Assembly (NCBI RefSeq): GCF_009649845.1
Contig: NZ_WJIE01000015.1
Location: 62,001 to 126,000, forward strand
From: Polyangium spumosum
GTDB lineage: Bacteria; Myxococcota_A; Polyangia; Polyangiales; Polyangiaceae
Direction of reading: 5' to 3'
DNA length: 64,000 nt
In this document: positions 1 through 64,000 of the stretch, one piece after another
How the letters are laid out: each line of letters starts with the position of its first letter
How positions within the stretch are numbered: position 1 is the stretch's first letter
Notes under the pieces: model-generated
Told to the model about the DNA's origin: nothing
Seen by the model: the letters and a program-made list of their open reading frames with translations, nothing else
Database searches by the model: none
Program-made: the position numbers and the translations under genes

Positions 1-1
1 C

Positions 2-967
2 GGCCCCGTCGAGGTCGTCGGGCTCGGCGAGAGCATCGAGCGCATGCGCGTCCGCCTCGCAGGCACCATCGCCGAGCTCGAACGCGAGCGCGCCGGCCTC
101 GAAGAAAACGTCGCCGCGCGTACGGCCGAGCTCACGCGCACCCTCGACGAGCTCCGGCGCGCGCAGGCCGCCCTCGTCCAGGGCGAGCGCCTCGCCTCGA
201 TCGGCGAGCTCTTCGCCGGCGTGGCGCACGAGATCTACAACCCCCTCACGGCCATCGCGGGCGCGGCCGCCCCGCTCGAGCGCCTCTCCGCCGAGCTCGG
301 CCAGACCCTCGCCGCCTTCCGCGCGGCCATGCCCGAGCTCTCCCCGGCGCGCCAGCGAGAGCTCGAGCAGACCATGCGGGACCTCGACGTCGACGCCGCG
401 CTCGAAGACCTCGTCGGCATCTCGCACCTGCTCCGCCGCGCGAGTGATCGCGCCGTCCGGATCGTCGGCAATCTCAAGAGTTTTTCGCGCTCCTCCGGCG
501 AGGCCGTGCCCACGGACCTCGTGGCCGGCATCGAGGAGACCCTCGTCCTGCTCGGCCGCCGCCTGCGGGACGCCGGCATCGAGGTCGAGAAACGTTATGG
601 CGACGTCCCCGAGGTCCTCTGCCGCTCGGGCGAGATGAGCCAGGTCTGCATGAACCTCCTGGTCAACGCCATCCAGGCCCTCGAGAGCGACACCCGCCCC
701 GACAAACCCGCCCCTCGTATCCTCATCGAGGCCCGGCGCGACGGCGGCGCCGCGCTCGTCGCCGTCAGCGACAATGGCCCCGGCGTCCCCGACGACCTCG
801 CGCCCCGCGTCTTCGAGCCCTTCTTCACCACGAAGCCGCGCGGCCAGGGCACGGGCCTCGGCCTCTCGATATCGGGCGACATCGCGCGGCGCCATGGCGG
901 CGCCCTCTCGCTCGAGCCCGCCGCGGGCGGCGGCGCGCGTTTCGTCTGCCGCATCCCGCTCGCCTGA
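2..967 (+). CDS. Sensor histidine kinase, 5' end outside window
   Basis: C-terminal part of a two-component sensor kinase. The frame is open to the left edge, so the N-terminus (probably a sensor with membrane segments) is missing. The first visible residues (GPVEVVGLGESIERM) resemble the end of a HAMP linker. A charged coiled coil (ERERAGLEENVAARTAEL) follows, then the HisKA H-box HEIYNPL with the phospho-accepting His. The HATPase domain shows the N-box NLLVNAIQAL, the G1 box DNGPGVP, the F-box FEPFFTTK and the G2 box GTGLGLSI. No receiver domain follows and no response regulator is adjacent, so the partner is unknown. An internal ATG at 44 is probably not the true start. Confidence 0.9.
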   Translation, partial: GPVEVVGLGESIERMRVRLAGTIAELERERAGLEENVAARTAELTRTLDELRRAQAALVQGERLASIGELFAGVAHEIYNPLTAIAGAAAPLERLSAELGQTLAAFRAAMPELSPARQRELEQTMRDLDVDAALEDLVGISHLLRRASDRAVRIVGNLKSFSRSSGEAVPTDLVAGIEETLVLLGRRLRDAGIEVEKRYGDVPEVLCRSGEMSQVCMNLLVNAIQALESDTRPDKPAPRILIEARRDGGAALVAVSDNGPGVPDDLAPRVFEPFFTTKPRGQGTGLGLSISGDIARRHGGALSLEPAAGGGARFVCRIPLA

Positions 968-1102
968 AGGGGCCGCGCGGCGCACCGGGCGTGCCGGCCA
1001 TGAATCCTGTTGACTCCAAACGATCGACATGACGGGTTGAGGATTCCCTTTGACCTGCCCTGCCCGCACGGGGCCCGGGCTCGCTTTCGAGGAGGCTCTG
1101 TC

Positions 1103-1867
1103 GTGCGCAAGCTCTGTCTCGCTCTCTTTCTCCTCCAGACGTCGGCGTGCACGGTCGTCACCCAGGGCGAGGTGGGGGTTCGCCGCGTCTGGGGAAGGCT
1201 CGATCCAACACCCGTCGGGCCGGGCCTCGTGTTCTACGAGACGGTCTCGACGGATATCGTGCGGGTCCCCGTGCGCACGACGACGGTGACGGTGGACTTC
1301 GTCCTCCCCTCCAAGGAGGGGCTCAACATCAATACACGCATGGCCATCCTCTACCGGATCCTGCCCGAGCGCGCGGCGGACGTGCTCGGCAAGATCGGCG
1401 AGGACTACGAGGAGTCGATCATCGCCTCGGTGTTCCGCTCCTCGGCGGCGGACGTGAGCGCGCGCTTCTTCGCCAAGGACATGTACAGCGCCGAGCGCTC
1501 CACCATCGAGAAGGAGATCGCCACGAAGATGTCGGAGCTGCTCGGCAAGCGCGGGTTCGTGATCGAGGCGGTGCTCATGAAGAGCATCGCGCTGCCCGCG
1601 GGGCTGGCCCAGGCGATCGAGCAGAAGCTCCAGGCCGAGCAGGAGGCCGAGCGGATGCGCTTCCTCATCGAGCGCGAGAAGCTCGAGGCCGACCGCAAGC
1701 GCATCGAGGCGGAAGGCGTGAAGGAGGCGCAGAAGATCCTCGCCGACGGCCTGACGCCCGAGATCATCAAGCTACGCTCGATCGAGGCGTTCAAGCACCT
1801 CGCCGACTCCCCCAACACGAAGGTCATCGTCACCGACGGCAAGGCGCCCTTCCTCGTGGGCCCGTAG
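1103..1867 (+). CDS. Prohibitin-like SPFH/Band 7 lipoprotein
   Basis: A 254-residue SPFH-domain protein. GTG 1103 is chosen because GGAGG lies about 8 bases upstream and the product then starts with a signal peptide (RKLCLALFLLQTSAC) ending at a plausible lipobox Cys; an earlier in-frame start at 1010 would bury this signal. The SPFH core (GEVGVRRVWGRL, VDFVLPSKEGLNINTRM) is followed by a long charged coiled coil (QKLQAEQEAERMRFLIEREK) as in prohibitins and HflK/C-type proteins, which form rings at membranes. Being lipid-anchored, this one probably faces the periplasm. Position -3 of the lipobox is Thr, so the anchor is likely rather than certain. Confidence 0.82.
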   Translation: MRKLCLALFLLQTSACTVVTQGEVGVRRVWGRLDPTPVGPGLVFYETVSTDIVRVPVRTTTVTVDFVLPSKEGLNINTRMAILYRILPERAADVLGKIGEDYEESIIASVFRSSAADVSARFFAKDMYSAERSTIEKEIATKMSELLGKRGFVIEAVLMKSIALPAGLAQAIEQKLQAEQEAERMRFLIEREKLEADRKRIEAEGVKEAQKILADGLTPEIIKLRSIEAFKHLADSPNTKVIVTDGKAPFLVGP

Positions 1868-1890
1868 CCGTCCTCGACGGCGAGCCGGGC

Positions 1891-3156
1891 TCAGATCCCG
1901 AGCATCCAGATCGTCCCGTCCCGGCAGGCCACCACCATCTTGTCGTCCCCTGCCGGCTGCAGCGCCACCGGCGCCGTGCAGAGCCTCTCGCTCGCCAGGG
2001 CCACGTTCCCGTCCGGCTTCGCCACCCCGACCCGCCCCCCTTGCCGCGCGAACGCCACCTTCCCCTCCGCGTCCACGACCAGCGCCGGGCTCGGCCTCGT
2101 ATCGGCCGGCGGGTTGAAGAACGCCGCGCCCGCCGAGGACCCCATCCCCACCGCTCCCGGTACCGCCGGATCCGGCGGCTGCGGTCCCTTGTCCACCACC
2201 ATCCGCAACCGCTCGTTGCCCGCGGCGTCCACCCCGAGCAAGAGCCCCGTCGACGTCGTCATCATCGCGAAGCCACGCGGGTGGATCGTCACCGGCTCGT
2301 CGTACGTCCCGAGCCCCACGTCCCCGGCGCGCACGTGCGTCAAGCCGGTCTTGAGGTCGAGCCCCACGAGGCTCCGGCCGCCCACCACCGCGAGCAGGGT
2401 CCGCTTGCCCTCGAGCGCCGCTCCGCGCCGGAGCTGCCCTCCGAACGAGCCCACCTTCCGCGGCGGGTTCGGCGGCCGGAACACGTACACCGCGCCCGAC
2501 TCGCTCGTCGCCACCGTCCCCTCGGGACCCTCGATCAGCGCCCCCACCGCGCGCTCCGGCAGGATCGCCCGCGCCCGCACCGCTCCGTTCGGGCCGAGCT
2601 CCACGAGCGCTCGACCTCCGATCACCACGCTCCCGTCCGAGCGCGCGAGCGGCGCCGCGTCGAGGTCCCGCCCTCGTTGCCCGAGCGGCGTCACGAACCG
2701 CACCCGCCCGTCCCGACCGAGCCCCACGGCCGCCCCCGTGCTCGTCACGAGCACGAGCGTCCCGTCGCTCGTCAGCACGGGCGGCGCGATCGCCGGCGCG
2801 CCTCCGAGCCGCGTCCGGAAGACCTCTTTCCCGTCCGGCCCCAGCGCGACGACCTCGGGCACCGTGAGCGCCACGTAGATCCGCCCCGTCTCGTCCACGA
2901 CCGGCGGCACCTCGATCGTGCCGCCGAGGTGCCTTCGCCACTTGTCGACCGGCGGCGACGGCAGCCGCGACTTGCTTTGCCCCGTGCGCCGCGCGTCCAC
3001 GCGTTCGCTCGGCGCGTGCCCGCGTGGCGCGCCCACGACGACCGTGTGGGGCCTCGTCGTGTCGATGCCCTCCGCCCTGGCTCTCTCCTCCGCGGAGGCC
3101 CCCACGAGCCCGACGAACACGGCGAGCGTCGTCACGAGGCGCGTCGATGTCTTCAT
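1891..3156 (-). CDS. Secreted PQQ-like beta-propeller protein
   Basis: 421 residues beginning with a Sec-type signal (MKTSTRLVTTLAVFVGLVGAS). The body has repeated blades of the PQQ/WD type, for example GRIYVALTVPEVVALGPDGK, TLVLVTSTGAAVGLG and IYVAL/VYVF strands followed by Gly-Asp turns. Such propellers usually act as envelope binding or assembly scaffolds; no PQQ-dehydrogenase catalytic signature is visible, so no enzymatic role is proposed. The start lies 5 bases after the stop of the upstream zinc-ribbon gene (3162-4928), so the two are probably one operon. The product ends with MVVACRDGTIWMLGI, a closing strand of the last blade. Confidence 0.72.
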   Translation of the reverse strand: MKTSTRLVTTLAVFVGLVGASAEERARAEGIDTTRPHTVVVGAPRGHAPSERVDARRTGQSKSRLPSPPVDKWRRHLGGTIEVPPVVDETGRIYVALTVPEVVALGPDGKEVFRTRLGGAPAIAPPVLTSDGTLVLVTSTGAAVGLGRDGRVRFVTPLGQRGRDLDAAPLARSDGSVVIGGRALVELGPNGAVRARAILPERAVGALIEGPEGTVATSESGAVYVFRPPNPPRKVGSFGGQLRRGAALEGKRTLLAVVGGRSLVGLDLKTGLTHVRAGDVGLGTYDEPVTIHPRGFAMMTTSTGLLLGVDAAGNERLRMVVDKGPQPPDPAVPGAVGMGSSAGAAFFNPPADTRPSPALVVDAEGKVAFARQGGRVGVAKPDGNVALASERLCTAPVALQPAGDDKMVVACRDGTIWMLGI

Positions 3157-3161
3157 GCGAT

Positions 3162-4928
3162 CTACCTTCGCTCTCCGGGCATCGTGAACGCCACCAGGAT
3201 CTCCGGCACCGCGGCGTTCTCCGGCGCGCTCCGCGGCTTGCCGAGCTGCCCGTACGCGGTGATCACCTCGCCCAGCTTCGCCGGGTTCGGGAAGCCGTGC
3301 ACGAGCCGCACCCGGCAGGGCCCCTGCCCTCGTGGACAACCCTCCCTCGCCGGCACGTCGAGCAGGAAGATCGCCTGGTGGTTCTGCGTGCGCGCCTCGA
3401 CGATCTGGCCCGACACCACCGCGGGTTTGCCCGCGCCCTCCGCCCCGAGGGGCGCAAACGCCGCGTAGCCGAGCGGGCTCTCCTTCATGAACTCCTGCGC
3501 CGCCGCGGCGAGCTTCTCCACGCGCCGCACCGCGATCGGCACGATCCTCGGCGCCATCCCCGGCGCCTTCGCGCGCACCTCGATGTTCGTCGCGCCCACC
3601 GACGACACGCTCATCCGCTGCGCGAACGAGCCGTCCGCCGACACCTGGATGGGCTTGCCCGCCGCGAGCACCTCGGCGCCCTTCATCGTGCGACCGGCGA
3701 GCACGAACGTCTCGCCCTCGACGATCACGCGCGGACCGGGCGCGTCGATGTGCAGCGGCACGATGCCCACCGCGACCTCGACCGCGCCGTCCTCGCGTAT
3801 CCCGCCCTCGGTCTTCACCACGTACGGCACGCGCCGCTTCAGCGTGGCCGGTTCGTCCGCGGGGCCCGTGCAGTCGGTGGCCACGTCGATCACGTGCACC
3901 GCGGGGCCGTCCTTCACGGCCGCGGGTTTGCCGTCGATCGTGACCTCCGTCCCGCCCACGGCCTCCACCGCCACGTGCACGGAGGGTTTCTCGTTGGCGA
4001 GCCCCGTGAGATCGGGCCGTAGCCGATAATTCACGTGCACCGTCACGCCCACGGCCTCGTCGCGCCCGCCGCCGGGCCTGTCGATCGAGACCTTGAGCCT
4101 GTTTTCGCCGAGCGCGAGCGGCGCGGGCAAGGCCACGAGCGCCGTGTGCTTCTCGACCTCCGCGCTCACCGCGCCGATCTGCACCTTCGTGCCGTCGGGG
4201 CAGCTCGGGCACTCGATCTCCACGGCCTCGCGCCCCTCGGGCGTCGCGCGCGGGCGCGCCGTCAGCGGGGGTGGGCTCGTGTAGAACAACGTGAAGCCGA
4301 TGGCGAAGACGACGAGCAGCCCGGCCGTGACGATCACCGGCAGCGCGCGCTTCCGGTCCTTGCGCGCGCGCTCGTGCACGACCTCGGCGCCGCGCGGCAG
4401 CACGGGCGGCAGCACCACGCGCTTGCGGGCGAGCTTGTCGCGTGAGCTCGGGCGCGGGTTGTCGCCCCGGTAGCGCTGCATCACCTCGGGCACCATCGTC
4501 GCGCCGAGCTCGTGCGGCATCTCGCGCTCGCGGCCTCGGCCGTCCGACGCGGCGCCCGGCTCCCTCGCGTGGAGCGGCGCGATCCCGGGCCGCGCCACGC
4601 CGAGCAACGTGCCCTCGGCAGGCGACGGCGGCTTGACGGCGGGCGCCGCTGCCTTCGGGGCGGGCATGCCGACGAGGGTGCGGTTCTCGGGCGGCGGGAC
4701 GGCGAGCGGCTTCTGCGCACCCTTGCCGGGCATGACCTGCGTGGGCGCGTCCGGATCGACCGCGACGCCCGCGTTTGGGCCCTTGGCGAGATCGGAGAGC
4801 GCGACGCCCATCATCGTGCGCCCGACGCCGGCTTTGTGTGCAGGGTCGAGCGAAGCCAGCGCGAAGCCACACGTCACGCAGGTGACGGCGCCGGGACTGG
4901 CCTTGGTCCCGCACTCGGGGCAGTGCAT
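3162..4928 (-). CDS. Zinc-ribbon single-pass membrane protein with Ig-like exported domain
   Basis: 588 residues. The N-terminus is a four-Cys zinc ribbon (C3, C6, C17, C20: CPEC..CVTC). A disordered cytoplasmic stretch carries three short related motifs (RTMMGVA, RTLVGMP, GTLLGVA). One membrane helix lies near residues 197-217 after a basic RKDRKR segment, so the rest is periplasmic. The exported part has beta-rich Ig/PEGA-like segments (TKVQIGAVSAEV, TEVTIDGKPAAV) and ends with a domain resembling an OB/nucleic-acid-binding fold with paired Cys (EGCPRGQGPCRVRL). It is the first gene of an operon with the propeller gene 1891-3156. Function unknown; an envelope sensor or scaffold is likely. 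Confidence 0.7.
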   Translation of the reverse strand: MHCPECGTKASPGAVTCVTCGFALASLDPAHKAGVGRTMMGVALSDLAKGPNAGVAVDPDAPTQVMPGKGAQKPLAVPPPENRTLVGMPAPKAAAPAVKPPSPAEGTLLGVARPGIAPLHAREPGAASDGRGREREMPHELGATMVPEVMQRYRGDNPRPSSRDKLARKRVVLPPVLPRGAEVVHERARKDRKRALPVIVTAGLLVVFAIGFTLFYTSPPPLTARPRATPEGREAVEIECPSCPDGTKVQIGAVSAEVEKHTALVALPAPLALGENRLKVSIDRPGGGRDEAVGVTVHVNYRLRPDLTGLANEKPSVHVAVEAVGGTEVTIDGKPAAVKDGPAVHVIDVATDCTGPADEPATLKRRVPYVVKTEGGIREDGAVEVAVGIVPLHIDAPGPRVIVEGETFVLAGRTMKGAEVLAAGKPIQVSADGSFAQRMSVSSVGATNIEVRAKAPGMAPRIVPIAVRRVEKLAAAAQEFMKESPLGYAAFAPLGAEGAGKPAVVSGQIVEARTQNHQAIFLLDVPAREGCPRGQGPCRVRLVHGFPNPAKLGEVITAYGQLGKPRSAPENAAVPEILVAFTMPGERR

Positions 4929-4997
4929 CGCGCGGATACTACCGCTGCCAGTCGCCAGGGGAAGCCCCAGGGCGCATCCCGACGGGAACGGCTCGTG

Positions 4998-5243
4998 TTC
5001 CGCGAGGGCCGAGTCGTGTTCCGCGAGGGCCGGGTCGCGTTCCGCGAGGGCCGGGTCGCGTTCCGCGAGGGCCGGGTCTCATTCCGCGAGGGCCGGGTCT
5101 CATTCCGCGAGGGCCGAGTCTCGTTCCGCGAGGGCCGGGTCGCATTCCGCAAGGGCCGGGTCGCATTCCGCGAGGGCCGACTCGTATTCCGCGAGGGCCG
5201 ACTCGTGTTCCGCGAGGGCCGGGTCGCGTTCCGCGAGGGCGCT
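4998..5243. repeat. 21-bp minisatellite, 12 copies
   Basis: Unit ttccgcgagggccgRgtcNYR begins at 4998 and recurs every 21 bp exactly to 5229 (12 starts); the last copy is cut after ttccgcgagggc. Units differ by single bases, e.g. ttccgcaagg at 5145. Because 21 is a multiple of 3, both strands stay open (forward heptapeptide FREGRVV/A/S). There are no unique spacers between units, so this is not CRISPR. It fills most of the 381-bp gap between the divergent starts at 4928 and 5310. Confidence 0.95.
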
Positions 5244-5309
5244 CCAAGGTTGACAGCCGCCCCAGTGAGGGGCGACATCTTGGACCGTCCTTTCCTTGGG
5301 AGGTTTCCG

Positions 5310-6107
5310 TTGCTCGAGCACCTCAACATCGACGAGATGGTCGCGGTCATCGCTCCCTGGATCGATCCGACGAAGCGCAAGGATATCTTCCTTGCGATCC
5401 CGGAGATCGCGGCGCTGCACGGCAGGGTGGTCAAGGCGCACGAGGCGGTGAGCACGCTGCCGCAGGCGAAGCAGTCGTCGACGGCGCTCTCGGCGATCCT
5501 GGAGGAGGAGACGCTCGTGGACGCGCGGCACGACCACCTGGCCCGGGCGATCTCGCACTCGCTCGACGCGCGGGCCGAGCTCTACCTGGCGGGGCACCCG
5601 CCCGACTTCGGGCGGGCCGCCAAGGCGCGCGACATCTCGCGCAAGCTCTTGCCGACGGGGCTCGCGATCGTGAACGCGCCGCTCCTGGCCGAGTCGGGCA
5701 ACACGGCCCGCGTCGCGCGGCTCGTGCGGGAGGAGGAGCCCTGGATGAGCGAGTTCCTCGCGGAGATCCCGTCCGGCGCGCCGCCGCACACGCTGAAGGA
5801 CGTGGTGGACGCCTGGGTCGCGACCGGCGCGCGCCTCGCCGAGCTGGAGAACAAGCGCGCGGAGCTCCTGGCAAAGGAGGCGGCGAAGCCCGAGGGCGCG
5901 CTGTCGCCCCAGGCCGCGCGTAGCCAGTGGCTGCGCGTGGTGTCGCAGGTGCTCTCGAACCTGGAGCTGTCGGACGCGCCGGTGGAGTACATCGAGGCGA
6001 TCCGGAGGCCGGTGCTGCGCGCGTCGGAGCGCGCAGAACGCCGATATGCGGGAGACAAGGCGGTCACGGACGCCAGGGACGACGACACCTTGCCCGCGGA
6101 CGGCTGA
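5310..6107 (+). CDS. Conserved-looking hypothetical protein, helical
   Basis: 265 residues from TTG 5310, chosen because GGGAGG at about 5297-5302 is well placed; ATG 5337 is the alternative. The reading frame continues upstream through the 21-bp minisatellite, but no good start exists there and the repeat is unlike the gene. The product is soluble, helical, without signal or TM helix, and rich in Glu/Ala (IPEIAALHGRVVKAHEAV, ELENKRAELLAKEAAKPEGA). Not recognised. It lies 42 bases before hisF and may be cotranscribed with it. Confidence 0.6.
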   Translation: MLEHLNIDEMVAVIAPWIDPTKRKDIFLAIPEIAALHGRVVKAHEAVSTLPQAKQSSTALSAILEEETLVDARHDHLARAISHSLDARAELYLAGHPPDFGRAAKARDISRKLLPTGLAIVNAPLLAESGNTARVARLVREEEPWMSEFLAEIPSGAPPHTLKDVVDAWVATGARLAELENKRAELLAKEAAKPEGALSPQAARSQWLRVVSQVLSNLELSDAPVEYIEAIRRPVLRASERAERRYAGDKAVTDARDDDTLPADG

Positions 6108-6149
6108 GGGAAGTTGGCCCATCGAGGCGCTCGGCGCTAAGCGCGCTGT

Positions 6150-6941
6150 GTGCTGGCCAAGCGCATCATCCCCTGCCTGGACGTGAAGGACGGACGCGTC
6201 GTCAAGGGCGTCCAGTTCGTCGGGCTGCGGGACGCGGGCGACCCCGTGGAGGCCGCCCGGCGTTACGACGAGGCGGGGGCCGACGAGATCACCTTCCTCG
6301 ACATCACGGCCTCCCACGAGAAACGCGGGACGCTGCTCGACATGGTGCGGGCGGCGGCGGACCAGCTCTTCGTGCCGCTCACCGTGGGCGGCGGCGTGGG
6401 GAGCGAGCGCGACATCGAGGCGTTGCTCGACGCGGGCGCCGACAAGATCGCGATCAACACGGCCGCCGTGCGGGAGCCCGCGCTCGTGGAGCGCGCGGCG
6501 GCGCGGTGGGGCGCGCAGGCGATCGTGGTGGCGATCGACGCGAGGCGGGTCGGCGCCGAAGAGCCGGCACGCTGGACCGTGGTGACCCACGGCGGGCGGC
6601 GGGAGACGGGGCTCGACGTGGTCGAATGGGCGAAGCGGATCACGTCGCTCGGCGCGGGAGAGCTCCTGCTGACGAGCATGGACCGGGACGGGACGAAGGC
6701 AGGCTACGACCTCGGGCTGACGCGGGCCGTGGCGGACGCGGTGAGCGTGCCGGTGATCGCGTCGGGCGGCGTGGGGACGCTCGAGCACGTGTACGAGGGG
6801 CTCGTCGTAGGAGGGGCGGACGCGGCGCTGTGCGCGTCGATCTTCCACGACGGGACGCACACGGTGGCAGAGGCGAAGGCGTACCTGGCAGGGCGTGGGG
6901 TGCCGGTGCGGATGGCGGATCCGAGGAGAGGTGGGTCGTGA
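6150..6941 (+). CDS. hisF: Imidazole glycerol phosphate synthase cyclase subunit HisF
   Basis: 263 residues, the normal length for HisF, the (beta/alpha)8 barrel that with HisH converts PRFAR to imidazole glycerol phosphate and AICAR in histidine biosynthesis. Family motifs are clear: N-terminal [20 protein letters not shown] with the catalytic Asp, [29 protein letters not shown] with the second catalytic Asp, and the phosphate-binding IASGGVG. Start GTG 6150. No other his genes are nearby, so the pathway is dispersed. The stop overlaps the next gene's start (GTGA at 6938-6941), indicating translational coupling to an unrelated membrane protein. Confidence 0.96.
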
Positions 6942-8731
6942 ATCGGGCGAACGTGACGCTGTCGGAGGTCCTCGGCGCCGCTGGCGCGCGCGCGGCGGCC
7001 ATGGTGCCGGAGAGCGCGGGCTACCTCGTGCTGTCGCTCTGCGCCGCGATCGGGAACCTGCCCATCCGGGTGGACCCGCGCGCCGTGACGCTGTCGGCCG
7101 AGGGCGTGGTGGGCGTGGACCGACAAGGCGAGGTGCTGTCGGGCGCCGAGGCCGCGCGCGGGCTGCGGGAGCTGCTCGCGAGGTTGTTGTCGGTGACGGC
7201 CAGCGGAGCGCCGCGCCTGCACGCCGTGGCGAGGCCGCGCTCTCCAGGCGCCGAGCGAGGGCCGGCCCAGGTGGCGGCAGAGATCGAGGCCGCGCTGGTG
7301 CCGCTGAACCGAGGCGCCGCGAAGAGGACGCTGGCGAGGCTGGCGAGGGAGACGGCACGCGCCGTGGAGGCAGGGTTCGTGGTGGAGCCGGCTCCGGTGC
7401 AGGCGCCGGTGGTGGTGGCCCCGGTGGCGGCTCCGGCGGCGGCTCCCGCTGCCGCTGCCGCTCCCGCTGCCGCTGCGGCTCCCGTTTCCGCTCCCGCGAC
7501 CGTTCGCGACCCCGTTCCCGTCTCCGCTCCCGTTTCCGCTCCCGCGACCGTTCCCGATCCCGCTTCCGTGGAGCGCATTTCGATCCGGGGCATTCCTTCT
7601 CTCGACTCCGCATGGCTCTTCACCGCGCCGCCCTCGGGCCCGCTGCGGGAGGCGACGCCGACGCTCGAGGACCCGGTGTCCCTCGAGGCCACGCCCCTCT
7701 GCAGCGTGGACCTCGCCTTGCTGGAGGCGCCTCCCGAGAGTGAACGATCGAGCCCCGCAGCCGCGGTCTTGCCCGCCTCGGAGCCCGCCGCCGCGCCGGC
7801 GCCGTCGCCGGTGATGCCGGCGCCGACCGAGTCGACGCTGCTCTCGGCGCGGGAAGCGGCCGTCGAGCCGAAAACCCCCCCCTCCGCGTCACCCGCGGCG
7901 GCGGAGGTGCGCGCGCACGACGACGTGCTGCGACCGAGCCACGAGAAGACGTTGCCCTGGCCCGTCGGGCTCGGCATGCGGCCGCGCACGCCGCTGCCCG
8001 CGGAGGCGGCGCCCGCCGTGGCCGCCGTGCCCTCGGAGGTGCCGCCTTCGGCCGAGGAGCTCCTGAGCTTCGAATTCGAGGTGCTCACGCCCTTGCCCTC
8101 ACCCGCCGTGACGAAAGGCGTCGAGGCGCTGTCGCCGTCGGGATTCTCGGGCATGGTGGAGGCGCTCGAGCCCCCCGCGACGGAGCCGCCGCATTCGGTC
8201 GCGCCGTCGATTTTAATGCCGCCGGCGTCGGTGGCGCCCGTGGTCGCCGAGGCGGCGAACGTGGAGGCCCCGGCGGAGGCCGCCGTGGTCGCGCCGCCCG
8301 CGCCGACGGGGCCGGACCGCGTGGACGAGCTGCTGCATCGGTTCGCGCAGCCGGAGGGCGGCGAGGAGGCGCTGTTCCGAGCGACGGCGTCGAGCTTGAA
8401 GGAGCTCGCGGGGCTCGAGCCGACGCCTTACGCGCCGTCGGTGCTCCCGGCGATCCGCATCCCCCCGCGCGCCGAAGGCAAGAGCCCCGCATGGCTGCCG
8501 CAGGCGAAGCGCGACCCCGCGGAGCTCACGCCCGCGCCGCTGGTGCCGGTTCAGCGCAAGACGGGGGCGCGGCTGCTCGTGCCGCTCGTCTTGCTTCTGG
8601 TGGTGCTGGCAGGGACGGGCGCGCTGGCGTGGGCCAAGCCGGGGCTTTTCGCGCAGGTGCCGCGATTCTGGAAGAGCGCGCCGAGCGAAGCGGCGGAGAG
8701 GTCGGTGGCGGCGACGGACGAGGGCGAGTAG
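6938..8731 (+). CDS. Ala/Pro-rich protein with C-terminal membrane anchor
   Basis: 597 residues from GTG 6938, which overlaps the hisF stop and has a purine-rich site (GAGGAGAGG) upstream. The first about 130 residues form a compact domain ([57 protein letters not shown]) that looks like the helical regulatory part seen before kinase or protease linkers in myxobacteria. A very long Ala/Pro/Ser linker follows, including low-complexity PVSAPATV repeats at about 7470-7560. One hydrophobic helix near the C-terminus ([20 protein letters not shown]) would leave a short exported tail. Function unknown. Confidence 0.65.
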
Positions 8732-8738
8732 AGCGCGC

Positions 8739-9695
8739 CTATACGCGCTCTAAATACGCACGCGTCGCCGCCGCGCCGTTGGTGATGAGCTTGTCCTGCA
8801 TCTCCTTCGGCAACGTGAACTCGGTCGTCGCGACATTCGCGTCGTCGATGAAGACCGTCCGCGAGAGCGCGGCCGCGTCGAGGTGGAGCAGCGTCGACGA
8901 CGAGAGGATGAACGAGACCAGGGCCTTCGTGTAGCTCTGGAAGTCGGTGACATCCATGCGCGGCAGCCGCCAATCCTCGCGGGCGGCGTCGTTTTCGGCC
9001 TTCGTGCCGAGGCAAAACCCGAGCGTGGGCGCATTCTCGGCCGGCCCGCCCTCCTCGGCCCCGATCGCCGGCATTTTACGGACGCCATCGAAGAGGTCGA
9101 TCGGGTAATTCCACGAGACGCCGCCGTCGACGTAGAGGTCGCCCTCGAAGGGGTACGCCTCGAAGAACAGCGGAATGCTCATCGACATGCGGACGGCTTT
9201 GTAAATGGGGACGTCGGGGCGCGAGGCGGCCGAGAAGACCTCGGTCATGCGCCGCGAGAGGTTCGTCGCGACGACGTGGAGGTGGCGCGCGCGGCCGGGG
9301 TACGCCTCGACGAGGGCCGCGAGCTCGGCGAAGGTGAGGTCGGGCCGGGCGCGCCCGGTGAGGCGCTCGGTGAGATGCGCAATGGTGCTACGCAGCCACT
9401 CCTCGGCGGTCTTGCCCGGGTTCACGCCGTAGGCGTCGAAGAGGCGGGAGGCGTCGCGAAAGACCCAGCCCTTGCCGTCCATGAATTGGCTGAAATCGGT
9501 CTCGCGCAGGATCCTCTCGAGCTCGGCGGCGTCGACGCCGACGGCGAGGAACGCCGCCGTGATGGCCCCCGCCGAGGCGCCGGCGACCTGCGTGACGCCC
9601 CCGAGCAAACCGCGCCGCTCGAGCTCCGTGATCGCGCCGGCATACGCGATCCCCTTCATCCCACCACCCTCGAACACGAGATTGCGGATCTCCAT
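8739..9695 (-). CDS. Patatin-like phospholipase
   Basis: 318 residues with the full patatin signature: oxyanion loop GGGMKG near the N-terminus, nucleophile elbow GASAG (GxSxG) and catalytic dyad Asp in DGG (LYVDGGVSWN). These Ser-Asp lipid acyl hydrolases deacylate phospholipids. There is no signal peptide, so it may act in the cytoplasm or be exported as an effector. The start MEIRNLVFEGGG at 9695 is preceded by a GGAGGG ribosome site. It converges on the gene ending at 8731 with only 7 bases between. Confidence 0.92.
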   Translation of the reverse strand: MEIRNLVFEGGGMKGIAYAGAITELERRGLLGGVTQVAGASAGAITAAFLAVGVDAAELERILRETDFSQFMDGKGWVFRDASRLFDAYGVNPGKTAEEWLRSTIAHLTERLTGRARPDLTFAELAALVEAYPGRARHLHVVATNLSRRMTEVFSAASRPDVPIYKAVRMSMSIPLFFEAYPFEGDLYVDGGVSWNYPIDLFDGVRKMPAIGAEEGGPAENAPTLGFCLGTKAENDAAREDWRLPRMDVTDFQSYTKALVSFILSSSTLLHLDAAALSRTVFIDDANVATTEFTLPKEMQDKLITNGAAATRAYLERV

Positions 9696-9845
9696 GGAAC
9701 GAGCCCTCCGTCGGGGAGGGTATCCGGGGGGGAGGGCGGGCGTCAGCCATGAAGCGACCGGGGCGAGCGATGGGATGGCTCCGTCTCGCTCGGAAAGCGC
9801 ATGGGCTCGGATGGCTGGCGTACAGGGACGTGGTACGCTCGCGGC

Positions 9846-11081
9846 ATGATCACGCGGTTCGAGGTCGACGGGTTCAAGTCGCTGCGGGATTTCGTGGTGG
9901 ATCTGGAGCCGCTCACCGTGTTCGTCGGCCCGAACGGCGCGGGGAAGTCGAACCTGCTGGAGGCGATGGCGTTGCTCGGGCGGCTCGCCTCGATGCCCGT
10001 GGAGGAGGCGTTCAAAAAGGGACGCGGGCGGGTGCTCGACCAGTTCAGCCGGTTCGGGGGAGAGACGAGCCGGGCAATGCGGTTTGCGGTCGAGATTTCG
10101 CTGGGTACGCCGATTGCGGTATCCACGGAAGGGGCGCCGCCGCTGCCGACACAGTATCGATACGAGCTCACCATCGAGCGCCGGGCACGCGATTCGAGCA
10201 TTGAGGAGCTCGCTATCGCGCACGAAACTTTGCGTTTGAGCCCCGATGGCGAGGACGTCGCGCCAAGTGGATTCATCCTGCAGACGATGGCAATGCACGA
10301 CCGCCACTACCGTGCTGCGTTCGTTACGCCAGCCCCCGACGCCGTGTACGTTCCGCGGAACTACACAGCTCTTTGGGCTCTGCATCGGGATATAATGCGC
10401 GGATGGCACGAGGTCATCAATTCTATTGCGACGCATCTTGCCTCCTTCCGCCTCCTCCACCTCGACGCAGCCCGCCTCCGCGAGCCGAGCGAGCGAATCA
10501 GCTCCGGCATCCTCGCGCCCGACGCCTCCAACCTCGCGGCCATCCTCGCCGATCTTCCAGCGCCGGTCCTTGGAGCGATTCGCGCCGATCTCGCGGCCCT
10601 CGTGCCGGGTCTCGCGGGTTTCGAGATCGTTCCCGAAGGAGACACATTACGCCTCGACTTCAAGCTCTCCGGCGGAGAGCACCTCCCGGCGCGCCTCGCC
10701 TCGGATGGAACGCTGCGCGCCCTCGCGCTCCTCACGGTCCTCACGGTCGAGCCGCACCCGTCCGTCCTGGGAATCGAGGAGCTCGAAAATGGGATCTACC
10801 CCGGGCGACTGCGCAAGCTGCTATCCATCCTCCGCGACACGGCGGTTTCGGACCACAAGACGCAGATCCTCCTCACCACGCACTCGCCGGTGGTCGTCGC
10901 GGCATTTCGTGACCAGCCTGAGCTGCTCCGTGTCGTCGATGTCGTGGTTCGCGACGGAAAGCGCGAGACCCGCGCTCGCCCCGTGGGCAAGCCCAAGAAG
11001 CCGAGCGACAGCGCCTTCGTCGCATCGCTGCGCGAGGTCGACATGCTGCTCCACACCGCGGACGCCGAGGCGGCCGAATGA
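9846..11081 (+). CDS. AAA-family ATPase of the AAA_21/OLD-like type (probable defence gene)
   Basis: 411 residues. Starts MITRFEVDGFKSLRDF, typical of RecF/SMC-like AAA_21 ATPases; Walker A is GPNGAGKSN, a Walker B-like LGIEELENGIYPGRL comes late, and the H-loop is ILLTTHSPVVV. The middle insertion (about 10080-10430) is visibly more AT-rich than neighbouring genes, suggesting transfer. The last four bases overlap the start of the next gene (ATGA), so the two are coupled. ATPase plus TOPRIM-like partner is the layout of OLD/Gabija/PARIS-type phage defence; assignment to a named system is inference. Confidence 0.85.
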   Translation: MITRFEVDGFKSLRDFVVDLEPLTVFVGPNGAGKSNLLEAMALLGRLASMPVEEAFKKGRGRVLDQFSRFGGETSRAMRFAVEISLGTPIAVSTEGAPPLPTQYRYELTIERRARDSSIEELAIAHETLRLSPDGEDVAPSGFILQTMAMHDRHYRAAFVTPAPDAVYVPRNYTALWALHRDIMRGWHEVINSIATHLASFRLLHLDAARLREPSERISSGILAPDASNLAAILADLPAPVLGAIRADLAALVPGLAGFEIVPEGDTLRLDFKLSGGEHLPARLASDGTLRALALLTVLTVEPHPSVLGIEELENGIYPGRLRKLLSILRDTAVSDHKTQILLTTHSPVVVAAFRDQPELLRVVDVVVRDGKRETRARPVGKPKKPSDSAFVASLREVDMLLHTADAEAAE

Positions 11082-11728
11082 CACGAAGCCGTATTTATCT
11101 CTGCGCTGCCCTCTATGCCGAGGGACCGAGCGATTACGAGTTCCTTTCTCCACTCATCCGTCGCGTGCTCGATCTGCTGGGGAACAAGCTGTTTCCGAGC
11201 AGAGTCGACGTCGCGGAGACCATCGGCATCGACGCTCCCAGGCCGTATCCCGCCAAGCGAGACGATCGCATCGCCGCCGCCGTCGCCGAGCACTGGGGCG
11301 CCTTCACGCTGCTCGTCATCCATGCCGATGGCGCAGGAGACCCGGACGAAGCGCGGCAGACCTGCGTGACACCGGGGACCGCCCTGGCCCAGCAGGACCA
11401 TCCATCCCTCGTCAGCGTGCCGTGCGTCCCTGTGCGCGAGCTCGAGGCGTGGATGCTCGCGGACATGGAGGCGTTCCACACGCTCCTCGGTCGCGGGGCG
11501 AGCCCTTCCCTTCCAGCCGATCCCGAGCGTGAAGCTGATCCGAAGCAGACGCTGCGGCGCATCCTGCAGGCAGGAGACTTCCGCCGCGGGAGCGAGAGGG
11601 CCCATCGGCTGTTCGGCGAGGAGGTGCGCTTCGAGGCGCTCCGAAAGTTGCCAGCCTTCCAACGCTTCGAGACCGACCTGAGCGAGGCCATTCAAACCAT
11701 CGCGCGCGCCTCCGACGGCGGAGACTGA
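11078..11728 (+). CDS. DUF4276 family, TOPRIM-like partner of the AAA ATPase
   Basis: 216 residues beginning with a strand-acidic loop (YLCAALYAEGPSDYEFLSPL) as in DUF4276/TOPRIM-like nuclease folds, where the Glu and following Asp/Glu bind metal. A second acidic element is LLVIHADGAGDPDEAR, corresponding to the TOPRIM DxD-like region, then VPVRELEAWMLAD, which is characteristic of DUF4276. It overlaps the ATPase stop by 4 bases. Predicted role: nuclease or toxin effector controlled by the ATPase. The family call rests on these motifs; the activity is inferred. Confidence 0.75.
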   Translation: MTRSRIYLCAALYAEGPSDYEFLSPLIRRVLDLLGNKLFPSRVDVAETIGIDAPRPYPAKRDDRIAAAVAEHWGAFTLLVIHADGAGDPDEARQTCVTPGTALAQQDHPSLVSVPCVPVRELEAWMLADMEAFHTLLGRGASPSLPADPEREADPKQTLRRILQAGDFRRGSERAHRLFGEEVRFEALRKLPAFQRFETDLSEAIQTIARASDGGD

Positions 11729-11750
11729 GCACCACCCATCGCCGGCCCTT

Positions 11751-11900
11751 CGCCACGGTCCCTCTCCGTACCAAAGCCACGCCGACGTCCCTTCGCCACG
11801 GTCCCCCTCCGTGACAAGGCCCCTCGACGTCCCTCCGCCACGGTCCCTCTCCGTACCAAAGCCACGCCGACGTCCCTCCGCCACGGTCCCCCTCCGTGTC
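11751..11900. repeat. 43-bp minisatellite, about 4 copies
   Basis: The core cgccacggtcc recurs at 11751, 11794, 11836 and 11879 (steps 43, 42, 43). Units end ccgtaccaaagccacgccgacgt or ccgtgacaaggcccctcgacgt, so two unit types alternate. It sits directly after the DUF4276 stop and before the terminator of the facing operon; no gene is seen in it. Confidence 0.9.
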
Positions 11901-11925
11901 GAAGCCTCGTCGAGCAGGCTCCCCC

Positions 11926-11961
11926 AAGAAAAAAGGCCCCCGCGCATCCCGCGCGGGGGCC
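11926..11961 (-). terminator. Rho-independent terminator of the beta-oxidation operon
   Basis: Perfect 11-bp stem (ggcccccgcgc at 11935-11945 with gcgcgggggcc at 11951-11961) and a 5-base loop. On the minus strand the stem is followed by a T-rich run (aagaaaaaa on the plus strand, 11926-11934). It lies 24 bases beyond the thiolase stop codon. Confidence 0.9.
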
Positions 11962-11984
11962 TCTTCAACGGAGGAACGTGGCGA

Positions 11985-13148
11985 TCAAGCCCGCTCGAAC
12001 AACCCTGCCGCGCCCATCCCGCCGCCGATGCACATCGTCACGATGGCGTACCGCCCGCCGCGCCGGCGCAGCTCGTAGAGCGCCGTCGCCGTGAGCTTCG
12101 CGCCCGTGCAGCCGAGCGGGTGGCCGAGCGCGATCGCGCCGCCGTTCACGTTGAGCTTCTCGTCCGGGATGCCGAGCTCGCGCTGGCAGTAGACCGATTG
12201 GCTCGCGAACGCCTCGTTCATCTCGACGAGGTCGATGTCCTTGATCGACAGCCCCGTCTTCGCCAGCAGCTTCTTCACCGCCGGCACCGGGCCGATGCCC
12301 ATGATCGACGGGTCCACGCCGGCCGTGACGAACATGCGCAGGTAGCCGAGCGGCTTCACGCCGAGCGCGTCCGCCTTCGCCTTCGTCGTCACGATCGCCG
12401 CCGCCGCGCCGTCCGAGAGCGGCGAGCTGTTGCCCGGCGTCACCGAACCCACCGTCGCGAACGCAGGCTTCAGCGCCGAGAGGCCCTCCAGCGTCGTGTC
12501 CGGGCGCGGCAGCTCGTCACGCGTGAAGTCGAACGTCACGCGCTCGGTCCCCTTGAACCGCACGCCCTTCACCGCGACGATCTCGTCCTTGAAGCGGCCC
12601 GCCTCGATCGCCGCCGAGGCCTTCTTCTGGCTCGACAGCGCGAACGCGTCCTGATCGGCGCGCGCCACGTTGAAGCGCTTGGCCACGTTCTCCGCCGTGA
12701 TGCCCATCGGCGTGTAGACCGACGGGCACCGCTCCATCGCCTCGGGCGAGACGGAGATCTTGTTGCCCGTCATGGGCACCATCGACATGCTCTCGACGCC
12801 GCCCGCGACGACGATGTCCGCGTACCCGGCCGTGATGCTGCCCGCCGCGAGCGCGATCGCCTGCAGACCGCTCGAGCAGAACCGGTTGATGGTCATCGCC
12901 GAGACCTCCTCGGGCAAGCCGCCGAGCAGCGCCACCGGCCGCGCCACGTTGAGCCCCTGCTCGCCTTCCGGCATCGCGCAGCCGAGGATCAGGTCGTCGA
13001 CGTCCGACGGCTTGATCTGCGGCACACGCGCGAGCAGGCCCGCGATGACCTCGCCGGCGAGCTCGTCGGGGCGCTTCAACGCGAGCGCTCCCTTGTGGGC
13101 CCGGCCCACGGCCGAACGAACGGCCTCCACGATCACGATGTCAGCCAT
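11985..13148 (-). CDS. fadA: Acetyl-CoA C-acyltransferase (thiolase), beta-oxidation
   Basis: 387 residues; catalyses thiolytic cleavage of 3-ketoacyl-CoA, the last step of fatty-acid beta-oxidation. The nucleophile Cys91 is in [31 protein letters not shown] and the C-terminal [10 protein letters not shown] loop give the His and second Cys. ATG 13148 is chosen over GTG 13157 because AGGTGAG is correctly placed before it. The gene begins 9 bases after the stop of the HAD/ECH gene, forming a two-gene operon that ends in the terminator at 11926-11961. Confidence 0.96.
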
Positions 13149-13157
13149 GGTGCTCAC

Positions 13158-15527
<2,370 letters not shown>

Positions 15528-15651
15528 CCGAGAAGGCTCCCTGGTTATCGTTGCCGGCAGACGGGTACCGCGGAGGCCGGCCGGTGTCTACGGACAGATG
15601 CCGCGATGCGGCAGGTAGGGGAAGACAAGCGATCTGTCCAGCCCGGCCCGC

Positions 15652-16062
15652 TCACGCCCCGCCGAACGTCCGGCGCATCTCGGCGAGCCAGGCGCGGGCC
15701 GCGGCCTCTTCGGCGAAGAAGCGGAAGGCGAGCCTACGCTTGGCGAAGGCACGCGCGGCCTTGGCGACGAGCTCCGCGATGACCCGGAACCGGAAGCTGC
15801 CGCCGACGAACGCGGTCGCTTGCGCCCGCTCGTCCCGGATGGCCGCGATGCTGCGGCGGCACGCGGGCTCGATGCCCTCGACGCAGCGCAGATCCGCGAG
15901 CGTCAAGAGATACGGCTGGCCGCCGAGCAGATCGGCGCGGAGCGCGACGTAGTCGGCGACGTCGGGGGCGCGGATCACGCCTCGGAAGGTCAGGACGAGC
16001 AGATCGGGCGGCTCGATCGTCGCGACATGCTGGCCAATCACGGCTTGCCGCAGTGCGGACAT
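15652..16062 (-). CDS. SpoIIAA/STAS-like small protein
   Basis: 136 residues (MSALRQAVIGQHVATIEPPD...), alternating strands and helices (DLLVLTFRGVIRAPDVADYV, YLLTLADLRCVEGIEP) as in the SpoIIAA-like/STAS-type single-domain proteins common in myxobacteria, with a C-terminal helical segment (FFAEEAAARAWLAEM). A relative lies at 18220-18642. The start overlaps the end of the modC-like gene by 25 bases, so it is the last gene of that operon. Role unknown; STAS domains usually bind partners or anti-sigma factors. Confidence 0.65.
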   Translation of the reverse strand: MSALRQAVIGQHVATIEPPDLLVLTFRGVIRAPDVADYVALRADLLGGQPYLLTLADLRCVEGIEPACRRSIAAIRDERAQATAFVGGSFRFRVIAELVAKAARAFAKRRLAFRFFAEEAAARAWLAEMRRTFGGA

Positions 16063-16760
16063 GGCCCTTTCTCGCCGAGCACGACCTCGCGCGGCATCTC
16101 CCGAGCAGGTTTCCCCCGCTCGAACCGGACGAACACGTCCCCGAACGCCGCCGCCTCCTCCGCGTCGTGCGTCACGAGCACCGCCGAGAGCTCGCGCCGC
16201 GCGAGCACCTGCCGCAAGGTCCGGCCGAGCTCGAGCCGCGCGGGCCGATCGAGCGCCGAGAGCGGCTCGTCGAGCAGGAGGAGCCTCGGCTCGGCGGCGA
16301 GCGCCCGCGCGAGCGCCACCCGCTGCCGCTCGCCGCCGGAGAGCGCGTCGACGCGGGCCCCTCGAAGCGCCCCGAGCCCGAGCTCGTCGAGCAAAGCGAG
16401 CGTCGCCGGGCCCGGGTCCTTGCGCTCGCTCCGGGGCAAACCAAAGACCACGTTGCCGAGCACGTCGAGGTGCGGAAAAAGCGCCTGATCCTGGGGCACG
16501 TAGCCGATCCGCCGCGCATGGGCCGGCACGTCGACGCCCCGCTGCCCGTCGTAGACGAGCTCGCCGCGGAGGTGCACGGCGCCACGAGGGCGGAGGAGGC
16601 CGGCGATCGCGCGCAAGGTGACGGTCTTGCCCGCGCCCGAGGATCCGAAGAGCACGAGCACGCCCGACGGGAGCGAAAAACACGCCTCGACGGAGAACAC
16701 GCTCGCGCCGTGGCCCACGGTGATCTTCACGTCGACGTCGAGCGCCGGCGCGCCGCTCAC
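16038..16760 (-). CDS. modC: ABC transporter ATPase, molybdate-type, short form
   Basis: 240 residues: Walker A GSSGAGKT, Q-loop VPQDQALFPH, signature LSGGERQRVALARAL, Walker B LLLLDEPLSALD and switch His in VTHDAEE. Best fit is ModC because of the adjacent ModB-like permease, but it lacks the C-terminal TOBE/Mop domain of typical ModC (about 350 residues) and instead ends GEKGPCPHCGKP, a CxxC tail. GTG 16760 overlaps the permease stop (GTGA), so translation is coupled. No modA-like binding protein is visible. The substrate (molybdate, tungstate or sulfate) is not settled. Confidence 0.85.
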   Translation of the reverse strand: MSGAPALDVDVKITVGHGASVFSVEACFSLPSGVLVLFGSSGAGKTVTLRAIAGLLRPRGAVHLRGELVYDGQRGVDVPAHARRIGYVPQDQALFPHLDVLGNVVFGLPRSERKDPGPATLALLDELGLGALRGARVDALSGGERQRVALARALAAEPRLLLLDEPLSALDRPARLELGRTLRQVLARRELSAVLVTHDAEEAAAFGDVFVRFERGKPAREMPREVVLGEKGPCPHCGKP

Positions 16761-17440
16761 GCCCACGTCCGCGCCGGTCCTTCCTTCGGCCCGAGCAGGC
16801 CCGCCACGAGCACCACCACGACCGAGATCCCCGACAGGACCGCCACGTAGAGCCCCGCCCGCGCGTCGTCGCCCTCCTGGAACGCCGAGAAGATCTCCAC
16901 CGGCATCGTGTTCGTGCGCCCCGGGATGTTGCCCGCGAGCATCAACGTCGCGCCGAACTCGCCGATCGCCCGCGCGAACCCGAGCACGAACGCCGCGAGC
17001 ACCCCGCGCCACGCGAGCGGCAAGGTCACCCGCAGCACGACCTCCCACGGCCGGAGCCCGAGCGTCCGCGCCACGTCCTCGAGCTGCGAAGGCACCGCCT
17101 CGATCGACGGCTGCGCGGTCTTCACCAGGATCGGCAGCGCCACCACCGCCGACGCGAGCGCCGCGCCGGCCGGCGAGAAGACGAGCCGCAAGCCGAGCCC
17201 CTCCTCCAGCACCCGCCCGACGAGCCCCCGCCGGCCGAACACGACCACGAGGAAATACCCCACGACCGAAGGCGGGAGCACCAGCGGCAAGAGCACGAGC
17301 GCGTCGACGAGCCCCCGGAGCCTGTACCGGAGCCGCGCCTGCAAGAGCGCGAGCATGAGCCCGATCGGCCCGACGACGAGCATCGCCATGCCGGCGACGC
17401 GTAACGAGAGCAGGATCGGGAACGACGCGGACGACTCCAC
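16757..17440 (-). CDS. modB: Molybdate-type ABC transporter permease
   Basis: 227 residues with five to six hydrophobic helices (LRVAGMAMLVVGPIGLMLALL, GLVDALVLLPLVLPPSVVGYF, ISVVVVLVAGLLG) and the coupling EAA-loop (LGLRPWEVVLRVTLPLAWRG), followed by FARAIGEFGATLMLAG, typical of ModB. GTG 17440 is taken as start because it gives the usual N-terminus before TM1; the frame remains open further upstream but that part is low-complexity and Arg-rich. Its end overlaps modC. No periplasmic binding protein gene lies upstream. Confidence 0.85.
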   Translation of the reverse strand: MESSASFPILLSLRVAGMAMLVVGPIGLMLALLQARLRYRLRGLVDALVLLPLVLPPSVVGYFLVVVFGRRGLVGRVLEEGLGLRLVFSPAGAALASAVVALPILVKTAQPSIEAVPSQLEDVARTLGLRPWEVVLRVTLPLAWRGVLAAFVLGFARAIGEFGATLMLAGNIPGRTNTMPVEIFSAFQEGDDARAGLYVAVLSGISVVVVLVAGLLGPKEGPARTWA

Positions 17441-17627
17441 CGGCGGCGATGCTACGACGTCCGCCGCGGAAGCGGGGCCCGGATCTTCGACGATCCAGTT
17501 GCCGGGACGAACGTCTCGCCGAAGACGAGCGTGCGGCCCGAGCAGATCGCCCGCACGGGTGGTCCTCCGCTCGAAGAGGCGGCCTGAATTGTTGGCAAGC
17601 GGCGCGCCCCTCACCCATAGTCCCGGC

Positions 17628-18209
17628 ATGCTCCGGCGGGACCCGTATCGCTTCGGCTTGCTCTCCCTGGCCCTGCTCGGTTGTGGCGGCGCGTCCGAGG
17701 CGACACCGCCGCCGGCCTCGCCGAAGCCGGCGCCCGGCGCGCCTGCGGGGGTGGGGGACAAAGCCCAGGCCAAGGCCCCGGACAAGCTCGAGCGCGAGAC
17801 CTTGAAGACCGTCCTGCCGATGGGCCTGCCGTGGTTGCTCCGCCGCGTCTGGCCCGAGGAGGTCTTCCGCGACGGCAAGTTCGCCGGCTGGCGCCTCGTG
17901 GCCATCCCGGAGGAGTGGACCGGGCTCGACGTCCGCCCCGACGACGTGGTCACGCGAATCAATGGCAAGCCCGTCGAGACGCCCGAGCAGCTCTGGGACG
18001 CCTGGACCTCGCTCGCCGTCGCGCCCGAGCTCCGCGTGACCTACGAGCGTGGCGCCGAGACCAAGGAGATCGTGCTGCCGATCGCCGGTCCGCCCGCGCC
18101 CGAGCTCTTGGCCTCGCTCACGAACCCCTCTCCGCCCCCGCGCAAGCCCGGGACGAAGCGCGGGACGATCGTCATCGAGAGCCGCGACCCGGCCGGCGAC
18201 GATCCCTGA
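17628..18209 (+). CDS. PDZ-domain lipoprotein
   Basis: 193 residues. Signal peptide ending in lipobox LLGC (MLRRDPYRFGLLSLALLGC), Pro/Ala linker, then a PDZ-like domain (WRLVAIPEEWTGLDVRPDDVVTRINGKP is split over the carboxylate loop and the DVVTRINGKPVETPEQLWDA element). Similar to type II secretion GspC-type or HtrA-type PDZ modules but without protease or TM parts, so probably an envelope adaptor. It converges with 18220-18642, 10 bases apart. Confidence 0.75.
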   Translation: MLRRDPYRFGLLSLALLGCGGASEATPPPASPKPAPGAPAGVGDKAQAKAPDKLERETLKTVLPMGLPWLLRRVWPEEVFRDGKFAGWRLVAIPEEWTGLDVRPDDVVTRINGKPVETPEQLWDAWTSLAVAPELRVTYERGAETKEIVLPIAGPPAPELLASLTNPSPPPRKPGTKRGTIVIESRDPAGDDP

Positions 18210-18219
18210 CGCTCGCGGA

Positions 18220-18642
18220 TCACACCACGCTGCTACGCTGGCGCGACGTGCGCCGCTCCGCGAGCCATGCGCGGGCGCTCGCCTCGTTGTCGAACACCTT
18301 CGCGTGCATCTTCACCCCGAGGGCGCGGATCATACGCGCCAGAAACTCCATCGACGTGCGGTGGAAGAACCGGCGCACGACGTACGCCGCGGTGCGCGGC
18401 GGCGACTCCCGGTAGATCTTCGCCGTCTCCGTGAGCGCGCCCGGGGAGATGGTGAGATCCTCGCCGAGCACGACCAGGTTGTAGATGTGCTCCGTGCACT
18501 CGTCCCATCGGGGCTGCTCGAACCTGGCGAGCGCCTCGACGTGGGCGCCGGTGGCCGTGCCTCGGGGGAAACGATAGACGAAAAGATCCGCCTCCTCGCG
18601 GCAGATCTCGTGCTCGCCTGCGGTACGTGTCTCGCGGGTCAT
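18220..18642 (-). CDS. SpoIIAA/STAS-like small protein
   Basis: 140 residues, related in layout to 15652-16062: N-terminal strands (EADLFVYRFPRGTATGAHVE), a central YNLVVLGEDLTISPGAL strand-turn, and a C-terminal helix FDNEASARAWLAERR that matches FFAEEAAARAWLAEM of the other copy. No catalytic motif. ATG 18642 has GGAGGG about 6 bases upstream. An inverted repeat (atgatc/ccctccg with cggaggga/gatcat, about 18641-18687) overlaps this start and could sequester the ribosome site. Confidence 0.62.
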   Translation of the reverse strand: MTRETRTAGEHEICREEADLFVYRFPRGTATGAHVEALARFEQPRWDECTEHIYNLVVLGEDLTISPGALTETAKIYRESPPRTAAYVVRRFFHRTSMEFLARMIRALGVKMHAKVFDNEASARAWLAERRTSRQRSSVV

Positions 18643-18882
18643 GATCCCTCCGTCGGACGGGGGTTTTCCGTTTTCGGAGGGACGATCATGTCGGCGCCCA
18701 CGGCGCTCCGCAAGCCGCACCCGCGAGAGAGCAGGATCGGGACTTGCGGCGCGAGCCTCGGGGGACACCCGCTCCCGCGAGCGCACGATCCGCGGGTGGC
18801 AATCACCGCGGAGGCCGTTGCCACGTCGAAAGATCCCGACGACGACCCCGTCGTCCTTTGCTACAAGCCGAGACGACCGAAC

Positions 18883-19830
18883 ATGCGCAAGCGCCCGCTC
18901 CTCGCCACCTCCGCCCTGCTCCTCGCCCTCGCCGCCTGCCAGGACGATCCGGCCCCGACGGCCCCCTCGGCCGCGCCCGCGCCGCCGCCGCCGCCGAGCG
19001 TCGCCGCCCCGGAACCGAGCGGGAGCGCGGCCCCCGCCCCCACCGCGGAGCCCGCGCCTGCAGCCCCGACCGCCTCCGCTTCCGCCTCCGCCTCCGCTTC
19101 CGCCGCCGCTCCCGCGCCCGCACCCAAGCCCGCGCCCAAGCCCACCGCGACCCCGACCGCGACCCCGACTGCCACCGCCTCTGCCGCCGCGACCCCGACC
19201 GCCACCACCTCCGCCGCCGCTCCTCCCGCCGCGCCCGGCTCGGCCGACGCCGTGGCCGTGGCGATCGACCAGGTGTTTCTCGACAAGAAGACCTACTTCG
19301 CGAAGTTCAAGCAGGAGCACACGCAAAAGGTCGCGGGCACGACCAAGAAATCGACCGGCGTCTTCTTTTTCGAGCGCCCGAACAAGATCTCCTTCCGGTA
19401 CGACCCGCCGAGCAAGAATCGGATCGTCTCCGATGGCACGACGCTCAAGGTCTACATCGCGGACGACAACCAGATGTTCGTGCAGCCCGTCGACAAGACC
19501 GAGTACCCCGGCGCCCTCGCCTTCCTCATGGGCAAGGGCCTCGGGCCCTCGTTTGGCTTCGTGTTCCACGACAAATCGAAGTTCGAGGGGGGGCACGTCC
19601 TCCTCGGGAAACCCCGGCAGCCGACCCCGCATTACGACTCGGTGTATTTCTACGTCGACAAGGCCCTCCTGGAGAAGAAGGACCCCGGCGTGATCCGCCG
19701 CGTCCTGCTCGTCGACGCCCAGGGCAACCGCAACCGCTTCGACTTCGAAGGCTCGACCCAGCCGAAGACGATCGACCCCGCCGAGTTCACCTTCACCCCT
19801 CCGCCGGGCACCAACGTGACCCAGAATTGA
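18883..19830 (+). CDS. LolA-like lipoprotein with long Ala/Pro/Thr linker
   Basis: 315 residues. Signal peptide and lipobox LALAAC, then about 100 residues of Pro/Ala/Ser/Thr low complexity (PTATPTATPTATA), then a LolA/LolB-fold domain: YFAKFKQEHTQKVAGTTKKS, GVFFFERPNKISFRYDPP, DGTTLKVYIADDNQMFVQPV, FDFEGSTQPKTIDPAEFTF. LolA chaperones lipoproteins through the periplasm; this version is tethered by its own lipid and linker. The stop is only 4 bases before the start of the next gene, so the two are likely cotranscribed. Confidence 0.82.
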   Translation: MRKRPLLATSALLLALAACQDDPAPTAPSAAPAPPPPPSVAAPEPSGSAAPAPTAEPAPAAPTASASASASASAAAPAPAPKPAPKPTATPTATPTATASAAATPTATTSAAAPPAAPGSADAVAVAIDQVFLDKKTYFAKFKQEHTQKVAGTTKKSTGVFFFERPNKISFRYDPPSKNRIVSDGTTLKVYIADDNQMFVQPVDKTEYPGALAFLMGKGLGPSFGFVFHDKSKFEGGHVLLGKPRQPTPHYDSVYFYVDKALLEKKDPGVIRRVLLVDAQGNRNRFDFEGSTQPKTIDPAEFTFTPPPGTNVTQN

Positions 19831-19834
19831 CGCC

Positions 19835-21523
19835 GTGCCGCTCGACCTCTGGCCGCTCTCCCCGCCGGGCCGTCTGATCCACGAGGACCGAGACCTCGTC
19901 GCCATCAACAAGCCCGCGTTCCTCCCGACCCACGCGCCCGAGCGCAGCGACGACGCGCACCGGCGCCTCGTCGCCCATTACGAGGCCAAAACGCCGGGCG
20001 GCCCCGTCTATCTCGGCGTCCACCAGCGCCTCGAGCGTGACGCCTCGGGCGTGCTCGTCTTCACCCGCCGCCGCGAGGCGAACCGATCCATCGCCGAGCA
20101 AATCGAGCGTCGCCGGGCGCGCCGCACCTACGTCGCGCTCGTCCGCGGCACGCCGGGTTTGCCCGGCCGCGGCAAGGGGCCGGACAGGGGCGTGTTGCGA
20201 CATCGCCTCGCGCCGGGCGACGGCGGCCATCGCGTGTTGCCGCCCTCGGCGGATGAGGGCCAGCTCTCCACCGTGCTCTTCCGCGTCCTCGACAGGCACG
20301 GCGATCGCACGCTCCTCGCGCTCATGCCCGAGCCTGGTTGTCCCGTGGATCTCCCGGCCCAGCTCGGCGCCGAGCAGGCCCCGATCGTGGGTGACGTGGC
20401 GCGCGGCGGCGAGCCGGCCCCTCGGCTCGCCTTGCACCTCGAAGAGCTCGTCCTCGACCCCCCGGGAGGCGGCCGCCCGCTCACGCTCCGCGCCCCCCTG
20501 CCCGTCTTCTTTTCGGATTTTCTCGAGGGGAAAGGAGGCCTCTCCGACGTCGACGCCATCGAGCGCCGCCTTCGCGAAGCCGCCGAGCGCCGCGCCGGGA
20601 TCGCGCGCCTCCCGGACACGGACGCCTTCCGGCTCGTGAACGCCGCGGGTGACGGATTGCCGGGCGTGACCGTGGATCGTTATGGCGACTTCCTCGTGGT
20701 CTCGCTCTACGACGAGGACGCGGAGGCCGCGCGGGAGCGTCTCCTCGACGCGGCCTTCCGGCTGGGTCCGACGGGCATTTACCTCAAGATCCGCCCGAAA
20801 CACGCGAGCCGCATCGTCGACGCGCGCGAGCCCCAGTTCGCCCCGAAGGACCCGGTCCGCGGCGCGCCTGCGCCCGAGCCGATGGTCGTGCACGAGCTCG
20901 GATTGCCTTATGAGGTGCGCCTCGGGGACGGCCTGTCCACGGGGATCTTCCTCGACCAGCGCGAGAACCGGCGGCGCGTGCGGGAGATGTCCGCGGGGTT
21001 GTCGGTCGCGAACCTCTTTGCTTACACGTGCCCCTTCACGGTGGCGGCGGCCGCGGGAGGGGCGCGGCGGACGGTGAGCGTGGACGTGTCGCGCGGGGCG
21101 CTCGAATGGGCGCGGCGGAACCTCGACCGGATCGGGGCGGACGCGGCGGCGCACGTGCTCGTCGAGGCGGACGCGATCAAATGGCTGGAGAAGAGCGCTG
21201 CAAAGGAAGGGCCCTTCGATCTCGTCATCCTCGACCCGCCGAGCTTCGCGACCACGAAGCAGACGCGTTTCTCCGCGGAGAGTGATTACAAGAAGCTCGC
21301 CGCGAGCGCGATCCGCGTCCTCGCGCCGGGCGGGCGCCTCCTCGCGTGTACGAACCACAAGGGCATCCCGCGCGCCAAGTTCAAGCGCGTGCTCGCGGAC
21401 GCGGCGCGGGGCGCGGGGCGCGGCGCGGCGCAGGTGAAGGAGTGGCCCGAGCCGGAGGATTTCCCGCCCGAGCCCGGCAGCGAGGCGCATTTGAAGACGG
21501 TGCTCGTGACGCTCGAGCGCTGA
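19835..21523 (+). CDS. RluA-like pseudouridine synthase fused to RlmI-like methyltransferase
   Basis: 562 residues, start GTG 19835. The N-terminal 220 residues match RluA-type synthases: GRLIHEDRDLVAINKP, VHQRLERDASGVLVF, RRTYVALVRG. The usual catalytic Asp of HRLDxxTSG is Glu here (E67 in RLERDASG). The C-terminal half is a class I SAM methyltransferase of the RlmI type (23S rRNA m5C): VNAAGDGLPGVTVDRYGD, GIFLDQRENRR, VANLFAYTCPFTVAAA, SVDVSRGALEWARRN and DLVILDPPSFA. Probably an rRNA-modifying bifunctional protein; the synthase half may be inactive or divergent. It ends one base before the convergent NACHT gene. Confidence 0.85.
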   Translation: MPLDLWPLSPPGRLIHEDRDLVAINKPAFLPTHAPERSDDAHRRLVAHYEAKTPGGPVYLGVHQRLERDASGVLVFTRRREANRSIAEQIERRRARRTYVALVRGTPGLPGRGKGPDRGVLRHRLAPGDGGHRVLPPSADEGQLSTVLFRVLDRHGDRTLLALMPEPGCPVDLPAQLGAEQAPIVGDVARGGEPAPRLALHLEELVLDPPGGGRPLTLRAPLPVFFSDFLEGKGGLSDVDAIERRLREAAERRAGIARLPDTDAFRLVNAAGDGLPGVTVDRYGDFLVVSLYDEDAEAARERLLDAAFRLGPTGIYLKIRPKHASRIVDAREPQFAPKDPVRGAPAPEPMVVHELGLPYEVRLGDGLSTGIFLDQRENRRRVREMSAGLSVANLFAYTCPFTVAAAAGGARRTVSVDVSRGALEWARRNLDRIGADAAAHVLVEADAIKWLEKSAAKEGPFDLVILDPPSFATTKQTRFSAESDYKKLAASAIRVLAPGGRLLACTNHKGIPRAKFKRVLADAARGAGRGAAQVKEWPEPEDFPPEPGSEAHLKTVLVTLER

Positions 21524-24500
21524 TCAATCAAAATCCACCTCGAGCTCGTCCGGCATGTCCACGAGCCACGGCAATCGCGCGAGCCCCGCCTCGTCGCAGA
21601 GCTCGTCGAGCCGCACCTCCGTCCCGTCGTCGAGCACGAGATCTCCCCGCACGTAATACCGCAGCCCCCAGGCGATCGGCTTCTCGCGCCGCTCCGGGTG
21701 CTCGGCGAGCTCGCACAAAAGGCCCCGGTCCTCGGGCGTGGACAGCCGCGCCACGTGCCGCGCGAGCGCCGGCCAGAGCGGATCGATCCCCGCGGGCATC
21801 TCCACGAGCGCGCGGCGGAACGGCCCTCCGTCCGAGCGCGGGCGGAGCGAGAGGCGGCAGGCCTCGTGAAAGAGCCGCAAGAGTGGCTCCTTCGGCTCCG
21901 AGAACGCCAGCACCGCGCGTGTCCCGGCCCGGCCGGTCCCTGCGAGCTCCACCGCCGCGAAATCGAGCGTCCACGGCTCCTCGGGCAACGCGAGCTCGTC
22001 CGCCCACGCCATGGCCATGTCGAACACCCAGTCCTGCGCCCAGTCCCGGGCCCAGTAACGCGACAGATCCATCGCCCAGTCCCGCGCCAGATCCCGCGTC
22101 CAGTACCGCGCCAGGTAACGCGCCCAGTACCGCGCCAGGTCCAGCCCGAAATCCCGCGTCCATTCTCGCGCCCACGAGCGCGACAGATCCATCGCCCAGT
22201 CCCGCGCCAGATCGAGCGCCCACGTCCGCACCCAATCGTCGTGCGCCGCCTCCTTCGCCCACGACCGGGCCAAAGATCGCGCCATCTGCCGCGCCAGGTC
22301 CCGCTCCTCCCGCTCCGGCACCAGGATCTTGCGCGCCGCGCGCCCGAGGTGCTCGCGCCCGCCCCCGAGCGAGATCAACGTCTGCAATCGCGCCGCCGCG
22401 GGCCCGCGAGGACCCGGCCATAAATGCAGCAATGACAGCTCCGGGGGATCCCCCGGCCAGACCGGGCTCGAACCACCCAGCGCCCGGCCACGCGCCACGC
22501 CTTGCCCCTCGCCCGCCCCCGAGAGCAGCCGCGACATCGCCGGCGGCTCCGCCTCCTCCCGCCCGAGCCGCGCCTCCTGCCACCACGCCGCCGCGATCAC
22601 GCCCGGAAGCCACCGCGTCCGCGCCGCGACCTCGGGCCACGCCAGGGCGAGCCTCTCCCGCCTCGCCTCCTGCTGGCTCGTCGCCCACGCCCGCGCCGCC
22701 GCGGAGGCGCGCACCTGCTCGTGCACGTGAAAACGCTCGGGCAGCCGCGCGCACCACGCCTCGAATTGCACCTCCCCGAGCCCGTCCGCGAACATCACGC
22801 CCGCGAGCCAGAACCCGTCGGCGTCCCAGCCATTCATGAGCTCCGCGAGCAACGCCTCGAGGTGCTCGGGGTTCCGGTCTTCCACGATCGCCGCCCATAA
22901 CCGCAACGTCTCCCAGAACGCGAGCTGCCGCAGGTGAAGCTGACAGACCTTCAGCCGCGCCGCGTGCCCCTCCACCACCGCGGCCCAGTGGTGCGCGACG
23001 AGGTATTCCTGGAAGGAGAGGTGCGCGAACGAAAACGTCCCGTCCGCCCGATCCACGAGCACGCCCGCCGCCGAGACCAGCCACGCGACGAACCCGCGCC
23101 GCTGCGCCTCGGCGTACCGCCGGGGCAACATCTCGCAGAGCTCCTCCTCCGTCCGCACGATCGAGCTCCGGCCCTGCTCCTGATACCCACGCGTCTGCAT
23201 CGCGTGGGCGAGCTCCGCCACCACGCGCATCCGCTCCGCCGCGTCGTCCGGCCGGAACATCACCGACGGCGCCCGCGCCCCCTCCGCCTCCTTCGAACGC
23301 GGCCGCGCCGAGAGCAGGTTGTCGAGGCACACCCGATAGAGCTCGTGCCGCTTGTCCGGCAATGGCCTCGACCGGTGCACGAAGAGCATCATCACGAGCA
23401 AGAGCGCCGTCCGCGCGAGCGCCTTCGCCTCGGCGCTCGCCGCGAGCGCCTGCAAGAACCGCTCGCTCGCCGCCCGCGCGGACGCCTCGTCCTCGCCGTG
23501 CACGCGCCGGTGGAACCGCGCCGCGAAGGCCGCGATCTCCTCGTCCGAGAGCGGCTGCACGTCGAGCACCTCGAACCCCTCGGCGCCGGAGGGCCGGCTC
23601 TCGCCATAAGGCCGGCTCGTCACGACCGCGAGCACCCGCGGCGAGGCGGAGAGCAACCCCATGAGCTTCTCGCGCACCTCATCGCCGAGATCCCCGAGCT
23701 CGTCCCAGCCGTCGACGAGCAGGATCGGCCGCGGCCCCGTGGGGTCGTCGAAGAGCGCGGCGAGCGCCTCTCGTTCGTCCTGCCCCCGCACCTCGGCGAG
23801 GCGCGCGGCGAGGTAGGCTTCGAGCGTCCGCTCGCTCGGCGCCGCCGCCTCCCAGGCCCGCCCGAGCTCGCGTAGCTCGATCAAAAAGGGCACCGCCGCC
23901 GGCCCGCCCTCCGCGAGCAATTTCCGGAAGCAATGGCGCAGGATCGTCGTCTTCCCGCACCCGGCCGGCCCTCGAACGACGAGCGGCGCCGCCCGCGTCA
24001 CGAGCCAAAGCGGATCGAGCGGCGCGCCGTCCTCGAACTGCCCGGGATCCGTATTCGTCCCGAGCCGCGGCGGCACGAACATCTCGTCGAGCCGCGCCTC
24101 CACGGGTGGCCCTCCTCCGGCCGGCTGCGCCACGCCCACGCCGCCGAGGTCCCATCGCACGTACCGCGCGCCGAAGCGCCGTCGATATGCCTCCACGAAC
24201 GCCCGCGCCTCGGCCCCGCCGGGCGAGGCCGCGGCCCTCTTTTCCTCCCCGAACCCGCCGGGCACGTACAGATCGAGAATCGCGCCGCGTGGGCTCGCCG
24301 GATCCACGGCGAACGTCCCTGGCTCGACCTGCCCCTCGGCCCGCGCGTGGGGCGCGTAGATCCGCAGGATCGACCGGGCTTGCCGTCGCGCCGGATCGAG
24401 CTCGAGCAGATGCACCATGGCGGGCTGGCTCTCGGGCAATTTGCCGGGCGAGAGCCCCCAGCTCCCGGACGAGAGCACGAGCGTGTGGCCTTTTTCTCCG

Positions 24501-25369
24501 CGCCGGAACGGGAAGGCGTGGGCGTCGGCGCCGTGGTGGTGGCCGTGCAAGACGACGGAGACCCGCGCGTCCTCGGTCACGGCGCGTAATCGCTCCTTTC
24601 CCTCGAAGCCGGCCGCGTCGGCGGCGAAATGCTCGATCGTCTCGGGCTTGAGCGGCCCGGCCTGGCCCCGCAGCCATTCGACCCAGCTCTGCACGGCCTC
24701 GGGCACGGGCGTGATCGGATTGTGATGCACGGCGACGATCGACATCCACGACGGCGGCAAAGCCCGCAAATGATCGAGCAGCGCCTGCGCCTGCGCCTCG
24801 CCGAACGCGCCCCCCTGCCGGGCGTGGGACTCGCGCTCGCACGAGTTCAGGGCGGCGACGGCGATCCCGCCGCCCGGCAGCGCGAAATGGTGGACCACGG
24901 CGCCGTGGCCGATCGAGGTGACGTCCGGGAGCTCTCCGCGCGGGCGGCCGTGAAACGCCGCGACGAACGCCTCGAAGCGCGCGAGGCGCACCCGTTCGAG
25001 CCGGCGCTCGAGCTCGGCGTCGTCAAACCCCTCGTCTTCCTGCTCGATCTGCACCTTTCGTGTCTCGGCCCAGGAGACGTCGTGGTTCCCGGGCACGAAC
25101 ACGAACCGGTCCCGGGGCAGGCCGAGCCGTGTATCGAGGTGGTCGAAAAAAGCGAGCGCCGCCTCGAATTCGTTCTTGCGCGCCGCCTCGGCGATGTCGC
25201 CCGTCACCACGACGAGCCCCACGCCCTCGCGAATGCCTTGTTCCTCACGCGCGGCGTCGATCGCCGCGGCGAAACGCGAAGCGAGCCGCTCCCCATCCTG
25301 GCCCCCGAAGCGGCCGTGCGGGCCAAAATGCAGGTCCGAGAGGTGGAGGACGAGGAGCGGGAAGGACAC
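21524..25369 (-). CDS. Metallophosphatase-NACHT NTPase (NLR-like, candidate immune protein)
   Basis: 1281 residues from GTG 25369. Residues 1-330 are a calcineurin-like metallophosphatase: HLSDLHFG, VVTGDIAE, VPGNHDVSW, VAVHHNP, HGHHHG, so all metal ligands are present. A NACHT NTPase follows: Walker A GPAGCGKTT near residue 470, Walker B ILLVDGWDELGD, sensor VVTSRPYG, and a winged-helix/helical region with FSFAHLSFQEYLVAHHW. Residues about 1036-1119 are a tetrapeptide repeat with Trp or Leu every four residues (RDWAMDLSRSWAREWT). The C-terminal about 130 residues are a separate domain. Bacterial NACHT proteins act in phage defence with an N-terminal effector; by position the phosphoesterase would be the effector. 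No TM helix or signal. Confidence 0.9.
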   Translation of the reverse strand: MSFPLLVLHLSDLHFGPHGRFGGQDGERLASRFAAAIDAAREEQGIREGVGLVVVTGDIAEAARKNEFEAALAFFDHLDTRLGLPRDRFVFVPGNHDVSWAETRKVQIEQEDEGFDDAELERRLERVRLARFEAFVAAFHGRPRGELPDVTSIGHGAVVHHFALPGGGIAVAALNSCERESHARQGGAFGEAQAQALLDHLRALPPSWMSIVAVHHNPITPVPEAVQSWVEWLRGQAGPLKPETIEHFAADAAGFEGKERLRAVTEDARVSVVLHGHHHGADAHAFPFRRGEKGHTLVLSSGSWGLSPGKLPESQPAMVHLLELDPARRQARSILRIYAPHARAEGQVEPGTFAVDPASPRGAILDLYVPGGFGEEKRAAASPGGAEARAFVEAYRRRFGARYVRWDLGGVGVAQPAGGGPPVEARLDEMFVPPRLGTNTDPGQFEDGAPLDPLWLVTRAAPLVVRGPAGCGKTTILRHCFRKLLAEGGPAAVPFLIELRELGRAWEAAAPSERTLEAYLAARLAEVRGQDEREALAALFDDPTGPRPILLVDGWDELGDLGDEVREKLMGLLSASPRVLAVVTSRPYGESRPSGAEGFEVLDVQPLSDEEIAAFAARFHRRVHGEDEASARAASERFLQALAASAEAKALARTALLLVMMLFVHRSRPLPDKRHELYRVCLDNLLSARPRSKEAEGARAPSVMFRPDDAAERMRVVAELAHAMQTRGYQEQGRSSIVRTEEELCEMLPRRYAEAQRRGFVAWLVSAAGVLVDRADGTFSFAHLSFQEYLVAHHWAAVVEGHAARLKVCQLHLRQLAFWETLRLWAAIVEDRNPEHLEALLAELMNGWDADGFWLAGVMFADGLGEVQFEAWCARLPERFHVHEQVRASAAARAWATSQQEARRERLALAWPEVAARTRWLPGVIAAAWWQEARLGREEAEPPAMSRLLSGAGEGQGVARGRALGGSSPVWPGDPPELSLLHLWPGPRGPAAARLQTLISLGGGREHLGRAARKILVPEREERDLARQMARSLARSWAKEAAHDDWVRTWALDLARDWAMDLSRSWAREWTRDFGLDLARYWARYLARYWTRDLARDWAMDLSRYWARDWAQDWVFDMAMAWADELALPEEPWTLDFAAVELAGTGRAGTRAVLAFSEPKEPLLRLFHEACRLSLRPRSDGGPFRRALVEMPAGIDPLWPALARHVARLSTPEDRGLLCELAEHPERREKPIAWGLRYYVRGDLVLDDGTEVRLDELCDEAGLARLPWLVDMPDELEVDFD

Positions 25370-25420
25370 CGTGGGGCGAGCGTAGCGGAGAAGGGACGCG
25401 GCGAGAAGCCATCGTATCCC

Positions 25421-25450
25421 TTGACACCTCCCCCGCGGTCTCCGTTACCC
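25421..25450 (+). promoter_or_regulatory. Sigma70-like promoter of 25458 gene
   Basis: TTGACA (25421-25426), 18-base spacer, TTACCC (25445-25450). The predicted transcription start is next to ATG 25458, which has no Shine-Dalgarno sequence, so the message may be leaderless. The site lies in the 88-bp gap between the divergent NACHT and 25458 genes. Confidence 0.5.
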
Positions 25451-25457
25451 TCCGCAC

Positions 25458-26144
25458 ATGGCAACCCATTTACGTTCCACGATGAACCCTCAGCCTGCCG
25501 CCGACATCTGCTCCGCGATTGCGGACGGCCTCGTCAGCGACGACATCACGGCGCACCTCGCGCCCGTCTGGGAGATGATGGCGGCGAAGGGTGACGCGCT
25601 CGCCGCCGATCGCCGCAAGCGCGAGCGGACGCTCGGCCGGGCGCGGGCGCGGCTCGCGGTCGCGGATTCGCGCTGGGATCCCGAGGTCGCGGCGTTTGGC
25701 AGGGACATCGTCGACCAGGCGGGCGGGCGCCGGGACGTGCCGCCGTATACGAGGTTCTTCAAGGACGTGTCGCCCTCGGCGGCGCAGGATTTCGGGATCG
25801 ATCGCGAGATCAAGCAGGGGCAAGCGTGGCTCGACGAGCTCGGCCGCAACCCGGACGAGCCGATCGCGATCAAGTGGACGCCGCGCCTCGGGGCCGTGAC
25901 GGGGACCCTCGACGCGTGCTCCAAGGCGCGCGTCGACGGCCTGCGGGCGCTCGCCTTGCAAGGCACCTCGGAGGAGCTTTACGTGGAGGATATCAACCTG
26001 GAGCTCGACCGGCTCGAGGGTGACCTGAAGAAGCTCTTCCCGGGCCAGCCGAAGCGCGTCGCGGCCTTCCTGGAAGCGACGCGACCGAAGCGGAAGCGTG
26101 CGACGGATGAGGACGACGAGGGCACCGGCGGTCAGAATTCGTGA
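25458..26144 (+). CDS. Hypothetical soluble helical protein divergent from NACHT gene
   Basis: 228 residues from ATG 25458, or about 220 from the internal MNPQPAADICSAIADG at 25482. All-helical, charged, no signal or TM; recognisable only by its elements ADRRKRERTLGRARARLAVA, DVPPYTRFFKDVSPS and a basic C-terminal tail (RPKRKRATDEDDEG). Not recognised as a family. It is transcribed away from the NACHT gene from a shared 88-bp intergenic region, so coregulation is possible. A 43-bp minisatellite follows it. Confidence 0.6.
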   Translation: MATHLRSTMNPQPAADICSAIADGLVSDDITAHLAPVWEMMAAKGDALAADRRKRERTLGRARARLAVADSRWDPEVAAFGRDIVDQAGGRRDVPPYTRFFKDVSPSAAQDFGIDREIKQGQAWLDELGRNPDEPIAIKWTPRLGAVTGTLDACSKARVDGLRALALQGTSEELYVEDINLELDRLEGDLKKLFPGQPKRVAAFLEATRPKRKRATDEDDEGTGGQNS

Positions 26145-26220
26145 GGTGGACCGCGCACCGATGTCGATCCAGGTCTGGATCGGCATCGGTGCGTGACGCG
26201 CGGAGGTCACTCCCGGGGGG

Positions 26221-26385
26221 GAGCGCGCCGGGTGCGCGAGGCGCGGGGTGCGATCCAGGTCGGGAGCGCGCCGGGTACGCGAGGCGCGGCGTGCGATCCA
26301 GGTCGGTAGCGCGCCGGGTGCGCGAGGCGCGGCGTGTGATCCAGGTCGGGAGCGCGCCGGGTGCGCGAGGCGCGCGGGGGGATCC
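26221..26385. repeat. 43-bp minisatellite, about 4 copies
   Basis: Unit beginning gagcgcgccgggtgcgcgag and ending gatccaggtcgg starts at 26221, 26264, 26307 and 26350, exactly 43 bp apart; the fourth copy degenerates after gaggcgcg. It fills most of the 300-bp gap between 26144 and 26446. No gene is seen in it. Confidence 0.93.
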
Positions 26386-26445
26386 CGACGGGGAAGGCGG
26401 TTGACGCGCCTGGGGAGTGCCGGCAGGGTGGAGGGAGGTCGAGGG

Positions 26446-26712
26446 ATGCGCGGGGCTGCGGTGTTGTTGGTGCTGGCGGGGTGGCTTACGGCCTGTGGGG
26501 GGTCTGGGGGCACGGTGACTGCGGTCGTGTGTGCCGACCCCCTCGACTGCAACCGAGAGCACCGTCTTTGTCACAACAGTTGCGACCACCTGACTCACCG
26601 CTCGGCTTGCCGCGCTTGTTGCGATGAGATGCGCCGGAAGTGCATCGATTGCGTGGCTCAAGATGAAATAAGCTTCGGTACATGTGACAAACGCATCGAT
26701 CCCAGGAATTGA
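26446..26712 (+). CDS. Small Cys-rich lipoprotein
   Basis: 88 residues with a strong ribosome site (GGGAGG). Signal peptide and lipobox LTAC (MRGAAVLLVLAGWLTAC), then a Gly-rich stretch and a mature part with about ten Cys (CADPLDC, CHNSC, CRACCDEM, KCIDC), which would be disulfide-bonded in the envelope. Function unknown. The stop overlaps the region just before the next lipoprotein start at 26715, so the two are an operon. Confidence 0.7.
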   Translation: MRGAAVLLVLAGWLTACGGSGGTVTAVVCADPLDCNREHRLCHNSCDHLTHRSACRACCDEMRRKCIDCVAQDEISFGTCDKRIDPRN

Positions 26713-26714
26713 CC

Positions 26715-27086
26715 ATGCGATTCACGTTCCTCATGATTGCCGTCCTCACCCTGACCTCGTGCAGTCGCACCGAGCCCACGGAGGTCACGCTCGAGCGCAA
26801 CAAGGTCGCACGCGTGAACGGCTGCAATGCCTTGGTAACCCAGGTCTATATCAAGCCCGACGCCGCATGGTTCAAATGGGCCTGCGGCGTACCCGAATCC
26901 GCCCCGAACTGGTGGGGCGAGGGCTTCGAGCCCCCGGCCTCCACGCTCCTGGAGGGTGACTGCGTTCGCATCGACCAGACGTATTACTGCGTGAAGGACA
27001 TCAACCCGGAGGACATGTCGGTCACGCTCGTGGCGACCTACAAGCCCATCGACAGCAGCTACGACCACCTCCGCCCCCTCCGCTGA
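26715..27086 (+). CDS. Small lipoprotein, hypothetical
   Basis: 123 residues from ATG 26715 (a TTG two codons earlier is less likely). Signal peptide and lipobox LTSC (MRFTFLMIAVLTLTSC). The mature part has paired Cys (NGCNALV, WACGVPE, GDCVRID, YYCVKD) and Trp-rich FKWACGVPESAPNWWGEGF. Not recognised. It lies 2 bases after the Cys-rich lipoprotein gene and converges on 27091-27615. Confidence 0.68.
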   Translation: MRFTFLMIAVLTLTSCSRTEPTEVTLERNKVARVNGCNALVTQVYIKPDAAWFKWACGVPESAPNWWGEGFEPPASTLLEGDCVRIDQTYYCVKDINPEDMSVTLVATYKPIDSSYDHLRPLR

Positions 27087-27090
27087 CCCC

Positions 27091-27615
27091 TCAAAACCTC
27101 CCCGCCACCACCACCCCTCCATACCCCGCCGAGACCACCGGCGTCACCCACGCGGCCCCCTTCTTCTCCCCCGCCCCCCCGCTCTTCGCGAGCAAAACGA
27201 TCCCCGCGATCGCCGACCCCACGTGTAGCCCGTACATCGCGTATTGCAGCACATTGTACCGATTGCCCCGCGCGCACGTCTCCCGCATGTGGGAGGCGCC
27301 CGGCCCCGTGAGGAAATCGGACGCGGCGCAGACGTCGTCGTCATTCGGGAACAGCGCCGTGAACGCGCTCGACCGCATCTCCTGGCTCACCCGGCGCACG
27401 TGATACGTCGACAGGATCCCGAATCCCAGCGATAACGCCGACACCCCGAGCGCGCTCATCCCCACGACGAACCGGCCATCCCAGCCGCCCCTCTCCTCCG
27501 CGGACGGCGGCGCGGGCTCGGCGGCGCGTGTTTGGCCCGGCGCCGCCACCGCGGAGAGCACCACGAGCGCGACGAGGCTGGCGGCACGAGCGCCGCGACG
27601 TGGTACGCGCCCCAT
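27091..27615 (-). CDS. Membrane protein, paralogue of the 27624-28667 C-terminal domain
   Basis: 174 residues from ATG 27615 (an upstream TTG is possible). N-terminal signal (AASLVALVVLSAVAAPGQTRA), then two helices around FVVGMSALGVSALSLGFGI and GLHVGSAIAGIVLLA separated by a Cys-containing loop (DDDVCAASDFLTGPGAS...ETCARGN), ending YGGVVVAGRF. The arrangement matches the C-terminal half of the preceding gene, whose loop is DEDMCALARGPG...EACERGE and end YSGLLVRGAF. Start is 8 bases after that gene's stop, so they are an operon of paralogues. Function unknown. Confidence 0.65.
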   Translation of the reverse strand: MGRVPRRGARAASLVALVVLSAVAAPGQTRAAEPAPPSAEERGGWDGRFVVGMSALGVSALSLGFGILSTYHVRRVSQEMRSSAFTALFPNDDDVCAASDFLTGPGASHMRETCARGNRYNVLQYAMYGLHVGSAIAGIVLLAKSGGAGEKKGAAWVTPVVSAGYGGVVVAGRF

Positions 27616-27623
27616 CGCCGCCC

Positions 27624-28667
27624 TCAAAAAGCGCCTCGCACGAGCAGCCCGCTGTATCCCTTCCCCATCGTCGGAAGCACCTCGACCCGGCTCGCCGCGG
27701 GCTTCTTGTCGTCATACCCGCTCGTCGCGAGGAGGTAGATCCCGAGGCCCGTCGTCACCAGGGCGACCGGGAAAAACACGAGCTGCAGGAGGTTGCCGGT
27801 CTCCCCTCGCTCGCACGCCTCCACGAGGTAGTTACGGTCCACTTCCGGGGGAAGCAGACCCGGGCCCCTCGCCAGCGCACACATATCCTCGTCGGAGCGG
27901 AATAACGTCTGGCTCTTCTGGTATTCGGGATCGTTGTTCGTCGAGGAGACCATCACCACCCCGCCGAGCCCCACGCCGAGCGACACCACGCCCAGGCCAA
28001 TGCTCGAGATCCCCGCGATGCGACGGATGTTCGGGCCGTCGGAGGGCGGCGCGGGAGCCTCGACCGGCCGCGGCGCGAACGTGAGGCGCAATCGTTCTCC
28101 CTCCCGGAGCGACGCCGTCTGCTTGCCGCAGCAGGGCAGCTCGATCGTGTGCGCCCCCGGGTTCAACGGGATCGGCGCGCGCAAGGCGCTCTCCGCGACG
28201 GGCGCTCCGTCGATCGTGGCCCCACTCGCGCCGACCGGCGCCTCGATCTGCACCGACGGGATCTTCGGCTCGAGCGCCGCGAGCTCCTTCTGCGCCTCGA
28301 CCACCGCCTTGAAGAACACGTCCGGCGCGTCCTCGGCGATGTCCGTCGCCGACGCCTCCTTGTACTTCACCCGCGCCTCGACGAGCTTGCCCTGCTCGAC
28401 GAGCGTGCGCGCGATACGCAGGCGCACCGTGGGCGCAGGGATCAGCCGCTCGGCCCGCTCGTAACGATCGAGCGCGCGCGCCATGTCCCCCTTCTCGAAG
28501 GCCTCATCCCCCGAGACGACATAACCCCGCGCGATGTTCCGCTTCAGCTCCTCGTTCTCCTGCGCAGGCAGGGCCCCCGCCGAGGACGCGACGAGCCCCA
28601 CGACGAGGAGCCACCCCACCCCGACGAGCAAAGCGCTACGGCGTTTGCGAGCCGACGTCTCTTCCAT
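27624..28667 (-). CDS. TPR/PEGA-like membrane protein
   Basis: 347 residues. N-terminal signal/anchor (LLVGVGWLLVVGLVASSAGAL), a TPR-like region (RGYVVSGDEAFEKGDMARAL, RLRIARTLVEQGKLVEARVKY), a PEGA-like beta domain (SVQIEAPVGASGATIDGAPV, LNPGAHTIELPCCGKQ), and a two-helix C-terminal domain with a paired-Cys loop shared with 27091-27615. This architecture is frequent and multicopy in Polyangiales; it probably sits in the inner membrane facing the periplasm. It is divergent from the PRPP-synthetase-like gene with 73 bases between. Confidence 0.7.
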   Translation of the reverse strand: MEETSARKRRSALLVGVGWLLVVGLVASSAGALPAQENEELKRNIARGYVVSGDEAFEKGDMARALDRYERAERLIPAPTVRLRIARTLVEQGKLVEARVKYKEASATDIAEDAPDVFFKAVVEAQKELAALEPKIPSVQIEAPVGASGATIDGAPVAESALRAPIPLNPGAHTIELPCCGKQTASLREGERLRLTFAPRPVEAPAPPSDGPNIRRIAGISSIGLGVVSLGVGLGGVVMVSSTNNDPEYQKSQTLFRSDEDMCALARGPGLLPPEVDRNYLVEACERGETGNLLQLVFFPVALVTTGLGIYLLATSGYDDKKPAASRVEVLPTMGKGYSGLLVRGAF

Positions 28668-28740
28668 CACCTCCCGTCTACACCGACCATCGCCCAGCAC
28701 AAAGCCCGGACCCACCTTGGCGCGTGACACCGGCGCGCAG

Positions 28741-29688
28741 ATGGACCAGAAGGTGCCCACGATGGCCCGGAAGCTCCTCTTCACGATCTCCTCGTACGCC
28801 TACCTCGAGCCCCGCTTCCTCGCGGCGGGCGACCTCGATCGCGGCGAGATCGTGCACAAGACCTTCCCCGACGGCGAGCGTTACCTCCGCGTCGCCGAGG
28901 ACCCCTGGGGCCGCGACGTCGTCCTGCTCGGCGGCACGCCGACCGACCTCGACTGGCTCGAGCTCTACGACCTCGGCTGCGCCATCAGCACGGGCGGCGC
29001 GCGCTCGCTCTCCATCGTCATGCCTTATTTCGGCTACGCCACCATGGAGCGCGCTGTCCTGCCCGGCGAGGTCGTCACCGCCAAGACCCGCGCCCGCCTG
29101 ATCTCGGCCATCCCGCCCTGCGAGGGCGGCACGCGTGTTTACCTCTTCGACCTCCACACCGACGGCATCCCCTACTACTTCGGCGATAGCCACGTCACCC
29201 ACCACCTCTACGGCGCGCCGCTCGTCACCAAGCTCATCCAGCGTACGATGGACGGCCGCTCCTACCTGCTCGGCGCCACCGACGCCGGCCGCGCCAAGTG
29301 GGTCCAGAGCCTCGCCCGCGACCTCGACGTCGAGCCCGCGTTCGTCTACAAACGCCGCGATCCCGACACGGGGAAACTCGCCGTCACGGGCGTCAACGCC
29401 GACGTGCGTGGCCGCGAGGTCGTCATCTATGACGACATGATCCGCACGGGATCCTCGCTCATCCAGGCCGCCCAGGCGTACATGGCCGCTGGCGCCACGC
29501 GTTGCCACGCGATCGCGAGCCACCTCGTCCTGCCCCCCGGCGCCCTCGAAAAGCTCCACGCGAGTGGCATGTTCGAGCACATCCTCGGCACCGACTCACA
29601 CCCGGGCAGCCAGAAGCTCCCCCCCGGCGCCATCGAGTCCACCGCGCCGCTCTTCGTCAGCGCGATCGAGCGGACGTACCGGATTTGA
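28741..29688 (+). CDS. Ribose-phosphate pyrophosphokinase-like protein
   Basis: 315 residues, the usual length for PRPP synthetase, which makes PRPP from ribose 5-phosphate and ATP. Supported by FPDGERYLRV near the N-terminus, a DLHTDGI segment in the position of the family DLHxxQIQGFF, KRRDPDTGKL-type flexible loop and the PRPP-binding loop VVIYDDMIRTGSSL. It differs from housekeeping Prs in several otherwise conserved blocks (PYFGYATMERAVLPGE replaces PYxxYARQDR), so it may be a specialised paralogue or a phosphoribosyltransferase-like protein. ATG 28741; an internal ATG at 28762 (MARKLLF) is an alternative. Confidence 0.78.
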   Translation: MDQKVPTMARKLLFTISSYAYLEPRFLAAGDLDRGEIVHKTFPDGERYLRVAEDPWGRDVVLLGGTPTDLDWLELYDLGCAISTGGARSLSIVMPYFGYATMERAVLPGEVVTAKTRARLISAIPPCEGGTRVYLFDLHTDGIPYYFGDSHVTHHLYGAPLVTKLIQRTMDGRSYLLGATDAGRAKWVQSLARDLDVEPAFVYKRRDPDTGKLAVTGVNADVRGREVVIYDDMIRTGSSLIQAAQAYMAAGATRCHAIASHLVLPPGALEKLHASGMFEHILGTDSHPGSQKLPPGAIESTAPLFVSAIERTYRI

Positions 29689-29737
29689 CGCCCAGATGGT
29701 TGGAGTCGCCGCGGGTTCCGACTAGAACGTCGCCCCG

Positions 29738-31414
29738 GTGACCCTCGCTGCCGACGAACCGACCCGAGCCCCGAGCACCGTCGCATCCCTCGCCGAGCGC
29801 ACGCTGATCGGCGCGTGTATCGCCGCGATCGCGTTCCTGCTCCTCGAGATCCTCACGTTTGGCCATGGCCGCGATCAGGGCATCTACACGGTCGTCGCGC
29901 GCAGCGTGCTCGAAGGCGGGATGCCCTACCGCGACGCCTTCGACTTCAAGCCGCCCGGCATCTTCCTGATTTACGCGCTCGCCCGGCTCCTCTTCGGGTC
30001 CGCGCAGTGGGGCATCCGGGTCCTCGAGGTGCTCGGGCTCGTGCTGATGTCGCTTGGTCTGGTGCGGCTCGGGCGGCGGTACGGGGGCAGCGGCACGCTC
30101 GGGCTCGTCGCCGCGACGATCACCGTGCTCATCCACGCGCAGCTCGACTTCTGGCACACGTCCCAGCCCGAGTCCTTCGGCGGCATGTTGACGATCGCCG
30201 CCCTGCTCTGCGCCCCACGTCCGAGCGCTTCGGGCTTGCCCTCGATCCGCCCCACGAAGACGCGGGACTGGCTGCTCGCGGGTTTCCTCTTTGGCTTCGC
30301 CGGCCTGCTCAAGCCGCCGCTCGTCGGCGGCGCCGCGATCGTCGCGCTCCTGCCCGCGTGGTGGGACACCGAGCCCACGCGCCCCACGCTCGACCGGCTG
30401 AAGGCCGCCGCGCGCGCCGTCGTCCGCCCCTCGCTCCTGCTCGCGGCGGGTGGGGCGATCCCCATTGCGCTTTGCGCCGCCTGGTTCGCCGCGCGGGGCG
30501 CGCTCGGGGATCTGCACCGCGTGCTCTTCGTGTTCACGCCCCATTACACGGCGCTCGGCTGGAAGGGCGCGACCGTGCCGGGGATGGCGTATTACTCGTT
30601 CACCGAATGGCTCCAGACGTACGGGAGTGTCCCCACCACGGGATTGCTGCTCGCGCTCGGGCTCGGCGTTCACGCGCGGCAGAAGCCGCTCGCCTTGCTC
30701 GCGCTCGGCGTCGTGGGGATTCACCTCGTCGGCGTGGCCATGCAGGGCAAGTTCTTCCCGTACCATTACGGCGCGACCTGGCCGCTGACGGGGCTCGTCG
30801 CCGCGCTCGGGTATCACGCGCTCTTTCAGCGGGCGCGGGCGCGTGGCGCGCTTGGCCTGGCGGGTTTCTGCCTGCTCGTCCTGCTCGTGCCGTTCGGCCG
30901 CTCCGCCACGAAAGACGTGCCCGGGTCGTTCCTCGTGCGCACGGGGCAACGTATCGACCTCGCGCTCGGCGGTTTCCGTGATCAGACGGGCCTCGATCGG
31001 CTCGCCAGCGTGGCCGACGTGAATACCGTGACGAACCGCGCCGTGGCCGAGCTGCTCCGGGAGGTGGTCCCCGCGGATCGAGCCGTCTTCGTCTGGGGCT
31101 TCGAGCCCTCGATTTACGACATGGCCGAGCGCGCCGCGGCGAGCCGCTACATCTACAACGTCCCGCAGCGCGTCTCCTGGGCGAAAGAGGAGCACCGTCA
31201 GGTCCTGCTCGCGGATCTCGCGAAGACGCCGCCCGCCGCGATCGTGATCGAGCACTGGGACGTCTTCCCCCACGTCACGGGCGACTCGCTCGATTCGGCG
31301 GATTCGCTCCCCGATTTCCCCGAGATGCAGAAGCTGCTCGACGAGAAATACACGCTGCACGCCACGATCGGGCAGATGGACGTGTATCTCGAGGCGAAGG
31401 GAGGAGCGTTATGA
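29738..31414 (+). CDS. Membrane glycosyltransferase, family 39-like
   Basis: 558 residues, GTG 29738. About ten to eleven hydrophobic helices, with the first exported loop showing GRDQGIYTVVARSVLEGGMPYRD and DFKPPGIFLI, the acidic/KPPG signature of GT39/ArnT-like (GT-C) transferases that use polyprenyl-phosphate sugars. The C-terminal soluble region (VFVWGFEPSIYDMAERAAAS) faces the periplasm. The stop overlaps the next gene by 4 bases (ATGA at 31411-31414), so it is coupled to an ABC ATPase with no obvious functional link. Confidence 0.8.
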   Translation: MTLAADEPTRAPSTVASLAERTLIGACIAAIAFLLLEILTFGHGRDQGIYTVVARSVLEGGMPYRDAFDFKPPGIFLIYALARLLFGSAQWGIRVLEVLGLVLMSLGLVRLGRRYGGSGTLGLVAATITVLIHAQLDFWHTSQPESFGGMLTIAALLCAPRPSASGLPSIRPTKTRDWLLAGFLFGFAGLLKPPLVGGAAIVALLPAWWDTEPTRPTLDRLKAAARAVVRPSLLLAAGGAIPIALCAAWFAARGALGDLHRVLFVFTPHYTALGWKGATVPGMAYYSFTEWLQTYGSVPTTGLLLALGLGVHARQKPLALLALGVVGIHLVGVAMQGKFFPYHYGATWPLTGLVAALGYHALFQRARARGALGLAGFCLLVLLVPFGRSATKDVPGSFLVRTGQRIDLALGGFRDQTGLDRLASVADVNTVTNRAVAELLREVVPADRAVFVWGFEPSIYDMAERAAASRYIYNVPQRVSWAKEEHRQVLLADLAKTPPAAIVIEHWDVFPHVTGDSLDSADSLPDFPEMQKLLDEKYTLHATIGQMDVYLEAKGGAL

Positions 31415-32226
31415 CCGCCCTCGCCCCCCCGCTCGTCGAGGACGTCGAGGCGGAGGCCACGCCACGCGGCGGCGTGCGTGTGCTCGTCGAGCGCGCGCGG
31501 CGCGTCTTTCCAGGCAGCGGCGTCGTGCTCGACGGCGTGGACCTCGACGTCGCCGCCGGCGCCTTCGTCGCCCTGCTCGGCCCCTCGGGCTGCGGCAAGT
31601 CCACCCTGCTGCGGCTCGTCGCCGGCCTCGATCAGGCGGACGGCGGCGCGGTCCGCCTCGTCCCGGAGGACGGCGCCGAGCGCCCCCGCATTGCGTACGT
31701 TTTCCAGGACGCGCACCTCTTGCCCTGGCGCGACGTGCTCGACAATGCGGCGTTGCCGCTCGAGCTCGCGGGCGTGCCGAAAGACGAGCGGCGCAACGCG
31801 GCCCGCGCCGCCCTCGGGCAGGTGGGGCTCGGCGACGCGGCGGCGCGGTATCCGGCGGAGCTCTCGGGCGGCATGAAGATGCGCGTCTCGCTGGCCCGCG
31901 CCCTCGTCACGCGCCCGAACATCCTCCTGCTCGACGAGCCCTTCGCCGCCCTCGACGAGCTCACGCGCCAGAGGCTCGACGATCAGCTCCGCGCCTTGTG
32001 GCTCGACCTCGGCATGACCGTCCTCTTCGTCACGCATTCGAATGCAGAGGCCGCGTACCTCGCCGAGCGTTGCCTCGTGCTCTCCCGACGCCCGGCGCGG
32101 ATCCTGCTCGATACGCCGATCGACCTGCCCCGCGAGCGCGCCGCCTCCTTGCGCAGCGATCCACGCTTCGCCCGCGCGCTCGGCCCGCTCCAGGAGGCGC
32201 TGCAGGCCGGAGAGGCGCAATCGTGA
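31411..32226 (+). CDS. ABC transporter ATPase (SsuB/TauB-like)
   Basis: 271 residues: Walker A GPSGCGKST, Q-loop FQDAHLLPW, signature LSGGMKMRVSLARAL, Walker B ILLLDEPFAALDE and switch VTHSNAEA. LLPWRDVLDN and the FAALDELTRQ motif are typical of the nitrate/sulfonate/taurine group. It overlaps the upstream glycosyltransferase and the downstream permease by 4 bases each. No periplasmic binding protein of the NMT1/SsuA type is present nearby. Confidence 0.9.
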   Translation: MTALAPPLVEDVEAEATPRGGVRVLVERARRVFPGSGVVLDGVDLDVAAGAFVALLGPSGCGKSTLLRLVAGLDQADGGAVRLVPEDGAERPRIAYVFQDAHLLPWRDVLDNAALPLELAGVPKDERRNAARAALGQVGLGDAAARYPAELSGGMKMRVSLARALVTRPNILLLDEPFAALDELTRQRLDDQLRALWLDLGMTVLFVTHSNAEAAYLAERCLVLSRRPARILLDTPIDLPRERAASLRSDPRFARALGPLQEALQAGEAQS

Positions 32227-32999
32227 AGAAATCCCTCCTGGCCGCGGCGCCGCCGATCCTCTCGCTCGTCTTGTTGCTCGGCGCCTGGGAGGTCCTCGTG
32301 CGGGTGCTCGAGGTGCCGGCGTATCTGTTGCCTCCGCCGAGCCAGATCGCCGCCGCCTTCGCCGCGGACGCCGCCACGCTCGGGCTCGCGACCTTGACCA
32401 CGGCGAGGAGCGCGCTCTTCGGGTTCGTGCTCTCGGGGGTGATCGGCGTGCTCGTGGCCGTGCTGCTCTCGGCGTCGCGGCTGCTCGAGCGCGCGTTTTA
32501 CCCGTACGCCGTCTTCCTGCAGACCGTGCCGATCGTGGCGATAGCGCCGCTGCTCGTGCTCTGGTTCGGGCCGGGCGAGCGCGCGGTGAGCGTGTCGGCG
32601 TTCATCGTGAGCGTGTTCCCGGTCGTGGCGAATGCGCTGACGGGGCTCAGGTCCGTCGAGCCAGCGCTGCGGGATCTCTTCCGGCTGTATGGGGCGGGCA
32701 AGCTGCGCACGCTCTTGCTGCTGAGCTTGCCTTCGTCCTTGCCGAGCATCGTGACGGGCCTACGAATCGCGGGCGGGCTCGCGGTGATCGGGGCCATCGT
32801 GGGCGAATTCGTGGCGGGCTTCGCCGAGGGGACACCCGGGCTCGGCATCGTCATCATGAGCGCGCCGAGGCAGCTCCGCACGGACCTGCTCTTCGCGGCC
32901 GTGCTCTGCGCCTCGGCCCTCGGGCTCGGCCTGTTCGGGCTGACGAACCTGGGCGGGTGGTTCCTGCTGCGGCGGTGGCATCCGTCGGAGAAGGGCTGA
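32223..32999 (+). CDS. ABC transporter permease (SsuC/TauC-like)
   Basis: 258 residues from GTG 32223. N-terminal helix (PPILSLVLLLGAWEVLV), the family's LPPPSQI segment, six hydrophobic helices, and the EAA coupling loop (GAGKLRTLLLLSLPSSLPSI) followed by GLRIAGGLAVIGAIVGEF, as in SsuC/TauC/ThiX permeases. With the ATPase it forms an importer core for a small organic anion or nitrogenous compound. The missing binding protein leaves the substrate open. Confidence 0.88.
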   Translation: MKKSLLAAAPPILSLVLLLGAWEVLVRVLEVPAYLLPPPSQIAAAFAADAATLGLATLTTARSALFGFVLSGVIGVLVAVLLSASRLLERAFYPYAVFLQTVPIVAIAPLLVLWFGPGERAVSVSAFIVSVFPVVANALTGLRSVEPALRDLFRLYGAGKLRTLLLLSLPSSLPSIVTGLRIAGGLAVIGAIVGEFVAGFAEGTPGLGIVIMSAPRQLRTDLLFAAVLCASALGLGLFGLTNLGGWFLLRRWHPSEKG

Positions 33000-33062
33000 A
33001 GGAACACGGCTTGCCATCGACCGTGGCTCGGGCCGCGCGCCCTGCCTCGAAGGAGTCACCGC

Positions 33063-33350
33063 ATGTTCGTCGTGGTCAACACCATCCGGGCACCCGAGCA
33101 CGAGCTCGAGCGGATCAGGCAGGCCTTCCGCGACGCGATCCACGACCTCGACCCGTTCGAAGGTTTCCTCGGCTTCGAGCTCTGGCAGGACCAGGGCGCG
33201 TTGCTCGCGGTCTCCCGCTGGACGAGCCGCGAGTCGTTCCTCGCCTACCCGCGCTCCGAGGTGTTCCGCAAGCACCACAAAGGGCTGCACGGCGACGAGG
33301 CGATGGGCCGGGCGCAGATCAAGATGTACGAGGCAGAGTCGCTGGTCTAG
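33063..33350 (+). CDS. Antibiotic biosynthesis monooxygenase (ABM) domain protein
   Basis: 95 residues, full-length dimeric alpha+beta barrel of the ABM/HmoA type: FVVVNTIRAPEHELERIRQAF, FEGFLGFELWQDQG, LLAVSRWTSRESFLAY. Related proteins degrade heme or oxidise polyketide intermediates, or have no known activity. SD-like AAGGAG precedes ATG 33063. Its stop overlaps the convergent stop of the TPR gene at 33347. Confidence 0.82.
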   Translation: MFVVVNTIRAPEHELERIRQAFRDAIHDLDPFEGFLGFELWQDQGALLAVSRWTSRESFLAYPRSEVFRKHHKGLHGDEAMGRAQIKMYEAESLV

Positions 33351-34900
33351 CCGCGCGGCGCCGGCGGCAGCGACTTCAAGGTGAGCCGCCGGATCTGCTC
33401 GAGCACGATCGGATCATGCGGGCGCATCTCGCGCGCGCGCTCGAAGAGCAGGCGCGCGCGCGCAGGTTTGTCCGCCTCGCCCTCCCAGCGCGAGGCGAAC
33501 TCGATGAGCCGCTCGAACCGGAGCGTGTCGCTCGGCAGCGCCGCGAGCAGCCGCTCCTCGGCGCTCATCACGCCCCGCCAGTCCCGCTCGGACGCGCAGA
33601 GCAAGAGGAGCGACTCGAGCGCCGGGATGTGACCGGGCCGGAGCGCGAGGGCCTTCTCGAAGTCCGAGATCGCGTCCTCGGCCAGGCCATACCGCGCGCG
33701 CAGCTCGCCGATACGCGCGTAGAGATCGGCGCGAGAGTGAGGATCACCGCCCGGTCCGAGGACCGAGAGCGCCTTGCGGAACGACGCGATCGCGCCGTCG
33801 GTGTCGCCTTGCGACGCGAGCAGCTCGCCCTCGATGGTGTACCGCGCGACCGGGGAGATCTCGCGGCCCGAGATGGGGCTCGAGATGGGCCCGTCCGTCC
33901 CGCGGTGCGAGCTCGTCGCGCCGGTGCTCATCGGCGGCGGCGGGAGCGAGGCGCCGGGCGGCGCGGCGAGCGGGCGCGCGAGAGGGATGACGCGCGGCAT
34001 GCTGCCCCAGTCCTCGCCCGTGTCGGTCCAGGTGAGATCGACTTCGTCCTGCGGCGGCGGCGGATGAAACGTGCGCGGGGCCTTCGGCGGCGCGAGCAGA
34101 GGCTCGACCTCGCGGAAGGTCGCCACCGGTCGCGGCGACTCTTCGACCCGCGGCGGCGCAGGCGACGGCGCAGGCGGAGGCGCGCTCCGCGGGAGCACGT
34201 CGAGGCGCGGCGCCGGCATGGTCGAGGTCGAGTCGCGCCGCCCCGGTCTGCCAGGGACGAGCTCGAAGCTCACCTTCGCCCGCGCGTGATGGAGGCAAGG
34301 CACGGACTCGCGCAGCTTGCTCGCGAGCCGATCGTAGAGGCCACGCGTGGTCAAGGTCCGGCCGCTCGGCAGGGCGTCGAGCTCGGCGATGATCGCCTGC
34401 GCGAGCGGCAAGCTCGAGGCCTCCGCCGAGCGCGGTCGCACGCCGAGCAAGAGCTCGATGTCGTTCGTGGCCGGCTCCGTCGCGGCCTCGGCCGCGCGCA
34501 CGAGCACCTCGGCGCGCGTGGGGTCGAGGCCGAGCTTCGTGTCCACGAGCTCGAGCACGATGAGCTTCGGCCCCGGCGCGCCATCACGTAACACGGCCGC
34601 GACGTCCGCGAGGGCGTCGCCAACGGTGGGGCTCGACGGATCGAGGGACAGGAAGAGCTCGCCGTCGATGGAGAGGAGCGCGGGGCACGCCACGTAGAGC
34701 ATCACGGGGTCGCGGGAGGTCGGCCCGCGCCCGGCGAGCAGAGACTCGATCTGCTCGGCCAGGTCGCGGCCCGGATCGGCGTCCACGACCTCGAACGCGG
34801 CGTCCTCGCGACCGAGGCGGCCCTTCAGTTGCCCCGGCGTCGCAAGGGACGCGCTCGTGGCGCCTTCCTGCGCAGAAATCGCGGTGATCGAGAGTCGCAT
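33347..34900 (-). CDS. TPR protein with N-terminal caspase-like (degenerate) domain
   Basis: 517 residues. The first about 200 residues have the strand pattern of caspase-like folds (DPVMLYVACPALLSIDGELF, PKLIVLELVDTKLGL) but lack a recognisable His-Cys dyad, so it may be inactive or another alpha/beta fold. A Pro/Ser-rich linker of about 130 residues follows, then TPR-like repeats (GEISPVARYTIEGELLASQG, IASFRKALSVLGPGGD, AISDFEKALALRPGHIPALE). Divergent from the TIR-TPR gene with 121 bases between the starts; the pair may work together in signalling or defence. The caspase-like call is weak. Confidence 0.65.
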   Translation of the reverse strand: MRLSITAISAQEGATSASLATPGQLKGRLGREDAAFEVVDADPGRDLAEQIESLLAGRGPTSRDPVMLYVACPALLSIDGELFLSLDPSSPTVGDALADVAAVLRDGAPGPKLIVLELVDTKLGLDPTRAEVLVRAAEAATEPATNDIELLLGVRPRSAEASSLPLAQAIIAELDALPSGRTLTTRGLYDRLASKLRESVPCLHHARAKVSFELVPGRPGRRDSTSTMPAPRLDVLPRSAPPPAPSPAPPRVEESPRPVATFREVEPLLAPPKAPRTFHPPPPQDEVDLTWTDTGEDWGSMPRVIPLARPLAAPPGASLPPPPMSTGATSSHRGTDGPISSPISGREISPVARYTIEGELLASQGDTDGAIASFRKALSVLGPGGDPHSRADLYARIGELRARYGLAEDAISDFEKALALRPGHIPALESLLLLCASERDWRGVMSAEERLLAALPSDTLRFERLIEFASRWEGEADKPARARLLFERAREMRPHDPIVLEQIRRLTLKSLPPAPRG

Positions 34901-35021
34901 CGGGCCCGTGTCCTCGGGGTTGGTCGCTTTGGGGGGGCGAATTTACCAGGGATCGACCCGGATCTCTCGAATTCAAAGAGAGCACGGGAACGTCGGCCGC
35001 CGGCGGCGGGAGGCTGGTAAG

Positions 35022-36221
35022 ATGGGATGGAGTTTGGTCATGCACCACGCCGTCGAGCTCTTCGTGTCCTCCGCCCCCGGGGATCAGGCGATCCGCGAGG
35101 AGCTCTGCGCGCGCCTCGCGGCCTTCGTCGACGCCGGGATCGTCCGGGAAGCCGTGCCGGCGGCCCCTCCGCCGGACATGCGATCGCGGCTGCGCACGGC
35201 CGACGTGATCGTCGTGCTCGTGAGCCCCGAGGGCCTCAAGCCCGGCGCGATCGTGGAGTCGACGCTGCGCGAGGGGCTCGTCATGGAGCGCGACAAGCGG
35301 GCGGTGGTGATCCCCCTGCGGGCCCGCAGCGGCGCCGAAGAGCAAGCCGGACTGCTCTCGGATCGCACGATCTACCCGCGCGACGGCCGCGCCCTCGACG
35401 CCGCCGAGGACCACGAGGGGATCTTCCGCGAGGCCATCGCCGGCGTGCTCACGGGCGTCACGCTCTGCCACGTGATGGTGGGCGACTACTTGCTCGAGGA
35501 CGAGCGCGAGGCCGCCGCCGCGGCTTCGTTCCAGCGCGGGCTGGCGATCGCCGAGCGCCTCGCTGGGGACACACCCGACGATCAGGATCATCACTCGCTC
35601 GTCGCGCTCACGCGGGATCGTTACGCCGACGCGTTGCTCGCCGCCGGCGACGGGCAGGGCGCGCTCGTGGCGTACAAGGAGGCGCTCGTCGTACGTGAGC
35701 GGCTCGCGAACGACGCGCCGGAGAACATCACGCGTCGCCGCGCGCTCGCGCGTTGTCACGAGAGCATCGGCGAGGTGCTGCGCGCGATGGGTGAAAAACC
35801 CGACGCGCTCGCGGCGTACCGCGCTTGCCTCGTCCTGCGCCAGGAGCTCGCCGACGCCACGTTCGACGACGACGCGCGGCGCGATCTCTACGCCACGTAC
35901 GGCCGCATCGGCCACGTCCTCCGCGCGATGGGGGATCATCGCGGCGCGCTCGAAGCGTTCCGTACGGGGCTCGGGCTCGCCGCGGCGCTCGCGGCGGAGC
36001 AGCCGGACATGGCCACGGTCCAGGGGGATCACGCGCTCTTTTGCTTCCGCGCGGCCACGGTGCTCGCGGAGGGCACGTCGGCCGAGCGGCTGGAGGCGCG
36101 ATCGCTCTTGCGACGAGCGCTCGCGATCTACCGCGTCCTCGAGGAGCGGAGCCTCTTGACGGAGGCGCAGGCGATCTGGCCGCCGGCCGTCGAGGCGATG
36201 CTCACGACGCTCGGCACATGA
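35022..36221 (+). CDS. TIR-domain protein with TPR repeats
   Basis: 399 residues from ATG 35022, with GGGAGG 8 bases upstream (ATG 35040 is an alternative). The N-terminal about 150 residues look like a bacterial TIR domain: HHAVELFVSSAPGDQAIREE, TADVIVVLVSPEGLKPG and the helix IVESTLREGLVMERDKRA with a Glu where NADase TIRs have the catalytic Glu, then VVIPLRAR. The rest is TPR (AAAASFQRGLAIAERLAG, VAYKEALVVRERLAND, LAAYRACLVLRQELAD, LEAFRTGLGLAAALA). Bacterial TIR proteins usually cleave NAD+ in defence. The TIR call rests on the fold pattern, with moderate certainty. Confidence 0.72.
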   Translation: MGWSLVMHHAVELFVSSAPGDQAIREELCARLAAFVDAGIVREAVPAAPPPDMRSRLRTADVIVVLVSPEGLKPGAIVESTLREGLVMERDKRAVVIPLRARSGAEEQAGLLSDRTIYPRDGRALDAAEDHEGIFREAIAGVLTGVTLCHVMVGDYLLEDEREAAAAASFQRGLAIAERLAGDTPDDQDHHSLVALTRDRYADALLAAGDGQGALVAYKEALVVRERLANDAPENITRRRALARCHESIGEVLRAMGEKPDALAAYRACLVLRQELADATFDDDARRDLYATYGRIGHVLRAMGDHRGALEAFRTGLGLAAALAAEQPDMATVQGDHALFCFRAATVLAEGTSAERLEARSLLRRALAIYRVLEERSLLTEAQAIWPPAVEAMLTTLGT

Positions 36222-36258
36222 CTTGACGCCCGCGCGCCGGGGCGCTTCCGTCGTGGCC

Positions 36259-37092
36259 ATGAGCAGCGGTCGTTTTGCGGACAAGGTCGTCCTCGTGACG
36301 GGGGCGGGCAGCGGGATCGGGCGAGCCACGGCGCTCGCGTTCGCCAGGGAGGGCGCGGACCTCGTGCTCTGCGACGTCAACGAGGCGTCGCTCGAGGAGG
36401 TCTCCGCCGCCACGCGCGCGCAGGGGCGCCGCGCGCTCGCGCGCAAGGTCGACGTCTCGAGCGCCGCGGCCATGCAGAGCTTCGCCGACGAGGTGCACGC
36501 GGCGCTCTCCGGCGTCGACGTGATCGTCAACAACGCGGGCGTCGCCGTCGCGGGCGGCCTGCGAGACACGACGCTCGACGACTGGAACTGGGTGATGGGC
36601 ATCAACGTGATGGGCGTGGTCCACGGCTGTCACTTCTTCGTGCCGCGCATGATCGAGCGCGGGCGCGGCGGACACGTGGTCAACATCGCCTCGGCGGCGG
36701 GCCTCGCGGGCAGCCGCTTGCTCCTCGCGTACGCAACGACCAAGTTCGCCGTCGTGGGCTTCTCCGAGGCGCTGCGCGAGGACCTGCGCCGCCACCGCAT
36801 CGGCGTCTCCGCGATCTGCCCCGGGTTCATCCGGACGAACATCAACGAGGCCGGACGCCGCCGCGGCCGCTTCGCCGAGCCCGCGGCGATCGAGCGCTCG
36901 CGTCGGCTGATGGAGCGCGGCGCGTCGCCGGAGCTCGTGGCCGGCAGGATCATGGACGCCGTGGAGCAGAACCTCGGCCTCGTGCCCGTGACGAAAGAGG
37001 CGCACCTCGCCTACGCGCTCAAGCGGGTGTCGCCGAACCTGCTCGGCGCGATCTGGCGCCGCCTCGAGGCCTGGCAAGCGCCCGAGCTCTGA
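36259..37092 (+). CDS. Short-chain dehydrogenase/reductase
   Basis: 277 residues. Cofactor loop TGAGSGIGRA, NNAGVAVAG, catalytic Ser in VVNIASAAG and YATTK (Tyr and Lys), and CPGFIRTNI. ATG 36259 is used because upstream in-frame codons overlap the TIR gene's stop and have no ribosome site. SDRs oxidise or reduce alcohol/ketone substrates with NAD(P)(H); the substrate cannot be told. It may be cotranscribed with the TIR-TPR gene 37 bases upstream, or with the glycosyltransferase downstream. Confidence 0.9.
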   Translation: MSSGRFADKVVLVTGAGSGIGRATALAFAREGADLVLCDVNEASLEEVSAATRAQGRRALARKVDVSSAAAMQSFADEVHAALSGVDVIVNNAGVAVAGGLRDTTLDDWNWVMGINVMGVVHGCHFFVPRMIERGRGGHVVNIASAAGLAGSRLLLAYATTKFAVVGFSEALREDLRRHRIGVSAICPGFIRTNINEAGRRRGRFAEPAAIERSRRLMERGASPELVAGRIMDAVEQNLGLVPVTKEAHLAYALKRVSPNLLGAIWRRLEAWQAPEL

Positions 37093-37173
37093 TCGGCTTC
37101 GATGGCACGGTCCATGTAGCGTTTGCCCTCCGCGCGCAGGGGGACGGATGCGCGCAGGAGGGATGCGACACCC

Positions 37174-38223
37174 ATGCGTATCGCGATGATCGCGACTCCG
37201 TTCATCCGGATGCCGCCCATCGGCTACGGGGGAACCGAGCTCTTCTGCTACGAGCTCGCGGAAGAGCTCGACACGCGTGGCCACGACGTCACCGTGTTCA
37301 CGACGGGTGACTCCGTCACGAGCTGCCGCAAACGCGCGCTCTATCACCGCCCCGTCTGGCCACCCGCCGCGGCCGACGAGCTCAACCACGCCGCCTGGGC
37401 GCTCGCCGAGGTCGCGCGGGGCGACTTCGACGTCGTCCACTTGAACAGCCCGCTCGGCGTCGCGCTCGCGGGGTTCTTGCGTGTGCCGATCGTTCACACG
37501 ATGCACCACCATCGCGAAGAGTCGTACTCGCGGATCTTCGCCTCGCACCAGGGGATCTACCACGTGGCGATCAGCCGGCGTCAGCTCGAGCTCGAGGTCC
37601 CGCTCGCCCGCGCGCGTGTCATCCACCACGGGCTGTCGCCGCGGCGGTATCCGCCGAGCCAGCGCGACGAGGGCTACCTCGCGCACATCGGACGCTATTG
37701 CGAGGAGAAGGGCACGCACCTCGCGCTCGACATCGCCCGGCTCGCGGAGAAACCCATCCACCTCGGCGGCCGTGTCCATCCGCAGGATCGCGTGTTCTTC
37801 GACGAGCACATCGCGCCGCGGCTCGATCTCCCGGGCGTCATCGATCACGGCGAGGTCGACCACGAGCAGAAGGTCCGGCTCCTCTCGGGCGCGCGGGCGA
37901 TCGTGTGTCCTCTCCTCTGGGAGGAGCCCTTCGGCCTCGTCGCCGTCGAGGCCATGCTCTGCGGCACGCCGGTGATCGGCTTCGCGCGCGGCTCCTTCCC
38001 GGAGATCGTCGACGAGGGCGTGACCGGCTTCCTCGTGCCGCCCGACGACGTCGATGCCCTCGTCCGCCTCGCGACCTCCCCGGCGCTCGCGCACTTCGAC
38101 CGGGCCGCGTGCGCGCGCCGCGCCCGGGACCGCTTCAGCACCTCGGTCATGACGACCGCGTACGAGGCCGTCTACCGCCGTGCCGTCACGGGCGGAAAAG
38201 TGGCGCGCGCGCGTGTCGCGTGA
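37174..38223 (+). CDS. Glycosyltransferase family 4
   Basis: 349 residues, ATG 37174 with GGAGGG about 12 bases upstream. GT-B fold: N-terminal MRIAMIATPFIRMPPIGYGGTE (donor-domain Gly-rich loop), DVVHLNSPLG, HTMHHHREES, then in the nucleotide-sugar domain YLAHIGRYCEEKGTHLALDI and the EX7E-type EEPFGLVAVEAMLCGTPVIGF. Makes cell-surface glycans by transferring from a nucleotide sugar; the acceptor is unknown. No polysaccharide cluster surrounds it. Confidence 0.92.
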   Translation: MRIAMIATPFIRMPPIGYGGTELFCYELAEELDTRGHDVTVFTTGDSVTSCRKRALYHRPVWPPAAADELNHAAWALAEVARGDFDVVHLNSPLGVALAGFLRVPIVHTMHHHREESYSRIFASHQGIYHVAISRRQLELEVPLARARVIHHGLSPRRYPPSQRDEGYLAHIGRYCEEKGTHLALDIARLAEKPIHLGGRVHPQDRVFFDEHIAPRLDLPGVIDHGEVDHEQKVRLLSGARAIVCPLLWEEPFGLVAVEAMLCGTPVIGFARGSFPEIVDEGVTGFLVPPDDVDALVRLATSPALAHFDRAACARRARDRFSTSVMTTAYEAVYRRAVTGGKVARARVA

Positions 38224-38276
38224 GGCCTGCCGTTCCCGGTGGACAACGCGCCGCATCTCGACTGAACTCGCACGCC

Positions 38277-38765
38277 ATGCGCTGGTTCGTCACTCCAATC
38301 TTCTTCGTCGTCGTCGCGGGCTGCGGGGCGACGCAACCTGCGGGCGGCTCGGGCGCGACGGAGCCCTCCGGTCCGGCAGGCGCGGCAGAACAAGGCGCCC
38401 AGGCGGGGGCAGAGGCCGCGGACAAACCCACGAACCCGGAGACGGTGCCGCTCTCGGGTACGCTCTCGGACGAGCAGATCCAGGCGGCGGTGAACGAGAA
38501 CGTGAAGGCGTTCGACGCCTGTTACTCGATCGGCGCGGACAAGGAGGGCAAGCTCGCCGGGACGGTGACGATCCAGGCGACCGTCGGCCCGCTCGGCGCG
38601 GTGAACGAGGCGAGCGTGAAGAAGTCGACCGTGAAGAACAGCAAGGTCGACGACTGCGTGCGTGACGCGTTCAAGACGATCAAGTTCCCCAGGCCGGCGG
38701 GCGGGGGCACGGTGATGATCACCTACCCGATGACGTTCGGCGGCGAGGTCGTGCTCAAGAAGTGA
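38277..38765 (+). CDS. Lipoprotein with AgmX/PglI C-terminal domain
   Basis: 162 residues. Signal peptide and lipobox VAGC (MRWFVTPIFFVVVAGC), Gly/Ala linker, then the AgmX/PglI C-terminal domain: SDEQIQAAVNENVKAFDACYSIG, GKLAGTVTIQATVGPLGAVNEA, DDCVRDAFKTIKFPRPAGGG with the paired Cys typical of this TonB-C-like fold. In myxobacteria such domains occur in gliding and envelope proteins. It likely binds partners at the outer membrane. Start ATG 38277. Confidence 0.85.
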   Translation: MRWFVTPIFFVVVAGCGATQPAGGSGATEPSGPAGAAEQGAQAGAEAADKPTNPETVPLSGTLSDEQIQAAVNENVKAFDACYSIGADKEGKLAGTVTIQATVGPLGAVNEASVKKSTVKNSKVDDCVRDAFKTIKFPRPAGGGTVMITYPMTFGGEVVLKK

Positions 38766-38819
38766 GCACGTCCGCGCCGCGCAGCGCGGGCGAGGCGGGC
38801 AGGCGCCAGGGCCGCCGCG

Positions 38820-39218
38820 TCATTGCAGCCGCAGCAGATAAACCGCCACCCCCACCCCGAGCAAGGCGAGGCCAACCGACAGCACCACGCCCATCGAGGC
38901 GGGATGCGCGCGCGGCGTCTCGCCGCTGTTGTAACGCTCGATGAAGCGCGCGTGCTGCAATGCAGCGATCACGTTGACGAGGACCCCGAGGAGCACGAGC
39001 GTGGTGCCGAGCCACTGCGACGTCACCACCGACGGCGACGGCGACGGCAGGAGGCCACGCGACGCCGCGAGCTCGCGCAGGAAGATCCCGAACTTGGCCA
39101 CGACGAACCCGAAACCCATCAATGCCAGGCCCGTGCGCAGCCACGCGAGCAGCGTCCGCTCGGCGGCCATGGGAATACGCAGATCGTAATCCGATCGGGT
39201 GGGTCGAGGCTCGGGCAT
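38820..39218 (-). CDS. DUF202 family membrane protein
   Basis: 132 residues with three hydrophobic helices and the DUF202 signature at the N-terminus (LAAERTLLAWLRTGLALMGFGF-like: MAAERTLLAWLRTGLALMG followed by FGFVVAKFGIFLREL). C-terminal helix MGVVLSVGLALLGVGVAVYLL. Family members (YidH-like) are small inner-membrane proteins without an established reaction. Converges on the AgmX/PglI gene. Confidence 0.85.
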   Translation of the reverse strand: MPEPRPTRSDYDLRIPMAAERTLLAWLRTGLALMGFGFVVAKFGIFLRELAASRGLLPSPSPSVVTSQWLGTTLVLLGVLVNVIAALQHARFIERYNSGETPRAHPASMGVVLSVGLALLGVGVAVYLLRLQ

Positions 39219-39261
39219 ACCTCTCCCTGCGTATCACCCTCCCGGCGGCGCGGCTACTCGC

Positions 39262-41385
39262 TCACGTTTTCTCGAGCGACAGCTCCGACACCCCGTCCTG
39301 GAACCGGATCCGCGCGAGCATCAGCTTCTCCTGCAACGCCACCAGCGCGATCGTCGCCTTCGAGGTCCGGTCGCTCACCTCCTGCATTTTTTTCTCCAGG
39401 CTCTGCATCAGCGGCCCTGCGCTCTTCACCACTTTCAGCGTCACGATCTGCGCGTGCAGCTCGTCCATCCGCTGCCGATACTCGGCGAGCTCCTCGCGGG
39501 TCGTCGAGATCCGCTGCTCCAGGTTCCCCATTTCTTTTTGCAGGTCGAGGAGCCCCCCCACCGCCTCCTTCAGCCTCTCGCTCACCCCCTTCCCCGACAC
39601 GTACACGCGCACCATCTCCATCCCCACGTCATTGCGCAGATCCGTCGTCTGGAAGACCGGCGTCTCCTCGGCGATCTCGACCTCCACCTTCTCCCCGGCC
39701 CCGATCTCCACGCGGAACAGATACGCCTCGCCCATCCGCTCCCTCGACGTCGGGGCCTTCGCCAGCGTGTACCCCTTCGCCACCGTGTGCCGCACGTACA
39801 CCGTCGCCTCGCCCTGCGACCGATTCGTCATGACGAGCGTCTTCCGGCGCGTGTGCTTCACCTCCGTCTGGAAGACGCCCCGCTGCACCGACAGGATCCG
39901 CGTGATGGCGTCCGCCTCGTCGTCCTTGCGCTCCACCACGATCTGCCGGTCGAGCGCGAATGGAATGAACGCGAACGAGCGCGCCGGGATCGGGTCACTC
40001 ATCCCCTCGCCGACGAATTGGCCGTCCCCGAACACCGTGACCGGCCCGCTCTCCAGCACCGATTCCGTCGGGTTCTTGAGGCGCACCGCCTTGAACGGGA
40101 ACGTCGCGTTGCCGCGCGTGCTCTCCGGGTCGTAGAAATACACGAAGCCGCCCTCGGTCTCCGTGCTCAGGATCGAGACCATCGCGCTCGTCGTGCGGGG
40201 CACCGTCATCGGGATCGTCGACTCGAAATGGGACGTGCCGATCGGCTCGGCGCTCGCCGCCTCCGCGGGCGCGAGGCTCGCCGTGTTCTGCATTCGTGCC
40301 TCGGTCTCCGGCGCCTCCACGATGCTCACCCCGCCCTTGCGCCCCTCCTGCATGCCATTGCCCACGGCGACGATCTGCGAGGCCGGCAGCCCGGCGCGGA
40401 TGAGCTGCGTCCGCGCGCGGTTCGCCCGGTCGAGCGAGGCGGCTTGTTTGTCCCCGTCCTTCACGTCGGCATACCCCTCCACGACGATCTGCTTGCGGCT
40501 CTTCCGATACTTGTTCGCGAGCTGCTCGATCTGGATCTGCTCCTGGCTCTTCGGCGGCGGCGGAGGGGGCGGCGGCGGCGGCGGCGGCTGCCAAGGCGCG
40601 TCGCCGCGCGCCCTGGATGCGGTGCTGATCAGAACTTCGGACGAGCCCACGTCGATCACCGGCGCCTTTTCGCGGACCATACTCTCCGCCGCCGAACGCG
40701 ACACGACATACGCGAGCTTCGTATCGTCGAGGTTCGCGAGGATCCGCTTCTCCCCCTGCCCCGGCGTCCCCCCGTGTGTCGCCCCGCCCATCGGCGGCGC
40801 CTGCGCGAAGAGGCCGTCCGATTGCAACGTCTCTCGCTCGACCACGCGAATCGACCGCAGATCGAAGCGGAACGAGAGCGCCGAGCTCGACCCGACGCCG
40901 AGCTTGACCTGGTTCCAGTCCTCCCCCGAGGTGTTGTCCACGACGGCCCAGGCGTCGACCTTCGTTTTCCCGCTCTTGCCGATGGACACGCGATAACTCG
41001 GCTTCCACGAGGGCGCCTCGGTCACGTACGAGACCAGGAGCTTGTGCGGCCGCGGCCCCTTGAGCTGGATGTCCATGTTGACGAGGTTCCCCGCCGGCGG
41101 CTCCTCCCCCGCGAGCGCCGATCCCACGGTCGGATACGCGATGGGCGCGGGTTTGCCCGTCGTCGTGTCGATCACGGTGAGCGATTTCAGGAAATCATCG
41201 ACCTTGTCGTCGGGCACGCTCAGGCGGAGCGAGTCCCCGTCGATCTCGGCGTATCGCTCGAAATACGCCACGCCATTCCGATACACGACGACGCGCCCGA
41301 GCGTGGTGTCGCTGCGGACGAAGCTCGTGGCATTGCTACAGCCGAGGAGGAAGAAGAGCGAGAGGGGGGCGAGAACCTTGCGCAT
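39262..41385 (-). CDS. DUF4139 lipoprotein with inserted OmpA-like domain
   Basis: 707 residues. Signal peptide with lipobox LLGC (LAPLSLFFLLGC). The N-terminal part has the DUF4139/DUF4140 pattern (VVVYRNGVAYFERYAEI, APSWKPSYRVSI, VDNTSGEDWNQVKLGVGSS). In the middle a Pro12 run leads into an OmpA/Pal-type domain (EQLANKYRKSRKQIVVEGYADV, LDRANRARTQLIRAGLPA), then DUF4139 resumes (PFALDRQIVVERKDDEADAI, TLVMTNRSQGEATVYVRHTV) and ends in a long coiled coil (MGNLEQRISTTREELAEYR). DUF4139 proteins are mucoidy-inhibitor-like; the OmpA-like insert would bind peptidoglycan. Upstream GAGGTGC ribosome site. Confidence 0.82.
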   Translation of the reverse strand: MRKVLAPLSLFFLLGCSNATSFVRSDTTLGRVVVYRNGVAYFERYAEIDGDSLRLSVPDDKVDDFLKSLTVIDTTTGKPAPIAYPTVGSALAGEEPPAGNLVNMDIQLKGPRPHKLLVSYVTEAPSWKPSYRVSIGKSGKTKVDAWAVVDNTSGEDWNQVKLGVGSSSALSFRFDLRSIRVVERETLQSDGLFAQAPPMGGATHGGTPGQGEKRILANLDDTKLAYVVSRSAAESMVREKAPVIDVGSSEVLISTASRARGDAPWQPPPPPPPPPPPPKSQEQIQIEQLANKYRKSRKQIVVEGYADVKDGDKQAASLDRANRARTQLIRAGLPASQIVAVGNGMQEGRKGGVSIVEAPETEARMQNTASLAPAEAASAEPIGTSHFESTIPMTVPRTTSAMVSILSTETEGGFVYFYDPESTRGNATFPFKAVRLKNPTESVLESGPVTVFGDGQFVGEGMSDPIPARSFAFIPFALDRQIVVERKDDEADAITRILSVQRGVFQTEVKHTRRKTLVMTNRSQGEATVYVRHTVAKGYTLAKAPTSRERMGEAYLFRVEIGAGEKVEVEIAEETPVFQTTDLRNDVGMEMVRVYVSGKGVSERLKEAVGGLLDLQKEMGNLEQRISTTREELAEYRQRMDELHAQIVTLKVVKSAGPLMQSLEKKMQEVSDRTSKATIALVALQEKLMLARIRFQDGVSELSLEKT

Positions 41386-41593
41386 CGGGGCACCTCGTAA
41401 AAGACCTTCACGAGCTCCCTCAGCAGCGATCGTGCCACGTCGTTTTTGCTCGTGAAAACGGGCCGTCCGCCGCGCCGAGCTCGCCGCTGTCGACTGCCAG
41501 GCGACAAAGCCGTGGACTGCCAGGCGACAGGCCGGAGGTCGCGCCGCGGCACCGAGCTTGCTACCGGCCCCCGTCGAGGGAGGACCGCAGGGC

Positions 41594-42052
41594 ATGACGA
41601 TGACGACGCCGCCGCCGACCATCCTCGTTGGGCTGGACAGCTCGCCGCGGGCCCCTGCCGTGCTGGCGGCCGCAGCGGACCTCGCGCAGCGTTATGGCGC
41701 GACGCTCGTGGCGGTCCGCGCCGTGGAAATGCCCCGCGACGTGCCCACGCAGGAGCCACTCGCGACCGAGGACGGGCGCGCCGAGGCCCTGCTCGCCGCC
41801 GCGCGTCGCGAGCTCGACGCAGAGCTCGCGCGGCTCCCTGCCGGGCTCGGCGCGCGTCGCGAGGTGCGCGCGGGCGAGCCGGTCGACGTGCTCTGCGACC
41901 TCGCGACCGAGACGCGCGCGCGCTTCGTCGTCATCGGCGCGCACGGACACAGCGCCTGGCGCCGCGTGCTCGGCACGACCGCCGCGCGGCTGCTCGAGGC
42001 GGCGCGCACCTCCGTCGTCGCCGTGCGTGACCCGAGCGACGCCGACGAGTGA
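41594..42052 (+). CDS. Universal stress protein (UspA family)
   Basis: 152 residues. ILVGLDSSPRAPAVLAAAADLA at the N-terminus and the ATP-binding signature near the C-terminus, VVIGAHGHSAWRRVLGTTAARLLEAA (G-2X-G then G-T/S), ending TSVVAVRD, so it is probably an ATP-binding Usp. ATG 41594 is chosen over the longer frame from 41558 because the Usp fold begins there. UspA proteins help survive starvation and stress by an unclear mechanism. Confidence 0.88.
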   Translation: MTMTTPPPTILVGLDSSPRAPAVLAAAADLAQRYGATLVAVRAVEMPRDVPTQEPLATEDGRAEALLAAARRELDAELARLPAGLGARREVRAGEPVDVLCDLATETRARFVVIGAHGHSAWRRVLGTTAARLLEAARTSVVAVRDPSDADE

Positions 42053-42083
42053 GGTCATGCGCGCGCGATGCGCGGAAGCGTCG

Positions 42084-45000
42084 TCATCGCTGGGCGGCGT
42101 CGACCCGGGCCGCGGTCGTCGCCTCGACGCGGCGCACGCAGGCCTCGTGCGCCGCCCGCGCGGCGGCTTCGGGGACGTTCAGGAGGGCGATCCGGCGCTC
42201 GACGGGCATACAATAGGTCGTCGCCGACCACAACTTCGGATCCTCCGCGCCGGTGAGCGGCTCGAGGTCGGTCCAGACCCACGCGGCCTTGTCGTCCGAC
42301 GCCGTCACGATCCGCTCGCCGTCGGGGCTGTAGACCGCCGAATTGAGCACGAAATCGGAGCCGCGCAGCACGAGGGGCTCGCCGCTCCCGTCCGCGTTCC
42401 ATATCCGCACGGTCTTGTCCTGGGACGCCGTGACGATTCGCTTGCCGTCCGGGCTCCACTCCGCCGAATTGACCCAATGCTGGTGCCCCACGAGCACGAC
42501 CGGATCGCCGCTCCCGTCGGCGCTCCAGACCCGCGCCGTCCGGTCGTGCGACGCCGTGACGATTTGCTTGCCGTCGGGGCTGAAGACCGCGCTCCGGACG
42601 TTGCCCTGGTGATCGAGCAAGAGCCGGGGCTCGCCGCTCCCGTCGGCATTCCAGATCCGGACCACCTTGTCGCGGGACGCCGTGACGATCCGCCTCCCGT
42701 CGGGGCTCCACGAGGCCGCATTGACCGCGGCTTGATGGCCCTCGAGGACGAGCGGCTCGCCGCTCCCGTCGGCATTCCATACCCGCGCCGTCTTGTCCTC
42801 GGAGGCCGTGACGATCTGCTTTCCGTCGGGGCTCCACGAGGCCGATTTGACGGTGGCGAGGTGGCCACGAAGGACGAGCGGCTCGCCGCGCCCGTCGGCA
42901 TTCCATACCCGCGCCGTCCTGTCCTCGGAGGCCGTGACGATGGACCGGCCGTCGGGGCTCCACTCCGCCCAGTTGACGACATTCTCGTGGCCGCGCAGCA
43001 CCACGGGTTTGCCCCCGCCCTCCACGTCCCAGACCCGGGCCGTGTTGTCCCATGCGGCCGTGACGACCTGCCGGCCATCGGGGCTGAAGGACGCCCGGTA
43101 GACCATTCGCTGGTGCCCTTTGAGCAGCAAGGGCCTGCCCGTGCCGCCCGTGCTCCAGACCCGCGCCGTCTTGTCCGAGGAGACGGTGACGACGAACTTC
43201 CCATCCGGGCTGTACGACGCCCTCTGAATGGCGTCCTCGTGGCCACGAAACACCAGCGGATCTCCCGAGCTCTCCGCGGTGAAGAGGCGCGTCCCGTCCC
43301 CCTGGTTCGTCGTGAGGATCCGCCCGCCCTCGGAGATGAACGCGAGCGAATACACCCCGTCCTTGTAACCCGTGAGGATCTCGCTCTCCCCCGAGCCGTC
43401 CGCCCTCCACAGGCGCACCGTCTTGTCCCACGAGGCCGTGACGATGTGCTCTCCGTCGGGCCGGAACATCGCCGAATTGACGGGCGCGAGGTGACCACGA
43501 AAGACCAAGGGCGCGCCCGTGCCGTCGGCATTCCATACCCGCGCCGTCTTGTCCTCGGAGGCCGTCACGACGCGGGCGCCGTCGGGGCTGAAGGCCGCGG
43601 ATCGGAGCCCCTGCTCGTGCCCGCGGAGGATCACGCTTTCGCCCGCGCCGTCGCTCCGCCAGATACGCGCCGTCCCGTCCCGCGAGGCGGAGACGATTCG
43701 CGCGCCGTCGGGGCTCCACGCGACGGCCCGGACCGCGTCCTCGTGGCCCGTGAGGACGAGCGCGCCTCCCTCCCCGTCGGCATTCCAGATACGCACCGTC
43801 CTGTCCCACAACGCGCCGGCGATCCGGCGGCCGTCGGGGCTCCACGCCACCGATTGCACGGTCTCCTGTCCGGGCAAGAGCAGAGGCTCGCCCCGGCCGT
43901 CGGCGTTCCATACCCGGACGATCCCGTCCTCCGATGCAGTGGCGATTCGTCTACCATCGGGGCTGTAGGCCGCCGACGTCACCAGGGCCGGATGCGTGAG
44001 CACCACGAGGGCCGGTCCGCTCTGGAATGCCCAGCGCGCGAGCTCCGCAAAACCACGCGGGACCTCGGGCGCCTCCACCTCGCGCAGGAGCGAGAGCACG
44101 GTCGTCGGATCCCCCGAGAGCTCGCGCGCCGCGGCCATCCGCGTCGCGTTCCGCGCCTGCCTCGCCTCGGCCTGGGCGCGCGCCGCCTCCTCGTCCGCGT
44201 GGGAGGCCTGCTGATCGGCGCGCCGCGCGTGCTCCCCGGCGCGCAAAGCCAGGTACGACACGACCACCGTGATGGCGCCGAGCATCACGATGACCCCCAT
44301 GGCCACGCGGCGGCGCAGGCTCCGCTCGCGGTCGGACAGCGCCACGACGGCGAGCAGATACCGCTCCTCGCGCCGCCCGAGCCGGAAAGGCGCGCCCGCC
44401 GCCTGCGCGGCTCTCCGGCGCGAGAGCCATTGCCGCGCCTCCTCGGCGGCGCGATCCCGCCATACGAGCCCCTCGGACTCCCCGCTCGTGTCCCATTGCT
44501 GGGCCGCGGCGCGCAGCCGGGCGAGGAACTGCGCGTCCTTTTCGTTCTCGTCGAGCCAGTGCCGGAGCTTCGCCCACCGCTCGACGAGCGACTCGTGGAC
44601 GATCTCCACCACCTTGCCCTCCTTGTCGCCGTCCGTCTCGATGACGAGCAGCCGCGCGGCGGCGAGGTGCTGCACCACCTGCTCCGTCGCGTCGCCGCCC
44701 TCGGCGAGCTCGCGCAGCTCCGAGAGGCTCACGAGGGCGCGCGTGCGCTCCGGCGTCACGAGCCTCAGCAGAATCGACCGGGCGAGCGCCTGCTCCGGCC
44801 CCGAGAGCGTCGCGAGCACGGCGTCCGCGTGCGTGGAGAGCGCCCCCGCGACGCCGCCGAGCGCGCGATAACTCTCCCGGGAGAGGAGCTTGTGCTCGCG
44901 ATCCCGCGCCTCCCACAGCTTGGTCGCCGTGAATTGCAGGAGCGGCAAGGCGCTGCGCGTGTTCTCCAGGGTATCGAGCATCTGCTCGACGAGCTCGTCC

Positions 45001-46793
45001 CCCTCGAATCGATATCCCGCCGCCTCGATGGGCTTCGTCAAGGCGGCGCGTAGCCCCTCGCGGCCGAGGGGCGGCAAGAAGACGAGCCCGCGCGTCACCT
45101 CGGTGATGAAATGGCGATTGTCGACGAGCCGATCCAGGAAATCCGAGCGCATGGCGAGCACCACGCGCAGCGGCGAGGACGCGTCGTCGGCCACGCCCTC
45201 GAGGCAGGCGAGGAAGGACTTCCACTCGTCCGGGCTCGCGCCGAGGGTATAAAGCTCCTCGAATTGATCGACGAACAGGAGGATGTGGTGGTCCGGCCCC
45301 GCGCGACGGCACCACGCGCGGAGGCGCGCGCCGAGGTATCCGGGCCGGCTGCGCAGCGTCGCCGCGAGATCGTCGGTCTCGGAGGCGGGGGGAACACTCG
45401 CCCCGGACCCGGCGCCCTCGGGTGACTCGGAGACCTGGGCGAGCAGGTCGGCGAGCGCGGCGAGCGGCTTGCGCCCCGGCCGCAGGATGAAGGCCTCCCA
45501 GTGCCCCCCCGAGCGCTTCAAGGCCGGCAAGATCCCCGCGCGGACGAACGACGATTTGCCCGCGCCCGAGGGCCCGGTCACGACCACGAGCTGCTGGTTG
45601 CGCAGCCGCCCGAGCACGCCGGCGATGTCCCGATCCCGCCCGAAGAACCGCGCCGCGTCCGACTCCTGAAATGCCGAGAGGCCGGCGAAGGGGTTATCGT
45701 CCTCGGAGATCGCCGCCGCGCGCGGGCCGGTCGAGAGCGACTCGAGCGCGGCGCAGAGCTCCCGCGCCGAGCCGATCCGCTCGGCCTTGTGTTTCTTGAG
45801 GCATCGATCGACGAGGGCGCCCATCGCCCCGAGATCCGGCCGCGTCTCCAGCGCGCTCGGCATGGGGATCTCGAGCACCTGGACGCCGACGAGCCGCGCC
45901 ATGCTCACGGGCGCGAGCGGGTGCGCCCCCGTGACGAGCTCGTGCAGGATGATCCCGGCGGCCCAGAGGTCGCATTGTGGATCGACGTCGAGCCCCAGCC
46001 ATTGCTCGGGCGACATGTATGGCGGCGTGCCGACCACCGTCCCGTCCTCGGTCGTCGTGACGTCGTCGTCCTTTCGTGGCGCCGCGAGCGTCATCGTGCC
46101 CGTGTCATCGAGCGTGAATCGCTTGGCGATGCCGAAATCGAGCACCTTCACTTGCCCGCTCTCGGTCAGGAGGATGTTCTCCGGCTTGAGATCGCGGTGC
46201 ACGATGCCCATTTCATGCGCGCAGACGAGCGCCCGCGCGACGGGGATCATGATCTCCGCCGCCACGCTCGGCGAGACGCCCGCGGGCCGCTCGCGCTCGG
46301 TCATCCAGGCCCGGAGCGTGCGCCCCTCGAGGTATTCGAGCACCATGTAGGGGTACCCCTCGAGCTCGTCGACCTCGTAGACGACCACGATGCTCTCGTG
46401 CTTGCAGCGCGCCGTGGCCCGCGCCTCGGCCAGGAAGCGCCCGGCGCGTTTGCCCGTGTACCCGACGAGCAGCTTGATCGCGCAGAGCCGCGCGAGCCTC
46501 GTGTCACGCGCCAGAAAGACGCGCCCCATTCCTCCCTGACCGAGCTCGCGGATGATCTCGTAATGCTTGATCACGCGGCCGGGCTCGAGGGGGAGCGACT
46601 CCGCCGGCCGCGCGGGCGCGCCGAACGCGAGCGGCGACGCCGACGCGGACACCGACACCGTGGAGCGCGCCGGCGACTCCGGGTTTGGCGTGGCCACGAC
46701 CCGCGTGGTCCGAGCGAACGCGGGATCGGGCTCGATCTCCCTGACCGAAGCCTCCCCCGAAGGGTCTCGCTGGCTCTCCGGATGGCGCTCCAT
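42084..46793 (-). CDS. Ser/Thr kinase fused to STAND ATPase and 14 WD40 repeats
   Basis: 1569 residues. Kinase domain residues about 72-350: Gly loop [14 protein letters not shown]-type Lys in [39 protein letters not shown] NTPase follows: [15 protein letters not shown], Walker [10 protein letters not shown] near 408, [14 protein letters not shown] as Walker B. One membrane helix near 829-853 ([21 protein letters not shown]). The C-terminal 600 residues are 14 WD40 units, each about 43 residues ([23 protein letters not shown]), making two seven-blade propellers, presumably outside the membrane. Start is 16 bases after the FHA-sigma54 gene's stop. Predicted role: ligand or stress sensing by the propellers, gating a cytoplasmic kinase. 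Confidence 0.93.
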
Positions 46794-46809
46794 GGACGCG
46801 ACTCCGCCC

Positions 46810-48195
46810 CTAGGGCTCGATACCGTGGCGACGCAGGAGCCGATAAAGATACGCGCGATCCATCCCCGCCGCGCCCGCGGCCCGCGCCACCTTGCCGTCG
46901 TGCAGGCGCAGGAGCGCCTTGAAATACCGGCGCTCGAAATCGGCGATCGCGCGCTCCCGCTCCGACGCGTACGGCGCCGTCGGATCCACGGAGAACCCCT
47001 CCTCCGCCGCCCCCGAGGCCTCGAACGTCGGCTCGATCGTGCGCAGGATCAGGCACCGCTCGACGTAATTCCGGAGCTCGCGCACGTTGCCGGGCCAGGC
47101 GCCATGGCGGAGCTGCGCGAAAAACTCCGGCGTGCGGAGCTGCTCGGCCGCCTCGCGTGGCGCGCGCAGCGACGCGAGGATCTCCTCGGCGAGCGCGGGG
47201 ATGTCCTCGGGGCGCCTCCGCAGCGGCGGCATTCCAATCGTGACGACCGCGAGGCGAAAATAAAGATCGGCGCGAAAACGCCCGGAGTTGACGTCCGTCC
47301 GGAGATCCCGGTTCGTCGCGGCGATCACGCGCACGTCGACGGGCTTGTAGCCATTCGATCCGACGCGGCGGACCTCACGCGCCTCGAGCGCGCGGAGCAG
47401 CTTCGGCTGAAGGTCGACGGGCAGCTCGCCGACCTCGTCGAGGAACAAAGTCCCGCCCGAGGCCTCCTCGAACGCGCCGACGCGCCGCTCGGTCGCGCCG
47501 GTGAACGCGCCTCTTTCGTGGCCGAAGAGCTCACTCTCGAGCAGGTTGCCGTGGATCGCGCCGCAGTCGACGATCACGAACGGCCCCTCGCCGCGCGTGC
47601 TCTTCTTGTGAATCGAGTGCGCCGCCTGGCTCTTGCCGGTGCCCGTCTCCCCCTCGAGCAGGACCGTCACGTCGCTCTCGGCCGCGCGGGCGAGCATCAC
47701 GAAGGTGGCGCGCATGACGGGCGAGACGCCCGTGAGCGAGCCGAAGCGTGTCTCCTCGGCGAGCGGGAGGTGGTTCGTCTCGGCGGCGAGATCGAAGCGG
47801 ATCACGGTCTTGCCGAGCCGGAGGAGGCTGCCGACACGAAGGAAGGCCTCGAGGATGGCGACGCCGTCGAGCAGGGTGCCGTTACGGCTCTTGAGATCGC
47901 GGACCCGGACGTTGCTCTCGTCGACGAGGATCTCGCAGTGGAAACGCGAGACGGTGGGGTCGTCGAGGATGAGGTCGTTGCGGTGGTGGGACCCGATCGA
48001 GCAACGATCGCCCGTGGACTGCCAGGTGACGCCGCGCGCGGGGCCCTCGACGACGGTGAGGCGGAAGCGGCGGACGGCGCCTCTCGTGGCGCCGAGGCCG
48101 TCGCCGTGGGTCAGGGTCGCGGAGGGCGTGCTCCGATCGCTCTCTCCTTGCCCTGCGGCGCGGCCCCGGCTCGACACGGCTCCCGGATCTACCAC
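46810..48195 (-). CDS. Sigma54-dependent activator with N-terminal FHA domain
   Basis: About 461 residues from GTG 48195, the first start after the merR stop (GTG 48177 is an alternative; a longer frame to 48288 overlaps merR and is less likely). FHA domain first: [24 protein letters not shown] and [11 protein letters not shown], which bind phosphothreonine. The AAA+ domain has Walker A GETGTGKS, the sigma54-contact loop GAFTGA in [13 protein letters not shown], and Walker [13 protein letters not shown]. The C-terminus is a Fis-type helix-turn-helix ([20 protein letters not shown]). FHA-sigma54 activators are a myxobacterial speciality and read out Ser/Thr kinase signals; the next gene is such a kinase, in the same operon. 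Confidence 0.92.
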
Positions 48196-48197
48196 AA

Positions 48198-48665
48198 CTA
48201 GCGCCTCGGTGGCTGCGGAGCCTTCTTCCTTCGTGCTCCCACGGCTCCGGACGCGGCGGCCCGCACGAGGCGGCGGAAGGTGGGGCATTCCATGTGGCTC
48301 GGCGCGGAGCAGGCCGCGGCGTGCCGCAGGCCGTCGCGTATGGCGCGGAGCTTGCGGATCGTCCCGTCGAGCTCATCCGCCTTGGCCACGAGCATCTGCC
48401 GGTCGATACGCGGGCGCCCGTCCGGCGAGAACATGCGCGTGATCTCGTCGAGCGAAAAGCCGGCGGCGCGCCCCAGGGCGATCAGCGCCAGCCGCTCGAG
48501 CACGCCGGGATCGAACAGGCGGCGCAGCCCCCGCCTGCCAATGGAGCGGATCAGCCCCTTTTCCTCGTAGAACCGCAGCGTCGAGGCAGGGACGCCGGAC
48601 CGCTTCGCCACCTCGGCTATGTCCAGCGCTTTCACCCTTGACCTCGAGTCGACTTGAACGGGCAT
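48198..48665 (-). CDS. MerR-family transcriptional regulator
   Basis: 155 residues from ATG 48665. Winged helix with the family's DIAEVAKRSGVPASTLRFYEEKGLI at residues 13-37, a coiled-coil dimer helix (MLVAKADELDGTIRKLRAIRDGL), and a C-terminal C(x4)H(x2)C cluster (CSAPSHMEC) comparable with the metal site of ZntR-like regulators. It is divergent from the methyltransferase gene and its own start lies beside a dyad operator at 48642-48659. First gene of the operon with the FHA-sigma54 activator and the kinase. Confidence 0.88.
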   Translation of the reverse strand: MPVQVDSRSRVKALDIAEVAKRSGVPASTLRFYEEKGLIRSIGRRGLRRLFDPGVLERLALIALGRAAGFSLDEITRMFSPDGRPRIDRQMLVAKADELDGTIRKLRAIRDGLRHAAACSAPSHMECPTFRRLVRAAASGAVGARRKKAPQPPRR

Positions 48666-48668
48666 GGT
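48638..48668 (+). promoter_or_regulatory. MerR-type promoter with dyad operator
   Basis: TTGACC (48638-48643), 19-base spacer, CATGGT (48663-48668); an over-long spacer is typical of MerR-controlled promoters. The spacer holds the imperfect dyad cCTCGAGTcgACTTGAa (about 48643-48660), similar in layout to SoxR/MerR operators. It would drive 48707-49561 and be bound by the divergent MerR protein. Confidence 0.5.
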
Positions 48669-48706
48669 GCAGCCTCCGCTTCTCGAAGACAAGGGAGGAG
48701 ATACAC

Positions 48707-49561
48707 ATGAACATGGCACGACCTACCAACGATGAACAAACGACGCTCTGGAATGGCCCCGCCGGGCACGCCTGGGTCGAGGCGCAGGCGCTGCTCGACG
48801 AGATGTTCAGGCCGTTCGAAGACCTGCTCGTCGAAGCGGCCGCCGCCGGCCCCGGAGGCCACGTGCTCGACGTCGGTTGCGGCACGGGCAGCACGACGCT
48901 GGCCGTCGCGCGGCGGCTCGGCGCGAAGGGCCGCGGAGTCGGCGTCGACCTCTCGGAGCCGATGCTCGAAGCCGCCCGCGCTCGCGCCGAACGTGAAGGC
49001 TCGCCGGTCACCTTCCTCCGCGCCGACGCGCAGACCCACACGTTCGAGCCTGCGAGCTTCGACGTGATCCTCTCGCGCTTCGGCGTCATGTTCTTCGCCG
49101 ACCCCGTCGAGGCCTTCACGAACCTGCGGCGCGCCGCGAGGGACGGCGCCGCGCTCCGGTTCGTCGCCTGGCGCAGCGCCGCGGAGAACCCGTTCATGAC
49201 GACGGCCGAGCGCGCCGCGGCGCCGCTCCTTCCGAACATGCCCGTCCGCCGGCCGGATGCGCCCGGACAGTTCGCCTTCGCGGATCGGAGCCGGGTCCAG
49301 GCCATCCTGGAGGAGAGCGGCTGGGCCGAGATCGATATCCGGCCGATCGATATCACCTGCACCCTGCCCGAGAGGGAGCTCGATCGTTACATGACCCGGC
49401 TCGGCCCCCTCGGGCTCATCCTTCAAAAGGTGGACGAGCGGACGCGCGCGCAGGTCGTCGAGACGGTCCGCGCCGCTTTCGACCCTTACGTGCACGGAGA
49501 CGAAGTGCGCTATACCGCGGCCTGCTGGAGCATCGGCGCGCGCGTCCTGCTCCCGCGCTGA
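48707..49561 (+). CDS. Class I SAM-dependent methyltransferase
   Basis: 284 residues, ATG 48707 with AAGGGAGGAG 6 bases upstream. Motif I VLDVGCGTGSTT, GVDLSEPMLEAARAR, DVILSRFGVMFF, TNLRRAARDGAALRFVAWR: the UbiE/Menaquinone-type small-molecule methyltransferase fold. The substrate is unknown. It sits divergently from a MerR regulator that probably controls it, suggesting a role in detoxifying an effector or in an inducible secondary pathway. Confidence 0.88.
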   Translation: MNMARPTNDEQTTLWNGPAGHAWVEAQALLDEMFRPFEDLLVEAAAAGPGGHVLDVGCGTGSTTLAVARRLGAKGRGVGVDLSEPMLEAARARAEREGSPVTFLRADAQTHTFEPASFDVILSRFGVMFFADPVEAFTNLRRAARDGAALRFVAWRSAAENPFMTTAERAAAPLLPNMPVRRPDAPGQFAFADRSRVQAILEESGWAEIDIRPIDITCTLPERELDRYMTRLGPLGLILQKVDERTRAQVVETVRAAFDPYVHGDEVRYTAACWSIGARVLLPR

Positions 49562-49566
49562 TCGGC

Positions 49567-49860
49567 TCAGCGGCGGTCACGCCTCTTGCGGAAGCCGCTG
49601 CCGAAGCTCTCCGAATACCCCTTGGAGACGCATGTATTGGTCCCGTTCGCCATTCCGAGGTCCCCATCGCCGGGGTTGTAGGCGTGCCACGTCCCTTTGC
49701 AGTCCGACTGCTTCGTCTTGGGCTTGCAGGCGTCATCCTCGATGCACACGCCCTCGCGGTTGCACCCGGCGACGGCGAACGTGAAGAGGAGCGCGACCAC
49801 GAGGCGCTTCGGATCGAGCGTCGTGGCGAGGCCTTTCGAAGGGGAAGCTCGATGGTTCAT
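49567..49860 (-). CDS. Small Cys-rich lipoprotein
   Basis: 97 residues. N-terminal basic region and lipobox VAGC (KRLVVALLFTFAVAGC), then CNREGVCIEDDACKPKTKQSDC and a second Cys pair before KGYSESFGSGFRKRRDRR. Likely a disulfide-bonded envelope protein. Not recognised. Convergent with the methyltransferase gene, 5 bases apart; 75 bases downstream of the LysR gene, possibly cotranscribed with it. Confidence 0.6.
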   Translation of the reverse strand: MNHRASPSKGLATTLDPKRLVVALLFTFAVAGCNREGVCIEDDACKPKTKQSDCKGTWHAYNPGDGDLGMANGTNTCVSKGYSESFGSGFRKRRDRR

Positions 49861-49935
49861 GCCCGGATCTCTACGGCTCGCCTCGACCGGACCACGCTCG
49901 CAGAATTGCGAACCTCGATCGCGGCGCTGCGAGCG

Positions 49936-50799
49936 CTAACGCGACGTCGCCGCCGTCGAGCGCGTGAGGTGCTTGGCCACGACCTTCGCCACGGTCGAGA
50001 CGCGCACGTCCTGGCGTAACTCGGGCGGGAACAGGAGCCAGGCGGGCCGCTCGAGCCCCGCCGTGAGGGGCCTGTACGAGGTCAGCTCGACGAGCTCCGA
50101 GCGCAGCTCGGCGAGCGGCGCGGGCACGAGGCCGATGCCGACGCCCGCCGCGACCAGGTCCACGAAGAGCCGCCGCGACGCCGTCGCCGCCGCGATCTTG
50201 CCGCTCGGCACGTGCTGGTTCTCCCAGCGGCCGAGCCACGAGCCCTCGAGCGGCGGCCCGAGCACCACCCACCGCGCGCGCTCGGGCGCGTCCACGTGCG
50301 TGGCCGTCCCGTACACGCCGAACCGGATGGGGAAGAGCTTGCGGCCGATCAGCGTCGAAGGCGGCGTCTGCACGAGCGAGAGCCCGAGCTCGGCCTGGTT
50401 CTTTCGCAGGCTGAGCCCCGCGTCCGAGATGTGCACGTGCACGCGGAGCGACGGGTACGAGGCCGAGAGCTCCGCGAGGGGGGCCATCAAGAGCGGCGCG
50501 AAGCCGTCGACGGTCGTGAGCGTGACGGAGCCACGCGCCTCCTCGCGTTGCTCCTTGGCTCGTTGCGCGATGCCCCGCAGCGACGTGCCCGTGCATCGGG
50601 CGAGCTCGGCCAGCTCACGTCCGGCGGGCGTGACGCCCTTGCCTCGCACGAGGCAGGTGAAGCCGACGGACTGCTCGAGCGCCGCGATGCGCCTGTAGAC
50701 CGTCGACGCCGCCACGCCGAGCTCGCGCCCCGCCGCGCCCGCGGAGCCGAGCCGCTCCAGGGCTTCGAGGTGACGGAGGTCGTCCCACGACGAGATCAT
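49936..50799 (-). CDS. LysR-family transcriptional regulator
   Basis: 287 residues from ATG 50799 (the longer frame to 50859 is unneeded). N-terminal winged helix SWDDLRHLEALERLGSAGAAGRELGVAASTVYRRIAALEQSVG is split as the usual helix, turn and recognition helix, followed by the effector-binding domain (GSVTLTTVDGFAPLLMAPLAELSASYP, LIGRKLFPIRFGVYGTATH, FVDLVAAGVGIGLVPAPLAE). Its target is unclear: the neighbour on one side is a small lipoprotein and on the other a glycosyltransferase on the same strand. Confidence 0.9.
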   Translation of the reverse strand: MISSWDDLRHLEALERLGSAGAAGRELGVAASTVYRRIAALEQSVGFTCLVRGKGVTPAGRELAELARCTGTSLRGIAQRAKEQREEARGSVTLTTVDGFAPLLMAPLAELSASYPSLRVHVHISDAGLSLRKNQAELGLSLVQTPPSTLIGRKLFPIRFGVYGTATHVDAPERARWVVLGPPLEGSWLGRWENQHVPSGKIAAATASRRLFVDLVAAGVGIGLVPAPLAELRSELVELTSYRPLTAGLERPAWLLFPPELRQDVRVSTVAKVVAKHLTRSTAATSR

Positions 50800-50859
50800 G
50801 ACCTCACGACGGAAACACGAGGATGCCGCCGCGGCAATGCCTGGGGCTGCGTCGAACAC

Positions 50860-53103
50860 CTACGGAAGCCGGAGCACCTCGATCCCATTCGACCCGACCG
50901 GCTGCGCGAGCTTCATCACCTTCCCCCGCGCCACGAGCGCCGCGTGGAAGACCTCCACGCCCGGCCGCTTCACGATCGTCACCGGATCCACGTAAAGAAA
51001 CCCCTTCCGCATCCGCGTCGCCGGCACGTCGAGCGGCATCGCCACCTCCCGCGTCGTCGGATCCGGCATCGTCGTGGAGAGCGTCGCGCGCGCGAGGACC
51101 TTCGATCGCACGCTGAGCGACGTCCCCGCCGCGAGTGGCCCCGAGGCCCGCACGAACAGGTGCAGCCGCGGGCGCACGCCCGGCTGAAGCCACGAACCCA
51201 CGATCTCCGGCCCGTCCTCGTACGTCGCGCCGATAGGCCGGAGCTCGCGCGTGATCTCCGAAAAGAGCACCTCCGCCCGGCCCAGGTCCCCCTGATGCAC
51301 GGCCACGTTGTGCGCGATCCGCCGCTGCTCCGGCGTGCGCGGCGGCTCCGTGGGTGGCGTCGCCGGCTGATCCCAGTGCGCCCGCTGCTCCCACGTCGCG
51401 TACGCGTCGGGCACGATCGTGCGCGCGGGCTCCGTCGCGCTCACGAACATCCATTCGAGCGCGGAAGGCTCGCGCTCCTCGAACACGTACGCGTCGATCG
51501 GCGCGTGCGCCTCGCGCGGCGCGAAGACCCAGAACGGGCCCACCGCCGTCACGTGGAACCGCCTCGCCACGGCCGCGAGCTGCGCCTCCGGCGCGAACCG
51601 GACGTCGAGCACGTACACGCTGTGACGCCCCGCGAGTGGCCCGGTCGGCGCGGCTTGGTTCGGCTTCACCACGCGCCCGCCGAGCGACCAGACCTGCGCC
51701 CACGTCGCGTGCATGCTCTCGTGCAGGTGCACCTCGGCGTCCGGCGGGATGCGCCCCGAGAGCCAGCGCAAAAACGCCGTCTTGTCGCCGTCCGAGTCGA
51801 TGAGCACGCCCTTCTCGTTGAACCGCCCGCCCGTCTGACGCGCGTACAAGGCCGCGGGCGCGCCGTCGCGCAGCACGAACAGCAGCGGCACGAGCAGGAT
51901 CCCCAGCGCGACCACGCCCCCCGCGGGCTGACCCCTCGCGTGGCGCCGTCGCGCCCAGGCGAGCTCGATCCCCGGCGCGAGCGTCGCCACGAGCGCGCCC
52001 ATCCCGAGCGCGAAAAACGCGCCGAACGGCTGCGGCCAGAAGACGTGGATGTCGGCGCCTTGCTTGAACACGACGTACTGGAACGTCGCCATCCCCAGCA
52101 CGAAGAGCGGCGCGATCTCGACCTCGGCGCGCGTCACGAAGAGCCGCGCCACGCACACGACGGCCGCGACCTTCCCGAGCAGGATCGCGATCGGCGTGAA
52201 CGAGAGCTCGATCCAGTACCGCCGGCTCGCGAGCACCGCCGAGAGCGGCACCGCGTTGCCCGACGAGCGTGATCCGTACACCGCGAGCAGATCCCCGAGC
52301 TTGCCGGCCTTCTGGAAGATCACGAGGTACACGACGGCCGTGAGCACCGAGAGCACGGCCCACGTGATCCACGTCTCGGCGTACCTGCGCTCGTCGAGCG
52401 GCCCGAAGAAGCGGCGCCCGCCGAGGTAGCCGCGCAAGAGCCCGAAGCCGAGCCACTGCCCCGCGAGCACGAACGCCGGCCAGTCCGCGTGTAGCGCCAT
52501 GAACAGCCCGAGCGCGCTCACGACGAGGAAACGCCGCCGCCGCGTCTGCACGAGCCGCACCCAGCCGAAGAGCGCGAGCAAGGACCAGAAGACGAGCGGC
52601 ACCTCGAGCGCGTTGAAGTTCGCGAACGCCAGCGTGATCGGCAGGACCACGAAGCCCGCCGCCGCCGCCGCGCCCGCCGCGGGCCGCCAGATCGAGCGGC
52701 CGAGCGCGTAGAGCAGCGGCACCGTCGCGGTCGAGAGCAGGATCGCGGGCAGGCGGCAGACCACGTCGTGCCGGCCCACGACCTTCATGAAGAGCGCCGT
52801 CACCCAGAAGATCCCCCACGGGTGGTGGCAGTAAAATGCTTCCGGCCCGGGGCGCGTGTGCGTGTACTCCCAGACCGGGCCCGGGATCCCCCAGCGCAGC
52901 ATGTTCTCGGCGATGATCCCCATGCTCGCCGTCGAGGCGAAGTGCCCGTTCAGCACCGGCCCGAACATCTCCCACGCGGCCACGAGGAAAAACCACGCCG
53001 TCGCCACGCCCACGACGACCCGCGCGATCCGCGCCTCCCGCGCGCTCGCCACGGGCAAGCCGTCCGAGCCTTGGGGCAAGCAGAGCGAGGGCCAGGGGGT
53101 CAT
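50860..53103 (-). CDS. GT39-like membrane glycosyltransferase
   Basis: 747 residues. About ten to twelve helices in the first 450 residues, with the first exported loop FASTASMGIIAENMLRWGIPGP and the GT-C signature region YCHHPWGIFWVTALFMK; further helices VVVGVATAWFFLVAAWEM, ALFGWVRLV, FVLGMATFQYVVF. The C-terminal about 280 residues are periplasmic and partly beta-rich (AEVHLHESMHATWAQVWSL, VSATEPARTIVPDAY). Related proteins transfer sugars from dolichol/polyprenyl-phosphate to proteins or lipids. Divergent from 53160-54746 with 56 bases between. Confidence 0.78.
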   Translation of the reverse strand: MTPWPSLCLPQGSDGLPVASAREARIARVVVGVATAWFFLVAAWEMFGPVLNGHFASTASMGIIAENMLRWGIPGPVWEYTHTRPGPEAFYCHHPWGIFWVTALFMKVVGRHDVVCRLPAILLSTATVPLLYALGRSIWRPAAGAAAAAGFVVLPITLAFANFNALEVPLVFWSLLALFGWVRLVQTRRRRFLVVSALGLFMALHADWPAFVLAGQWLGFGLLRGYLGGRRFFGPLDERRYAETWITWAVLSVLTAVVYLVIFQKAGKLGDLLAVYGSRSSGNAVPLSAVLASRRYWIELSFTPIAILLGKVAAVVCVARLFVTRAEVEIAPLFVLGMATFQYVVFKQGADIHVFWPQPFGAFFALGMGALVATLAPGIELAWARRRHARGQPAGGVVALGILLVPLLFVLRDGAPAALYARQTGGRFNEKGVLIDSDGDKTAFLRWLSGRIPPDAEVHLHESMHATWAQVWSLGGRVVKPNQAAPTGPLAGRHSVYVLDVRFAPEAQLAAVARRFHVTAVGPFWVFAPREAHAPIDAYVFEEREPSALEWMFVSATEPARTIVPDAYATWEQRAHWDQPATPPTEPPRTPEQRRIAHNVAVHQGDLGRAEVLFSEITRELRPIGATYEDGPEIVGSWLQPGVRPRLHLFVRASGPLAAGTSLSVRSKVLARATLSTTMPDPTTREVAMPLDVPATRMRKGFLYVDPVTIVKRPGVEVFHAALVARGKVMKLAQPVGSNGIEVLRLP

Positions 53104-53159
53104 GCGCGCGGAAGGGTAGCGGATGGCATCCGCCCCGGGCGTGGTAACTTGCGCGCCCC

Positions 53160-54746
53160 GTGCGTCTCGGACAGCGGCTCTCGGCCGCCGTGCAGAAAAA
53201 CCCCCTCGGCTCGGCCCTCGCGCTCGTCGCGCTCGCCGCGTCCCTCTACGTCATCACCTACCCGTTCACGGCCGCGCGATACGCGCCGATGACGGACCTG
53301 CCCTTCCACGCCGCCCAGACCGGCGCGATCCGGCACTTCTTCGATCCGAGCTTCCACCTGCGCGACCAGTTCGAGCTCCACCCGCTCGCCGTCCCGTACA
53401 TGTCCTCGTACGTGATCGGCGCGCTCTTCATGTTCCTCGTGCCCGCCCACGTCGCCGTGAAGATCGCGGCCGTGGCCATGCTCGCGCTCCTGCCCGCGGG
53501 CCTCGCGGTCCTCTTTCACGGCATGAAGAAGAGCCCGCTCCTCGGCCTCGCCGCCTTGCCCCTCGCCTGGAGCCACCTCACGCACTGGGGCTTCCTCAAC
53601 TTCGTCGGCGCGCTTGGCCTCTTCGCGATGGCCGTCGGCGTGACCCTCCTCCTGCTCGACGCGCCCTCGCGGCGCCGCCAGATCACGCTCTCCGCCGTCC
53701 TCGTCCTGCTCTTCTTCACCCACGTCTTCCGCTTCCCGTTCGCCGTCGCGGGTGTCGTCGCCGCGGCCGTCGTGATGTACCCCGCGACGAAGCGCTTCCG
53801 GCCGATCCTCGCGCCCCTCGCCCTGCCGCTCGCCCTCTTCGCCGCGTGGATACGCGTCCGGCCCGCGGCCATCGGCGGGCCCATCGACCTCTCGCGCTTC
53901 GACCTCTCGCGCCTCGCCGAGCTCCGCCCGCTCGTCCTCGAGGGAGGCTTCAACGACCCGGTCGAGGCCGCCGCGATCCGCACGAGCTGGACCACGCTCC
54001 TCCTCGTCGCGCTCGCCAGCCTCGTCACCTTCCTCGCCTCGCGCCGCGCGGCCGCGTGGGACCGGCGCGCGTGGCGCTTCGCCGTGGGCAGCCATGTCCT
54101 CGCGCTCGGCTGCGCGGGCGCGTTCCTCCTCGGCTTCTTGATGCTCCCGATGGCGGCGGGCGTCTGGTGGTACGTCTACCCGCGCGAGGCCATCGCGCTC
54201 GCCTTCCTCGCGCTCGGCGCCATGCCCGATCTCCCGCGCGCGCCCCTGCTCCGCGCCCCGCTCGTCCTCGCGCTCGTGCTCGCCCCGATCGGCCTCTCGC
54301 GCGCCGTCGCCACGAACTATCGCCATTTCGACCGGGCGACCGACGACTTCCACCAGATCACCCAGGACATCCCGCGCGCCCCGCGCCTCCTTTACCTCGT
54401 CTTCGATCACGGCGGCACGAACAAGAAAAACACCCCCTTCATCCATTTGCCGGCCTACGTCCAGGCCGACAAGGGCGGCTGGCTCAGCTTCCATTTCGCC
54501 GTCTTCGGCGCCTCCCCGCTCGTGTACCGCAGCCCCAGGGATCCCTCCGCCGTCGTCCCGCCGCCCGTCCCCACGCGATGGGAATGGATGCCCCATCGAT
54601 TCCGGCCTCTCCAGCATGGCCGCTTCTTCGATTGGTTCCTGGTTCGCAGCAGGCAGGCGCCGGACGCCATCTTTCGCGACGATCCCTCGATTGTCCCCGT
54701 GAAGCGGGTCGGCACGTGGTCGCTTTATCGGCGGAAGAGCGACTAG
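53160..54746 (+). CDS. Multi-spanning membrane protein, GT-C-like
   Basis: 528 residues from GTG 53160, with about ten to eleven TM helices (SALALVALAASLYVITYPF, FMFLVPAHVAVKIAAVAML, ITLSAVLVLLFFTHVFRFPF, FRPILAPLALPLALFAAW, LLRAPLVLALVLAPIGLS). The first loop has MTDLPFHAAQTGAIRHFFDP, where an Asp and His in an exported loop fit polyprenyl-sugar transferases. C-terminal soluble domain (FDHGGTNKKNTPFIHLPAYV). Not firmly recognised; the pairing with the GT39-like neighbour suggests both act on surface glycans. Confidence 0.65.
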   Translation: MRLGQRLSAAVQKNPLGSALALVALAASLYVITYPFTAARYAPMTDLPFHAAQTGAIRHFFDPSFHLRDQFELHPLAVPYMSSYVIGALFMFLVPAHVAVKIAAVAMLALLPAGLAVLFHGMKKSPLLGLAALPLAWSHLTHWGFLNFVGALGLFAMAVGVTLLLLDAPSRRRQITLSAVLVLLFFTHVFRFPFAVAGVVAAAVVMYPATKRFRPILAPLALPLALFAAWIRVRPAAIGGPIDLSRFDLSRLAELRPLVLEGGFNDPVEAAAIRTSWTTLLLVALASLVTFLASRRAAAWDRRAWRFAVGSHVLALGCAGAFLLGFLMLPMAAGVWWYVYPREAIALAFLALGAMPDLPRAPLLRAPLVLALVLAPIGLSRAVATNYRHFDRATDDFHQITQDIPRAPRLLYLVFDHGGTNKKNTPFIHLPAYVQADKGGWLSFHFAVFGASPLVYRSPRDPSAVVPPPVPTRWEWMPHRFRPLQHGRFFDWFLVRSRQAPDAIFRDDPSIVPVKRVGTWSLYRRKSD

Positions 54747-54822
54747 CGCTCGCCTGATCGCCTGCGATCCTGCGGACATCGCTGCCTTGCGTCTCCGACA
54801 CGAGGGGCTAGGCTGCGCGAAC

Positions 54823-56655
54823 ATGGCGGCGATGATGCGAAGTGCCCCGAGGGATCGCGAAGCGCGACACGAGCACGCCCCCGCGGGAGGAGCACGCGCC
54901 GAGGAGAGGTATTCGCCGCCCGAGGAGGCGCCGCCCGAGCCGGCCATGTCGAGCGCCGAGCGGCTGCGCACGCTCATCGAGGCCTCGCCCGATCCCATTT
55001 TCATGAAGGACGGCGAGGGCCGCTGGCTCGAGGTCAATCGCGCGGGGCTCGAGCTCTTCGGGCTCGAGGGCGTCGATTACCAGGGCAAGAGCGAGGCCGA
55101 GCTCTCCGCCTTCACGCCTTTTTATCGCCAGGCATTGCTCTTTTGCCCGGATACGGACCGGGTCGCCTGGGACGCGGGCAAGCTCTCCCGCGTCGAGGAG
55201 TCCGTGCCCCGGCCCGACGGCTCGGTCCGGACGTACGACGTCTACAAGGTCCCGCTCTTTTATCCGGACGGCCGGCGCAAGGGCCTCGTCGCGCTCGGGC
55301 GTGACATCACCGACCGGCGTCGCGCCGAAGAGGAGCGCGACAAGCTGCTCGAAAAGGAGCAAGCCGCCCGCGCCGCCGCCGAGCGCGCCGAGCGCCGCTC
55401 GGCCTTCCTCGCCGAGACCACGCGGATCCTCTCGGGCACCCTCGATTACGAGGACACCGCGACCCGCCTCGCCCACCTCTGCGTCCCCTTCGCCGCCGAC
55501 TGGTGCGCGGTCTGGACCGTGGACGGCCATGGCGGCGTGCACCTCGGCGCCCTCGCCCACGTCGACCCTGCGCGTGAGGCCCTCGCCGCGCCTGGCTCCA
55601 TCCGCGTCGAGCCCGACCTTCCGGGTGGCGTCTCCCACGTCGTCCGTTTTGGCCAGCCGCTGCTTTGCCCCTCGGTCGCCGACACGCCCGAGGCGCGCCT
55701 CGCGGCCCTCGGCACGCGGGATCCTTCTTGCGAAGAGCTCGTCCGCACCCTGGGCCTCTCCTCGTACGTGGCGGTCCCGCTCGTCGCGCGTGGCCGGACG
55801 CTCGGCGCCATCACCCTCGCGCGTATGCCTGGCTCGCCGTCGGCTTGCGCGGCCGACCTCACGCTCGCCGAGGACCTCGGGCACCACGCGGCGCTCGCCC
55901 TCGCGAATGCGCGGCTCTACGAGGAGTCGCAGGAGGCCATCCGTGCGCGCGACGAGTTCCTCTCGATTGCCTCGCACGAGCTGCGCACCCCGTGCACCTC
56001 GCTGCGTCTCGGCATCGAGGCATTGCTGCGGCATGCGCGCGCGGGCAAGCTCGATCGAATGCCGGCGCCGCTGATCGAGCGCCTGCTCGAGACGAGTGAT
56101 CGACAGAGCAAGCACCTGCTCCATTTGATCGACCGCCTGCTCGACGTCTCGCGCCTGGAGGCAGGGCACCTGGATCTGGAGCTCGAAGAGGTCGATCTCG
56201 CGGCATTGACGCGCGAGGCCGCGGGCGAGCTCCGCGAGGAGAGCGCGCGGATGGGCGGCACGTTGCTCGTCGAAGCCGAGCGGCCGGTGCGTGGGATGTG
56301 GGACCGGGCGCGTCTGCGGCAGGTGGTGACGAATTTGCTCGGCAATGCGCTCAAGTACGGCGCCGGCAAGCCGGTGCGTGTGCGCGCCTCTGGAGACGAA
56401 TCGCAGGCGTGGTTGTGCGTGGAGGATCGGGGGATCGGGATCCCGGAGGACCGGCAGCCGCACATCTTCGAGCGATTCGAGCGCGCGGTGTCGTCGCGGC
56501 ATTATGGGGGGCTCGGCTTGGGGCTGTACATCGTGCGGCAGATCGTCGAGGCGCACGGGGGGACGATCGCGCTGGCGAGTCACCCGGGGGAGGGCTCGAC
56601 GTTCACGGTGACACTGCCGAAGGCGCGCGCAGCGGTGACGGCGCGAGCTTCCTGA
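54823..56655 (+). CDS. PAS-GAF sensor histidine kinase
   Basis: 610 residues from ATG 54823. PAS (RLRTLIEASPDPIFMKDGEGRW and VALGRDITDRRRAEEE), a GAF-like domain (ETTRILSGTLDYEDTATRLA, VAVPLVARGRTLGAITLAR), then HisKA (H-box ASHELRTPCTSL) and HATPase (NLLGNALKYG, EDRGIGIPED, FERFERAVSSRHYGGLGLGL). Soluble, no TM helices. The partner response regulator is not in the window. The last gene before the minisatellite that was invaded by the IS elements. Confidence 0.93.
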   Translation: MAAMMRSAPRDREARHEHAPAGGARAEERYSPPEEAPPEPAMSSAERLRTLIEASPDPIFMKDGEGRWLEVNRAGLELFGLEGVDYQGKSEAELSAFTPFYRQALLFCPDTDRVAWDAGKLSRVEESVPRPDGSVRTYDVYKVPLFYPDGRRKGLVALGRDITDRRRAEEERDKLLEKEQAARAAAERAERRSAFLAETTRILSGTLDYEDTATRLAHLCVPFAADWCAVWTVDGHGGVHLGALAHVDPAREALAAPGSIRVEPDLPGGVSHVVRFGQPLLCPSVADTPEARLAALGTRDPSCEELVRTLGLSSYVAVPLVARGRTLGAITLARMPGSPSACAADLTLAEDLGHHAALALANARLYEESQEAIRARDEFLSIASHELRTPCTSLRLGIEALLRHARAGKLDRMPAPLIERLLETSDRQSKHLLHLIDRLLDVSRLEAGHLDLELEEVDLAALTREAAGELREESARMGGTLLVEAERPVRGMWDRARLRQVVTNLLGNALKYGAGKPVRVRASGDESQAWLCVEDRGIGIPEDRQPHIFERFERAVSSRHYGGLGLGLYIVRQIVEAHGGTIALASHPGEGSTFTVTLPKARAAVTARAS

Positions 56656-56671
56656 CGGCTGCCGCCGAGGG

Positions 56672-56721
56672 CGTGGACGAGAGCGCCGAGGGCTACGACG
56701 CGGTCCCAGAGCGCTACGACG
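56672..56721. repeat. 21-bp minisatellite, left part
   Basis: One degenerate unit (56672) and one full ctacgacgcggtcccagagcg-type unit (56693), then CTACGACG (56714-56721), which is the left target-site copy of element A. The array continues after the element at 59653. Confidence 0.9.
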
Positions 56722-56778
56722 GGTAGTGGCTGGATCCGGCCACGTGTCGAAAGTGGCGGGACATCCGCCCGGCCACTT

Positions 56779-57903
56779 TCAGCGGGGCTCGTCGTCGGGG
56801 AAGAGGGAGAGCTGGCCCTTCGGGTGCGGCTTCGGCTGCCACGAGAAGAGGTCGTACTGGCCGTTCGCGTCGGCTGCGGGTCCGGCGCTCGCGACCATCG
56901 CGGGGACGGGCGCGGTGGGCTCGGGAGGTCGTACATCATGCCCGGCGTGACGCTCGCCTTTGCCCCCGCCGACCAGGCGCAGGAACCCACGCCCGCCGGG
57001 CAACTCGCGCGCCGGGCCTTCGGGCTCCCGATGCCGCAGCGCTTCCTTGACCGGCGGGTCGCACGGCTTGGCAGTCATGAGCGCGTCCAGCAACTCCTCC
57101 ATCTCCCAGAGGTGATCGGTCACGTGCGCGGCCATTCCCGGCGTCGTGCGGAGCGTGCTCACGATATGGCACATGTTGTAATGCACGTAGGCCAGGGAGA
57201 CGGCGGCGCGGTGATTCTCGGGGCGCTTGCTGAAGGCGTACGAGAGACGCCGCATACGACCAATATGGTGGCGCATGGTGCCGTTCTGGCGCTCCATGTA
57301 CGCGGTGCTCGCCGTGTCGAGGTCGGGAGCGCCGAAGATCGCCCGCTTCGTGATGAAGTGCGCCTCGCGCGCGGGCTCGTACCGGTGGTCATCGTCGCGG
57401 CGCCCCTTGCGGCTGTAGTTCTTGACGGTCTGCGCGTAGTCGACGCCGGGCCCGAAGGAAGCGCCCACGGCGGCGATGTACGGGGCGAAGCCGTCGGACA
57501 CGATCGACGGCATGACGCAGAGCCGCGCGCGAACATCCTCCATGAACGCCCGCGCGCTCTCCTCGTTCCGCTTGCCGACGTGCCAGCCGATGACGAAGCG
57601 GCTCGTGGCCGACATGGCAACGAAAGTGTACGCCTCGCCCACGTAGGGCGGATCCTCGGGCGTCACGCGCTTCTGCTTCTTGCCGACGTACGACCAGATC
57701 TCGTCGACCTGGATCAGCGACGCCGCGAGGTGCCGCGCGAGCGCGTTGTGCAGGTTCAAGGCGCCGGTCCCGAACTGCAAGGACAGGCGCCCGACCGTCT
57801 CCCGATCGACGCCCGCAATCCGGGCCGCGGCGCGCTCGGAATTACCGTCCACGAGCGCCGAGAGGACACGCAGGCGCTTCGATCCATCCAAGGACGCTCC
57901 CAT
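56779..57903 (-). CDS. IS1-superfamily transposase (element A)
   Basis: 374 residues from ATG 57903 (GAGGA six bases upstream). DDE motif: first Asp in VDEIWSYVGKKQKR, second in SDGFAPYIAAVG, Glu in YMERQNGTMRHHIGRM, matching IS1 InsB elements (MDEQWGYVG and RIERHNLNLR) in order and surroundings. N-terminal helices KRLRVLSALVDGNSERAAARIAGVDRETV form a helix-turn-helix in place of the IS1 zinc finger. The C-terminus is Lys/Pro-rich (KPHPKGQLSLF). The stop (56779) overlaps the subterminal inverted repeat gaaagtgg/ccactttc. It is most like the transposase of element C. Confidence 0.93.
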   Translation of the reverse strand: MGASLDGSKRLRVLSALVDGNSERAAARIAGVDRETVGRLSLQFGTGALNLHNALARHLAASLIQVDEIWSYVGKKQKRVTPEDPPYVGEAYTFVAMSATSRFVIGWHVGKRNEESARAFMEDVRARLCVMPSIVSDGFAPYIAAVGASFGPGVDYAQTVKNYSRKGRRDDDHRYEPAREAHFITKRAIFGAPDLDTASTAYMERQNGTMRHHIGRMRRLSYAFSKRPENHRAAVSLAYVHYNMCHIVSTLRTTPGMAAHVTDHLWEMEELLDALMTAKPCDPPVKEALRHREPEGPARELPGGRGFLRLVGGGKGERHAGHDVRPPEPTAPVPAMVASAGPAADANGQYDLFSWQPKPHPKGQLSLFPDDEPR

Positions 57904-58065
57904 GGCTTCCTCGCCACGGCGACGGTCTCCCGGGCGCCCCTTCGCGCCCTCGCCGCGTCGCCGTTGACAAACAGAAGGTACCACGAAACGCCACGAAAAC
58001 GTGGAGAATCTGCGCACCGATCGGACGTTAATTGTCCTAGCGAGGCGGGGCCGTCGCCGCGAATT

Positions 58066-58094
58066 TTTACGCGCCCTGTGGCATGTAGTACGAT
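58066..58094 (+). promoter_or_regulatory. Candidate promoter of cargo operon in element A
   Basis: TTTACG (58066-58071), 17-base spacer, TACGAT (58089-58094). The predicted start of transcription falls at about 58101, the ATG of the next gene, which has no Shine-Dalgarno sequence, so a leaderless mRNA is likely. Confidence 0.35.
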
Positions 58095-58100
58095 CAGCGC

Positions 58101-58385
58101 ATGCCGATTCTCATCATCGGAAGCAAATCGTTGCTTGTGTGCGTCAATCGCGAACATCCCACGCATATTGCAACGGGTCAAGACACCACCATGTCGGCCG
58201 ATGTGTCGCAGTGGTTCGCGCTCTTGGCGGCCAATCCACCGAACAAGACCGGAGCGCCGGCTCATGTTGCGCTCGGTGGCCTATTTCTGCCCACGCGACC
58301 ATACATATGCCAGATCTGTGGCTACGTGGAACTGTACGCCGCCGGAATCCTTGAGCCCGGAACGTTCCGCGGGGAGTCGCGATGA
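58101..58385 (+). CDS. Small CxxC cargo protein of element A, hypothetical
   Basis: 94 residues (MPILIIGSKSLLVCVNREHP...). Sequence is visibly more AT-rich than the surrounding chromosome, with different codon choice. One CxxC (ICQIC near residue 70) plus an earlier C/H cluster could hold zinc. No signal or TM. Not recognised. The last codons overlap the next gene's start (ATGA), so both are translated together. Confidence 0.6.
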   Translation: MPILIIGSKSLLVCVNREHPTHIATGQDTTMSADVSQWFALLAANPPNKTGAPAHVALGGLFLPTRPYICQICGYVELYAAGILEPGTFRGESR

Positions 58386-58885
58386 ACGAGTCAAGCGAGT
58401 TGAAGCAACGACCCGCGGAACCTTATGCTGGTCTACCGCCGGCATTACAACAGGCATTCAGCGGAGCGGCCCACAGCAGAGCGTCGTCGATGGCTTCAGC
58501 AGCACCGAAAGTGAAGGATGCTGAAGTGGATATCATTAAAGCAGCGCTGCATAATCCCCTTCAGAAGCCCGATAACGTCACTTCTCTTATCGGCGCGGGC
58601 GGGTCGCTTGGCATGATCGTGGCTGCTTTGAAGGACATCTTCAAAGGTCCGATAGGCTTGTTTGACGTGGCATTGGCCATGTTGGGAATGGGGCTCTTGG
58701 TTGCACAAGTCGTGGTTTACGCTATGAAGCGACAGACGTCAGATAGCGAGCCATTTCACGCCCTGGCAAAGAGCTATGTAAACGTATTGATGCAGGAAAT
58801 AGAAGTATACAGGCGCAGCTATGGCCTGCCAGATGGCGTCCGACCTCCGTCGGGTAATCCGCCGGAGGGTAATGCGAATGGATAG
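58382..58885 (+). CDS. Two-TM cargo protein of element A, hypothetical
   Basis: 167 residues. Hydrophilic N-terminus, two helices in the middle (VTSLIGAGGSLGMIVAAL and DVALAMLGMGLLVAQVVVYAM), then a soluble C-terminus ending in Pro/Asn-rich PPSGNPPEGNANG. Low GC and codon use unlike host genes. Overlaps 58101-58385 by 4 bases. Small two-TM proteins paired with a soluble partner are common as effectors in defence or toxin-antitoxin-type modules, but no evidence for such an activity is visible here. Confidence 0.6.
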   Translation: MNESSELKQRPAEPYAGLPPALQQAFSGAAHSRASSMASAAPKVKDAEVDIIKAALHNPLQKPDNVTSLIGAGGSLGMIVAALKDIFKGPIGLFDVALAMLGMGLLVAQVVVYAMKRQTSDSEPFHALAKSYVNVLMQEIEVYRRSYGLPDGVRPPSGNPPEGNANG

Positions 58886-58907
58886 TTGATTGATGTGGGA
58901 GGGGTGA

Positions 58908-59153
58908 TTAGGCCGTTGGTGCGGCGGCGTCGATCCGGGCTTCAAGCTCCCGGATGCCGCGCAGCATCTCCCGGCGCAGGTAGGCGCGAGCGTGGACGCG
59001 CTTCGACGGTGCGGCCGTCGCATCTTCGGCGAGCGCCCGGAGGCTCGCCACGACGGGACGAAGCAGGCTCGCGTAGGTCGCCAACGCGGCCGGGTCGGTC
59101 GTCTGCACGGCGGCGCGGATGCGCTCGCGCTCCCTCACGCGGGAGCGCTTCAT
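58908..59153 (-). CDS. Small helical protein of element A regulatory operon
   Basis: 81 residues from ATG 59153, which overlaps the stop of the HTH gene (ATGA). Basic N-terminus MKRSRVRERERIRAAV, then amphipathic helices (LLRPVVASLRALAED, LRREMLRGIRELEARI). Probably a DNA-binding or partner protein of the HTH regulator. No relative is obvious in element B, which has a second HTH and a sigma factor in the same operon position. Confidence 0.55.
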   Translation of the reverse strand: MKRSRVRERERIRAAVQTTDPAALATYASLLRPVVASLRALAEDATAAPSKRVHARAYLRREMLRGIRELEARIDAAAPTA

Positions 59154-59506
59154 GCTGCCCTCCCGATGACGGGCGTCGTCACGACGAGCTTGCCGCCGAG
59201 AAGGACCTCGACCGCGACGCCCGCGATGGCGGCCAGGCGGATCGCGAACGTGCCCGTGGGCGGCGTGCCCTTCGGGTTCGCGATGCGGCGGACGGTGTTC
59301 GCGGGCATGTTCAGCCGCGCGGCGAGCGCGTTGAAGCTCCCGAACGCACGGCGGAGCTTGCGGACGGCGACGCGCACGTGGCGCGCTTCGTCCTTGGAGA
59401 GCATGAGCGCGTCCGACTTGCGACGGGGGCGCGGCGTCTCGGGTTCGGGCGGGCAGGGCGGATCGTTCTCTTGGCCGTAGCTGCCGGGCCATGACAGATC
59501 GTGCAT
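59150..59506 (-). CDS. HTH regulator of element A
   Basis: 118 residues from ATG 59506 (a TTG at 59539 is less likely). The HTH is ARHVRVAVRKLRRAFGSFNALAARLNMPANTVRRIANPKG, read as helix, turn and recognition helix, followed by GTFAIRLAAIAGVAVEVLLGGKL. The first gene of element B's operon (62755-63090) has the same layout (NIARAYGGRDVLAAVMGVSKDALNNIIRG then VAVLLARAGGIPVEQVLSG). The leader upstream shares cgaggtcacgccc with B. Overlaps 58908-59153. Confidence 0.75.
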   Translation of the reverse strand: MHDLSWPGSYGQENDPPCPPEPETPRPRRKSDALMLSKDEARHVRVAVRKLRRAFGSFNALAARLNMPANTVRRIANPKGTPPTGTFAIRLAAIAGVAVEVLLGGKLVVTTPVIGRAA

Positions 59507-59652
59507 GGGCGTGACCTCGTGGATGCGAAGTTGCGTCAAGTCGCCCCGGTGGTGTCTTCAGCGCCATCGGGGCGGCGTCTTGCACGAGCGTAGATCACGA
59601 CGCGCTCGCCGGATCGTCATCCAGCCACTTTCACGGATATCCGGCCACTACC

Positions 59653-59765
59653 CTACGACGCGGTCCCAGAGCGCTACGACGCGGTCCCAGAGCGCTACGA
59701 CGCGGTCCCAGAGCGCTACGACGCGGTCCCAGAGCGCTACGACGCGGTCACCGAGGGCTACGACG
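59653..59765. repeat. 21-bp minisatellite, part between elements A and B
   Basis: Five full units ctacgacgcggtcccagagcg (starts 59653, 59674, 59695, 59716, 59737; the fifth reads ...cggtcaccgaggg) and then CTACGACG (59758-59765), the left target-site copy of element B. One frame encodes heptapeptide YDAVPER. Confidence 0.95.
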
Positions 59766-59938
59766 GGTGCCGGTCAAATTTGACCGACCCCCCGTTCGTC
59801 TAGGCAAACCTTCCCGCTCCCTTCCGTGACCTCCCCTACCGCCTCACGGGTCGGTCTAGTAATGTCCGTTGCAGGAGCAGAATCCGCTCCTCGTCTTCCG
59901 CGATCCCATGTAGGGTCGGACCCCTGAACAGATGAAAG

Positions 59939-59971
59939 GCCTCCCCGGGCGCTACTGACACCCGGGGAGGC
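59939..59971. promoter_or_regulatory. Strong hairpin in leader of transposase B
   Basis: Perfect 11-bp inverted repeat gcctccccggg (59939-59949) and cccggggaggc (59961-59971), loop of 11 bases, no T run. It lies 86 bases upstream of the transposase start in the element's left leader; such stems in IS elements can block translation of transcripts reading in from outside. Confidence 0.6.
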
Positions 59972-60056
59972 TGCGGAACGCCGGACGGGAGACCCGTAGC
60001 AGCGCACGACGCGCGCGGAGCATGGGTCGGCCGATCGGAGAAGGCAAGGTCTGCCC

Positions 60057-61148
60057 ATGGGAAACGTGCTCGCCTGGGAGCGGCGGGTCGCGGTCGTGTG
60101 TCATCTAGTCGAAGGGGCGAGCGTCAATGCAACGGCGCGGATGACCGGCGTGTCGAAGCCGACGATCCTCTCCCTCCTTCTACAGAGCGGCGAGGGATGC
60201 GACCGGATCCACGACGCGCGCGTGCATTCGCTCGCGATCCGAGACGTCGAGATCGATGAGCTTTGGAGCTTCATTCAGAAGAAGCAGCGGCGCGTCGGGC
60301 CTGCCGATCCCCCGCATTGGGGAGACGCCTACGCCTTCCTGGCAATGGCCCGGACGCAAAAGCTCTTGATCGCCTACCGGGTCGGGAAGCGCGACGAGCA
60401 GAACACACGCGCCTTCGTTGCCGATCTGCGGGCCCGTCTCGCGGTCGTGCCTGCGATCACCTCGGACGGCTTCACGGCCTACCCTACCGCGGTAGGAGAG
60501 AGCTTCGCGATCGATGGGCAGGCCGGCGCCGCGGTCGACTACGTCGTGCTCCTAAAGGAGTTCAATGGGCGCCGGTTCAAGGATGACTCGGTGCGGTATG
60601 AGCCGCCCCGGGAGCCCGTCATGCATAAGCGCGGGGTCTATGGCGCTCCCGACCTTGACCGGGCGAGCACGTCTCACATTGAAAGAGCGAACCTCACGGT
60701 TCGTATGCATATCCGACGCTTCACCCGCCTATGCAATGGGTACAGCAAGAGCCTGCCTCACCATAAGGCGGCTGTCTCGCTGCACGTCGCCTTCTATAAT
60801 TGGTGCCGGGTGCACGAGACGCTCCGGGTCACGCCTGCAATGGAGGCAGGGCTGACCGATCACGTCTGGACGGTCGATGAGCTGCTGAGAGAGGCGCTCG
60901 GCGCGCCGGTACAGGAGAAGCCCCGCGTCCGGCCCTTGCGCCTGCCTGACCCGGGCACGGCGAAGGAGCTGCCCGGCGGCCGCGGATGGCTCCGCGCGGT
61001 CCCGAGCACGGGCAAGGCGGGGGCGGGGCCGACCGCCGCGCCTACGCCTCCCCGGCCTCCGGAGGCGCCTGCCGTGAGGCCGGTAGCGGCTCCCCGGCGT
61101 CGATGGGTACAGATGGATCTGTTCGGGTGGAAGCCCCCGGAGAAGTGA
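60057..61148 (+). CDS. IS1-superfamily transposase (element B)
   Basis: 363 residues, ATG 60057. DDE residues in DVEIDELWSFIQKKQRR, ITSDGFTAYPTAVG and THIERANLTVRMHIRRF (SHIERANLTVR), with an N-terminal HTH (VNATARMTGVSKPTILSLLLQ). It differs clearly from A's transposase (about one third of positions look identical by eye), so A and B are separate families of the same superfamily. Pro-rich C-terminus (TAAPTPPRPPEAPAVRP), ends KPPEK. Confidence 0.93.
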   Translation: MGNVLAWERRVAVVCHLVEGASVNATARMTGVSKPTILSLLLQSGEGCDRIHDARVHSLAIRDVEIDELWSFIQKKQRRVGPADPPHWGDAYAFLAMARTQKLLIAYRVGKRDEQNTRAFVADLRARLAVVPAITSDGFTAYPTAVGESFAIDGQAGAAVDYVVLLKEFNGRRFKDDSVRYEPPREPVMHKRGVYGAPDLDRASTSHIERANLTVRMHIRRFTRLCNGYSKSLPHHKAAVSLHVAFYNWCRVHETLRVTPAMEAGLTDHVWTVDELLREALGAPVQEKPRVRPLRLPDPGTAKELPGGRGWLRAVPSTGKAGAGPTAAPTPPRPPEAPAVRPVAAPRRRWVQMDLFGWKPPEK

Positions 61149-61226
61149 CCGGATGGCCTTGACGGGGCAATGCGGGTGTCCATGCTACGCATGCAATGGG
61201 AGCGCTCCATTTTAGGAGGTGCTCCC

Positions 61227-61439
61227 GTGTTCAAGCGACGACCGCTCTTGCAGCACAGCGTAGATACCCTGTCAAAAGAGGGTAAGGCAGACGTCATGGT
61301 GGTAGGGCTTCCCGTGGAATACAGCGACGGGAAGATATACCCCATGTACAATATCGATCTCGCTCGCGTCGATCCGGTGTTCATCAATGATAGGATCGTT
61401 GCGCTGGAGATTCTGGCCCCGCCGCCTTGGCTGAACTGA
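61227..61439 (+). CDS. Small cargo protein of element B, hypothetical
   Basis: 70 residues from GTG 61227, where AGGAGG (61214-61219) is ideally placed; the frame is open from 61170 but has no ribosome site there. Product VFKRRPLLQHSVDTLSKEGKADV... ends IVALEILAPPPWLN, a small alpha/beta protein without signal. It follows the transposase by 78 bases. Not recognised. Confidence 0.5.
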   Translation: MFKRRPLLQHSVDTLSKEGKADVMVVGLPVEYSDGKIYPMYNIDLARVDPVFINDRIVALEILAPPPWLN

Positions 61440-61442
61440 CGG

Positions 61443-61757
61443 CTACTTCGCTCCGGTGCGGATCGTCACGACAAGGTGCTTGCGCACGGCGTCTGCAAAT
61501 TCAGGGCCGTTGATATTCACTCGATCGGCCCCGATGTTCGCGTAGATATCCTGCCCGTCCACGTCGAAGGTGACACCTCGCGCGTACGTTCGGCCGTTGC
61601 TCACAACCGTGTACTCTGCACGCATAGGAAGGCCGGTTGACGGCGCAACGATCGCGACGTTGCAATACTGAAAAGCGTATTGCGCCCCGTCTACCTCTAC
61701 CTGCCCGATCGTTCGGATTGTACGATCTAATGCGTCCGCTGCTCGTGCGTGATCCAT
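61443..61757 (-). CDS. Small cargo protein of element B, hypothetical
   Basis: 104 residues from ATG 61757 (GTG 61790 is an alternative). Beta-rich pattern (RTIRTIGQVEVDGAQYAFQYCNVAIV, RAEYTVVSNGRTYARGVTFDVDGQDIYANI) ends in EFADAVRKHLVVTIRTGAK. No signal or TM. Not recognised. It converges on the small plus gene with a 3-base gap. More AT-rich than the host average. Confidence 0.5.
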   Translation of the reverse strand: MDHARAADALDRTIRTIGQVEVDGAQYAFQYCNVAIVAPSTGLPMRAEYTVVSNGRTYARGVTFDVDGQDIYANIGADRVNINGPEFADAVRKHLVVTIRTGAK

Positions 61758-61922
61758 GATGCCTGCGAACCTACCGCACTCCAGCCGCACGGATCCATCC
61801 GGGGCATGCGTTCAGGGCAGGCGTAACCCGGCCTTCCCGGGCCTCTATGGCCGGCGTAGGCTCTCAGGATGTCTGCGGTAGGGATCGGGGCAGGACGGGC
61901 GTCTAGCGGGCCCGGGGAGGGC

Positions 61923-62507
61923 CTATCGGCCGCGCTTACGCTGCTTCCAACCGGGGCGAGGCGCCTGCTTTGGAGCCGGCTCCGCGCCGAGCTTCCGAAG
62001 GAGACGGCGGAGTTCCTGGACGTGCCGGTGATGCGTGGACGGGTTGCGCCCGCTCTCCTTCGCGGCCTCAGCGACCGTGAAGCCGAGCAAGGCGAGGAGC
62101 AGGGCGTTCGCGGCCTTCGGGCGCATGCGAGCGACGGCGCGGAGGAGATCCCGCGCTTCGGCCGCCTCGCGCGGGTCAATGTTCCCGACGAGCTTGTCGA
62201 CGTCGCCGGTGTATTCGTACCGGTTCCGGTGTCGCCTGCGATAGTTCGATGCCCGGAACCATGTGACCGCGCGGAGGAAGACCTCCAAGGTCTTCTCGGG
62301 CGGGACGCGCGCGGAGCCGCGGATCTTGCAGTCTCGGGCCGACTCGCACGCCGCGATCATGACGTCCTGCACGATGTCCTCGGCATCGCCGATGCGCACG
62401 CCGTACCGGAGCGCGGCCTCGCGGATGAATGCACGGCGTGCGTTGATCTCCTCGGCCGACACGTCGACATAGGGATCCCCGCCGTCGGGGTGAGGCCGGT
62501 ACTTCAT
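61923..62507 (-). CDS. ECF-like sigma factor of element B
   Basis: 194 residues. Region 2: EDIVQDVMIAACESARD and FLRAVTWFRASNYRRRHRNR; region 4 HTH: LLLALLGFTVAEAAKESGRNPSTHHRHVQELRRLL. Region 1.1 and region 3 are absent, so ECF-like. Basic tail KQAPRPGWKQRKRGR. ATG 62507 overlaps the stop of the second HTH gene (ATGA), third cistron of the operon. A sigma factor on an IS element is unusual and probably drives transcription of the element's own genes. Confidence 0.8.
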   Translation of the reverse strand: MKYRPHPDGGDPYVDVSAEEINARRAFIREAALRYGVRIGDAEDIVQDVMIAACESARDCKIRGSARVPPEKTLEVFLRAVTWFRASNYRRRHRNRYEYTGDVDKLVGNIDPREAAEARDLLRAVARMRPKAANALLLALLGFTVAEAAKESGRNPSTHHRHVQELRRLLRKLGAEPAPKQAPRPGWKQRKRGR

Positions 62508-62758
62508 GACGGCCTCCCGATCAACGCGTCGAGGTCAATGCGGGCGACGCGCGCGACTTGGGCGGCAAAGTGAACCGAGGCGCGGATCTCGCCCGCGATC
62601 ACGGCCTGCATGTAGCGCCGCGAGTAGCCGAGGGCTCGCGCGGCAAGGCGGACGCTCGTCCCGCGCGCAAAGCGCTCCAATCGGGCGCGGACGCGCGCGT
62701 TCTGCTCGTCGGTGAGGATCGCGGGCACGCTCGGCGGATCGGTGTCGGGGAGGCTCAC
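62504..62758 (-). CDS. Second HTH protein of element B
   Basis: 84 residues from GTG 62758, which overlaps the upstream stop (GTGA) and has GGGAGG six bases before; a longer start at 62782 is less likely. HTH: VRARLERFARGTSVRLAARALGYSRRYMQAVIAGEIRAS, resembling XRE-type repressors, then a small C-terminal helix. Between the first HTH protein and the sigma factor, with overlaps on both sides, so the three are made together. Confidence 0.72.
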   Translation of the reverse strand: MSLPDTDPPSVPAILTDEQNARVRARLERFARGTSVRLAARALGYSRRYMQAVIAGEIRASVHFAAQVARVARIDLDALIGRPS

Positions 62759-63090
62759 GATGCGCCTCCCTTCCGCCCGCATAGGGCGCAGGCGCCCGCG
62801 ACGTGCGGGCGGCCGGAAAGGACCTGCTCGACGGGAATGCCGCCCGCTCGGGCGAGCAGGACGGCGACGGCGTAGGACGAACCGCGGATGATGTTGTTGA
62901 GGGCGTCCTTTGACACGCCCATGACCGCCGCGAGCACGTCCCGCCCGCCATAGGCGCGGGCGATGTTGCGTTCAGCGGCGCGCATATGGGCGCGCTCGTC
63001 TCGGGTAGGGTAGAGCGCCGGACTCTTCCGGCGATCGGAAGGCGGACGGGTTCCTTGGCCCCGCGGAGCGGGGTGTACTAGGCGAAGCAC
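62755..63090 (-). CDS. HTH regulator of element B, first gene of regulatory operon
   Basis: 111 residues from GTG 63090. The start is supported by a leader nearly identical to that of element A's HTH gene (cgaggtcacgccc directly before the start in A; gaggtcacgccct in B). HTH AERNIARAYGGRDVLAAVMGVSKDALNNIIRG followed by AVAVLLARAGGIPVEQVLSG, and a C-terminal Cys pair (ACALCGRKGGAS), possibly metal-binding. ATG 62985 is a shorter alternative. Probable repressor of element B genes. Confidence 0.72.
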   Translation of the reverse strand: MLRLVHPAPRGQGTRPPSDRRKSPALYPTRDERAHMRAAERNIARAYGGRDVLAAVMGVSKDALNNIIRGSSYAVAVLLARAGGIPVEQVLSGRPHVAGACALCGRKGGAS

Positions 63091-63250
63091 AGGGCGTGAC
63101 CTCGGATACGGGGTTGCGGCCTAGCGGCCCTGTAAGCGTTGCTACCGCTTGCGGGGCCGCGCTGTTTGCCCGGACCCTACACTCCCGTCCTTCCCCCTGC
63201 TACGTCAGAATCTCAAACTTGACCGCTACGGGGCAAACTTGACCGGCACC

Positions 63251-63300
63251 CTACGACGCGGTCACCGAGCGCTACGACGCGGTCCCAGAGCGCTACGACG
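63251..63300. repeat. 21-bp minisatellite, part between elements B and C
   Basis: Two full units at 63251 (ctacgacgcggtcaccgagcg) and 63272 (ctacgacgcggtcccagagcg), then CTACGACG (63293-63300), the left target-site copy of element C. Confidence 0.95.
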
Positions 63301-64000
63301 GGTAGTGTCCTAATTAGGACAACCCTCGCCCCAAACTAGGACACTCGGATCCGCCTCTCCGACGTGCCCGGACAACCTCTCTCCCGAGCCCTACTGAACG
63401 CACGCCGCGGACACGAATCGTCCGCGCATCGAACGAAGCGCTTGACCTTCGTTTCGGCCTGTTTTCGCATCGCCACGTACCCGGACGAACCTCTCATGAT
63501 GAGACATTCTATGTCCTAGCTCCGCGGGAAAACCCGGGAAACCGCGACAAAACGTGGTAGTTTGGGTCCATCACTTGACGCCCCGAAGGGTCGGAGCCGC
63601 GAACGCGGACGACGCCGGGGCCGAGAACGAGGGACCCGTGGCGAACTTCCTTCCCGAGGAGAAGCGTCTGCGCGTGCTCGCCGCGCTCTGCGACGGCAAC
63701 AGCATCCGCGCGGTCGAGCGGATGACCGACGTCCACCGGGACACGATCATGCGCCTCGGCCTCGCCTGGGGAGAGGGCGCGCAGAACCTCCACAACCGCC
63801 TCGCCCGCGGGCTTTCGTGCTCCCTCGTGCAGATGGACGAGGTGTGGAGCTTCGTGCAGAAGAAGCAGGCCCGCGTGACCCCGGAGGACGGGCCCGACGT
63901 CGGCGAGGCGTACACGTTCACGGCCCTCGACGCGTCGAGCCGCTTCGTCATCGCCTGGCACGTGGGGAAGCGCGACCAAGCATCGACGGACGTCTTCATG
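63301..64000. mobile_element. IS1-superfamily element C, right part outside window
   Basis: Left end GGTAGTGTCCTAATTAGGAC at 63301 directly after CTACGACG, with the perfect 16-bp palindrome tgtcctaattaggaca just inside. Further copies of the gtcctag motif occur at about 63337 and 63512. About 340 bases of leader without a gene precede the transposase. The right end and right target-site copy are not in the window, so only the left junction is established. Confidence 0.8.
63638..64000 (+). CDS. IS1-superfamily transposase (element C), 3' end outside window
   Basis: First 121 residues from GTG 63638 (GAGGGA four bases upstream; TTG 63575 is an alternative). N-terminal HTH KRLRVLAALCDGNSIRAVERMTDVHRDTIMRL, first catalytic Asp in VQMDEVWSFVQKKQAR, and YTFTALDASSRFVIAWHVGKRDQ. 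Closest relative in the window is the transposase of element A (KRLRVLSALVDGNSERAAARIAG; FVAMSATSRFVIGWHVGKR). Second Asp and Glu lie beyond the edge. The frame is open to 64000. Confidence 0.9.
   Translation, partial: MANFLPEEKRLRVLAALCDGNSIRAVERMTDVHRDTIMRLGLAWGEGAQNLHNRLARGLSCSLVQMDEVWSFVQKKQARVTPEDGPDVGEAYTFTALDASSRFVIAWHVGKRDQASTDVFM

Follow-up and report, generated by a model that had tools for sequence, protein, structure and literature searches.

Classical IS1 elements are ~0.7-1.1 kb long, encode frameshifted InsA/InsB and lack passengers. The elements described here share with the IS1 family (PF03400; NCBIfam NF033558) a related DDE transposase, GGT-type ends and an 8-bp target-site duplication (TSD); however, their transposase is a single ORF of ~360-380 residues with a C-terminal extension, and the elements themselves are 2.7-5.1 kb long, contain several other ORFs and insert into minisatellites. 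A preference for repetitive, apparently extragenic DNA is shared with the REP-targeting insertion sequences (ISs) IS1397, ISKpn1, IS621, ISPpu9/10, ISPsy8 and ISRm22: here 16 of 17 elements sit in arrays, and the remaining one, P, in a repeated palindrome. In contrast to REP palindromes, the targets here are mainly direct tandem arrays with weak dyad symmetry. According to part of PMC1525189, the REP-targeting ISs belong to the IS3, IS110, IS4, IS256 and IS5 families and target REP palindromes, and a table row of that paper, for Shigella flexneri, gives IS1 at 6 of 101. The transposases of IS1634 and others resemble ours in having a QLxLF-type motif close to the C-terminus (part of PMC4549789); those of the present elements, putative clamp binders of the IS1 type, often carry two such motifs on a Pro-rich arm and insert into arrays. 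The TnsE pathway of Tn7 displays clamp-mediated targeting of replicating DNA (part of PMC5371812), as in the model proposed below. Tn7, however, employs a separate targeting protein with looser sequence needs and an orientation bias, whereas insertion here is phase-specific, with elements facing either way along the repeat.

The window, the whole 64-kb stretch of Polyangium spumosum DNA analysed here (G000:C15:62001-126000 in parent contig coordinates), ends in a locus that is best read as one 21-bp minisatellite that IS1-superfamily cargo transposons have entered three times, independently of one another. Its features are as follows.

54787..56655, plus strand: PAS/GAF histidine kinase gene on the left side of the array, with conservation across five congeners
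56693..56721, plus strand: 21-bp minisatellite, left part, one exact unit and the 8-bp TSD of A
56722..59652, strand unspecified: element A, 2931 bp, ends GGTAGTGGC..., TSD CTACGACG
56779..57903, minus strand: 374-aa transposase of A (length taken from the conserved start), with HTH and DDE core and a weak PF03400/NCBIfam IS1 match
56800..56859, minus strand: C-terminal tail of transposase A with clamp-like QYDLF (residues 349-353) and QLSLF (364-368)
58101..58885, plus strand: two ORFs in A, of 94 and 167 aa, putative passengers
58908..59539, minus strand: accessory module of A, a weakly HTH-like protein (59150-59539) and a small ORF (58908-59159)
59653..59765, plus strand: stretch of the 21-bp minisatellite that separates A from B, with five units, all exact except one variant, and the 8-bp TSD
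59766..63250, strand unspecified: element B, 3485 bp, ends GGTGCCGGTCAA..., TSD CTACGACG
60057..61148, plus strand: transposase of B, 363 aa, C-terminal QMDLF, PF03400 34.7 bits
61110..61124, plus strand: residues 352-356 of transposase B, which form the clamp-like motif QMDLF
61923..62507, minus strand: gene in B for a sigma-70-like protein, whose region 4 match (E=3e-5) falls below the cut-off
62504..63090, minus strand: pair of short genes in B, at 62504-62782 and 62755-63090, both weakly HTH-like
63251..63300, plus strand: stretch of the 21-bp minisatellite that separates B from C, with two units and the 8-bp TSD
63301..64000, strand unspecified: element C, left part, ends GGTAGTGTCCTAATTAGG, TSD CTACGACG on both sides
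63641..64000, plus strand: transposase of C, N-terminal part in the window (full protein 372 aa, ending with QMDLL and QLSFF)

The boundaries given in the preliminary description proved exact: A lies between CTACGACG copies at 56714-56721 and 59653-59660, B between copies at 59758-59765 and 63251-63258, and C starts at 63301, directly after the copy at 63293-63300. Extension past position 64000 placed the right end of C at C15:128030, followed, as had been anticipated, by CTACGACG and then ~5 repeat units, which gives C a full length of 2,730 bp (G000:C15:125301-128030). Aside from the eight duplicated bases, the register of the 21-bp unit is unbroken across A, B and C, and CTACGACG is therefore read as a true target-site duplication. 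It occurs 15 times in the 64-kb window against 1.89 expected, a count reached in 0/100 shuffles, and the pattern CTACGACGSGGTSMC has 11 matches genome-wide, every one at this locus. The ends of the three elements differ, and transposase A shares 46% identity with transposase B and 61% with transposase C, indicating independent insertions; the earlier view of separate entries at one phase, as opposed to one insertion copied, is thereby sustained.

Comparison with five congeners bears on the origin of the array. At the window locus the left flank is present in 5/5, the array is absent from 5/5 and the elements are likewise absent, as might be expected if the elements create the arrays. Yet arrays without elements exist: homologues of the J/K flank, a multicopy gene family for which strict orthology is not implied, adjoin element-free arrays in 10/10 cases across the five congeners. 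The uninterrupted empty arrays envisaged in the preliminary description are thus found beside the J/K homologues and absent at the window locus itself. Moreover, 13 bp of each unit lie outside the TSD and cannot stem from target duplication, and the differing ends and transposases of A, B and C argue against one insertion duplicated along with its flanks. Array creation by the elements is largely refuted by the empty arrays, and either version of this explanation appears extremely improbable. Control DNA (456.6 kb) contains 40 period-21-type arrays, many with only two copies. At the other sites compared, that of O had no congener match at E<=1e-60 (0/5), the left flank of Q found matches in 4/5 congeners that stop short of the array, and flank pieces of the L104 site occur in 2/5 genomes, with no 21-bp array.

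A census of the genome (10.76 Mb) revealed 17 open IS1-like transposase genes, all of which (17/17) sit in 2.7-5.1 kb elements with imperfect inverted ends of the GGT type and an exact 8-bp duplication, consistent with the IS1-superfamily assignment made at the outset. As the elements carry additional genes besides the single transposase ORF, A-C, at 2.7-3.5 kb, are not the plain IS elements that they had been taken for. Sixteen of the 17 occupy ~21-bp-type arrays (lags 21, 42-44, 85), compared to 195/8,545 control positions. An earlier, narrower array test gave 15/17 sites versus 123/2,555 intergenic and 151/18,812 coding positions (binomial P ~2e-18, or ~2e-13 when collapsed to 13 loci, 11/13). 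In the broader test, D and L095 lie exactly at the array threshold of 32 and L112 at 33, and the 17th element, P, is not in an array, its site being a locally repeated palindrome (by eye). The 14 elements outside the window have TSDs such as CGTGGGCG, CGTGCGCT, CGTCCGAG, GGTCGAGG and AGCCGGAT, and 13 of them occupy other ~21-bp-type arrays; A, D and E are close relatives (93% protein identity to A), yet reside in three different arrays. Repeated targeting, as originally proposed, is thus borne out, but not of one sequence: a unique target was rejected, as the window repeat is found only at the window locus and the other elements use other arrays. The habit recurs in many Polyangium and Sorangium elements, again in differing arrays (lags 21, 41-44, 63-64, 84-85). 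It is well supported that the target is a class of DNA, comprising many different minisatellites; within these, the phase is set by a weak symmetric motif.

Two explanations bypass any choice of arrays by the transposase. The lags cluster at multiples of ~21 bp, or two helical turns, despite different units, which would fit recruitment of the transposase by some host protein with affinity for ~21-bp phased arrays (of the nucleoid-associated, fork-barrier or partition type) or by the intrinsic bending of helically phased repeats, the clamp tail being incidental. However, among intergenic arrays of this genome no lags are more common than 43 and 21 bp anyway, and no host protein of such a type was identified here; we regard this as unlikely. 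Still less probable is survivorship, in which insertion is random and persists only in dispensable repeats. Intergenic tolerance would raise the array share somewhat, given that 4.8% of intergenic and 1.3% of all control positions are array-like, and avoidance of gene damage, suggested in the preliminary description, is plausible in itself; it is insufficient, as the same test that scores 4.8% of intergenic controls as array-like scores 15/17 insertion sites. Furthermore, survivorship predicts no fixed phase, and motif-less relatives elsewhere persist outside arrays in 47/50 cases. So do three tentative elements of other transposase families in this genome, none of which ends in an array, although this control is small, with tentative ends and arrays elsewhere in two of the loci.

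The insertions were further characterized by their phase. Among 37 sites examined, the 10 that match the CGTGGGCG unit at no fewer than 28/50 positions, from three genomes, are all cut at phase 0 (10/10, of which nine are informative, as the unit was taken from F's own site). Six of them are oriented one way and four the other, with no orientation bias seen relative to the array. Five sites match the window unit, and L104 is the one among them with phase 12. With similar sites excluded from its training, a motif ranked the true phase first at 14/39 sites and among the top three at 20/39, with a mean rank of 5.7 where 11 is expected. Dyad symmetry is higher at the TSD (6.18 of 14 pairs) than at other centres (3.87), with P=9e-6, a statistic that includes A, B and C from one shared array. 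These statistics support a weak symmetric motif, ~CNCGYSSRCGNG, that determines the phase within the array.

The fixed phase and the weak symmetric motif would also follow if sequence recognition alone were at work, with the transposase or a co-factor reading a weak palindrome, an array offering a good site many times and the clamp tail only raising the rate, as reported for IS1634; non-array elements are often in palindromic repeats (L101-L103, P), and a rate-raising clamp motif is published (part of PMC4549789). Nevertheless, symmetrised target information of <=0.34 bits per position is too little to pick arrays, which make up ~2% of positions, several sites in arrays receive a poor rank from the motif (21st of 21 for L and L024, 17th for L097), and the arrays used differ widely in sequence. 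Sequence recognition alone is accordingly possible, if somewhat doubtful.

Among the transposases, PF03400 matched 32/32 aligned members at E<=0.01 (best 2.8e-10); relative to its gathering score of 24.1, transposase B is above (34.7 bits) and A just below (22.8-23.3 bits), and four proteins or fragments reached 43-65 bits against the NCBIfam IS1 equivalog, short of its 100-bit cut-off. A PDB sequence search with transposase A yielded no relevant match. Foldseek search returned DDE/retroviral-integrase folds, the best being ISCth4 (E=4e-6, TM ~0.3), a result that supports the core fold class only. The tail lies past a linker with pLDDT 37-39. Using a consensus taken from parts of PMC4549789 and PMC5371812, a QxxL(F/L/W)-type motif resembling that for the beta sliding clamp was found within the last 60 residues of 17/17 transposases here and of 28/30 long ones from related hosts, the exceptions being L017, with a shortened tail, and L114. 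Nine of the 17 have two motifs, and nine a strict QLxLF. Among 44 motif-bearing proteins, 29 have two motifs and 34 the strict form; as these proteins were picked as motif bearers, 44/44 is no test, and 17/17 and 28/30 are the fair counts. Control proteins showed the loose motif in 6/257, the strict one in one and two motifs in none, and the eight ORFs here that match other transposase families, which include those of the three tentative elements above, all lack it. L100, a P. fumosum transposase at a contig end with unresolved element ends, carries QLSLF. We infer from these motifs that the transposase tail probably binds the host beta sliding clamp.

In other hosts, 13/20 resolved motif-bearing elements lie in arrays, compared to 3/50 motif-less relatives; adding this genome brings the motif bearers to 29/37 against an unchanged 3/50 (Fisher P=1.2e-12, on rows that are not independent). 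Motif bearers are confined to Polyangium, Sorangium or same-family genomes, all of them array-rich, so that phylogeny confounds any link between the motif and array targeting. The motif-less elements in arrays are L017 (Sorangium), L024 (uncultured Myxococcales) and L053 (Acidobacteria). Motif-bearing elements outside arrays comprise 7/20 in other hosts, plus P here: by eye, palindromic repeats hold L094, L101, L102, L103 and P, and no repeat is visible at L106, L115 and L116, of which L115 is in palindrome-rich DNA. The comparison leaves out the duplicate loci L014, L015, L016, L018 and L113, 7/27 motif-bearing transposases elsewhere whose element ends did not resolve or whose TSD is imperfect (L022, L099, L107-L110 and one of two in L112), and, of the 80 rows that do not belong to the motif set, 29 whose ends likewise did not resolve (including L100 and L114); L119, which repeats L029, is counted once in the motif-less total of 50. 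L108, omitted for one TSD mismatch, sits in an array.

Altogether, we consider it probable that these IS1-superfamily cargo transposons select minisatellites through a transposase tethered to replication, a reading that joins the targeting to a putative clamp step. The transposase would bind the beta sliding clamp through its C-terminal arm, which is Pro-rich, is predicted to be disordered and bears one or two QLxLF-like motifs, and would thereby bring the transpososome to replicating DNA. Clamps and gaps may linger at minisatellites, as sites of fork slippage or pausing, which would make these repeats preferred and harmless landing sites; the weak symmetric motif would then fix the phase inside the chosen array, and an HTH-like module and variable passengers would move with the transposase. 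In its fuller form we advance the proposal tentatively, as one that may well prove wrong: an IS1-type transposase, fused to a flexible and often double clamp-binding arm, would home to replication-unstable minisatellites of many sequences, and the arrays, which evolve fast, would serve as safe havens that accumulate cargo transposons, with targeting by replication state plus a weak phase motif. Such targeting would be new for insertion sequences in the literature found; titles and abstract openings, with few subscription journals covered, contained no report of ISs that target minisatellites. The proposal joins two seldom-linked subjects, host-sparing transposons and transposase use of the replication clamp, and may explain the build-up of cargo transposons in intergenic minisatellites of large myxobacterial genomes. 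A family with and without the clamp-like tail and with a readable target would allow a direct test of target choice versus transposition rate, and the dozens of phase-resolved insertions form a natural collection.

Cargo genes vary among the elements. Family search gave no confident family for the 167-aa ORF of A. Passenger F3 was considered as a defence gene on the basis of a PDC-S42 match (PADLOC) and rejected, as it also matches the NCBIfam 'putative phage structural protein'. The accessory-module stretch of A shares 82-87% DNA identity with other elements, and BLASTP clustering identified homologues of the sigma-70-like protein of B in 7/17 elements.

Three IS1-superfamily elements, A, B and C, sit in one 21-bp minisatellite of the window. 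The preliminary description had placed A and B between pairs of one octamer and C directly behind the same octamer, and this arrangement was confirmed in the sequence:

56722-59652: element A, between two copies of CTACGACG
59766-63250: element B, between two copies of CTACGACG
63301 onward: element C, starting after CTACGACG

The right end of C, expected past the window in front of another copy of the octamer, was indeed found there: C stops at C15:128030 and is followed by CTACGACG and further repeat units. As read from the unit register of this array, the duplication is exactly 8 bases. The whole window contains 15 copies of CTACGACG versus 1.89 expected. Among the first 24 bases at the element ends, 13 match in A, 18 in B and 19 in C. 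A second 21-bp array in the window (4989-5240, 12 copies) carries no element.

Seventeen IS1-like transposase genes, all of them open and free of internal stops, are present in the source genome (10.76 Mb, with the window at G000:C15:62001-126000). All 17 elements (A to Q; 2,730-5,132 bp) are bounded by GGT-type ends and an exact 8-bp target-site duplication (TSD), the bounds of G, unlike those of the others, being taken from separate analyses. Besides A, B and C, elements F and G share one array, and J and K another. Empty sites were rebuilt by script by joining the flanks with a single TSD copy, and a 42-bp stretch was compared with itself at lags of 15-99 bp over 100 bp per side, with a threshold of 32/42 identity. 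Sixteen of the 17 sites were array-like (lags 21, 42-44 or 85), against 195 of 8,545 control positions. A narrower earlier test detected 15 of 17, with H and P under its threshold; its controls gave 123/2,555 intergenic and 151/18,812 coding positions, the intergenic matches chiefly at lags 43 and 21. The exception in the wider test, P, lies in a palindrome, of which further, uninterrupted copies stand at 212737, 213613 and 216618 within the same 12-kb locus. We hold a target preference for arrays to be highly probable.

The site sequences vary, yet insertion is phase-locked within the array. The CGTGGGCG-AGACCTGGAGACG unit matched 10 of 37 sites at 28/50 or better, all ten at phase 0 and split six to four between the two orientations, with sites of genomes G002 and G004 among them; since this unit derives from F's own site, nine of the ten matches are informative. 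With the window unit, four of five matching sites were at phase 0, A itself counted, and the fifth (L104) was at phase 12. The symmetrised site profile is weak, approximately CNCGYSSRCGNG, with a maximum of 0.34 bits per position; when trained without similar sites, it ranked the true phase first in 14/39 cases and among the top three in 20/39. Dyad symmetry about the TSD reached 6.18 of 14 pairs versus 3.87 at other centres.

The structure model of transposase A comprises an HTH and a DDE core, mostly at pLDDT >90, followed by a linker (approximately residues 310-340, pLDDT 37-39) and a short tail with the sequence QYDLFSW...QLSLF. This tail resembles the β-sliding-clamp (DnaN) motif, whose consensus in transposases is given as QLxLF close to the C-terminus in PMC4549789 and PMC5371812. 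A QxxL/M(F/L/W/Y) motif lies within the last 60 residues of all 17 transposases of the source genome, nine of which have two motifs and nine the strict QLxLF, and in 28 of 30 long transposases of related hosts, which comprise Sorangium, Polyangium and same-family genomes, L017 and L114 being those without it. Two motifs are present in 29, and the strict form in 34, of 44 transposases that had been selected for bearing the motif; of the 68 closed transposases outside this set that are 230 aa or longer, one (L100) carries it. The loose motif appeared in six of 257 predicted control proteins, two motifs in none and the strict form in one, and none of eight source-genome ORFs matching other transposase families has the tail motif.

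Relatives were gathered from a contig collection scan (best 80 of 538 loci) and from 59 genomes, the source genome included, 14 of which had matches; counts for other hosts exclude duplicates and loci with unresolved ends. Motif-bearing elements of other hosts lie in arrays in 13 of 20 cases (control, 21/1,538 positions), and motif-less elements in 3 of 50 (control, 22/4,207). The motif-less elements, mostly from Acidobacteria, Proteobacteria and other phyla, likewise have GGTAGTG-like ends and 8-9-bp duplications; it is therefore the array habit, not IS1-type chemistry, that sets the groups apart. L119 and L120 (both from G015, same taxonomic family, short transposases) have no motif and lie outside arrays. 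Seven motif-bearing elements are not in arrays (L094, L101, L102, L103, L106, L115 and L116), the first four of them, by eye, within palindromic intergenic repeats. L094, L102 and L103, from Polyangium genomes G001 and G003, are each in a copy of one REP-like palindromic intergenic repeat. Survivorship alone, by which array sites would be those where insertions persist, does not explain these patterns: it leaves the fixed phase unexplained, 47 of the 50 motif-less relatives lie outside arrays, and in the source genome three elements tentatively assigned to other IS families do not end in arrays, although arrays do occur elsewhere within two of these three loci.

The preliminary description had also suggested looking for uninterrupted arrays at empty sites in related genomes. 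Five other Polyangium genomes retain the sequence that flanks the window site on the left (86-87% identity), and there a short spacer and a protein-kinase-like gene come after the PAS/GAF histidine kinase gene (L142-L146); a tandem array downstream of the kinase gene was found in none of the five, so the array at the window locus is peculiar to the source genome among those compared. In the source genome the region beyond the kinase gene (window 56656 onward) holds the array and its three elements. One gene beyond the elements has congener matches elsewhere, and in four of the five congeners another lies at a distance of 13-28 kb from the kinase gene; a rearrangement or large insertion at the window array is possible on this gene order. 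The search fared better at the right flank of the array holding J and K: all ten homologues in the five congeners (L160-L169) adjoin 21-, 42- or 43-bp-type arrays, and L161 and L162 have the array and lack the element, with orthology uncertain because the gene in this flank is one of a multicopy family. This gene encodes approximately 177 aa, and its neighbouring arrays are fast-evolving. Control DNA totalling 456.6 kb contained 40 period-21-type arrays, many of only two copies and some probably coding.

The sequences establish independent insertions, TSDs, a preference for arrays and a fixed phase. As a mechanism, we propose that the tail may bind DnaN and that this binding would recruit the transposase to replicating DNA; arrays would be favoured because forks slip or pause there, leaving clamps and gaps. 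The putative binding of the tail to DnaN is put forward tentatively, whereas array targeting and the clamp step, stated jointly, seem to us moderately probable. The strongest rival holds that sequence recognition alone sets the target and that the tail merely boosts the rate. Targeting of extragenic repeats, namely REP palindromes, is known for five other IS families (PMC1525189), as are clamp-binding transposases in other families, nine being mentioned in PMC4549789. Our literature search returned no report of cargo-carrying elements that target minisatellites and whose IS1-type enzyme has a clamp-like, often double tail.

Gene content was called with a simple GC-frame script, and short ORFs may be spurious. 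A transposase was called in all 17 elements and a weakly HTH-like cluster member in 14; for C, D and G, another frame of apparently the same module was called, judging from translations. The cluster containing a weakly sigma-like protein of B is present in 7/17 elements, and the majority of the remaining ORFs are each confined to a single element. With the close relatives D and E excluded, the accessory module of A (window 58908-59539) shares 82-85% DNA identity with other elements versus 71-74% for the transposase genes, and this greater likeness suggests that modules may have been swapped between elements. The 392-aa passenger ORF of F (L004:6186-7364) matches PADLOC PDC-S42 strongly (E=4e-95) and the NCBIfam 'LAPAL motif-containing putative phage structural protein' at 255 bits (cut-off 60), two assignments that conflict over the nature of the protein. 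A passenger of E (L003:6460-7332) matches DUF4747 (E=6e-61) and adjoins a 276-aa ORF that has no family match and is membrane-bound in appearance.
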